Source: a virus. From it: 33,691 nt of DNA. A program made the translations under genes and the position numbers. Position 1 is the first letter of the stretch, and each line of letters starts with the position of its first letter. The notes under the pieces were generated by a model. It did not search any database and was not told where the DNA came from. It saw nothing but the letters and a program-made list of their open reading frames with translations. The stretch covers positions 1 to 33,691 of IMG/VR virus record IMGVR_UViG_3300027970_000085. One strand, 5' to 3'. Positions 1 to 33,691 of this stretch are shown piece by piece.

Positions 1-10
1 AATTCAAGTG

Positions 11-637
11 ATGGAAGAGAAACTGCAAACAACAAGCAACAACCAAACGAGGCCTGGGCAAGAGACGCCTTCAATAAAACTATGGCAGGATTGTGAGCGA
101 CTTGAAATCACAAGCGCAACACCGCAGGCATTAGTGATTGATAGTGATCAGCCATGTATTGCTTCGCTTGTGAAAGATGGCGATAAGAAAGAGGCTTACT
201 CATTTATAATTCTTGAATTGCTACAGCTGTGTGCATTCTTTGGAGAGGCTTGGAATCCACAACAATTGCAACCCTTGGCGAGAGAAATATTTGCGCAAGG
301 GTATTTCTTCAGGGTGTCAGAATTAAAACATTTCACCGCGCAATGCCGAGCTCAAAAGTTTGGTAAGATGTATGGAAAGTTCAACCCAGCAATGCTGATG
401 GAGTGGCTTGGAACATATATCGAAACGCGATTTGAAATTGTTGAGCAGCAGAGGCAACTGGAGCATGATTCTGTTACGCACTCTGAAAAATCGGTTAGGT
501 ATAATCGAACTGACAACTGTGGATTTGATGAAGGAATGAGAAACGCGAAGGCTCAATTTGTAAAGGAGTCTGTAAGTAAAAGGGACGACATTTTATTGGA
601 AAGTGAAAAAATGAAGAATGATACATCCGGGAGATAA
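11..637 (+). CDS. Hypothetical phage protein, replication-region type
   Basis: 208-residue soluble protein that I do not recognise with certainty. A variable polar N-terminus (about residues 1-50) leads into a mostly helical middle (about 55-150), rich in Leu, Gln and Phe, with a Phe-Asn-Pro-Ala-Met-Leu stretch. The C-terminal 60 residues are charged and low in complexity. Proteins of this shape occur in the replication or middle region of Bacteroidota phages, but no catalytic motif is visible. The ATG at 11 is preceded in frame by GTG at 8, and the frame stays open to base 1, so the N-terminus could be longer. Its 3' end overlaps the next gene by 20 bp, suggesting translational coupling. Function unknown. 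Confidence 0.6.
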   Translation: MEEKLQTTSNNQTRPGQETPSIKLWQDCERLEITSATPQALVIDSDQPCIASLVKDGDKKEAYSFIILELLQLCAFFGEAWNPQQLQPLAREIFAQGYFFRVSELKHFTAQCRAQKFGKMYGKFNPAMLMEWLGTYIETRFEIVEQQRQLEHDSVTHSEKSVRYNRTDNCGFDEGMRNAKAQFVKESVSKRDDILLESEKMKNDTSGR

Positions 638-827
638 AATTCAACTTAATGAAATCCGGGACCAGTACAACTACTTGGTCAGTCAAAAGTTTGAACTGGA
701 GGAATTGGTAATTGGCAAGCACATCGAACAGAAGTCCGCCACGGAAATTTACAAAGTGATTGCGCGCCTTACGGTGGACATCAAGCAAATTGACGAGGCG
801 AGGTTTAATTTAATTAAACAGAATTGA
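618..827 (+). CDS. Small hypothetical helical protein
   Basis: 69 residues, charged and mostly helical, with no cysteines and no membrane segment. It starts with ATG inside the end of the preceding gene (20-bp overlap in another frame), typical of packed phage operons. The sequence reads like a short coiled coil (Leu/Val/Ile at heptad-like spacing between about residues 15 and 60). I do not recognise a family. Coding is supported by the overlap arrangement and clean frame rather than by homology. Confidence 0.5.
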   Translation: MIHPGDKIQLNEIRDQYNYLVSQKFELEELVIGKHIEQKSATEIYKVIARLTVDIKQIDEARFNLIKQN

Positions 828-879
828 AATTATGAGAGAAAAATAAATTTTACAAGGCAACAAATTGATTGCTGAATTT

Positions 880-1239
880 ATGGGCGGAAAGTTTTTAACT
901 GCCGAACAGTTGAAATGGGCTGATGACTGCATAAAGTTTGAAGGCGAAGCAGCTATACCGATTAAAAAACATGATTACTCTACAACATGGGGGCTTCTAA
1001 TGCCTGTTATTGAGAAAATTTGTAAGCATGTGTATGAAGAAATACCAATAGATGATGGTATTGAAGTTAGGATTGAAAAAGACAGAGCCTACATTAGAAC
1101 TTTCGGAGTTTCGTGGGATGGCGATTTTATGGTAAGGTTCAATAGGCAAGCCCTTTGGCAGCATAAAACATTTATTGGCGCAGCATTCTTGGCAGTTATA
1201 GATTTTATTCAATGGTATAACTATAATAATCAAGGTTAG
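880..1239 (+). CDS. Phage ABA-sandwich-type small protein
   Basis: 119 residues. The pattern (LTAEQLxWADDCIxFEG near the start, then Tyr-Ser-Thr-Thr-Trp before a Met-Pro-Val-Ile-Glu-Lys-Ile helix, then a short strand with charged ends) resembles the small phage 'ABA sandwich' proteins common in Bacteroidota prophages. Those have no established biochemical role. A TTG at 865 would add five residues; ATG at 880 is preferred because residues from there match the usual start of such proteins. It ends 3 bp before ninG, so the two are probably cotranscribed. Family assignment is from memory of the pattern and is moderate. Confidence 0.6.
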   Translation: MGGKFLTAEQLKWADDCIKFEGEAAIPIKKHDYSTTWGLLMPVIEKICKHVYEEIPIDDGIEVRIEKDRAYIRTFGVSWDGDFMVRFNRQALWQHKTFIGAAFLAVIDFIQWYNYNNQG

Positions 1240-1242
1240 GCA

Positions 1243-1629
1243 ATGACAGCCAATCAAATCCAAAAGTATTCCGGCAAATCGCTTGCGCAGTTAATTGTAA
1301 TCGCCCAGCGCAGATTCAATAAGTTCATTCGTGTGAGAGATACAGGAAAGCCGTGTATCAATTGCGGTAAGCCCAGAACATTGCAAGCTGGACATTTCTA
1401 TCCAACCTCTGACTATTCCCATTTGAGATTTAACGAGGATAACGTGCATGGGGAGTGCCTACAATGCAACTACTTCAACAGTCAGAGTCATTCTTATGGG
1501 TACCGGGTGAACCTTGAAAATAGAATAGGCAAGGAGCGTTTCGCAAAGCTTGAACTATTGGCTAAAACGAAATGTCGCAAGCAGGACCGGTTCACGCTTA
1601 TTGATGTTATCTCCAAATACCCAAACTGA
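1243..1629 (+). CDS. ninG: NinG/Rap-type recombination nuclease
   Basis: 128 residues matching the NinG (Rap) family, structure-specific endonucleases that cut Holliday junctions and D-loops and assist phage recombination. Visible hallmarks are a basic helical N-terminus ending in FIRxRD, a Cys-x-x-Cys knuckle (CINCGK, about residues 38-43), the AGHFYP segment characteristic of the HNH-like active site, and a second Cys-x-x-Cys (CLQC) with a following asparagine. Lambda NinG is longer; the short form keeping only the metal-binding nuclease core is common in Bacteroidota phages. It would work with the Sak4-like ATPase (30966) and PD-(D/E)XK nuclease (31921). Confidence 0.85.
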   Translation: MTANQIQKYSGKSLAQLIVIAQRRFNKFIRVRDTGKPCINCGKPRTLQAGHFYPTSDYSHLRFNEDNVHGECLQCNYFNSQSHSYGYRVNLENRIGKERFAKLELLAKTKCRKQDRFTLIDVISKYPN

Positions 1630-1676
1630 AAATTTTTCATTCGCTAAATTTCTTTCATTCATTATATCTTAGCCTT

Positions 1677-1973
1677 ATGGATTCAAAGCAAGACTTGCTT
1701 AATTACATATCTGAAGCGCATCCGATGGGAGTTGAAATTCGATTCGACAAAGCAGCTGATTTGTTTACTGAAAAGGTGTATAACACAGAGGTTTTCTTGT
1801 TAGCGAAAGTGCTAAGTCCAAATTTGACCTATGACCAATTCATGCGTGAAGAGAATTGCGTTACTCATAAAAGAGTCGAAGACTGGTGCAGGGAAAACAG
1901 GATTGACTTTAACTATGAACCTAACCACGATAGATTTCAATTTGCTAAAAAGAAGCGAGAGGATGTAGATTGA
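1677..1973 (+). CDS. Hypothetical protein
   Basis: 98-residue acidic-to-basic protein without recognised motifs. The C-terminal half (VEDWCRENRIDFxYxPxHDRF) looks like a small helical domain with a basic tail. A 47-bp AT-rich gap with T-rich leader separates it from ninG, so it may have its own promoter, though I cannot match one confidently. Function unknown. Confidence 0.55.
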   Translation: MDSKQDLLNYISEAHPMGVEIRFDKAADLFTEKVYNTEVFLLAKVLSPNLTYDQFMREENCVTHKRVEDWCRENRIDFNYEPNHDRFQFAKKKREDVD

Positions 1974-1996
1974 ATTTTTAACTTTGAAACCTAAGA

Positions 1997-2200
1997 ATGA
2001 TTCCTGATAAATCAAGTCCGTCCTTTACTTTAGAACAATGGCCATCTATTATTGATGGACTGGAATCACTCCAGGAGTTCAATGTTTTTGAAGAAACTTT
2101 TAGAACTGATGCGCTAAGAGGCAATTGGAGTATGAGAGATATTATGCCTCTTAAAGATAAACTGCGCGCAAAGCTCGCAGAACTTCAAAAATCAAAATGA
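1997..2200 (+). CDS. Small hypothetical protein
   Basis: 67 residues, starting with ATG 24 bp after the preceding gene. Helical and amphipathic, with a basic C-terminus (KDKLRAKLAELQKSK). No membrane segment, cysteine pair or known motif. The position just before the methyltransferase-terminase block is compatible with a regulatory or DNA-packaging accessory role, but nothing in the sequence shows it. Confidence 0.5.
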   Translation: MIPDKSSPSFTLEQWPSIIDGLESLQEFNVFEETFRTDALRGNWSMRDIMPLKDKLRAKLAELQKSK

Positions 2201-2235
2201 TTACTATTTAATCACATTGATTACTTTTGCTGTAC

Positions 2236-3537
2236 ATGCAGCAAGAACAATCTTCATTACAATTTGTCGAGTTAGAAATTAGTGCAATCGAATTCCCGGA
2301 TTACAACCCACGCGAAATTTCAGCCAAAGAATTTAAGAAGCTTCAGCAGGATATAAAGAAAGATCCTTTATTCCTGAAGCAGCGGCCGCCTCTTATCAAT
2401 CACATTTCGGGTGAGAATCGTTTTGTGTGTTATGCCGGAACGCAAAGAGCCAAGGCAGCAGCAGCCAATGGAGAAAAAACTATTTGGGCTTGGGTTGAAA
2501 AAGATGTGACCCGGGAAGTTCAGGACCAAAGGATGTTGAAGGATAATCTTCACAGTGGTCAGTGGGATTGGGATAAGCTAAAGGGATTCGACATAAATTT
2601 TCTTCACAATGCCGGTTTCAGATTTGATGAAATGGGAGGGTTGTTCACCGATAAGAACGCAGTCTCAAATGATAAGTTTGATGTTGAAAAAGCCCTTGAT
2701 GAAATAAAAGCGCCATCAACCAAACCCGGAGACATTTACATTCTTGGAGAGCATCGCCTCATGTGTGGCAACAGTCAAAAGGAGGAGGATGTAGAAAAGC
2801 TAATGCAGGGAGAGCTTGCGGATATTCTGTATTGTGATCCGCCTTACAATATTGGATTGAGTTATGATAAAGGCATTAAGCCCAATGCAATAAAGAAGCG
2901 ATACACGAACGCAGTCTTTTCTGACAACATGAGTAACGCTGATTACACTGCCTGGTTGATTCAGATTGTAAACAATGGGTTGGAGGTGTGCAAGAAAGAT
3001 GTTCATGTATTTTTTTGGTGCGATCCTAAATTTATTGGATTAGTTCAAGATGCGTTCAGGATGTTAGGTGTTATGAATAAAAGCGTTGCCTTCTGGATTA
3101 AAGACCATTTCAACCCAGTCTTGCAAATGGCTTTTCACAGATTGATTGAACCATGTGTTTATGGTACCAAGGGAAGCCCGGCCCTGAACAATCAATTCAG
3201 GAACATGACGGAGATTCTGAATAAAGAAGTTGCCGACAGGAAAATATTTGATAGCCTGATGGACTTCACAGACACCTGGGTTGTGGCACGTGAAGTGAGT
3301 CAGAACTATGTTCACCCGACACAAAAGCCTTGCACTTTACATGAGAAGCCGTTGAACCGTTGCAGTTTTCCTGACAACATCGTTCTTGATTTGTTTGGTG
3401 GCAGCGGCTCTACACTTATGGCTTGTGAGCAGATGAAAAGAAAAGCCAGGTTGATGGAGTTGGATCCTGTTTTCTGCGATGTGATAGTTAGACGTTGGGA
3501 AGCATATTCAGGACTGAAAGCAGTGAAATCAAAATGA
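2236..3537 (+). CDS. ParB-domain / adenine DNA methyltransferase fusion
   Basis: 433 residues. Residues about 10-120 form a ParB/Srx-type N-terminal domain (NPRxIS, then a GxQRxKAA helix). Residues about 150-430 are an S-adenosylmethionine-dependent DNA methyltransferase with motif IV D201-P-P-Y, the HPTQKP signature and the SAM loop F387-G-G-S-G-S near the C-terminus. The DPPY-before-FxGxG order is the beta-class layout, and DPPY favours N6-adenine methylation. No restriction enzyme neighbours it, so it is an orphan methylase, plausibly protecting phage DNA from host restriction or marking packaging DNA. ATG 2236 is preferred over an in-frame TTG at 2227. Its stop overlaps the terminase small subunit start (ATGA). 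Confidence 0.9.
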   Translation: MQQEQSSLQFVELEISAIEFPDYNPREISAKEFKKLQQDIKKDPLFLKQRPPLINHISGENRFVCYAGTQRAKAAAANGEKTIWAWVEKDVTREVQDQRMLKDNLHSGQWDWDKLKGFDINFLHNAGFRFDEMGGLFTDKNAVSNDKFDVEKALDEIKAPSTKPGDIYILGEHRLMCGNSQKEEDVEKLMQGELADILYCDPPYNIGLSYDKGIKPNAIKKRYTNAVFSDNMSNADYTAWLIQIVNNGLEVCKKDVHVFFWCDPKFIGLVQDAFRMLGVMNKSVAFWIKDHFNPVLQMAFHRLIEPCVYGTKGSPALNNQFRNMTEILNKEVADRKIFDSLMDFTDTWVVAREVSQNYVHPTQKPCTLHEKPLNRCSFPDNIVLDLFGGSGSTLMACEQMKRKARLMELDPVFCDVIVRRWEAYSGLKAVKSK

Positions 3538-4064
3538 GAGAAAAGTTTAACAAAGTTAAAAGCAAGGGAGCCAATAAGAAGCCGGCAAAGAAGTCCATCA
3601 AAAAGACTGCTAAGAAACCTCCGTTTCCTGAATTAACACCTGAGGAGGAAGAGTCAAATCGTAGAGCAGACTGGGAGCATAACAATGAACTCATTTACTC
3701 TAACTACATAGCCATTGCGATGGAGAAGCGCAGAACTCCAAAACTCAAAGAGGTGGCCGAAAAAACCGGTTTGAGTGTTGTAACTGTGTGGAAGCATACT
3801 CAGGAGCCGGACTTTGACACGCTCAAAAAGAAGTATTCTGTTTTCGCTGATGCTGCATTGTTTCAACTTGCTGCCAAGGCTGCTGAAGGAAAGAGCCGGG
3901 AATGGTCGGAGTTGTTTTTCAAAGTGATGTTTGGTGTTGGAGATAAGAAGCAGCTTGATGTTACCAGCGGAGGTAAACCTATCAATTCATCAGACCTGTC
4001 TAAGTTATCAGTTGAAGATTTAATTGCACTAAGGCAGATGAAAGAAAAGGTTGATGATAAATGA
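3534..4064 (+). CDS. terS: Terminase small subunit
   Basis: 176 residues. A Lys-rich N-terminal tail (about 1-35) precedes an acidic linker and a helix-turn-helix (KLKEVAEKTGLSVVTVWKH, about residues 68-86). A helical oligomerisation region and an extended C-terminus (VTSGGKPI then LSVEDLIALRQM) follow. That layout, and its place directly before the large terminase, identify the DNA-recognition subunit that selects the packaging site. It starts in an ATGA overlap with the methylase stop; a start at 3495 inside the methylase is less likely. It overlaps terL by 11 bp. Confidence 0.8.
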   Translation: MREKFNKVKSKGANKKPAKKSIKKTAKKPPFPELTPEEEESNRRADWEHNNELIYSNYIAIAMEKRRTPKLKEVAEKTGLSVVTVWKHTQEPDFDTLKKKYSVFADAALFQLAAKAAEGKSREWSELFFKVMFGVGDKKQLDVTSGGKPINSSDLSKLSVEDLIALRQMKEKVDDK

Positions 4065-5454
4065 TTTGCTTTCTCTCAACCTTGTTGATATCGAAACCGA
4101 ATTGTTCAAGCGTGGTAATTTCGACCACATCACTTGTCAAAAGGGAAGGAAGCATAAAAAGCAGGAAGAGGCTTTAAAAATCCTTACAGACAAAACTACA
4201 GTTGAATTTCTTTATGGAGGTGCTGCCGGAGGTGCAAAGAGTTGGACGGGTTGTGCCTGGCTTATGTCCATGTGTCTTAGTTACCCCGGGACTAAATGGT
4301 TTATAGGCAGGGAAGAGTTGAAGCGGTTGCGCGAATCTACTTTGATAACCTTCTTCAAAGTGGCGAAGAAGCATGGAGTCAAGAAAGATGTTGATTTCAA
4401 GTACAGGAGCCAAGGCAGTTACCTTGAGTTTGCAAATGGCAGCAGGATTGATTTATTAGACCTCCGCTTTCTTCCGGCAGATCCGTTGTATGAGCGTTAC
4501 GGTTCTGTTGAATATACAGGTGGATGGATAGAGGAAGGTGGAGAAACTCACTTTGGTGCTTATGACACATTGAAGTCACGTATAGGCAGGCACTTGAATG
4601 ATAAATACGGATTGCTCCGGAAGCTGTTCATTACCTGTAACCCTAAAAAGAATTGGCTTTACACCACATTTTATAAGCCCTTCAAAGCAAATGCACTTAA
4701 GCCATTTCAGAAGTTTATACAGGCACTGAGTGGCGATAATCCATTTGCAGAATCAGAGTATCAGGAAGCGTTGTTATCGATAACAGACAACAGCAAGAAG
4801 CAAAGATTGCTTTATGGTAATTGGGAGTATGATGATGATCCGCTGCGCCTGATTGACTATGAATCCATCACCGACATGTGGACTAATAGTTTTGTTCCTG
4901 CTGGCGAGAGATACATCACCGCGGACATTGCATTGCATGGAGCAGATAAGTTTGTCATTGGCGTGTGGTATGGGTTGCGGTTGGTTGATATAATAGTGTT
5001 CGACAAGTGCGAAGGACCAGAAGTTGAGGAAACAATAAAGATGTATGCAAATCTGCATCAGGTACCGCGCAGCAACATTGCTTATGATGCTGACGGTTTG
5101 GGAGCATTCCTTAAAGGTTATTTGAAAGGCGCGATTGCATTCCACAACAATGCGAAGCCTATCGATGATGAGAATTATGCAAACCTTAAAACACAATGCT
5201 ATTTCAAACTTGCTGAAATGGTGAACACTTCAATGATGTATATTGGAGTGAAGACAAGCAAGGATATAATTATTCAGGAGTTAGACCAGGTGAAGCGCCT
5301 TGAAACAGATGATGATAAGAAGTTGCGCATCATTGATAAAGCAACAATGAAAGAGGTGCTGGGGCGTTCCCCGGACTATGCAGACATGATAATGATGCGA
5401 ATGGTATTCCTATTGAAACCAAGATTCGGTTTGAGTTGGGCTACATCAAAATAA
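4054..5454 (+). CDS. terL: Terminase large subunit (packaging ATPase/nuclease)
   Basis: 466 residues. The N-terminal ATPase has a Walker A variant G55-G-A-A-G-G-A-K-S and a hydrophobic strand ending WIEEGGE (Walker B/catalytic Glu region, about residue 155). The motor-domain coupling segment LFITCNPKKNW follows. The C-terminal RNase H-like nuclease shows its acidic residues in ITADIAL, YDADGLG and SPDYADM. The length is normal for the family. The protein threads DNA into the prohead through the portal, which here is encoded far away at 21884. ATG 4054 is chosen over the adjacent TTG 4051. The gene is followed immediately by a hairpin that terminates transcription coming from the opposite strand. 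Confidence 0.95.
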   Translation: MINDLLSLNLVDIETELFKRGNFDHITCQKGRKHKKQEEALKILTDKTTVEFLYGGAAGGAKSWTGCAWLMSMCLSYPGTKWFIGREELKRLRESTLITFFKVAKKHGVKKDVDFKYRSQGSYLEFANGSRIDLLDLRFLPADPLYERYGSVEYTGGWIEEGGETHFGAYDTLKSRIGRHLNDKYGLLRKLFITCNPKKNWLYTTFYKPFKANALKPFQKFIQALSGDNPFAESEYQEALLSITDNSKKQRLLYGNWEYDDDPLRLIDYESITDMWTNSFVPAGERYITADIALHGADKFVIGVWYGLRLVDIIVFDKCEGPEVEETIKMYANLHQVPRSNIAYDADGLGAFLKGYLKGAIAFHNNAKPIDDENYANLKTQCYFKLAEMVNTSMMYIGVKTSKDIIIQELDQVKRLETDDDKKLRIIDKATMKEVLGRSPDYADMIMMRMVFLLKPRFGLSWATSK

Positions 5455-5478
5455 AAAGCCACCCATTGCTGAGTGGCT
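5448..5478 (-). terminator. Rho-independent terminator of the minus-strand tRNA
   Basis: The arms at 5457-5465 and 5470-5478 pair over 9 positions with one mismatch around a 4-nt loop. Read on the minus strand, the stem is followed by a T-rich run (TTTTTATTTT). It lies directly downstream of the minus-strand tRNA at 5520-5593. There is no T-run on the plus side, so it is directional and also overlaps the end of terL. Confidence 0.7.
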
Positions 5479-5519
5479 CTTGGAGACCTGCTGAGTATAA
5501 CTACTGTACTCCTGCGCTG

Positions 5520-5593
5520 TTGCGTGAGGCGGGACTCGAACCCGCGACCTTTAGGTTATGAGCCTAACGAGCTGCCAACTGTTCCACTCCGCG
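5520..5593 (-). tRNA. Initiator-like tRNA-Met (CAT), possibly degenerate
   Basis: Cloverleaf on the minus strand: acceptor 5' arm 5593-5587, D arm, anticodon stem TTAGG/CCTAA with loop CTCATAA (anticodon CAT at 5560-5558), and T arm GCGGG/CCCGC with loop TTCGAGT. The sequence follows bacterial initiator tRNA: CGCGGAG start, unpaired position 1 against A72, and CTCATAA loop. Two defects are visible: an extra A (5525) bulging in the 3' acceptor strand, and an A.C mismatch in the D stem (GAAC/GCTC). Only part of the three G:C initiator pairs remains (A-T, G-C, G-C). No CCA is encoded. It is antisense to the late operon and has its own terminator. Confidence 0.8.
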
Positions 5594-5609
5594 CTGCAAT
5601 AATAATCAA

Positions 5610-5642
5610 TTTGATTATTAAATAATCTTTTTGATAACTTCG
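5610..5642 (+). promoter_or_regulatory. Candidate late-operon promoter with adjoining palindrome
   Basis: TTTG at 5610-5613, 21 nt, then TAACTTCG at 5635-5642. This is one base from the Bacteroidota TAnnTTTG -7 element at the expected spacing, ahead of the first structural gene at 5678. The -33 element lies inside a perfect inverted repeat (AATAATCAA and TTGATTATT, 5601-5619), which could be an operator. The assignment rests on consensus match and position only. Confidence 0.45.
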
Positions 5643-5677
5643 TGTTCTCATACATTTTTTACTTAAACAACATTTTT

Positions 5678-6253
5678 ATGTCAGAAATCGTTACAAACGA
5701 AGACCAGCCAACAGTAGAGGATATTGTTGAATTACTCCAAGGCGTTAGCGGAGTAGTAGAAAAACTTATTAAAGACGGCAATGGAAATGCAGACAGCCGT
5801 TTGCTGATTATCTCCAAGCCGTTAAAAATCCTTTTGTTCAATCCTGCGCTTAAAGGTGATGAGGCAACACCGAGAGGTGAGTCTAGTGTTGGAAAGGTGG
5901 TGAAAGCTGCCGGAAGCACTATCACAAATGGTGAAAGCATTGCCAAAAACACTAACCATGTTCCTGTCGGGCAGGTAGTAACTAAGGCTGATTTAGTACA
6001 ACCTGATAACAACACTAAAGAAAAGGCGGTGAAGGTTGACGAAGAAGATGCTGCGTTTTTTGAAACGCTTAAAAGTAAAACGGTTGAACAGCTGGCCGGT
6101 ACTAAATACAGCAAGGATTCGCAAATTCTAATAATCAATAAGTTGAATGAAAACGGCTCAACTATTGAAGTTCTTGAGGAGGACACCAAGGCAACCCTTG
6201 CAGATAAAATATTCGCGGCATTGCATCCTGAACCAGCTAAAACACAAGAGTAA
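5678..6253 (+). CDS. Hypothetical acidic virion-region protein
   Basis: 191 residues starting at ATG 5678 (an upstream in-frame start at 5642 is less likely because it would fall on the promoter). An N-terminal helical segment (VEDIVELLQGVSGVVEKL) and a C-terminal acidic helical segment flank a low-complexity Thr/Asn/Lys linker. No family is recognised. As first gene after the promoter, ending 3 bp before the next gene, it belongs to the late operon. The two-domain shape would suit a tail chaperone or virion accessory protein, which is a guess. Confidence 0.55.
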   Translation: MSEIVTNEDQPTVEDIVELLQGVSGVVEKLIKDGNGNADSRLLIISKPLKILLFNPALKGDEATPRGESSVGKVVKAAGSTITNGESIAKNTNHVPVGQVVTKADLVQPDNNTKEKAVKVDEEDAAFFETLKSKTVEQLAGTKYSKDSQILIINKLNENGSTIEVLEEDTKATLADKIFAALHPEPAKTQE

Positions 6254-6256
6254 TCA

Positions 6257-7174
6257 ATGCTGATTCTCGAAGCTACACATCGCACTTCAAGGCAGGCAGT
6301 TCAGTTCTCTTTGCCTCAAACAATTGGTGATATTAAATTGAAGCGATTCATTGAGTATCAAAACACAATTGCACTAAAAAAGCCTGCAACCATGCAGGCT
6401 TATCAGGATGCAACAGAAGAGGAAAGGATTGAATTGCTTGCCACTTTTTCACCTACTGAAATATCGGTGGTGTGGATGGAGTGGCTTTATGATTTTGCAA
6501 AGTTCTGGACAGGTTTGTCCGAGGAAATGATTGCGCAGCTGCGCGAAGAAGAAATTCATTTCATTCATAAAGTAGTCAATACATCTATTGATGAATTCAG
6601 GTGGAATGAAACAAAAGACAGTATTCAACTTGGGGAGGAAAAATATTATTACCCTCCTGCTCCGGTGAATCCGCTTGTCAATCAAGTGGAGTTCATGAAG
6701 GGCTCAAGAATCATTGACACATTAGAGGCCTTGCAGTTTGAAATGTATTGGAAGCAGCTTGGTGAAAGCAAGTGGGCAGTGTTGCCACACATCATCGCTA
6801 TTCTATGCAAGAGGCAGGGCGAGGAGTTGCCGTTGAAATCCCTTGAACGAGAAAAGTTCATAGCCCAACGCGCAAAGGAATTTGAGCAGTTACCACTTGA
6901 TGAAGCCCTCAATCTTGCTTTTTTTTTGAGCAGTCGAAAACACACCTATCAAAAAGATTTAAGCCTGTTTTTAACCCTCAAACAAAAGGGGTTCGCAATT
7001 CCGGAGGGATTCAGCTTTGGAAAAAATATGGATTTCGAACTGTACTTGAAAGAATTGCAGAGAGCAAACTCTTTCTACAGACGGGTTTTTCTGCCAACGA
7101 TAGCGCACAAATGGCAGAGTGTTACGAAGCACTTGACTGGATTAGTCTTCAAAATGAAAAAAACTTTTACCTGA
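6257..7174 (+). CDS. Putative tail assembly chaperone-like protein
   Basis: 305 residues. It opens with a short beta segment (QFSLPQTIGDIKLKRFIEYQ) of the type seen in Bacteroidota siphophage proteins that recruit tail tape-measure proteins. A long helical body follows, with many Trp/Tyr residues (two Trp-x-Gln segments) and a basic C-terminus. No enzymatic motif, signal peptide or membrane helix is visible. It is closely linked on both sides (3 bp and 7 bp) within the late operon. Assignment as a chaperone is by start pattern and genome position, so tentative; a structural baseplate role is the alternative. Confidence 0.45.
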   Translation: MLILEATHRTSRQAVQFSLPQTIGDIKLKRFIEYQNTIALKKPATMQAYQDATEEERIELLATFSPTEISVVWMEWLYDFAKFWTGLSEEMIAQLREEEIHFIHKVVNTSIDEFRWNETKDSIQLGEEKYYYPPAPVNPLVNQVEFMKGSRIIDTLEALQFEMYWKQLGESKWAVLPHIIAILCKRQGEELPLKSLEREKFIAQRAKEFEQLPLDEALNLAFFLSSRKHTYQKDLSLFLTLKQKGFAIPEGFSFGKNMDFELYLKELQRANSFYRRVFLPTIAHKWQSVTKHLTGLVFKMKKTFT

Positions 7175-7181
7175 GTGAATA

Positions 7182-9107
7182 ATGGACGGTACCAGCATAT
7201 ATGAGATTTTCAGAGACATTGCAATTGTTCACTCTAATAGTGAAGAGTGGCGATCAGTGCATTGTTTTGGCGTTGGCTTTCTTGCTGACCTGAATACAGA
7301 TAACTTAGAACAGTCTTTCTTCAGGAAGGAATATTTCTATTCAGAGAAATGGAATGAAGCCGGCAAAGATGCCAGCGATGTAAAGTTGGATTTTCCAATG
7401 TGCATGTTTGAGCCTGTTGTAAGTTCCGGTGAAATTGATAAAGAGGGAAAGCAAACCGGCAATAGAATTTTTAAGTGCACCATGTACATAGCTGACCTTT
7501 ACGGCTATGACAGAAACAACGTTGATGATAGCACCTATGCAAAGAGAACGCGCGAAGCAATATGGCGCGATACTGAATTCATGGGGCTTCAAATGCTCAA
7601 AGAATTCAATCGTGTTGGATGGCTGTCACAACCTAAATTCAGCTTAGCGAATGGCGGCAAGTATGAAACAGATTCAATGTTCGATATCGCTAACAAGCGA
7701 TTGGTTATTACCTCATTTGATTTCTCTATTACTATTCCCGTAGCGTGCTTAGATGGTTCATTCATTTCTCCTAATCCATTGCCTCCTTCTGCTAGTATTC
7801 CCATCGGGACTATAATCGCATGGGATGGCGGCAAGTGGGCGCGCATCAACCCCGGGCAGGCGGGTTATGTGCTTCAGACAAACGGTCCTGGAGAGTTACC
7901 TTCATGGGAGGAAGTGCAGGCGGGAGGAGGCGAGCCTTTGTTTGAGGAATGGGAAAGCACTGTTGCAGAGGTTGACAATTGGAATGAAGCATATTCATGG
8001 GGCGATCATGCTGGACTATATGCTTTGGTTGTACATAATCATGATGACAGGTATTACACCGAAAGTGAGATTGATACTTTGCTTTCTGATAAGGCAGATG
8101 TTGTAGACCTATACGCACACACTAGCGACAATAATAATCCACACTTAGTATCTTTAGAGCAGGCGCGTTCACAGGATAATTTCTTCATGGGTGAAGTGGA
8201 TATGAACGGCAACAGGCTAAGGAATTTGCCTACTCCTGTTAATGCAGATGAAGCAGTTTCTAAGTCCTACGTTGACGGCTTAGTTGACAATACATTAAAA
8301 GCAGCGCAAGCTTTCACGCCTGTAGGTTCATATCCTACTACATATAATGGGCAGGCAATTCAAAAGGGCGATTCATTTAGGCTTAGTGCCGGCACAATTG
8401 GAGCCATCGTTATAGATGGTGAAGAATTATTGATTGCGCAAGTTGACACTCCCGGGCAAACACCTTCAAATTGGCAGATACTTGAAAGCAACAGAGAGCA
8501 ATCCACGGAAAGTGTAAAAGGCATTGCAAAGATTGTTTCACAGGTTGACATTGAAAATGAACTGAGTAGCAATAACGCTGATATTGTTACTGCTCAAAAA
8601 TTTTGGTTCGGGATATTGAGATTTATTGCGTTACCATGGACATGGGCAGCAAAACAGATATTCACACTTGCACCGCGCTTTTCAAGTGTAACAGCAAGTA
8701 AAGTTCTTGCTGTGGATGGAAATAAAGATTTGACAACTAAGGATGTTGATGCTACGCCAACAGGAAGCAGTGCAAACCTTGTAGAAAGTGGTGGGGTAAA
8801 ATCAGCCTTAGATTTAAAAAGAAACTTTCCTGTTCAACGATCAGGCACTGCAATCACTTTAGAAACAGACGCTTTTTATGGTACCAGAACAACACCAGAA
8901 ACGGGCAATATCACTATCAGTTACACAGGTGCTGTTGTTGGCGCGGAAGTAGTTGTTTGGCATCAACATTCATCTATCCCAACAATTACAGGTGGAACAG
9001 TAGTTTATGTTGGTGATAGAGGCTATAAAATCAATCAACCCAATGAGATTTTGATTTATGCAACTGCCAGCAATGCAGTTAGGTATGGTATATTGAATCA
9101 AACATAA
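7182..9107 (+). CDS. Modular tail fibre / minor tail protein
   Basis: 641 residues in at least three parts. Residues 1-205 form a compact domain of unrecognised type, with alternating strands and a TFD/SFD-like ending. After a Pro-Ser linker, residues about 250-345 have fibre signatures: NWNEAYSWGDHAGLY and HNHDDRYYTESEIDTLL, then AHTSDNNNPHLVSLEQA, as in trimeric phage tail fibres where His residues bind metal. Residues about 345-640 continue as beta-rich shaft and tip with ESGGVKSALDLK-like coiled segments. The protein probably anchors to the tail by its N-terminus and presents a receptor-binding tip. It overlaps the lectin-like gene by 1 bp. Confidence 0.75.
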   Translation: MDGTSIYEIFRDIAIVHSNSEEWRSVHCFGVGFLADLNTDNLEQSFFRKEYFYSEKWNEAGKDASDVKLDFPMCMFEPVVSSGEIDKEGKQTGNRIFKCTMYIADLYGYDRNNVDDSTYAKRTREAIWRDTEFMGLQMLKEFNRVGWLSQPKFSLANGGKYETDSMFDIANKRLVITSFDFSITIPVACLDGSFISPNPLPPSASIPIGTIIAWDGGKWARINPGQAGYVLQTNGPGELPSWEEVQAGGGEPLFEEWESTVAEVDNWNEAYSWGDHAGLYALVVHNHDDRYYTESEIDTLLSDKADVVDLYAHTSDNNNPHLVSLEQARSQDNFFMGEVDMNGNRLRNLPTPVNADEAVSKSYVDGLVDNTLKAAQAFTPVGSYPTTYNGQAIQKGDSFRLSAGTIGAIVIDGEELLIAQVDTPGQTPSNWQILESNREQSTESVKGIAKIVSQVDIENELSSNNADIVTAQKFWFGILRFIALPWTWAAKQIFTLAPRFSSVTASKVLAVDGNKDLTTKDVDATPTGSSANLVESGGVKSALDLKRNFPVQRSGTAITLETDAFYGTRTTPETGNITISYTGAVVGAEVVVWHQHSSIPTITGGTVVYVGDRGYKINQPNEILIYATASNAVRYGILNQT

Positions 9108-9892
9108 TGAGTAGTAGAAAAAAACTTCTTTTAAGTCAGTTTGGCAATTCACACTCCGTTCGTTTTGACGGTGTTAATGATTACGTTACAGCAGGTAGTG
9201 CGGCTGATTTTAAGTATTACCACGGGGCAACAAATACAAGTGCTTTCGCTTTTACAATATCTGTATGGGTAAAGTTTGATAACCCAAATGCTAATACTTT
9301 TCAAGTTATATTTGATAGCTGCAATACTTTGACTGCTAATGTTGGTATTACATTAGCTTTGGATAGTAGAACTGCGGTGCCGCGTTCTCGTTCTATTCAA
9401 TCTTACATATATAGAGGAGTAGGAGGAACAGCCGTTGTTCAATCGGTATCCGTAAATAATGTTTATCCAAACTCAACAGGATGGAATCACATATTGTGGA
9501 CGCACAATCAGGCTTTAGCAAGCGCAAACACAAACATATATGTAAACAATGTTTTAGTTACTACCACTAATAAAACAGGGCAAACGCCTTCTACCGCTAA
9601 TTCAATTGCGGCTTTAAGGTTTGGGATTACAACATCAAACACTAATCCCATATCGGGATATCAATATCATCCAATATTTATAAATAAAGTATTGAATTCA
9701 ACTGAACGCACTGAACTATATTCTAATCCATACAAGGATGCTAGAACTCTATCATTTGCAGAAAAAGTCACGAATGCCTACAGATTTCCAAACGGTGCAG
9801 CAGACTTTCCCGCGTGGACAGATTATCTAGGGGGCATTAACGGAACAATGACAAATCAATCTTCATCAGATATAATTTTAGATAGACCATGA
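9107..9892 (+). CDS. Concanavalin A-like (LamG) lectin-domain tail protein
   Basis: 261 residues. From about residue 12 it has the LamG/ConA-like jelly-roll signature: HSVRFDGVNDYV, then FTISVWVKF, GWNHILWTHN, NTNIYVNNVLV and a closing LRFGI strand, ending with the usual LNSTERTELYSNPY segment. Such domains bind carbohydrate, and in phages they are usually carried on tail fibres or tips for adsorption to surface glycans. It follows the fibre gene in a TAATG junction, and its stop overlaps the next start. No signal peptide, so it is a virion component. Confidence 0.75.
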   Translation: MSSRKKLLLSQFGNSHSVRFDGVNDYVTAGSAADFKYYHGATNTSAFAFTISVWVKFDNPNANTFQVIFDSCNTLTANVGITLALDSRTAVPRSRSIQSYIYRGVGGTAVVQSVSVNNVYPNSTGWNHILWTHNQALASANTNIYVNNVLVTTTNKTGQTPSTANSIAALRFGITTSNTNPISGYQYHPIFINKVLNSTERTELYSNPYKDARTLSFAEKVTNAYRFPNGAADFPAWTDYLGGINGTMTNQSSSDIILDRP

Positions 9893-10440
9893 GTATAAGA
9901 ATCATTCACGGACTTAATAACATTGGCGACATGCTCGTTGATGCGCTTGCGTTTGAATTTTCGCAGCAAGGGCACAACAACACCGGTGCCGGCATTGAAA
10001 GTATTGTGTATGCAGTGCAGCAGTTCGGGAATGCTTTTGGGTTGGATTTGAGCTTTGAGAAATATCTAATTTATCAGGACAAAGGCGTTTCGGCTAGTAG
10101 AATTCCTTTTCAGATTGGCAGCGGAAAGAAGCAATCGAAGTACATTATGGCACTCACAAAGTGGGTGATGCAGCGCGGTATGGCAAGCAATGAGAAGAAA
10201 GCAAAAGGAATTGCTTTTGCAGTTGCGCGCAAGCATAAGAAGGAAGGAATGCCAACACGCAACAGTTACTTGTATTCGCGCAACGGAAGGCGCACAGGAT
10301 TCTTTACGGACAACTATGTTTTCGGCAAAGTGAACGATGCAGTGGAAGCAATCATTACTGATTGGGCAATCGGAATTCTTGAAGATGCAATCAATGATAC
10401 ACAGCAATACATTTCTAAATCAAGAGCATTAGCAGCATGA
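9889..10440 (+). CDS. Conserved Bacteroidota-phage morphogenesis protein
   Basis: 183 residues. A middle block reads as helix, basic helix (GIAFAVARKHKKEGMPTR), Gly-Phe-Phe. This pattern is common in Bacteroidota phage proteins encoded between tail and head genes and usually annotated as neck, tail-completion or HK97 gp10-like. The C-terminal helix is acidic. There is no catalytic signature. It starts in an ATGA overlap with the lectin gene and stops in another overlap with the following gene, so it is firmly within the tail operon. The exact virion position is not shown by the sequence. Confidence 0.5.
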   Translation: MSIRIIHGLNNIGDMLVDALAFEFSQQGHNNTGAGIESIVYAVQQFGNAFGLDLSFEKYLIYQDKGVSASRIPFQIGSGKKQSKYIMALTKWVMQRGMASNEKKAKGIAFAVARKHKKEGMPTRNSYLYSRNGRRTGFFTDNYVFGKVNDAVEAIITDWAIGILEDAINDTQQYISKSRALAA

Positions 10441-10964
10441 GAAATTTATCTTCAGCACTGGCAGACAGTATTATTGAAACCCTTGAAACTGAAAACGCGA
10501 CCATAGGTTGGCGCAAGGTTGCCGTTACAACATATTCGATAGTTCCGGTGGAGCTTGAAACGATTGAAATCTTTGACGCTTTAAGCGATGCAAAGAAACT
10601 TGAATACTTAGGTCAGGTTGTTATTGGTGGTGAATTGAATATGGAGTTGCCGGAGCCGGATGGCGAAACTCTTGCCATTACAAACATTGAACAATCCGGA
10701 TGTGTAAGCGATGGAATGATAGAAATGTCATTAACAGGTTTGGTGTTTGGCTTTCTTACCACGGTTAATTTGATTATGTCGGTTGATGGCGGCTCTTATT
10801 CAAGTGTAGCAACAATTTCAAACGGCACTTCATGGACATTCTCATTACCTGAATCTTTGATTACAGGTTCATCAGCAGTAAAGTTTCAACTTCTAAAGGA
10901 GGCATTTTCTTCTAATGAATCAGAAACATTCACGGGCACTTGGTGGACAACCTGCATTGAATAA
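10437..10964 (+). CDS. Tail-region protein with C-terminal beta-sandwich
   Basis: 175 residues. The first 80 are helical or mixed; from about residue 82 the sequence is beta-rich with regularly spaced hydrophobic and Ser/Thr strands (MSVDGGSYSSVATISNGTSWTFSL), like an Ig-like or fibronectin-like add-on fold. One Cys near residue 93 and one in the final CIE could pair. It overlaps the previous stop by 4 bp. No enzyme motif. Probably a structural tail accessory with a surface-exposed Ig-like domain. Confidence 0.5.
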   Translation: MRNLSSALADSIIETLETENATIGWRKVAVTTYSIVPVELETIEIFDALSDAKKLEYLGQVVIGGELNMELPEPDGETLAITNIEQSGCVSDGMIEMSLTGLVFGFLTTVNLIMSVDGGSYSSVATISNGTSWTFSLPESLITGSSAVKFQLLKEAFSSNESETFTGTWWTTCIE

Positions 10965-10970
10965 TAACCT

Positions 10971-12326
10971 ATGGCAACACTTATATCAAGACCAGAACAG
11001 ATTGTTCATCCGGCTTACAGGTACCTGAATTATGCCTTCATCATGATTGACGGCATTCATTACGATTATGGAGCTGGCGAAGTTCCTTATGGTGCACTGT
11101 TCAACATTATTGTGAAGGGCGGAAAGTTTGCGCAGAACAACACTACAGTTACAGCATCTCAATTAACTACTACTGTATCAGCGCAGGCCAGCACTTACAG
11201 AATATATGTGCTCGACATCCAAACAGTTGTTCAGGATTGCTTAGATGTGGATTTGAATCTCCTGGGCGGTGGCGGTGAGTTTGGTGATAGCATGAGCGAA
11301 GTTGCAATTCTAGGAACAGTTCAAGGCGCTTACACTGATGCAGATGGCATATTGCAATTTACTGATGCTGTTGATTTGTTGTTTGAAGAAAAAGCACGTG
11401 TCATAAATGCAACAATGGCACACGATTCTTTTCAATTCACCACAACGCCTGTAGGCGCGTATCATTTCAACCTCAACAAATACACTTCATATTCAATATT
11501 CAGCACGTTTGGTTGGTTGCCAATGACCAATAAGCCTGACTTTTCGCGTGTGTGCCGGGGCGATAGTGAGTATTTGCATTACTACAGAGATTACGGACTA
11601 ATCAATTTCCTTTTGATTAAAGAAAAGGATGGTGCCGGCAATGTTGTAAATACAAATACTCTTTACCTTCCAATTATTTCAGAAACAGAATCGGCACCGG
11701 TGACATATAACCGAAGCTTTGGAGTAGGTCCGAGAAACATTGAGGCAAAGTTTGGAGATCCTTTGCTTTCCAACACCGCTTCTTATGAGGTAATATTTGC
11801 TTTGAAGTTTGGAGATGGTGAAGATGATTATGTAGAATTTACTAAGCGAACTTATCTTGTTGAGTGTGATGAATGCTTTTGCAATGAAAGAATACGCATT
11901 CACTTTCTCAATCGCTTTGGAAAGGTAGATGTGATTTCAGTAAGAAAGACTAACCCAAAACTTAAAACCAAATCAACAGAGTTCAAAAAGTCGCTGGCAA
12001 TACCTCACACGCTAAAAGATTATGGAAAAAGAAAGCAGAGTGTAGAAGTAGAAACTACTTACGAATACTTCACAGAGCAGCTTTCACCGCAGGAAAAAGT
12101 ATTCATGGAAGAGTTTGTTTCAAGCCCTCTTCATTGGGTAGAAAGAACCGCTAATTATTTTGCTGCAATATTAACTCCGACTTCTTCCACATCTGGAAAT
12201 GTATCTAAAGAGGGATACATGCCCGTAGTGATTGAAGATGCAACTTTTGAGTTTGATAAAGATGAGAACGATGTATTAAAGTTCAATATCTCATTAGCTA
12301 ACGAAACACCAATTCAGCGGACATGA
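10971..12326 (+). CDS. Tail structural protein, Bacteroidota-phage type
   Basis: 451 residues, mainly beta. A Cys cluster CDECFC (about residue 301-306), followed by ERIRIHFLNRFG, precedes a C-terminal half with FTEQLSPQEKVFMEEF and a final IEDATFEFDKDENDVLKF. That series recurs in Bacteroidota prophage tail genes, typically just upstream of a large hub-like gene, as here. No signal peptide. It probably belongs to the distal tail or baseplate; the Cys cluster may bind metal. The 3' end overlaps the next gene by 4 bp. Confidence 0.55.
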   Translation: MATLISRPEQIVHPAYRYLNYAFIMIDGIHYDYGAGEVPYGALFNIIVKGGKFAQNNTTVTASQLTTTVSAQASTYRIYVLDIQTVVQDCLDVDLNLLGGGGEFGDSMSEVAILGTVQGAYTDADGILQFTDAVDLLFEEKARVINATMAHDSFQFTTTPVGAYHFNLNKYTSYSIFSTFGWLPMTNKPDFSRVCRGDSEYLHYYRDYGLINFLLIKEKDGAGNVVNTNTLYLPIISETESAPVTYNRSFGVGPRNIEAKFGDPLLSNTASYEVIFALKFGDGEDDYVEFTKRTYLVECDECFCNERIRIHFLNRFGKVDVISVRKTNPKLKTKSTEFKKSLAIPHTLKDYGKRKQSVEVETTYEYFTEQLSPQEKVFMEEFVSSPLHWVERTANYFAAILTPTSSTSGNVSKEGYMPVVIEDATFEFDKDENDVLKFNISLANETPIQRT

Positions 12327-14308
12327 CAAACTATTATGAGTTGCTGATGGATGATGGCGAATCGTTGGACTTATATGATGTCACTGAATTCCCTATTGAC
12401 TTATCATTCTTTCTCCTGGACCCATCAAAGATTGAAAAGCGCGGAGGCGCAGCATCCAATACATTCAAAATTCCCGCGACAAAAAAGAATAACCTGAAGT
12501 TTCAGCACTTTGGCACTACAGGTGCTTATGGCAATGCTATAAGTGATTTCATTAAGCTGCGCGGCATCAGATTGAATGTTGGAGGTGCAAACGTTGCTAA
12601 CGGATTCCTGCGCGGCAAATCGCATGTGTTTGATTCTAAGCCTAAATATTACGAAGTGATGTTCCAGGGAGAAAATAAAGACTGGAGCGATTTGCTTTCC
12701 GAAAAGAAGTTGATAGAGCTGCCGTTCCCTACAGTGGATTGGAGTCAAACTGTTGTTGAGAATTCATGGGCGAACACTTGGGAGGATTGCTACACCTCGC
12801 CAATGTGTTTTTATGGAATGAAAAATAACGTTCCGCAAAACAAGCTATTTATGGATTATGGAGACTTCCGGTACTGGCATTTTGCAAGGTGGGTAGTGGA
12901 AGAAATGTTTAAGTCCATAGGATGGAAGATTCACAGCAATTTTATTGAGAGCGCTGACTTTTCAAAGTTTATTACCTACCACAACGACTTGGATTTTTAT
13001 GCAACAAATCCAAGTGAGGTTAATCTTGGCAGCAACCTGATATTAGATGAAAGAACCTGCATGCAATATCTGAAGGGTATAGTCGAGTTTTTTAATTTAC
13101 AAATTCATGTGGTTAGTAGCAGGCGTGAGATTTACATTGAGCAGTTTAATGATTTCTTTCTGCAAGAATTTTCAGACAAAAGCAATTTTGCAAAAGAGAA
13201 TTGGACATCTAAGTTAGACACATCAAAGGAGAATGTATTTGCTCCGTTCAGCGAAGAACAACAAAAATCAAAATCTGTTGGATTAAAGCAGGATTGCCTT
13301 TCTGAATTTATACAGGAAAGCTACAACCCACTTTATGACGAGTATCAAATTTTCAGCCAGGACAACATTGATTTGTATATCACAAACTATGGCTATAACA
13401 GAATAATTGAGCCATACTATACGCATGTATTAGGTAATGAGCCGGCAGATAAAAAGATTAATTTATTCTATGCCTCCGGCTTTGAAGATGCTGACATAAA
13501 AAGTAAATCAGAGAACAGTTACTTCTCAGGCTTCTTTTCAGCATTCATAATATCAAACTACAAGTACGCCCTGAATCCTAATGCAATTGAATATTATGAC
13601 TACTCGAGAAGTTTAAGTGTTCCTTTGATTCTTGATTCTATTTCTGATCCTACAGATTTGCCCGAGTTGCAAGGTGGTGGGAATCCAAGAATCGCATATT
13701 ATGCCGGGGTTAAATGGAATCAACCATTAATGAATTACGGTCTGCATTTCGGTGAGTCTGATGGCTTACCAGAATATCAATCCACGATTGCAGGTGATGG
13801 AAATAATTCTCACGAATACAACGCATTTGTTTGGGAGTGGCATGGCAACCCAATGAAGGAAAGACCATTGGCTTATCTGTGTGATTACGCTTATGAAGAT
13901 GGAGGCAAGAACTTTCACTATTCAAATCAGCATGTAGATATCGCTGCTTACGAGTTTATTCTTGATACTGAGTTTCATGAGGATAAGGTAAAGCTGGAAT
14001 TTCAGAAGCAAATTGTTATGGATGGAACGGCTTTTCAGCTTTACGGAAAATTGTTTTCAAGCATTAAGAATTCAAGGACATTAAAGGGCTATTTTAAACA
14101 GTCCCCGTTTGATATTTCAAACCTTGATTTCAGGAAGCTAAAGACTGTTCAACACAGAGATTTTATACTCTATGAAGTAACAAAGTGGAATCCCTTGGTA
14201 GATATGTCAACACAATGCAGGTTGTTAGAATTCAATATTCCAACAGAGAATTCAGACTCCTATCTATTAGCCCCAAATCATGTTTTATACGTTGACTTTC
14301 CAAGATAA
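12323..14308 (+). CDS. Large tail hub/baseplate-like protein
   Basis: 661 residues. The N-terminus (YYELLMDDGESLDLYD, then FFLLDPSKIEKRGGAASNTFKIPAT) is typical of Bacteroidota phage tail proteins in which an N-terminal beta domain handles attachment to the tail tube. The remaining 450 residues are aromatic-rich mixed structure with no identified enzymatic motif. It sits between the preceding tail protein and the tape measure, where hub or baseplate proteins are expected. The start overlaps the previous stop in ATGA. Function is assigned by position and by resemblance of the first 60 residues. Confidence 0.55.
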   Translation: MTNYYELLMDDGESLDLYDVTEFPIDLSFFLLDPSKIEKRGGAASNTFKIPATKKNNLKFQHFGTTGAYGNAISDFIKLRGIRLNVGGANVANGFLRGKSHVFDSKPKYYEVMFQGENKDWSDLLSEKKLIELPFPTVDWSQTVVENSWANTWEDCYTSPMCFYGMKNNVPQNKLFMDYGDFRYWHFARWVVEEMFKSIGWKIHSNFIESADFSKFITYHNDLDFYATNPSEVNLGSNLILDERTCMQYLKGIVEFFNLQIHVVSSRREIYIEQFNDFFLQEFSDKSNFAKENWTSKLDTSKENVFAPFSEEQQKSKSVGLKQDCLSEFIQESYNPLYDEYQIFSQDNIDLYITNYGYNRIIEPYYTHVLGNEPADKKINLFYASGFEDADIKSKSENSYFSGFFSAFIISNYKYALNPNAIEYYDYSRSLSVPLILDSISDPTDLPELQGGGNPRIAYYAGVKWNQPLMNYGLHFGESDGLPEYQSTIAGDGNNSHEYNAFVWEWHGNPMKERPLAYLCDYAYEDGGKNFHYSNQHVDIAAYEFILDTEFHEDKVKLEFQKQIVMDGTAFQLYGKLFSSIKNSRTLKGYFKQSPFDISNLDFRKLKTVQHRDFILYEVTKWNPLVDMSTQCRLLEFNIPTENSDSYLLAPNHVLYVDFPR

Positions 14309-14313
14309 GTAAT

Positions 14314-17304
14314 ATGGCAAAAGAACTCGCATTCAGTATAAAGATACTCGGCACAGACACCGAGATAAAAAACATTGACAGCCTCAAAAATGCGTTGAAA
14401 TCTGTGAATGATGCGTTGAGAGTTGCCGAATTTGGCAGCGCTCAATATCAGCAACTCTCAGACCAAGCAGGAGTTTTAACATCGCAACTCAATAAAGTAA
14501 GTGCCGCGAAAAAGGCGGAGCAAAAATTATGGGACAGTATCTCATATCCAGTAAGTAGCTACAATGATTTAAAAAATGAGACGGAGGCATTAACGGAGGA
14601 GCTTAATGCTAACACAAGAGGTGTTAGCATCTCTTACGAAGAATACGACAAATTAAAAGAGAGAATTATTGAAAATAAGGAAGCAATGGCTGCGCTTTCT
14701 GCGGAATTAAGTCTTTCTAAAAATAATTTGAAAGACGTTGCAGCACTGGTAAAAGAAGGAGTAGATGCAAAGCACTTTGAGAACAACAGCATCAAAGAAA
14801 ACCGCGAGCTGTTGAAGTTGCTGAATGCTGAATATGTGAATCTGAAAGCACCAACAGCAGACCTGACGGCAGAGGTAAAGAGGCTTACTGATACACTGAA
14901 AGCGCAGGAATCAGCTATTGGAGACAACAGAAGAAACGTTGGAGCCTACAGCGAAGGATTGAAAACTGCCTTCAAAGAATTAAGCATTGGAGGTGTAAGT
15001 CTTGGCTCTGTTACCGGAGCATTAAAAGGCGCAACAGATGGCTTCAAAGCTGCCGGAGGAGGTGTGAAAGGATTTAGTGCAGCATTGGCAACTACCGGGT
15101 TGCCGTTAATCATTGCCGGAATCAATATACTGATTAAAGCGTTTGAAACATTAAAGCCTGTTGCTGATGCTGTTGAAAGTAGCGTAACTGCTTTGAAGGC
15201 TGCATTTGGTGCGCTGATAAGTGGCGGCAGCATCAAACAGGCAGTTGCAGATAGCCTTGAATTGCTTAATACTCTCCGGGATTTAGAAGATACGCAGGCA
15301 GCGTTCAATATCCAATCAGAGCGTTACAGAAATGAGATTCAGAGATTGATTGTTGCTTCTAAGGATAGAACCAAAACGGAGGAGGAAAGACTGGCTTTAA
15401 TCAGTAAGGCAAACGAGATTGAAAAGAAAGCATTTGAGGATGGTGTGAAGCGCGTGGATGAAGAAATTGCTTCGCGCGAAAAGGTGTTCAGAAATTCTTT
15501 TAAACTCAATGATGCACAACTTAGACTACTGGAAGAAGGCACAAGTGCAGCTGCTTTGAATCTTCGTAAGCGGCTTGAAAATGATAAGCGTTACAGTGAA
15601 GATGAACTGAAACTTTTGCAGGAAAAAATACAGGAGCGCGCAAAGCTCGAAGGTGATTCTCTTGTGTTGCAGGAGCGTTTGCAGGCACGAACAAATCAGT
15701 TGCTGGAGAAAGCCCAGGAGGAAAGAAACAAAGAAGTTGAGCGCGAAAAGGAACGACTGAAAAAACTTGCAGAGGAACGGAAGAAGTACAATGATACTAT
15801 TGCCGGATTGCTGAATGAGTATTCGTTGACTGAGCGCGATAAATTGGCGAAGTCATTCAATGACAAAATCAATCAAATCAAAGGCAACGGTGTTCAGGAA
15901 CTCGCATTGGTTCATTTGATTGGAAGTAAGCGAAACGAAGCCCTGAAGAAGTTTGATGAAGATGCGCGCAAGAAGCAGGAGGACGAGCGCAAGAAATATG
16001 CTGCTGAAGTAATTGCAATTCGTACAGCAGAATTCAACAGAGCCATCGAGTTGAATAAACAGGCCTTAGACTTAGAGTTGGAGGCTATTGATTTATCTGT
16101 TGCCGGGGAACAGGATAAGGCAAATAGAAAGAAAGCAATTCAAATAAAGTTTCTCGAAGAGCAGATTGCTTTGGCTCGGCAACTGATTGAAGTTGATGGA
16201 GAGAAGACTCAGGAAGAGTTAAACAATATTCAGAAGTTAGAGAATGCACTTACCCGGCTTCGCCAACCGCCAAGCAATACAGGAGGAGCAACACTTGCTT
16301 CTTCTTTGGGAATTGATAAGGATTCTTTAGATAAAGCTGCTGAAGGCTTGCAAATTGCTGCGCAGGCAGTCCAAGGAATTCAGGATGTAATCAATTCTTC
16401 ATTCCAAATCAGGATGAACAATATTGATAATGCACTCAATGCAGAAATCAAAGCGATTCAAAAAAGCGGAGAAACCGAGGAACAGAAGAAAAAAAAGATT
16501 GAAGCTTTAGAGCGCAAAGCCGCGAGAGAGAAAGAAGAAATTGCGAAAGAGCAGTTTGAGACTAACAAAGCTTTGAACATTGTAAACGCAATTATAGGCG
16601 GTGCATTGGGAATTGTAAATGCTTTTCAGTTGGGACCAATTGCCGGAGCAATAGCAGCTGTGGCAATTGCCGCAACTACTGCTGCACAAATTGGAATCAT
16701 TGCTTCACAACAATTCCCGGCTTCTAAACTTGATAAAGGTGGCGATATCTCTAATATCTCAGGAGGTAGCATTCCATCTGGTGCCGGTGCTATTTCTGGT
16801 CCTTCTCATGGTGGTGGTGGTGTGGATTTCATGTACAACGGCAAACGCTTTAATGCTGAAGGCGGAGAGATTAAAACCAACAACGGCAGGTCCCGTTACA
16901 TCTTCACCCGGGGCGTAAATTCAGATCCGGTGTTGCGCAGAATTGCTTTAGCAACGCACAACGACAGCGGCCACCCTGTTGCGCGAATAGTTGGCTCAAT
17001 AGTCAATCAGGCAGGCGGTGGCAGAGGTTTCGGAGGTAAAGGACTTGGTATCATGGCAAGCGGTGGAGATTTAGACAGTGTTATGGGGATGCCGCTCACT
17101 CCGCAGATACTTGTGAGTAATTCAGCAGATCCGGCAGTATTGCAATTGATTTCAGAGGTAAATCAAACCAATCAATTATTGAGTGCTCAGGTTTCAGTTT
17201 TGGAAAGCAGAATCGACAACATGAAGTTAGTTGTGCCGGTGGATAGAGTAACAGATTTACAAAAGCAAGATTCAGAAACAAGAGAAGCGGGATTTATATC
17301 ATGA
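14314..17304 (+). CDS. Tail tape-measure protein
   Basis: 996 residues, overwhelmingly helical. Residues about 1-215 are heptad-like coiled coil. A Gly/Ala-rich hydrophobic stretch (about 259-285) and a second one (about 755-795, with repeated AIAA/IVNA patterns) could be the membrane-active parts released at DNA entry. Long charged coiled coils (330-660) lie between, and a Gly/Ser-rich C-terminus with KTNNGRSRYIF follows. Tape measures set tail length at roughly 0.15 nm per residue, which would give a tail near 150 nm (inference). It overlaps the next gene by 4 bp. The order tail proteins then tape measure then head genes is inverted relative to most siphophages. Confidence 0.88.
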   Translation: MAKELAFSIKILGTDTEIKNIDSLKNALKSVNDALRVAEFGSAQYQQLSDQAGVLTSQLNKVSAAKKAEQKLWDSISYPVSSYNDLKNETEALTEELNANTRGVSISYEEYDKLKERIIENKEAMAALSAELSLSKNNLKDVAALVKEGVDAKHFENNSIKENRELLKLLNAEYVNLKAPTADLTAEVKRLTDTLKAQESAIGDNRRNVGAYSEGLKTAFKELSIGGVSLGSVTGALKGATDGFKAAGGGVKGFSAALATTGLPLIIAGINILIKAFETLKPVADAVESSVTALKAAFGALISGGSIKQAVADSLELLNTLRDLEDTQAAFNIQSERYRNEIQRLIVASKDRTKTEEERLALISKANEIEKKAFEDGVKRVDEEIASREKVFRNSFKLNDAQLRLLEEGTSAAALNLRKRLENDKRYSEDELKLLQEKIQERAKLEGDSLVLQERLQARTNQLLEKAQEERNKEVEREKERLKKLAEERKKYNDTIAGLLNEYSLTERDKLAKSFNDKINQIKGNGVQELALVHLIGSKRNEALKKFDEDARKKQEDERKKYAAEVIAIRTAEFNRAIELNKQALDLELEAIDLSVAGEQDKANRKKAIQIKFLEEQIALARQLIEVDGEKTQEELNNIQKLENALTRLRQPPSNTGGATLASSLGIDKDSLDKAAEGLQIAAQAVQGIQDVINSSFQIRMNNIDNALNAEIKAIQKSGETEEQKKKKIEALERKAAREKEEIAKEQFETNKALNIVNAIIGGALGIVNAFQLGPIAGAIAAVAIAATTAAQIGIIASQQFPASKLDKGGDISNISGGSIPSGAGAISGPSHGGGGVDFMYNGKRFNAEGGEIKTNNGRSRYIFTRGVNSDPVLRRIALATHNDSGHPVARIVGSIVNQAGGGRGFGGKGLGIMASGGDLDSVMGMPLTPQILVSNSADPAVLQLISEVNQTNQLLSAQVSVLESRIDNMKLVVPVDRVTDLQKQDSETREAGFIS

Positions 17305-17546
17305 GTTGGGAAAAGATAAGCGCGGACAAAGTGCCGTTGGAAAAGAGGATTGAAATTATTGATGTGTTGTTGCCTCAGTCTTTATCAGGCAATCCGGAAG
17401 CAAGTGGCAAAATGAGTGATTTGTACAACGAATATATCGCACCGAAAGGAGAGGAGTTAGATATGTTTTGTGGGTTATGTGTTGCCAAGGTTCAGAATAA
17501 GTTTTTGGAATTTAAACAGCAATGGATTGGAGGAAAGGTTGGTTGA
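17301..17546 (+). CDS. Small hypothetical protein
   Basis: 81 residues beginning in an ATGA overlap with the tape-measure stop. Mostly helical, with LEKRIEIIDVLLPQ and a Cys-x-x-Cys (CGLC, about residues 56-59) that could bind metal or form a disulfide. No family recognised. Gene position between tape measure and head protease gives no firm clue. Confidence 0.5.
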   Translation: MSWEKISADKVPLEKRIEIIDVLLPQSLSGNPEASGKMSDLYNEYIAPKGEELDMFCGLCVAKVQNKFLEFKQQWIGGKVG

Positions 17547-17826
17547 AAATAAATTTAAGGAAAACACATTGGAAAGCTTTGCGGAATACTGCAAGGCCAA
17601 AGGGATTGTTGCCACTACTACCGAACTGTTGAACTTCCTCATGAATAAAAATTTCATTCCAAAGGAAGAGGTTAAAATCGCATTGGTTGTATCTGAGGTG
17701 AATAAAATTTCCGTTGAATGCAATGTATCAAAAACTGCTGCTGTGAGGCGCGTTGAGGCTGTGTATAGTATTCCTGAATCCACTTGTTTCTACATTCTTG
17801 ACAAGCATCAGATAAGGCATAAATAA
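17539..17826 (+). CDS. Small helical protein, possibly HTH
   Basis: About 95 residues if translation starts at TTG 17539, five bases after a GGAGGA site and overlapping the previous stop; starts at 17470 or 17479 would extend it upstream within the preceding gene. The C-terminal part (CNVSKTAAVRRVEAVYSIP) looks like a small helix-turn-helix, so a regulator is possible, but the match is weak. It precedes the structured leader of the head protease gene. The start is uncertain. Confidence 0.5.
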   Translation: MVENKFKENTLESFAEYCKAKGIVATTTELLNFLMNKNFIPKEEVKIALVVSEVNKISVECNVSKTAAVRRVEAVYSIPESTCFYILDKHQIRHK

Positions 17827-17830
17827 TTAA

Positions 17831-17883
17831 CGCCACCTCATTTTGAGTATTTACTAATCAAAATGATTAGTCCTTTGGTGGCG
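17831..17883 (+). promoter_or_regulatory. Nested stem-loop ending on the protease start codon
   Basis: CGCCACC (17831-17837) pairs with GGTGGCG (17877-17883). Inside it ACTAATCA (17853-17860) pairs perfectly with TGATTAGT (17864-17871) over a 3-nt loop. The last base of the outer stem is the G of the GTG start of the head protease gene, so the initiation region would be partly sequestered. There is no following T-run, so it is a translational control element or an RNA processing site rather than a terminator. Confidence 0.6.
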
Positions 17884-19307
17884 TGAAAAGGATTTCCAAC
17901 AACATTATTTTAATCAATTCAGCAGCAGCAACAGATGCTATCGCTGTTATTGATGTGCTTGGAGAAATCGGCTTTGATTGGTGGACTGGCGAAGGTTTTA
18001 CCAAAGATTCTGTGCTTGCTGAATTCAAAGGCAAGAAGTTAGAAGAAGTTCACTTTAATATCTCATCTCTTGGAGGTGATTACTTTGAAGCATTGGCCAT
18101 TAAGAACATGGCTTTACAAACAGGAGCAACTATCAAAGTTCACTATTTCGGAATGGTGGCCAGTGCAGCAACAGAAATAGGAAATTCAGCTTCTCGCGAG
18201 AATACAACTATGGCATCAGATGGTTACATTCTGATTCATAATACTTCAACATGGGCAGGTGGTAAGAAGGAAGAAATTTTAAAGACCTACGAAACGCTTG
18301 CAAAATTTGACGAAGGCATTTCAAAAAACTACGCTGCAAAATCCGGCAAGAAAACAGCAGAAGAATTTGCTGCACAAATGACAAAAGACCAATGGATGAA
18401 TGCAGATGAAGCAGAGGCTTGGGGATTGGTTGGTAAAACAACACCGGCTCAACCGCTTTCAGCAAACAGCAAGCTCAAAATCTTCGCATCAGCCGAGAAA
18501 CTAAAAATCGCAATTCCTCAAAATTTTCAAACTCAAAATACAGAAGACGTTATGTCAACTAAAAAATCAGCGCAAACAATCATCAATGAATTCTTCGCAG
18601 GCATCAAAGCCGCTGGAATGAAATTAGTTTCTGACAAGACTGAAGAAAAGCCGGAGGACACAAATAAAAAGGTGAAAGACCTTACCGATGTATTCATCAA
18701 AAACGTTGAGGAAGCTACAACAGCAGCCGAAGAAACAACCGTTACCAATGCTGCTGATTATTCAGCAAGTGTAACAGTGGCAGTTGACAGCATCGAATTG
18801 GAGGACGGCACTGCTCTTGATTTACCTAATGCACCTTATGAAGTTAGTGCCGATGGCGCTACAGCCCTGGCAACAGATTTGAATGCTGCTATCACAGCAG
18901 ATTCAGTTACGGTAACTTATGACGAAGCCCGTGCTTCATTGTCAATTTCTGTAACAGGAACTGAATCAGTTCTTGCCACCGTAAACGGTTCTGTTTCGTT
19001 TACTTCAACTACAAGTGAAGAAGACCCGGGCGAAGGCACAAACAATGTTGTTAATAACCTCAAAAAGGAAATTGCTAACAATAAAAAGTTGTTGGAAGCT
19101 GAGAAAAAGAAAGGCACTCAAAACAAAGTGAGTGCTGAAGAAAAGAAACTCCGCGATGAACTCAACAAGGTCAAAAATGAACTGACTAAAGTGAAGAAAG
19201 GCAAGTCAGCCGGTAATTCAGCAGGAGTACCAATTCATGAAAACAACGGTGGCGAAAGTGAAGAGGAAGAAGGTCTGTCATTCGTGAGAAACACCTTCAA
19301 AAAATAA
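17883..19307 (+). CDS. ClpP-type head maturation protease fused to scaffold
   Basis: 474 residues. Residues 1-200 are a ClpP/HK97-type serine protease with NISSLGG, the nucleophile S94 in GMVASAAT, H119 in LIHNTS, and a following helix ending MTKDQW (Asp169 a candidate acid). Residues about 292-378 form a beta domain resembling the next gene's product. Residues about 385-445 are Lys/Glu coiled coil (scaffold-like), and the acidic tail ends FVRNTFKK. Such protease-scaffold fusions assemble the prohead and then cleave themselves out. The GTG start lies at the base of the upstream stem-loop; no better start exists between the hairpin and the conserved region. Confidence 0.85.
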   Translation: MKRISNNIILINSAAATDAIAVIDVLGEIGFDWWTGEGFTKDSVLAEFKGKKLEEVHFNISSLGGDYFEALAIKNMALQTGATIKVHYFGMVASAATEIGNSASRENTTMASDGYILIHNTSTWAGGKKEEILKTYETLAKFDEGISKNYAAKSGKKTAEEFAAQMTKDQWMNADEAEAWGLVGKTTPAQPLSANSKLKIFASAEKLKIAIPQNFQTQNTEDVMSTKKSAQTIINEFFAGIKAAGMKLVSDKTEEKPEDTNKKVKDLTDVFIKNVEEATTAAEETTVTNAADYSASVTVAVDSIELEDGTALDLPNAPYEVSADGATALATDLNAAITADSVTVTYDEARASLSISVTGTESVLATVNGSVSFTSTTSEEDPGEGTNNVVNNLKKEIANNKKLLEAEKKKGTQNKVSAEEKKLRDELNKVKNELTKVKKGKSAGNSAGVPIHENNGGESEEEEGLSFVRNTFKK

Positions 19308-19341
19308 TCATTCAATCAATCAACTTTTCAAATAAACAGTC

Positions 19342-19740
19342 ATGGCAAAATTAGCAAACAACCAGTTCACTATCAATCCTGATAAAAACGCAGGAACACT
19401 ACAAATCCGCGCTGATGTGTGCAAGTGCGGTGCAACTAAATGCAACTACACACAAACGGTTACAGCCGCAATCACTGCAATCAACTTGAATGGTGATTGG
19501 GATGGTGATGAATTGTTATTGGATGCCGCAAGCTATCCTGTTAGTGCCGATGGTGCAGCAGACTTGGAAGCATCTATCAGAGTAACACTTGACGGGCTTA
19601 TTGATGATGTGGAAGTGGTTTATACTGACACCACAACAGACACATTGGCTGTTACTGTTACAGGCTCACTTATTCCTTTAAAAAACATCAACGGCTCAGG
19701 CAGCTTCACAGTAAGCGGCTGTGCAGGTACCGGCAACTAA
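19342..19740 (+). CDS. Head decoration-like protein
   Basis: 132 residues. After a short N-terminus with three cysteines (VCKCG, TKC), it forms one beta-sandwich-like domain with SYPVSADGAADLEASI and LAVTVTG then NGSGSFTVSG. The same pattern is in the preceding protease (SADGATALATDL, ISVTGT, NGSVSFTST). The two genes share 14 identical bases at the SADG site (18843-18856 and 19540-19553). Position between protease and capsid is where decoration or cement proteins lie, so that is the likely role; an additional assembly function through the shared domain is possible. Confidence 0.6.
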   Translation: MAKLANNQFTINPDKNAGTLQIRADVCKCGATKCNYTQTVTAAITAINLNGDWDGDELLLDAASYPVSADGAADLEASIRVTLDGLIDDVEVVYTDTTTDTLAVTVTGSLIPLKNINGSGSFTVSGCAGTGN

Positions 19741-19777
19741 TTTTCAAACAACTTTTCAAAAAATACAATCTCTAAAT

Positions 19778-20824
19778 ATGGGAGCAACAAAAACAGATGG
19801 CGGCATGTCTTGGGACTTAACAAGCCAACAAGTAAATGAACTAATTTTAAAGCCCGTTTTCGTTTCTGACAACGTGTTCAACAGCACTTTCAAAGTGATG
19901 CGCGGTGTGAAGGACAAAGCAACCATGTATTTTCTTGGTGCGCCTTCTAAGTTCCTGAAAAACAACTCCGGCTGTACCTTCTCTGCTAAAGGTAGCATGG
20001 CTTTGACATTGCGCGAAATCGCAGTTCAGAGAAAGGAAGTTGAACTTACTCAATGCAAAGACGAAGTATTTGATACTTGCATGGAGGCGGTTCTTACTGG
20101 CGAAGGCAATAACCTTTATGAGCCAGGCAGCACAGCGGCAGATAAAGCTTTGCAAAAAGCAATGGCTCAACAAGTAGCCGTGGGCATTCAAAACGATTTG
20201 TTTTTGCTTGCCTCTTTTGCAAAGCCTGGTTTAACCATCACAGTTTCAGGAAGTGAAAACTTCTATATTGTTGATGATGCATTGAAGCAAGGTTTGTTTC
20301 CAAACATTGATGCAGATGTGTTGGCAGGCCGTTTAACTCAAATCAGTGCAGGTTCAGGAAGCGCATTGAGCAGCGGTGAATCGGTTGATATTTTTAAAGG
20401 ATTGTGGAACAACCGTACACTTGTTTTGCAAGGCCTGCAAGCATCGTTAAACATGCACGAAATTCACTGCACTCAATCAGTAGCTAACAACTACCAGGAG
20501 TACCTTGAAGCCTTTGGAACAGAACAGGCGAATAGCTTTGTTATTGATGGCATCAAAACATTGACTTGGAGAGGTATTATAATCATTGCACATCCTGAGT
20601 GGGATGCTGAATTGAGAAATCCATTGGTGTTCAACTTGACAGAACCTCACCGCGCTTTATTGACAGTTGCAAACAACATGCGTGTTGCTACTGATTTGGT
20701 AAGCGGTGATGTTGCAATGAGAATCTACTCAGACATCCACAGAAAGAACATCTACACGCAAGGTCACTTGCGTTTTGGAGGTGCAAAATTGGCTCACCCC
20801 GAACTTGCTGTTTACGCAGCATAA
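19778..20824 (+). CDS. Major capsid protein
   Basis: 348 residues, starting at ATG 19778 after an A-rich leader; a GTG at 19721 in the same frame would overlap the previous gene and is less likely. The arrangement is that of an HK97-fold capsid protein of Bacteroidota phages: N-terminal arm, mixed alpha/beta core with EQANSFVIDGIKTLTWRGI and AHPEWD, and a C-terminal LRFGGAKLAHPELAV. It lies directly after protease, scaffold and decoration genes. It makes up the icosahedral shell; the protease above would cut scaffold after assembly. Confidence 0.85.
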   Translation: MGATKTDGGMSWDLTSQQVNELILKPVFVSDNVFNSTFKVMRGVKDKATMYFLGAPSKFLKNNSGCTFSAKGSMALTLREIAVQRKEVELTQCKDEVFDTCMEAVLTGEGNNLYEPGSTAADKALQKAMAQQVAVGIQNDLFLLASFAKPGLTITVSGSENFYIVDDALKQGLFPNIDADVLAGRLTQISAGSGSALSSGESVDIFKGLWNNRTLVLQGLQASLNMHEIHCTQSVANNYQEYLEAFGTEQANSFVIDGIKTLTWRGIIIIAHPEWDAELRNPLVFNLTEPHRALLTVANNMRVATDLVSGDVAMRIYSDIHRKNIYTQGHLRFGGAKLAHPELAVYAA

Positions 20825-20856
20825 TTTTTTCACTAAGTAAAATTTCAAATAGAAAT

Positions 20857-21609
20857 ATGAAAACGATTTACAAATTCCTTAGCCTGATCACAGTGATTGT
20901 ATTCACTGCCGGTTTATCCATTGCCAATACAGTGCCTGTCATTCTTCCAAAGATTGAAGAAACCACACGCAAAAGCGTTGATACCGCAAAGCACAATGTT
21001 GTATTTTATTCTGCCGGACAAATCGCAAGCACTGTAAGCACCGCAGGAGCATTTATACTCTGTACAATTTCGGGATGGTCAGAGGCTTGTGATGCAGACG
21101 GCAACGTTGCCGGCATTGATACGATATGGTTCGCCAATAAGAATGATGTCGCCTCTCTTACTATTTCATCAAGACAGGTAACAGCAATCACAATGGTTTC
21201 AACTAAAACGTTTTTCAAGTGGCAGTTCCAACCGGACACAGCTTTCTTTAATCAGGCGCGAAATGTTGTCAATAAGCAACCAAGAGTAAAGCAGACAATA
21301 ACGTTTATCAATCCAAAGATTAAGACTTCGTTGCTGATTGCTCTTGAGAAATTGGATGCATGCGCATTATGCGGTTTGGTAGCAATTATTAAGGACAACA
21401 ACGGTAAGTTCTGGTTAGCAGGTGTTCGTGTTAATCCAAGTGCAGCATATTCATTTGTAGGCTTATTTCCTGCACAATCTGAAGGAGCCGTTACTGGTGC
21501 TAATACAGAAAGTGACGAGAACAAAATCACTACAGCATTCGAGGCAAACACTGGATATTATGCAATTGAAAGCACTGTTGCTGAAGCAAGTATTCCTGTT
21601 CCGGCATAA
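20857..21609 (+). CDS. Structural protein with signal-peptide-like N-terminus
   Basis: 250 residues. Residues 1-22 look like a Sec signal peptide: basic start MKTIYK, hydrophobic core, and an SIA-N cleavage region. The rest matches Bacteroidota phage structural proteins encoded beside the capsid, with DNNGKFWLAGVRVNP and then AVTGANTESDENKITTAFEAN near the C-terminus, the usual form of tail-tube-like proteins in these phages. Residues about 163-185 contain CALCG. Secretion of a virion protein would be unusual; the leader may be a remnant of fusion or a misread start. A terminator follows. Confidence 0.6.
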   Translation: MKTIYKFLSLITVIVFTAGLSIANTVPVILPKIEETTRKSVDTAKHNVVFYSAGQIASTVSTAGAFILCTISGWSEACDADGNVAGIDTIWFANKNDVASLTISSRQVTAITMVSTKTFFKWQFQPDTAFFNQARNVVNKQPRVKQTITFINPKIKTSLLIALEKLDACALCGLVAIIKDNNGKFWLAGVRVNPSAAYSFVGLFPAQSEGAVTGANTESDENKITTAFEANTGYYAIESTVAEASIPVPA

Positions 21610-21632
21610 CTCTTAGGAAACAATTTTGGTTA

Positions 21633-21663
21633 GGGGAATGTCGGCAACGGTATTCCCTTTTTT
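21633..21663 (+). terminator. Rho-independent terminator
   Basis: GGGAAT (21634-21639) pairs with ATTCCC (21652-21657) with extra G.U closing pairs inside, followed by six T (21658-21663). It separates the capsid-region transcript from the portal gene cluster; partial read-through is plausible because the next gene starts only 21 bp later without a clear promoter. Confidence 0.75.
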
Positions 21664-21683
21664 ACATTAAAAAGCAAAGAATC

Positions 21684-21884
21684 ATGGCAGCGAAAAAGAA
21701 ATACACGGTAATCAAAGAAGGTGATGTGTGTGTAAGTGCAGGAAAATTTGAGATCCGGAAGGATAGCAAAGAAAAGACTATTGCGGCATTTGTTGCTGCA
21801 TGCTCCGGCAAAGATTACCCGGGCTTGGTAGAATCCTTTCTTGTTGAATCAACTGAAGACAAAGCAGAAGCAACCGTGGAGTAA
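21684..21884 (+). CDS. Small hypothetical protein before portal
   Basis: 66 residues. Lys-rich N-terminus, KYTVIKEGDVCVSAGKFEIRK strand-rich segment, acidic C-terminus. It ends in TAATGG, sharing one base with the portal start, so it is translated with it. Small proteins at this place in Bacteroidota phages are conserved but uncharacterised. No further motif. Confidence 0.55.
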   Translation: MAAKKKYTVIKEGDVCVSAGKFEIRKDSKEKTIAAFVAACSGKDYPGLVESFLVESTEDKAEATVE

Positions 21885-23317
21885 TGGAGGATAAGAAAAA
21901 ACCCATGAAGGCAACCATGTTAGGCAGGATTTGGAATATACTTTCCTCTCCTCAAACCACTGTGCCTGAAGAGGTGAAGCCGGACGGCACGAACCATAAT
22001 TTTGGTAAGTACAAAACCATTGACTTCTTTACTGATAGAAATAAGTTCGGGCGAGAACTGGTTTTACTTAGTGAGCTGTCGCCAACACATCGCAGCTGCA
22101 TTTATACCAAAGCAGATTTTGAGTTTTCTGAAGGTTTTGGAATCGTTGCCGGGAAGCCTCAGTCAATCATCAAGAATAAAACCAAAGCGGAGCAGGTGCC
22201 CGTTTCTGACGAAGATATTAATGCAGCAGCTAAAGCCCTGAAGGATGTAAATCTCTATCAGGAATCATTGCTTGAAGTTAGCAGACAGGTCAGAATCAAT
22301 TTGAATGCCTCCGGCAATGGTTATGTTGAATTGGTGTATGGTGATATGTTTGGCGAAAAGTATTTCAATGCTTATTCACATGACTTTCACAAAGTTATTT
22401 TTGTCTATCCTGAAGGAGAAAGTAAAACGGCATCGCATGTTTACATAAGCGAAGATTGGGATGAATACTATATTCAAAAGAAACCACCGGCAAAACTGCC
22501 TTTGTATCCTGAAGTAGAATTCATTGATGGAAGCTTCCGTACTGTAATACACGTTAAGGAATATTCTATCGGCAGAGACTTCTATGGCCTGCCTTTGTTC
22601 ATTGCCGCTAAAATGTCAGCGCAATTGGAATATGAATCTGATCGCCACAACCTTGAAAGGTTCTTTTCTGACTTCATGCCAAAATTCTTTGCAGCATTTA
22701 TGGCTCCGGGAGGAATGTCGGACGATCAGAAAGAAAAATTCTATGATGACTTTTTGAACACTTACACGAAGAAAGGTCGCAACGGAAATGTGCAGGCCAT
22801 GGTGCAAGTGTTTGAATCTGAAAACCTGAAGCCATACTTCCACGAGTTCAACAACAAAGAATCGGATGGTGATTTCACCAACTTGAAAACAGGAGCAAAT
22901 CAAACGCTCTTCACCGCCCATCGCTGGCATCCTGTGCTGGCCGGAATTCCTATTCCCGGAGGAATGAATGATTCGAAGCAGATCCAGAACATTTTCAGCA
23001 TCTACAATAAAATGACTATTCAACCGAATCAGCGTTTTGACTTGGAGAATTTCATAAATCCAATATTCACTTTGATGTGTAATTGGTTAAACCTGCCATG
23101 CAAAGAACACAGCCTTACACTCGAAACCGGTTCGCCAATATCTTTCTTCGATGCTATAGATATCAATTCAATCGTTACAGTTAATGAAGGTAGAGCATAC
23201 ATTGGAGAGGACGCTTTGAGTGATGAAAGAGGGAACAAAACTATTGCAGAAATGAAGCAGGCGCAAAAGACTGTTGAAGAAAACAAAGCACATGACAGAA
23301 ATAAGCACACCAATTGA
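21884..23317 (+). CDS. Portal protein
   Basis: 477 residues. A variable N-terminal segment leads to the portal core: SPTHRSCIYTKADFEFSEGF, then a wing region with GYVELVYGDMFGEKYFNAYSHD. A stem/crown segment carries SIGRDFYGLPLFIAAK, the loop with LFTAHRWHPVLAGIPIPGG, and the helical barrel toward the C-terminus. The length and pattern fit the portal family of Bacteroidota siphophages. It forms the dodecameric DNA gate to which the terminase docks. It is encoded 16 kb downstream of terL, opposite to the common terminase-portal adjacency. Confidence 0.85.
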   Translation: MEDKKKPMKATMLGRIWNILSSPQTTVPEEVKPDGTNHNFGKYKTIDFFTDRNKFGRELVLLSELSPTHRSCIYTKADFEFSEGFGIVAGKPQSIIKNKTKAEQVPVSDEDINAAAKALKDVNLYQESLLEVSRQVRINLNASGNGYVELVYGDMFGEKYFNAYSHDFHKVIFVYPEGESKTASHVYISEDWDEYYIQKKPPAKLPLYPEVEFIDGSFRTVIHVKEYSIGRDFYGLPLFIAAKMSAQLEYESDRHNLERFFSDFMPKFFAAFMAPGGMSDDQKEKFYDDFLNTYTKKGRNGNVQAMVQVFESENLKPYFHEFNNKESDGDFTNLKTGANQTLFTAHRWHPVLAGIPIPGGMNDSKQIQNIFSIYNKMTIQPNQRFDLENFINPIFTLMCNWLNLPCKEHSLTLETGSPISFFDAIDINSIVTVNEGRAYIGEDALSDERGNKTIAEMKQAQKTVEENKAHDRNKHTN

Positions 23318-23966
23318 GGTAATCACCGGAGGAGCATTCGATAAGAACTTCGACCCGAATCTTATTGCGCCATTCATAAAAAATGCAGAGTACCGGCATT
23401 TAGCTTCTGAAGAATCATTCTTTGGTGAATCATTTTACGATGCACTGTTGGCAGACTTGCGCGACTTCGTTGTTTACAAAAGCGATGTTGAGTTTGATGA
23501 AGATGATGTGGTGCTCTACAATGGCATCTACTACAAATGTTTGGTTGATGGAACAACAGGAGTAAGCCCGGCAGATGTAAGCAAGTGGGAAGTGATTTCA
23601 AAGTTTCAAACGGCTAAGTATCAAACGCTGTGGAATAATCACATGCAGGAGTTTATCTCGTTTGCAGTTCAGCACGCTTCTACTTTCAAAAATGCTTATC
23701 GCTCTACATCAAAGGGCATCATGCGCAATGAAGATGCCAGCAGCAAGCCGGCAGAATATGCCGGAGTGAAGGGTTTGAAAGATGAAATCATGGCAGAGCT
23801 GATGATTGTACGTGAGCGCATGGATAAATTTCTAAGAAAATACAAAACAGATTACCCGCTTTACAAAGGCAATACCACCTGTACTACTTCAGAAACTAAA
23901 ACCACAATTGGACTTTACCTAAAAAAGACAAACAGATATGATAGACCTACTGCTACAGAAGGCTAG
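23292..23966 (+). CDS. Head-tail connector with chitin-binding-like insert
   Basis: 224 residues, ATG 23292 overlapping the portal stop by 26 bp. Residues about 1-55 and 115-195 are helical, as in head-tail connector (gp6-like) proteins next to portals. Between them, residues about 65-105 form a strand-rich unit DVVLYNGIYYKCLVDGTTGVSP followed by SKWEVIS. That matches the carbohydrate-binding module 5/12 pattern (VxYNGxxYKA ... P ... W). Such an insertion would stick out from the neck. C-terminus variable. Family assignment of the helical part is by position. Confidence 0.65.
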   Translation: MTEISTPIEVITGGAFDKNFDPNLIAPFIKNAEYRHLASEESFFGESFYDALLADLRDFVVYKSDVEFDEDDVVLYNGIYYKCLVDGTTGVSPADVSKWEVISKFQTAKYQTLWNNHMQEFISFAVQHASTFKNAYRSTSKGIMRNEDASSKPAEYAGVKGLKDEIMAELMIVRERMDKFLRKYKTDYPLYKGNTTCTTSETKTTIGLYLKKTNRYDRPTATEG

Positions 23967-24213
23967 TAAAGCATCTGTCGATTGGCAGAGGCGTATTGTT
24001 GAAGATGTGATGGAATTTGCCGGAGCTTCCAAGGTTACTGAAGAAGTGTTCGAGCAAAGAATTGCATTGTGTGAGGCTTGCGACAATTTCAATCCTGAAA
24101 GCCGTAAATGCAACATGTGCGGTTGCTTTATGGATGTGAAGGCCAGCCTTGAGAAGATGCCAATAAGCGGTGCAAAAATTCAATGTTCAGATAAAATAAA
24201 TACTAAGTGGTAA
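23938..24213 (+). CDS. Four-cysteine zinc-ribbon protein
   Basis: 91 residues, starting inside the connector gene (29-bp overlap). The first half is helical; the second holds LCEACDNFNPESRKCNMCGC (about residues 45-64), with a further Cys near residue 83. This zinc-ribbon occurs in many Bacteroidota phages just before the lysis genes, with no known function. It ends in TAATGG together with the start of the next gene. Confidence 0.7.
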   Translation: MIDLLLQKASKASVDWQRRIVEDVMEFAGASKVTEEVFEQRIALCEACDNFNPESRKCNMCGCFMDVKASLEKMPISGAKIQCSDKINTKW

Positions 24214-24422
24214 TGGACGCAAATCAACACCATCCTTCGCCTTTTCCGTACTTACAGATAGGGCTATTTCTATTGTCATTACTTACAGGTTGGGTTAGTG
24301 GCGTGGAATCGCTTTTTAAAGCTGCTTACATTTTTCTTGCGCCAATAGTGCAGGTTGTTTCACTGGTGTCTTTCATGCTTGGAATTTTACTCACACTTAA
24401 AAACTTGAAGAAAAAAGAATGA
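24213..24422 (+). CDS. Small membrane protein, holin candidate
   Basis: 69 residues, ATG 24213 sharing one base with the previous stop. Two hydrophobic segments (about residues 12-30 and 36-62) joined by a short turn, with a basic C-terminus (LKNLKKKE). That is a class II holin-like layout, and the endolysin follows two genes later. Holins are too divergent to identify by sequence, so this is inferred from topology and position. Confidence 0.6.
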   Translation: MDANQHHPSPFPYLQIGLFLLSLLTGWVSGVESLFKAAYIFLAPIVQVVSLVSFMLGILLTLKNLKKKE

Positions 24423-24778
24423 TTAAGAAAATAATTCGATGGTTAACGCAATGGGATGTGGTTTGGTCCGCTCCACTTGCGTTTGTTGCGTTCATAGCTT
24501 TTGCCTTCATCATGCAGCCATTGTTTGGTGACAGCTTTGGCAGTTATGACCCCGCGATGTACCAGGCAGCTATTTATGCTGTTGGCGTAATGATTCTTTT
24601 TAATGGTGCGATTTGGCTTTGGCTTTGGTTCAATTTTCGAGAGATATACAGATACTACTTAGGACAGGCAATTGACGACTTTAATAGTTTAAAACCATGG
24701 CAAAAAATATTTATCTTATTGGCACAATACTGGCTTTGTGCGTTTGCATTAATACTTGTTTGGCTCAGTCTTGTATAG
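24419..24778 (+). CDS. Three-span membrane protein, holin/antiholin candidate
   Basis: 119 residues. Basic N-terminus (MIKKIIRWL), then three hydrophobic spans at about residues 16-36, 48-72 and 92-118. It starts in an ATGA overlap with the previous gene. Its last 82 bp overlap the endolysin gene in another frame, so the end of its third span is read again as the endolysin signal peptide. A holin or regulator of lysis timing is plausible from context. Confidence 0.6.
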   Translation: MIKKIIRWLTQWDVVWSAPLAFVAFIAFAFIMQPLFGDSFGSYDPAMYQAAIYAVGVMILFNGAIWLWLWFNFREIYRYYLGQAIDDFNSLKPWQKIFILLAQYWLCAFALILVWLSLV

Positions 24779-25224
24779 AGCAGGTTTACACGGCAGAAAT
24801 GGGCAAACGCGAAGCTACCGGCAACAATGACGGAGAGCATATCTGTAATTATATGAAGGCTGTGAAGTTGGCATGTAACAAGGGTTACGCTTATTGCACT
24901 TCAGGCGTTAAATGGTGCTTTGACCAATGTGGAATCAAAACCACAATCACAGCGTGGTCTCCTTCATCTCACAATCCTAAGAATGTTGTAATGATGCATG
25001 GCAAGTATCTTAAAGAACCGAAGCCGGGCGATTCATTCACTATTTACAGCGTGTCAAAAAAGCGAATTGCACATGGCTCTTTCTTTCACCGGAAAGTAAA
25101 TGAGAGCATTTACATGACTGCTGAATTCAACACGAACTCAGGGGGAAGTAGAGATGGAAACGGTAACTACTTCAGACGGAGATCTATTAACGCAACTTAC
25201 TCAATAACGCGATGGACAGATTAA
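24697..25224 (+). CDS. Secreted CHAP-like endolysin
   Basis: 175 residues. Residues 1-24 form a signal peptide ending CLA-Q, suggesting Sec export. The mature part follows the CHAP-like peptidase form common in Bacteroidota phages. A KREATGNNDG element leads to C67 in AYCTSGVKW (the nucleophile, where relatives usually have WCAA). H126 is in KKRIAHGSFF and N145 in EFNTNSGGSRDGNG, completing a Cys-His-Asn triad. It would cut peptidoglycan peptide cross-links. The start overlaps the upstream membrane protein by 82 bp. The extra cysteines (about residues 49-80) could form disulfides in the periplasm. Confidence 0.75.
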   Translation: MAKNIYLIGTILALCVCINTCLAQSCIEQVYTAEMGKREATGNNDGEHICNYMKAVKLACNKGYAYCTSGVKWCFDQCGIKTTITAWSPSSHNPKNVVMMHGKYLKEPKPGDSFTIYSVSKKRIAHGSFFHRKVNESIYMTAEFNTNSGGSRDGNGNYFRRRSINATYSITRWTD

Positions 25225-25862
25225 ACATTTACGCGCTGATCAGGTTGGGCAGCTTTGTTCTTAATGGAATACTGATTTTGATATTATTCAAGGGTTGCAA
25301 CTGCGAGCAGTGCCCGGAGCTTGTCTCCCAAACAATAAAACTTGAAAAGGTTTATGGCGACACCGGCACAGCGAAAGTTGTTGTTGATGTACTTACTCCC
25401 AAACCAAAGAAAGTTGCACAGAACTCAAAGAAAAAGGCATTTAACGCTAATAAATTGACTGCGCATGCAATTGATAGTTTGCCTTGTGATAGTGCGATTA
25501 AGTTGGTAAAGGAATTGGTGTATCAGTTGCCAGACACTTGCGAATACTCAGACACAATGCGCATTGCAGATGATTATCGAATAAGTTACTTCGCCCGGGT
25601 TGAAGGTCAGATTTTAGAATTCAGAATGTGGCACACGAATCTGAAGCCGGACACCAAAACAACCATCACAAACAACTTAGTTGAGAAGACAAAACCTCAA
25701 ATCTATCTTGGAGCAGTTATAGGCCTGAATAATAAAGGCACCGACTTTGTGGCCGGACCATCGGCAGCGGTTGCCTATAAATCTTTCATGGGTAACTATA
25801 CCTACGATATCAAATCAGGAAGTCACCAGATGGGAGGTTATTGGAGGGTTTGGGGTAAGTAG
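25212..25862 (+). CDS. Membrane-anchored spanin-like protein
   Basis: 216 residues. One N-terminal span (about residues 8-26) is followed by Cys-rich CNCEQC, a periplasmic helical/extended stretch, and a C-terminal beta-like part with QIYLGAVIGLN and FVAGPSAAVAYKS. The layout matches the last gene of lysis cassettes in Bacteroidota phages, thought to disrupt the outer membrane (spanin role). It overlaps the endolysin stop by 13 bp and ends against the stop of the integrase on the opposite strand. No classical i-/o-spanin motif, so moderate confidence. Confidence 0.55.
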   Translation: MDRLNIYALIRLGSFVLNGILILILFKGCNCEQCPELVSQTIKLEKVYGDTGTAKVVVDVLTPKPKKVAQNSKKKAFNANKLTAHAIDSLPCDSAIKLVKELVYQLPDTCEYSDTMRIADDYRISYFARVEGQILEFRMWHTNLKPDTKTTITNNLVEKTKPQIYLGAVIGLNNKGTDFVAGPSAAVAYKSFMGNYTYDIKSGSHQMGGYWRVWGK

Positions 25863-26951
25863 TTAATCCGGCTTCTTAAGATTCAATTTCTCCATTGCTT
25901 CCTGCACTTTCTTCTGATTTACGTGTGTGTACTTTCTTGTGTTTTTTATGTCCGCATGTCCCATTACTTCTTGCAGGGTAGCTAAGTCAACACCGTGGTC
26001 ATTATGCAAATTAGTAGCTAAAGAATGCCTCACCGAGTGCCACGTCAATCTTTTAATGCCAGCAGCTTCGCACCATTTCCTTACTATCTTCATGCAGTTA
26101 GCGTACGTCTTGAGTTTGAACACTAATTCATTATCCAATCCCTTTTCCTGCGGGATGTACGATGTCGCATTATCATTCATGTAAAATCTTCGAACAGTTT
26201 TCGATTTACTCCTCTCGAAATTAATCCACCTACCATCTATGCACTTCCATGTCAGTGTCTTTTTTACGGTAGCAAAATCAAATCCCATGTTATAGCAGAA
26301 TAGATAAGCCCTTCTTACTTCGTCACCGCTGCATGGAGTCTCTATCAGTTTTTGAATTTCCGCTTCAGATGCTAGTGGCTTAGTGATTGCATTTTTATCG
26401 AAAACGAACTTAGCTTTGATGGTCAGAGGATGGAAGGAAAGCATTTGTTCGTCATAAGCCCGGTTAAGAATCTTTTTGAACTTCTTGAAATAGGTGGATG
26501 CTGATTCTCCCTTTACTTTTGTCTTCAGGTATTCCGCAAAGTCTTCGCTCAGCACCTTGGTAACTGCTGCCATCGGTAACTGTTTCACTTTTTTATTTAG
26601 GAGGAATTCCCGGAAGTGCATCAAACAAGCATCTACCTTCCTGTAATCGGCAAAAAGTTTTTCGTATTCACCGCGCCATTGCTCAAAGTATTCAACAAAA
26701 TCTATCTGCTGAAGTTCCTTTGATACTAATCCATGCATTTGAGATTGAAGGACGAGTTGCCGCTTTGATGCCAGCGACTGAGCCATCGCCATTGTGGATT
26801 CATTGTGTGACTTTTCAAGTGGTGTTTTTGGTTTTGTGTGAATGTGAAGTTCCAAATATTCGCGCGTACGCTTGCCGGCTCCAGTTACCTGAAGATAGAG
26901 CGATTGCATCGCGCCTTTTTGGATTGCCTTTTTGTATAGTTTTACTTTCAT
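25863..26951 (-). CDS. int: Tyrosine recombinase (phage integrase), unusual active site
   Basis: 362 residues, ATG at 26951 (an upstream start at 27020 would read through the 11-bp repeats). The N-terminal arm-binding and SAM-like core (about 100-190) precede the catalytic domain. Visible catalytic residues are H305 and R308 (HSVRHS), H332 (MGHAD) and the nucleophile Y341 (RKYTHV). The first catalytic Arg, normally in a GLR motif before LTW, is replaced by Asp225 (NMGFDFATV). A Lys in the ERSKSKTVRR hairpin is present. It integrates or excises the prophage. Last gene of the minus-strand lysogeny operon; the repeats upstream are probable arm sites. Confidence 0.85.
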   Translation of the reverse strand: MKVKLYKKAIQKGAMQSLYLQVTGAGKRTREYLELHIHTKPKTPLEKSHNESTMAMAQSLASKRQLVLQSQMHGLVSKELQQIDFVEYFEQWRGEYEKLFADYRKVDACLMHFREFLLNKKVKQLPMAAVTKVLSEDFAEYLKTKVKGESASTYFKKFKKILNRAYDEQMLSFHPLTIKAKFVFDKNAITKPLASEAEIQKLIETPCSGDEVRRAYLFCYNMGFDFATVKKTLTWKCIDGRWINFERSKSKTVRRFYMNDNATSYIPQEKGLDNELVFKLKTYANCMKIVRKWCEAAGIKRLTWHSVRHSLATNLHNDHGVDLATLQEVMGHADIKNTRKYTHVNQKKVQEAMEKLNLKKPD

Positions 26952-26986
26952 AATTTCGAGGGGCAGATAAGAGGCAGAAAAACACC

Positions 26987-27030
26987 TAACAAACCCATAA
27001 CAAACCCATAACAAACCCATAACAAACCAC
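26987..27030. repeat. Four 11-bp direct repeats, candidate integrase arm sites
   Basis: TAACAAACCCA occurs from 26987, 26998 and 27009, with a fourth, one- or two-base-variant copy at 27020. They lie in the 92-bp gap between the XRE-like gene and the integrase start, exactly head to tail. Arm-type integrase binding sites are often short direct repeats next to int and attP. The core sequence is not identifiable without the host junctions. Confidence 0.65.
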
Positions 27031-27043
27031 TAACATAACGAAA

Positions 27044-27529
27044 TTAGATGTACCCGCAACAGTACCAAGATGTAAGCACAGCAACGTGAAAGCTACTGTT
27101 TGCGGCACTTTCGAGCAATTCTCGAAAGCTATATGAACGCTTTTGAGGTTTGCGAGGGGCAGCTTGGGGGCTATTCTTACGTGATTTAACCCCGAATTTG
27201 TTCTCTAAATAGTTCATTCTTTCCTCTAAGTCTAGCACCTTTTTCATTACATCATCCTTGCCAAACATCTCACCAAGATTCCCAAACATAAAGTCAAAGC
27301 TGCACCCGAATATTTCACAGGCTTTCACAGCACATTCCAAAGGCACCTTCCTATCACCTTTATGAATTGGGCTGAAGTTTTGATGTTGAAGCAACGTTAG
27401 TGTAGCGAAATCTTTATATGACTTCACCGGTCTCGATTTGCCCACGACAAAATCAGCAAGCAACAGGTAATTACGAGTTACATCTGTTGCCACATCTTCT
27501 TTAGTTCTTGGTGCTGGTGATAATATCAT
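27044..27529 (-). CDS. XRE-like DNA-binding protein
   Basis: 161 residues. Residues about 30-85 resemble a Cro/CI-type helix-turn-helix (YKDFATLT...ECAVKACEIFGCSFDFMFG). A short coiled coil (about 94-115, KVLDLEERMNYLENKFG) follows, then a basic tail. The HTH is divergent from usual XRE proteins, so DNA binding is inferred. It starts one base after the stop of the upstream minus-strand gene, indicating an operon with the repressor. A role in controlling lysogeny or integrase expression fits. Confidence 0.55.
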   Translation of the reverse strand: MILSPAPRTKEDVATDVTRNYLLLADFVVGKSRPVKSYKDFATLTLLQHQNFSPIHKGDRKVPLECAVKACEIFGCSFDFMFGNLGEMFGKDDVMKKVLDLEERMNYLENKFGVKSRKNSPQAAPRKPQKRSYSFRELLESAANSSFHVAVLTSWYCCGYI

Positions 27530-27530
27530 A

Positions 27531-28055
27531 CTATTCTTTTTTCCTTAATGCTACGCCTGCATAGTGCATTTTAGCAAATGATGCAATTGATAGTGTTACT
27601 CCAACTCCTGAAAATCCGACACCTACCCATTGAAGAGGTTTAGAGTTGGTTGCTGCTCCGGCAATTGCTAAAGCTGCTCCAACTATTCCTATTGAAATTC
27701 CGGCTATTCCAAGTGTACCTCCTGATTTAAGTTTCCAGCCTGAATTATCCAATCTCAGATTTATGCTTTTGATTTCATCGCGCAGGCTGATAGAATCTAC
27801 TTTTGCTTTGTACTGAGGTGTTACCAATGCACTATTTACAAAGCCTTTAGATGTGCGTGTGATTATGCTTTTTTCAATGTTTAGAATAGAGCCACCACTT
27901 GTGGGTTGAAGCATGTAATACATCATTTCTTCACGAATGATGCTTCCTGTTTGAAAAGTTCCATCTCTTAAAAAAATGGTGTCAGCTACTGAAGTAGTTT
28001 GAGAAATGGCGCAAAATGATATTGCCGCAAAGATTAATGAGAGTATGTTTTTCAT
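27531..28055 (-). CDS. Secreted membrane protein in lysogeny operon (moron candidate)
   Basis: 174 residues from ATG 28055; a TTG at 28070 would add five. Residues 1-18 are a signal peptide (cleavage near AIS-Q). A beta-rich exported part (DTIFLRDGTFQTGSII) is followed by two hydrophobic Gly/Ala segments near residues 115-137 and 143-163, possibly membrane hairpins. Proteins with this form are typical Bacteroidota envelope proteins, not phage machinery. Being cotranscribed with the repressor, it would be expressed in the lysogen, so superinfection exclusion or lysogenic conversion is likely. Function unproven. Confidence 0.6.
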   Translation of the reverse strand: MKNILSLIFAAISFCAISQTTSVADTIFLRDGTFQTGSIIREEMMYYMLQPTSGGSILNIEKSIITRTSKGFVNSALVTPQYKAKVDSISLRDEIKSINLRLDNSGWKLKSGGTLGIAGISIGIVGAALAIAGAATNSKPLQWVGVGFSGVGVTLSIASFAKMHYAGVALRKKE

Positions 28056-28066
28056 GTTGCTAATTT

Positions 28067-28765
28067 TCAAAACTTAATTTTCCGTTCAACAATTTTTTTC
28101 ACGTAGAGTAGTCGCAGGATGTCGCTGGTTTTAATTGTGAAGTTGTTATACATGACATTCCAAGAGTGACATTCAATAATGCCTTTTTGCAAGTCATGCT
28201 CACATATCTGTTTAATAACTATGCCTTCTGACTTTGTGAATATCACAAACAGGTATCGTTTGAAATGCAGTTTATAATCTGCCCAAAGGCTTTTATCTAA
28301 CTCTTTCGCCAGCAGCTTGTCGCCATCGCAAATAGCACGGCTTGTGCCATCGTCCATGCTGTCACCGTCCGCTTCAATAACTAGGTAGTTGCCTTTCTCA
28401 TATTCTTTCGGTACCAACAATGAATCTAACTCTTCATCTGCCTCTCCATCTACCTGCGCATAGGCACTCAAGTAACCGGCACGCCCACGAACAGGCAGAT
28501 ATTTAACCTCCATGAAATCATCAGTCGAAATAACTTTGGCGTTGCTGTGGGAGCGCGAAGTGTAATTCGCAATATTGTAATCTTTAAAAAATTTATCAGC
28601 TATTTCAGATGGCACGTTCCTTTTGCCATTCATAACACTACTCATTGATGTAGTGTCCCATTCAAGTTTATCAACAATTTCTTTCCTGTTGCGAACTTTA
28701 AGGCTTCCAACTAAATCATTGACAGCATTAATAAATAAGGTGGTTACTTCTTCTTTCTTAAACAT
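28067..28765 (-). CDS. S24-family CI-like repressor
   Basis: 232 residues. Residues about 10-60 are a helix-turn-helix (KEIVDKLEW...SSVMNGKRNVP). Residues about 85-225 form a LexA/CI S24 domain with the self-cleavage dipeptide A96-G97 (VRGRAGYL), catalytic S136 (DGDSMDDG) and K185 (GIVIKQ). It therefore should be inactivated by RecA-dependent self-cleavage when host DNA is damaged, inducing the prophage. It is first gene of the minus-strand lysogeny operon and is divergent from the Cro-like gene across a 102-bp operator region. The ATG at 28765 has no competing start. Confidence 0.9.
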   Translation of the reverse strand: MFKKEEVTTLFINAVNDLVGSLKVRNRKEIVDKLEWDTTSMSSVMNGKRNVPSEIADKFFKDYNIANYTSRSHSNAKVISTDDFMEVKYLPVRGRAGYLSAYAQVDGEADEELDSLLVPKEYEKGNYLVIEADGDSMDDGTSRAICDGDKLLAKELDKSLWADYKLHFKRYLFVIFTKSEGIVIKQICEHDLQKGIIECHSWNVMYNNFTIKTSDILRLLYVKKIVERKIKF

Positions 28766-28766
28766 T

Positions 28767-28820
28767 AGTTCGCAATGTTGATAACTTTTGTTTGCGATAA
28801 AGTTTGCATAATTGCGAACT
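28767..28820. promoter_or_regulatory. Divergent operator region
   Basis: AGTTCGCAAT (28767-28776) and its inverse ATTGCGAACT (28811-28820) bracket the region. The right part forms an 18-bp imperfect palindrome GTTTGC...GCGAAC (28802-28819), with another half-site-like TTTGCGAT at 28790-28797. These GTTYGCA half-sites lie between the repressor and Cro-like genes and cover the -33 element, as expected for CI/Cro binding. Confidence 0.65.
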
Positions 28821-28834
28821 TGAATTTACATTTG
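28803..28834 (+). promoter_or_regulatory. Early rightward promoter (Bacteroidota type)
   Basis: TTTG (28803-28806), 20 nt, then TACATTTG (28827-28834), an exact TAnnTTTG -7 element with the spacing used by the Bacteroidota primary sigma factor. Transcription would start around 28840, 28 bases before the ATG of the Cro-like gene. The -33 element is inside the operator palindrome. Confidence 0.75.
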
Positions 28835-28850
28835 CATTCATAATTGAAAT

Positions 28851-28879
28851 CAAAAGTAATTAAATATATGAAACTCAAA
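28851..28879 (-). promoter_or_regulatory. Possible repressor promoter
   Basis: On the minus strand, TTTG (28879-28876) and TACTTTTG (28858-28851) are separated by 17 nt, slightly short of the usual 19-21. It would give a leader of about 80 nt running through the operator to the repressor ATG at 28765. Weak but the only TAnnTTTG on this strand in the region. Confidence 0.3.
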
Positions 28880-29077
28880 AAAGAGGTAATTGAACAGATA
28901 AAGCAAAGTCCCCTTTTGCAAGGCAAAATTGCAGGGGCTTTAAAAAAATCTGTCAGCACGGTTTACAGACTTGCCAAGTCTAACCATGATGACCTTACTA
29001 AAGCTGCTGCATTAAAAGAAATCCAAGAACACTTGGGATTGACGGAGGAACAAATTCTCGAAACCGCAACTGCATAA
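28868..29077 (+). CDS. Cro-like small DNA-binding protein
   Basis: 69 residues from ATG 28868 (a TTG at 28844 is before the likely transcription start or too close to it). The core KIAGALKKSVSTVYRLAK is a helix-turn-helix with a SVSTVYR recognition helix, followed by a short acidic helix. Size, position as first gene of the rightward transcript, and divergence from the S24 repressor indicate Cro function: shutting off repressor synthesis to allow lytic growth. Confidence 0.75.
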   Translation: MKLKKEVIEQIKQSPLLQGKIAGALKKSVSTVYRLAKSNHDDLTKAAALKEIQEHLGLTEEQILETATA

Positions 29078-29079
29078 CC

Positions 29080-29307
29080 ATGGAAAGTAAACTGTTATCC
29101 GAATTAAGCGAAGGGTCTGTTATCAAGTATTGCGGAAAGAAATTTATTGTGAGACAGCGCGAGAAACACTATGAGAAACATAACGGTGTAATGCTGCTTG
29201 TAAGCGCAACATACATATCGCCTTACGTGCCTTACTCCCAATCCAATTTAAGTAATGAAGGTGAACTTCTACCAAGCAATGTATTTGTTGACTTAATAAA
29301 ATCATAA
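29080..29307 (+). CDS. Small hypothetical protein
   Basis: 75 residues, 2 bp after the Cro-like gene. Beta-rich N-terminal half (GSVIKYCGKKFIVRQREK) followed by an aromatic/Ser-rich part. It resembles a small SH3-like or OB-like barrel, but no family is recognised. Part of the early operon; role unknown. Confidence 0.5.
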   Translation: MESKLLSELSEGSVIKYCGKKFIVRQREKHYEKHNGVMLLVSATYISPYVPYSQSNLSNEGELLPSNVFVDLIKS

Positions 29308-29309
29308 CC

Positions 29310-29615
29310 ATGTCACTAAAACACATACATGAAGCAGTTGAGCGGGTAGAGTTGTCGATTAAGCAATTCAGACGCGAGGCAGTGCAAAGCGAACTTTTGA
29401 CAATCGAAGAAGCTGCCGACTATCTAAGAATATCAATGGAGCAGATGTACACGCTGACTGCAAAGAAAACTTTTACGCTTTACAAGCCGGGCGGAAAGTT
29501 GGCGTACATCCTGCGCGAAGATTTGAAAGCTTGGGTATTGGCTGCAAAGATTCCAAGTGCAGCAGAGATTGATAAGTCAACAAATTCATTACTACTTCAA
29601 AGGAAAGCAGCATGA
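29310..29615 (+). CDS. Excisionase-family helix-turn-helix protein
   Basis: 101 residues. After a helical leader, residues about 31-80 contain LTIEEAADYLRIS, then MEQMYTLTAKKTFTLYKPGGKLAYILREDLKAWV, the HTH_17/MerR-like excisionase pattern used by Bacteroidota mobile elements. It would bend DNA at att sites with the integrase, or regulate early genes. Located 2 bp after the previous gene; the next gene starts in its stop (ATGA). Confidence 0.75.
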   Translation: MSLKHIHEAVERVELSIKQFRREAVQSELLTIEEAADYLRISMEQMYTLTAKKTFTLYKPGGKLAYILREDLKAWVLAAKIPSAAEIDKSTNSLLLQRKAA

Positions 29616-29755
29616 GCATGTTAAACAACAGAAGGAAAGAAGATTCATTCGGCAACATAGCCATAGCGGCATTGTCGGGAATATTAGTAGGCGGTATGGT
29701 TCTCGCTTGCTTGGTAGCATTTGCTTTCGCGGTCTATAAAACAGTCACAATTTAA
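29612..29755 (+). CDS. Short single-span membrane protein
   Basis: 47 residues from ATG 29612, overlapping the excisionase stop as ATGA. A polar N-terminus (MSMLNNRRKEDS) is followed by one Gly/Ala/Val-rich transmembrane helix (about residues 15-41) and a short tail. A conflicting reading frame at 29557-29739 is discarded. The overlap and the clear hydrophobic helix support coding. It could be a small superinfection-exclusion or membrane-signalling peptide; unknown. Confidence 0.6.
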   Translation: MSMLNNRRKEDSFGNIAIAALSGILVGGMVLACLVAFAFAVYKTVTI

Positions 29756-29766
29756 ACAACATAGTT

Positions 29767-30015
29767 ATGTCACAAACACAAGCATCACCAACAGACTTGA
29801 AACAACAAATATGGCTCAATCACCATGTTGATTCTTTCAAGCAGTACAAGCAAGCATTTCACGCATTTGAATATCCTGAATGGGTTACCAATGTTTCGGA
29901 AGCATTGAATACCGGGAGCATGGAAAGTTTACGATTCTACGATAGCGGCAAGTATGTAGCTGTATATGAGGTTTTGAAATCTCAATTCGCAACATCAAAA
30001 TCTGACACGATATGA
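29767..30015 (+). CDS. Small hypothetical protein
   Basis: 82 residues, ATG 11 bp after the membrane peptide. Aromatic and His-rich N-terminal half (LNHHVDSFKQYKQAFHAFEYPEW), polar C-terminus. No known motif. Its stop overlaps the next start (ATGA), so it is in the early operon. Confidence 0.5.
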   Translation: MSQTQASPTDLKQQIWLNHHVDSFKQYKQAFHAFEYPEWVTNVSEALNTGSMESLRFYDSGKYVAVYEVLKSQFATSKSDTI

Positions 30016-30218
30016 TACTGCTATTCTTCATAAAAACTACACCAAGAAACTTCCGCGTGAGCGGGGTGGAGGTTGATGTAGTTGAAATGAAGAAGTGTCA
30101 GGAGTGCGGAGGTGAATTTGAGAAGCTACACACACACTTTGACGCAATGTATCAGCAACCAATTGAAGTATGCTACGACTGCTTTTTTAAACTGAAAAAT
30201 CAAGAGGGAAATGATTAA
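30012..30218 (+). CDS. Zinc-ribbon small protein
   Basis: 68 residues (or 43 if translation starts at an internal ATG 30087, where the conserved part begins). CQECG and CYDC (about residues 29-33 and 54-57) form a four-Cys zinc ribbon with an intervening acidic/His-rich stretch. It starts in ATGA overlap with the previous gene and ends inside the next. Likely a small nucleic-acid or protein-binding early protein. Confidence 0.55.
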   Translation: MILLFFIKTTPRNFRVSGVEVDVVEMKKCQECGGEFEKLHTHFDAMYQQPIEVCYDCFFKLKNQEGND

Positions 30219-30567
30219 CAAAAAACTATACGAAACTAAGCTAAGGTCATACCAGCACTACCGTTCAGAAGAAATTTCTTCAAGGAAAATTGTGGAGCTA
30301 AATAAAGACTTAAAAGAGACAACACTTAAATCAATGATTGAATGCCTTGACATTAAGGCAGGTGATGTATTTATGAAGTCAAGTCGAGTTTACATGGTTG
30401 CTGGCAGTGAGCCAATTACTGCAATAGAAAACTATTTGGGCGAAGCACTTTTTAAAATAAGTGTAGTTAAGTCTGATTCTTCAGCCCGTTCAGGATGGAG
30501 CACAGGGGGTAATTCTATTACCCTATCGTTTGAAGAAATTGAAAACCTTAAAATCATAAAAGAGTGA
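30211..30567 (+). CDS. Hypothetical early protein
   Basis: 118 residues. A helical N-terminus (about 1-40) is followed by a strand-rich region (KAGDVFMKSSRVYMVAGSEP...LFKISVVKSD) that reads like a small barrel, with a Gly/Ser-rich insert near 93-103. Family not recognised. Overlaps the previous gene by 8 bp and shares one base with the next start. Confidence 0.5.
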   Translation: MINKKLYETKLRSYQHYRSEEISSRKIVELNKDLKETTLKSMIECLDIKAGDVFMKSSRVYMVAGSEPITAIENYLGEALFKISVVKSDSSARSGWSTGGNSITLSFEEIENLKIIKE

Positions 30568-30701
30568 TGCATCCACAAATAACAACAGAAGCGGTGCATA
30601 ACCACTGCAAAGCACTTGGGCTATTCACCAACTGGACCAACATGAGAAAGTCTTGGATTGAAATGAAGAATGCGCAAGCAGCTGCTGCAATTAGTAAATA
30701 A
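30567..30701 (+). CDS. Very small protein
   Basis: 44 residues, ATG 30567 in a TGATG junction with the previous gene. It has His/Cys near the start (VHNHCK) and a helical Ala/Lys C-terminus. Support is the coupled start and the clean stop just before a hairpin. No function can be assigned. Confidence 0.4.
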   Translation: MHPQITTEAVHNHCKALGLFTNWTNMRKSWIEMKNAQAAAAISK

Positions 30702-30726
30702 AAAAACCTGCGTTGGCGCGCAGGTT
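30700..30726 (-). terminator. Hairpin with T-run on the minus strand
   Basis: AACCTGCG (30705-30712) and CGCAGGTT (30719-30726) pair over 8 bp; on the minus strand a T-rich run follows, while the plus side has none. It would stop antisense transcription entering the early operon; on the plus transcript it is only a stem-loop after the small protein's stop. Confidence 0.55.
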
Positions 30727-30757
30727 CAAACTGAGTAAACAATTTAAATAAATACTA

Positions 30758-30938
30758 ATGGAAACAATATTAGAACAAAAAGGCGATAGGGGACAAAGAA
30801 AAGTTCCAAGACTTCATCAATGATTTAGAAGCCCTCAAAACGAAGTATTCTTTCAAATCCAAGAAGTATAAAGATGCTCATGCCGCAGGCGTTAACCTCC
30901 TTAACCAAGCCATCAATCAGTTAATAGCGAAACAATAA
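30758..30938 (+). pseudogene. Small helical gene with a +1 frame interruption
   Basis: ATG 30758 opens METILEQK, then the frame ends at a TGA within 22 codons. In the +1 frame a coherent helical sequence (KFQDFINDLEALKTK, then HAAGVNLLNQAINQLI) continues to TAA at 30936-30938, but that frame has no usable start and a TAG at 30771. Joining the two at CAA-AAA-G-GCG (near 30777-30784) gives a smooth 59-residue product. It could be a decayed gene, a one-base sequencing error, or programmed +1 frameshifting at the A-run. Confidence 0.5.
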
Positions 30939-30965
30939 TTTTTCAAATAAACAAAAACAACAATC

Positions 30966-31919
30966 ATGGGACTTATTAAAAAAGCAAGCGAGCTAAACAT
31001 CAATGATAAAATCAAAGCATTGATTTATGGACAGGCAGGTATGGGCAAAACAACACTCGCGTTATCCGCTCCAACACCATTGTTATTAGACTTTGACAAT
31101 GGTGTGCATCGAGTAAATTATGCGCATCTAAAAAATGTAGATACGGTTCAAATTTCAAGTTATCAGGACTTTTTGGACGTGTTGAATAATGAGGATTTAT
31201 CACCGTACGAAACATTTGTAATTGATACAGGTGGTAAGGCGCTGGACTATATGTCTGATTATATCATTAAGCGGAATCCCAAAATGGGGAAAGCCAGCGG
31301 AACGCTCACGCTGCAAGGATATGGTGAGCGCAAAGTAGAGTTTTCGGCTCTCGTAAAAAGAATTTCACAAATGGGTAAGCATATCATTTTCGTTGCTCAC
31401 CGAGATACGAAAACAGAGGGTGATGATACCCGGTATATCCCACAATTTGGAGGTTCAAGTTACGACAGTCTTGTTACTGAATTAGATTTAGTTGGGTACA
31501 TGGAAGCCAATGGACGCGAACGCACAATAACATTTGACCCCACAAGTCGCAATGATGGCAAGAACACCTGCAATCTCCCAAGCGTTATGAAGGTGCCGAA
31601 AATCGTTGATGATAATGGAAAGCCAACCGCAGAAAACGACTTTATGAAATCGAAAGTTATGAATGCGTATGAAAATCGCCTCGCTTCAAGAAAGCTGGAG
31701 GCTGATGCTTACAATAAGCTAATCGAGGAATTGAAGGAGAATATAGACTTTATCAATAGCAAAGAATCGGCAGATGAATTTGTAAGTCGCATTGAAAAGT
31801 TTGAGCATGTCGGAAATTCAAAAGCTGTAGCATCAAAATTGCTGGGGGATAAAACCAAAGCACTTGGCTTGGTTTGGAATACTGCGGACAAACAATATAT
31901 GGAAAAAGCCACAGTATAG
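30966..31919 (+). CDS. Sak4-like RecA-type ATPase
   Basis: 317 residues. Walker A G22-Q-A-G-M-G-K-T-T and Walker B ending D87 (TFVIDT), followed by a HRDTKTEGDDTRYIPQFGG region typical of phage ATP-binding proteins of the Sak4/AAA_24 type. These single-strand-annealing-associated RecA-core proteins drive phage homologous recombination and replication-linked repair. The C-terminal part (about 220-317) is Lys/Glu-rich helical. Just upstream of the nuclease (1-bp gap), forming a recombination pair. Confidence 0.8.
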   Translation: MGLIKKASELNINDKIKALIYGQAGMGKTTLALSAPTPLLLDFDNGVHRVNYAHLKNVDTVQISSYQDFLDVLNNEDLSPYETFVIDTGGKALDYMSDYIIKRNPKMGKASGTLTLQGYGERKVEFSALVKRISQMGKHIIFVAHRDTKTEGDDTRYIPQFGGSSYDSLVTELDLVGYMEANGRERTITFDPTSRNDGKNTCNLPSVMKVPKIVDDNGKPTAENDFMKSKVMNAYENRLASRKLEADAYNKLIEELKENIDFINSKESADEFVSRIEKFEHVGNSKAVASKLLGDKTKALGLVWNTADKQYMEKATV

Positions 31920-31920
31920 C

Positions 31921-32670
31921 ATGACAAACTACAAGATATATCCCAGCATACTTGATAAGTTCGAGGGCTACATAAATAGCTCAAAGGTTTATCAGCAATA
32001 CTATGGCTTTTCGGAGGAGCCGTCAATTACTGAGGAGGAATTTGAGCAAAAGAAATTCAGAGAGTTGATTGATGGTATCAACCGGGTTCCAATGAAATGG
32101 GAGGATAGCGAAGCGGCAGACAAAGGCACAGCTTTTAATGAGGTGATTGATTGCCTGGTCGAAAATCGCAAGTCAGATAAAATGGAAATTGAAAGGGTTT
32201 TTGATGGCGCAGTTGTAACAGCACTCAAAGCCAAATACAACAATCGCTCATTTGAGTTTCCTATGAACATTTGCAAAGAGTTTGTTGAATATCTAAATGG
32301 CACATTAACCCAGCAGTTCGTAGAGGCTGTATTGCCGACAAGGTACGGTAATGTTTTACTGTACGGCTACGTTGATGAATTGCTGCCTTTTAAGGTTGTG
32401 GACATTAAAACCACAAGCAAATACACGGCATATAAATATCGTGATGCGTGGCAAAGAATTGCTTACCCGTACTGTCTTAACGCAATGGGTAATAAAATCA
32501 ATGATTTCGAATTTGCCGTTACCGATTTCAAAAATACATGGATAGAGCATTACTCATATAATCCTGAAAAGGACATACCCGAATTGACAGGTCATTGCGA
32601 AGCATTTATCGAGTTTTTGGAAGCGAACCAGGAATTAATAATAAACCAGAAAATTTTCGCTGAAGAGTAA
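31921..32670 (+). CDS. PD-(D/E)XK (RecB/Cas4-type) exonuclease
   Basis: 249 residues from ATG 31921. The early helix has KGTAFNEVIDCLVE (GTxxN/HxxxE element). The catalytic core has D152 (YGYVDEL), D161-I-K163 (VVDIKTTSKY), and the QxxxY motif Q178-Y182 (WQRIAY). These are the RecB-family nuclease residues; no Cys cluster as in Cas4 is present. It would resect DNA ends to make single strands for the adjacent Sak4-like ATPase. An in-frame start at 31864 inside the previous gene is less likely. Last gene before the terminator at 32773. Confidence 0.85.
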   Translation: MTNYKIYPSILDKFEGYINSSKVYQQYYGFSEEPSITEEEFEQKKFRELIDGINRVPMKWEDSEAADKGTAFNEVIDCLVENRKSDKMEIERVFDGAVVTALKAKYNNRSFEFPMNICKEFVEYLNGTLTQQFVEAVLPTRYGNVLLYGYVDELLPFKVVDIKTTSKYTAYKYRDAWQRIAYPYCLNAMGNKINDFEFAVTDFKNTWIEHYSYNPEKDIPELTGHCEAFIEFLEANQELIINQKIFAEE

Positions 32671-32772
32671 CTGAAGAATCCCATAGCATAGCTAAAGGCA
32701 GGGTAAAACTGATAAGGGAAACAGCCTGCTAACAGCGAAGCAACTACAACAACGAGGTTACAGTTGTCAACT
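32671..32772 (+). other. Structured 3' untranslated stretch of the recombination operon
   Basis: No open frame of note. Local pairings are visible: GCAGG (32698-32702) with CCTGC (32725-32729), and a CGAGGTT-type arm (32753-32759) with AACTCG around 32769-32774. It leads into a strong terminator. It could be a 3' UTR or a small RNA processed from the operon; no promoter is seen for it. Confidence 0.35.
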
Positions 32773-32809
32773 CGGAGGAGAGAAAAGGTAAAGTACCTCC
32801 TCCGTTTTT
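32773..32809 (+). terminator. Strong rho-independent terminator
   Basis: CGGAGGAG (32773-32780) pairs with CTCCTCCG (32797-32804) across a 16-nt A-rich loop, followed by five T (32805-32809). It ends the early operon after the nuclease gene and isolates the RNA region and repeat gene downstream. Confidence 0.85.
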
Positions 32810-32827
32810 AAACATCGTTCTTTAAAA

Positions 32828-32880
32828 TGCACCGGGCCCAACTTTCGAGTTGTCAATTTTTTGCGAAATGGTTCGGTGCG
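32828..32880 (+). ncRNA. Structured RNA hairpin upstream of the tRNA-like element
   Basis: GCACCG (32829-32834) pairs with CGGTGC (32874-32879). Inside lies CAACT-TTCG-AGTTG (39-52 of the 32800s), a stem with a stable UUCG-type loop. The element ends 4 bases before the tRNA-like body. The same TGCACCG occurs again at 32955-32961 inside the tRNA-like insertion, so the single CGGTGC could pair with either copy. Confidence 0.5.
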
Positions 32881-32883
32881 CAT

Positions 32884-33019
32884 GGGGAGGTAGCTCATTG
32901 GATAGAGCGTAACGTATGCCCTGTTTTGGTCCACAGGCTTTTGCTGATTGAACCTGCACCGAGTAAGGCTGCGAAGATGAGATACGTTAAGGTAAGAGGT
33001 TCAATTCCTCTCCTCTACA
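32884..33019 (+). ncRNA. tRNA-like RNA with 64-nt insertion in the anticodon loop
   Basis: Acceptor GGGGAGG (32884-32890) pairs with CCTCTAC (33012-33018) with one G.A mismatch and one G.U. D arm GCTC/GAGC (32893-32908) has loop ATTGGATA; T arm AGAGG/CCTCT (32995-33011) has loop TTCAATT; the 5-nt variable loop is normal. The D-arm sequence resembles Bacteroidota tRNA-Arg. TAACGTAT (32910-32917) pairs perfectly with ATACGTTA (32982-32989), extending the anticodon stem to 8 bp and carrying 64 nt with two hairpins (GCC-TGT/ACAGGC and GCACC/GGCTGC). No U33 or anticodon is evident, so it is a tRNA mimic, Y-RNA-like RNA or unusual intron-bearing tRNA rather than an ordinary tRNA. Confidence 0.75.
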
Positions 33020-33044
33020 CAACAATCCAAGAGAGGGCGTAATC

Positions 33045-33114
33045 CATACATTATAACGTGAATAGATGTATGAAACACCACTTGTCACGAAGTGGAAGCC
33101 CATAGGATTTTTTT
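33045..33114 (+). promoter_or_regulatory. Two hairpins and T-run before the repeat gene
   Basis: CATACA (33045-33050) with TGTATG (33067-33072), then CCACTT (33078-33083) with AAGTGG (33090-33095) over a 6-nt loop, then 12 bases and a 7-T run (33108-33114). The T-run is too far from the stem for a standard terminator. It may be a weak terminator or processing site for the tRNA-like RNA, or a leader control element of the repeat gene starting 29 bp later. Confidence 0.45.
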
Positions 33115-33142
33115 AAGTAATCAATAAAACAATTATATACAA

Positions 33143-33691
33143 ATGCAAAATTTAGAATCAAAAAGCAACTACGAGTTGCGAGGTATTATTACGGATTCGG
33201 ATTCTTCTGAATCGTTGAAGAACTCCGCATGGGAGTTGCTTAAAGAGAAGTCGCCAACCAACAGCGAACTCACGTACATCATCCGCTGGTGCTCTTCTGA
33301 ATCGTTGAAGAACTCCGCATGGGAGTTGCTCAAAGAGAAGTCGCCAACCAACAGCGAACTCACGTACATCATTGAGTATTGCTCTTCTGAATCGTTGAAG
33401 AACTCCACATGGGAGTTGCTTAAAGAGAAGTCGCCAACCAACAGCGAACTCACGTACATCATCCGCTGGTGCTCTTCTGAATCGTTGAAGAACTCCGTAG
33501 GGGAGTTGCTTAAAGAGAAGTCGCCAACCAACAGCGAACTCACGTACATCATTGAGTATTGCTCTTCTGAATCGTTGAAGAACTCCGCATTGGAGTTGCT
33601 TAAAGAGAAGTCGCCAACCAACAGCGAACTCACGTACATCATCCGCTGGTGCTCTTCTGAATCGTTGAAGAACTCCGCAGGGGAGTTGCTC
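33143..33691 (+). CDS. Tandem 30-residue helical-repeat protein (runs off window)
   Basis: Starts at ATG 33143 after an AT-rich leader; open to the last base, at least 183 codons, no stop seen. Residues 9-20 (NYELRGIITDSD) are a degenerate half-repeat cap. From residue 21, 30-residue units read SSESLKNSxxELLKEKSPTN then SELTYIIxxC: two amphipathic helices per unit, HEAT- or TALE-like in size. Variation is confined to unit positions 9-10 (Ala-Trp, Thr-Trp, Val-Gly, Ala-Leu, Ala-Gly) and 28-29 (Arg-Trp alternating with Glu-Tyr). No signal peptide or enzyme motif. Such arrays usually bind nucleic acid or protein. The minus-strand open frame over the same bases is an artefact of the repeat. Confidence 0.7.
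   Translation, partial: MQNLESKSNYELRGIITDSDSSESLKNSAWELLKEKSPTNSELTYIIRWCSSESLKNSAWELLKEKSPTNSELTYIIEYCSSESLKNSTWELLKEKSPTNSELTYIIRWCSSESLKNSVGELLKEKSPTNSELTYIIEYCSSESLKNSALELLKEKSPTNSELTYIIRWCSSESLKNSAGELL
33203..33691. repeat. Tandem 90-bp coding repeats with alternating unit types
   Basis: Units begin at 33203, 33293, 33383, 33473, 33563 and 33653 (last one cut). Outside three spots the units are identical at DNA level. Units 1, 3 and 5 end ATCCGCTGG-TGC; units 2 and 4 end ATTGAGTAT-TGC, a block in which 6 of 7 bases differ, so the higher-order period is 180 bp. Codons 9-10 vary individually. Confidence 0.95.

Follow-up and report, generated by a model that had tools for sequence, protein, structure and literature searches.

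The phage genome analysed here contains a tRNA body whose anticodon loop is replaced by an insert of 64 nt, which raises the question of whether this locus specifies an interrupted tRNA, a tRNA mimic or an RNA element that acts on the neighbouring genes. The window, i.e. the whole stretch of 33,691 nt that was analysed, represents an entire virus record of IMG/VR with terminase, portal, tape-measure and integrase genes, and it belongs to a phage of Bacteroidota-type bacteria. The element is located in the early region, downstream of a putative nuclease gene and within a 472-nt gap without a credible gene that extends from this gene to the next ORF (Table 1). According to the data described below, it is probably a non-decoding tRNA-like element and fairly likely a member of a family of leader elements. 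The more specific proposal, to which we assign even chances of being right, is a non-decoding tRNA-like leader RNA of a putative early transcript that most likely serves as a substrate of tRNA-processing enzymes.

Table 1. Positions of the tRNA-like element, its structural parts and the neighbouring features in the window
Feature	Position	Strand	Remarks
Neighbouring gene, phrog_35319 family	31864..32670	+	Relatives annotated as HNH endonuclease; query for finding related loci
5' hairpin: outer stem GCACCG...CGGTGC, inner CAACT-TTCG-AGTTG	32829..32879	+	-19.1 kcal/mol
tRNA-like element, whole	32884..33019	+	Sequence, layout, shuffle tests
Acceptor stem, 5' strand GGGGAGG	32884..32890	+	6/7 pairs with 33012-33018
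D arm GCTC-ATTGGATA-GAGC	32893..32908	+	Layout; 4-bp stem
Extended anticodon stem, 5' strand TAACGTAT	32910..32917	+	8 Watson-Crick pairs with 32982-32989
64-nt insert in place of anticodon loop	32918..32981	+	Not stabler than shuffles
Extended anticodon stem, 3' strand ATACGTTA	32982..32989	+	Perfect pairing with TAACGTAT
T arm AGAGG-TTCAATT-CCTCT	32995..33011	+	Layout; 5-bp stem
Acceptor stem, 3' strand CCTCTAC and discriminator A (A73)	33012..33019	+	Pairs with 32884-32890
Branched structure, GGGC/GCCC closing two hairpins, then seven T	33024..33114	+	z -2.5, 5/300 shuffles
Next ORF	33143..33691	+	Starts 123 nt past element; leaves window end; complete in L003

Architecture and surroundings of the tRNA-like element

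The layout of a tRNA body, consisting of a 7-bp acceptor stem and of D and T arms with correct spacing, is present with six of the seven acceptor pairs formed. The tRNA body reported by the first-pass annotation is accordingly real with respect to the 4-bp D arm, the 5-bp T arm and the TTCAATT loop, whereas the acceptor that had been called canonical is imperfect, containing a G2-A71 mismatch in addition to a G3-U70 wobble. The body is further characterized by UA at positions 8-9, the discriminator A73, a variable region of 5 nt and the nucleotides U15 and A48, which could form a Levitt pair. A scan for tRNA bodies in which the middle could vary freely in length detected one body in the window and two in 150 dinucleotide-shuffled windows. 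The perfect 8-bp stem that had been noted around the 64 nt was confirmed, as shuffling the middle part of the element 20,000 times produced eight Watson-Crick pairs at this place only twice. A chance origin of the tRNA body and the stem is unlikely. The anticodon arm of an elongator tRNA (5-bp stem, 7-nt loop, U33, purine 37) is absent from the element, the loop of which comprises 64 nt, and no excision from the insert yields such an arm, in agreement with the earlier remark that U33 and an anticodon are missing. The insert itself is not unusually stable: 196 of 500 shuffles were at least as stable, and the two hairpins described inside it are for this reason of little weight.

When folded without constraints, the whole element does not adopt a cloverleaf as its minimum-energy structure, and the tRNA fold is weaker by about 3 kcal/mol (-36.1 versus -39.4). 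The unconstrained fold uses a pairing between the insert positions 32947-32955 (ATTGAACCT) and the T arm positions 32997-33005, of which they are the exact reverse complement; this 9-nt complementarity was equalled by 20 of 3000 insert shuffles. ARAGORN did not call the element in the window, and a search of the window with Rfam at gathering and permissive thresholds left it unmatched, the only hit being a tRNA-Met (CAT) at 5521-5594. This tRNA gene follows the terminase gene in a gap and, being on the minus strand, runs against the direction of the phage genes. A group I intron (>200 nt with a conserved P3-P8 core) was rejected in view of the insert length of 64 nt and the missing Rfam match, and the interpretation of the insert as a tag-peptide frame (ATG CCC ... 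TGA, 11 codons) was dropped as it comes without tmRNA features.

The hairpin upstream of the element (z -2.75, 1 of 300 shuffles) is separated from the tRNA body by a spacer of 4 nt (GCAT). The branched structure between the element and the next ORF is terminator-like and may function as such. The upstream half of the gap (32671-32830) likewise folds well (z -2.0) and contains GGAGGAG...CTCCTCCG followed by five T, and is probably either a separate RNA or the terminator that ends the upstream operon. The next ORF (33143-33691; from 1434 in L003) is composed of near-identical tandem repeats of about 120 nt (SSESLKNSAWELLKEKSPTNSELTYII...), the units of which differ in sequence between the window contig and L003. 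A BLAST search of the element region against phages revealed no relative, and the only other copy found is an identical one on a second contig (L003/L127).

Related elements in phage and prophage loci

Homologs of the putative nuclease gene were collected from 80 loci on viral contigs and 36 loci in genomes, mostly of Bacteroidales. Phage and prophage loci of this set contain tRNA bodies with non-decoding anticodon arms, the loops of which range from 4 to about 70 nt, and the same scan applied to shuffled DNA gave no body with at least six acceptor pairs. These relatives support the earlier suggestion of a phage tRNA mimic. The related bodies are mostly located 1.5-2 kb upstream of the nuclease homolog, whereas some follow it like the element of the window, and nearly all are oriented like this gene. 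Many nuclease-gene loci are devoid of the element. The anticodon arms include CCTC-ATTG-GAGG with a 4-nt loop and TCCTG-CATGT-CAGGA with a 5-nt loop, as well as GTCTG-11 nt-CAGAC, TCGTG-16 nt-CACGA, ATTCAGTAA-24 nt-TTACTGAAT and, in the cultured phage BS-TP3, GTATTC-44 nt-GAATAC. In the cultured and annotated phage BS-TP2, unannotated elements are present at 13732, 19550 and 30195, located 26, 19 and 33 nt ahead of an annotated CDS, respectively, and the last of them is a near-canonical tRNA-Val. Canonical or near-canonical tRNAs also precede ORFs in some phages of the related loci.

The family is defined by its architecture; the D arms differ among the members, which may descend from different tRNAs, and identity elements are not conserved across the family. 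Many relatives score 40-54 bits with the Rfam tRNA model (RF00005), and no other Rfam family covers them. A flank common to the window and BS-TP3 (CCAARGAGAGGG) was considered as a proof of homology and discarded, since the matches in a pattern scan were close to the number expected by chance and included just one additional copy of the element seen in BS-TP3. An attachment-site reading was also set aside, as the elements have complete bodies and occupy the early region at a distance from the integrase. As separate observations, the DUF2693-FD RNA (RF02926) occurs upstream of Sak4/nuclease genes in the same phages (L177, L188, L189, L202), and five loci (L136, L141, L146, L152, L166) have a common 3' acceptor and flank (CCTGACTACGAGGCCAAAGTAACTTAAAGAGAGGGC), whereas their T arms differ and their middles differ strongly, which gives the impression of a shuffling of tRNA genes at one site.

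Among 17 distinct bodies, 98.5% of the cells are paired and both sides have changed in 15 of 16 pairs, with a covariation score of 0.921 versus 0.273 in shuffled data (0 of 500 shuffles), although this covariation is partly circular because the candidates were selected for pairing. L177 and L251/L252, which show the same architecture as the window with 8-bp extended anticodon stems and inserts of 46-48 nt, are distinguished by three compensatory pair changes. Compensatory changes in the 8-bp stem, named in the first-pass annotation as a check, are thus found between two relatives, whereas the stem of the window is known only with its identical copy. Within an orthologous group of eight elements, the anticodon stem is kept via one compensatory and several G-U changes. 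The covariance model R1 gave 80 matches at E<=0.1 in 100 loci, some of them being canonical tRNAs, and 71 of the 80 matches, canonical tRNAs included, are oriented like the putative nuclease gene.

An ORF start occurs within 40 nt for 16 of 28 distinct elements, compared with 23% of random positions, and the elements are often placed 17-37 nt ahead of the start codon. The 50 nt upstream of the elements form more stable folds than their shuffles do (mean z -2.2), with 16 of 26 reaching p about 0.05 or less; a hairpin just upstream is present in most family members but not in all, and terminator-like hairpins are found directly upstream of related elements. A GTGAR motif upstream of 11 of 26 elements, compared with 10.8% of random 55-mers, was noticed first and counted afterwards; it is absent upstream of the window element.

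Features that connect the window element with the family are the tRNA body with its non-decoding extended arm, the hairpin upstream, the strand and the neighbourhood. It is set apart by the acceptor mismatch, by its location downstream of the nuclease gene and by the terminator-like structure before the ORF; its insert is the longest in the family, and no ORF starts within about 40 nt, the same-strand ORF being 123 nt away. The family covariance model recognized it in two half matches only (15.3 and 15.0 bits; E 0.017 and 0.021). On the basis of the insert length, the ORF distance, the acceptor mismatch and the half matches, the window element is regarded with moderate confidence as an atypical family member.

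Interrupted tRNAs and other rival explanations

The reading as a tRNA gene with a short intron, from which removal of the 64-nt insert would leave a normal tRNA, draws on phage tRNA arrays, in which many genes contain a short insert whose removal yields a canonical tRNA (45 of 101 bodies among the matches listed), and on the 'enigmatic' tRNA introns of Lak megaphages (PMC6784885). A relaxed model with a 6-bp stem moreover provides the arm TAACGT-ATGAGAT-ACGTTA with U33, the anticodon GAG and A37. However, no split of the window element gives the regular arm described above, and GAG, a leucine anticodon, would require a class II variable arm, whereas the variable region of the element comprises 5 nt. 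Additionally, the element is solitary, with no other tRNA within 3 kb, whereas the resolved introns sit in arrays, and relatives with 4- and 5-nt loops contain nothing to excise. An intron is accordingly improbable at this locus, and the new class of short tRNA intron that had been considered is unsupported for the window element, as excision leaves no canonical product. A subgroup of relatives (L130, L205), in which excision of about 9-15 nt restores a canonical loop, may contain very short introns.

The main rival is a cis-acting leader, i.e. an attenuator or a put-like antiterminator, in which the tRNA fold would compete with an alternative fold and thereby control read-through into the ORF. 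The hairpin upstream and the branched, T7-ended structure downstream of the window element are consistent with this explanation, as are the terminator-like hairpins of the relatives and the pairing of the insert with the T arm in the unconstrained fold. That complementarity, however, is one of many for which one could look, and no conservation of it was observed; the hairpin upstream would be transcribed ahead of the tRNA body, and elements located 17-37 nt from an ORF come without a downstream structure, so that a regulatory leader with alternative folds appears rather unlikely. A decayed tRNA gene that has lost its anticodon would explain the G2-A71 mismatch, the missing canonical anticodon and the occurrence of a single known sequence with an identical copy, but such a pseudogene is very improbable in view of the rare 8-bp stem, the intact D and T arms, the compensatory changes that preserve bodies and arms in relatives and the repeated placement before ORFs on the coding strand. 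G3-U70 is known as an identity element of alanine tRNAs, and A20 is found in Arg tRNAs. Together with the intact tRNA body and the early region, these nucleotides could point to a decoy or sponge that captures a tRNA-directed host enzyme or defence factor, such as an anticodon nuclease, an aminoacyl-tRNA synthetase or the CCA enzyme. Anticodon nucleases, which the first-pass annotation had in mind, are disfavoured because they need the anticodon loop, so that an element devoid of an anticodon offers them no target; the identity elements are not kept across the family, and the frequent position right before ORFs suggests a role in cis, which makes a decoy a far-fetched explanation.

A generic pattern matched viral contigs with a perfect 7-bp acceptor in 71 of the 124 matches listed (window copies included), and a general scan of the loci gave, among the matches listed, 101 tRNA bodies with a middle of 40-200 nt, none being found in shuffled DNA. 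For 45 of these 101 listed bodies, a single excision results in an arm of 5 bp and 7 nt with U33 and purine 37, as compared with about 2% expected from shuffled inserts. The resolved inserts, again among the matches listed, comprise roughly 40-60 nt and often interrupt the anticodon stem within its 5' strand, and 41 of the 45 listed resolved bodies have another tRNA within 3 kb. Such inserts in phage arrays look like short introns and may extend the tRNA introns of Lak megaphages. Short-insert tRNAs were noted in L007, L009, L013, L017, L023, L053, L054, L056, L069, L089, L091, L096, L109 and L110; an example is the insert of L007 (ACG/.../GCATTCTAAGCCGT; Arg TCT), the isoacceptor of which is missing from the ARAGORN list of L007. 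Inserts of this type have a common core of a hairpin followed by UNACAGCAA and possibly constitute a new class of minimal tRNA intron. The inserts of L052, L059, L090, L100 and L124 end in GUUAUC after a CCGAAG-like core and mostly resolve to canonical tRNAs, and those of L011, L018, L019, L045 and L086 end in UUACUU(CG) after GGUGRCGU, few of them being resolved.

Proposed processing of the putative leader and comparison with known systems

The proposed leader RNAs would form a loose family in phages and prophages of Bacteroidota, in which stems and loops of unrestricted size take the place of the anticodon arm and the tRNA body is usually placed just before an ORF and often after a hairpin. 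The determinants of RNase P and RNase Z are those retained in the elements, and the anticodon, which these enzymes do not need, is lost. We tentatively propose, from the architecture and position of the elements, that tRNA-processing enzymes cut the transcript: the acceptor/T-arm elbow would be recognized in cis by RNase P of the host at the 5' end and by RNase Z or exonucleases of the host at the 3' end, and the transcript would be cut at the tRNA body. The cleavage would separate the upstream RNA from the message, which would gain a defined 5' end, and since the anticodon plays no part in processing, the anticodon arm would be free to vary.

More generally, it is conceivable, though somewhat doubtful, that phages adopted the tRNA body as a cis-acting leader module of general use, on which host tRNA enzymes or a phage factor act. 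In that case, different tRNAs would have repeatedly lost the anticodon and become fixed before phage genes, thereby controlling the message. If the elements are leaders, they represent a recurring RNA device of gut Bacteroidota phages, three of which BS-TP2 appears to carry, and the tRNA body would serve as a signal for processing or regulation in which decoding has no share. Solo tRNA bodies that excision did not resolve, with an ORF start 12-35 nt downstream, were observed in L049, L063, L067, L072, L076, L098, L105 and L123; these bodies of the first viral survey could be further instances of the device, in other groups of phages and beyond Bacteroidota. tRNA finders miss such genes or list them as undetermined or intron-bearing tRNAs. 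No description of non-decoding tRNA-like leaders was found in the open-access literature, and although tRNA-like structures are of a known kind, their use and their place before phage genes appear to be undescribed in that literature.

Among known systems, the tRNAs of Lak megaphages with 'enigmatic introns' (Devoto et al. 2019, PMC6784885) resemble the window element in that a phage tRNA gene has become longer through an insert which is left unexplained by bacterial tRNA finders. The Lak inserts are read as introns in real tRNAs, whereas the window element is solitary and gives no canonical tRNA after excision. The Rfam tRNA family (RF00005) has the acceptor, D and T arms in common with the elements, the anticodon arm of which is, in contrast, non-decoding and of any size in the family; the window element is not matched by this model. 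The bacterial Y RNA YrlA is also a tRNA mimic, with D- and T-like arms and without decoding. The elements differ from it by the leader position before ORFs, and the Y-RNA-like nature that had been suggested for the window element was not borne out by any match to an Rfam Y RNA. A tRNA-like end, an extended helix replacing the anticodon arm and G3-U70 are likewise features of tmRNA, but the window element has a full D stem and received no tmRNA call by ARAGORN, its match to the permuted tmRNA being at chance level (10.4 bits versus a cut-off of 47). In tRNA punctuation, known from animal mitochondria and from bacterial tRNA-mRNA operons, tRNA bodies mark the sites of cleavage before a coding sequence. 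The tRNAs are functional there, whereas the bodies described here are non-decoding, and the likeness lies in the proposed mode of working.
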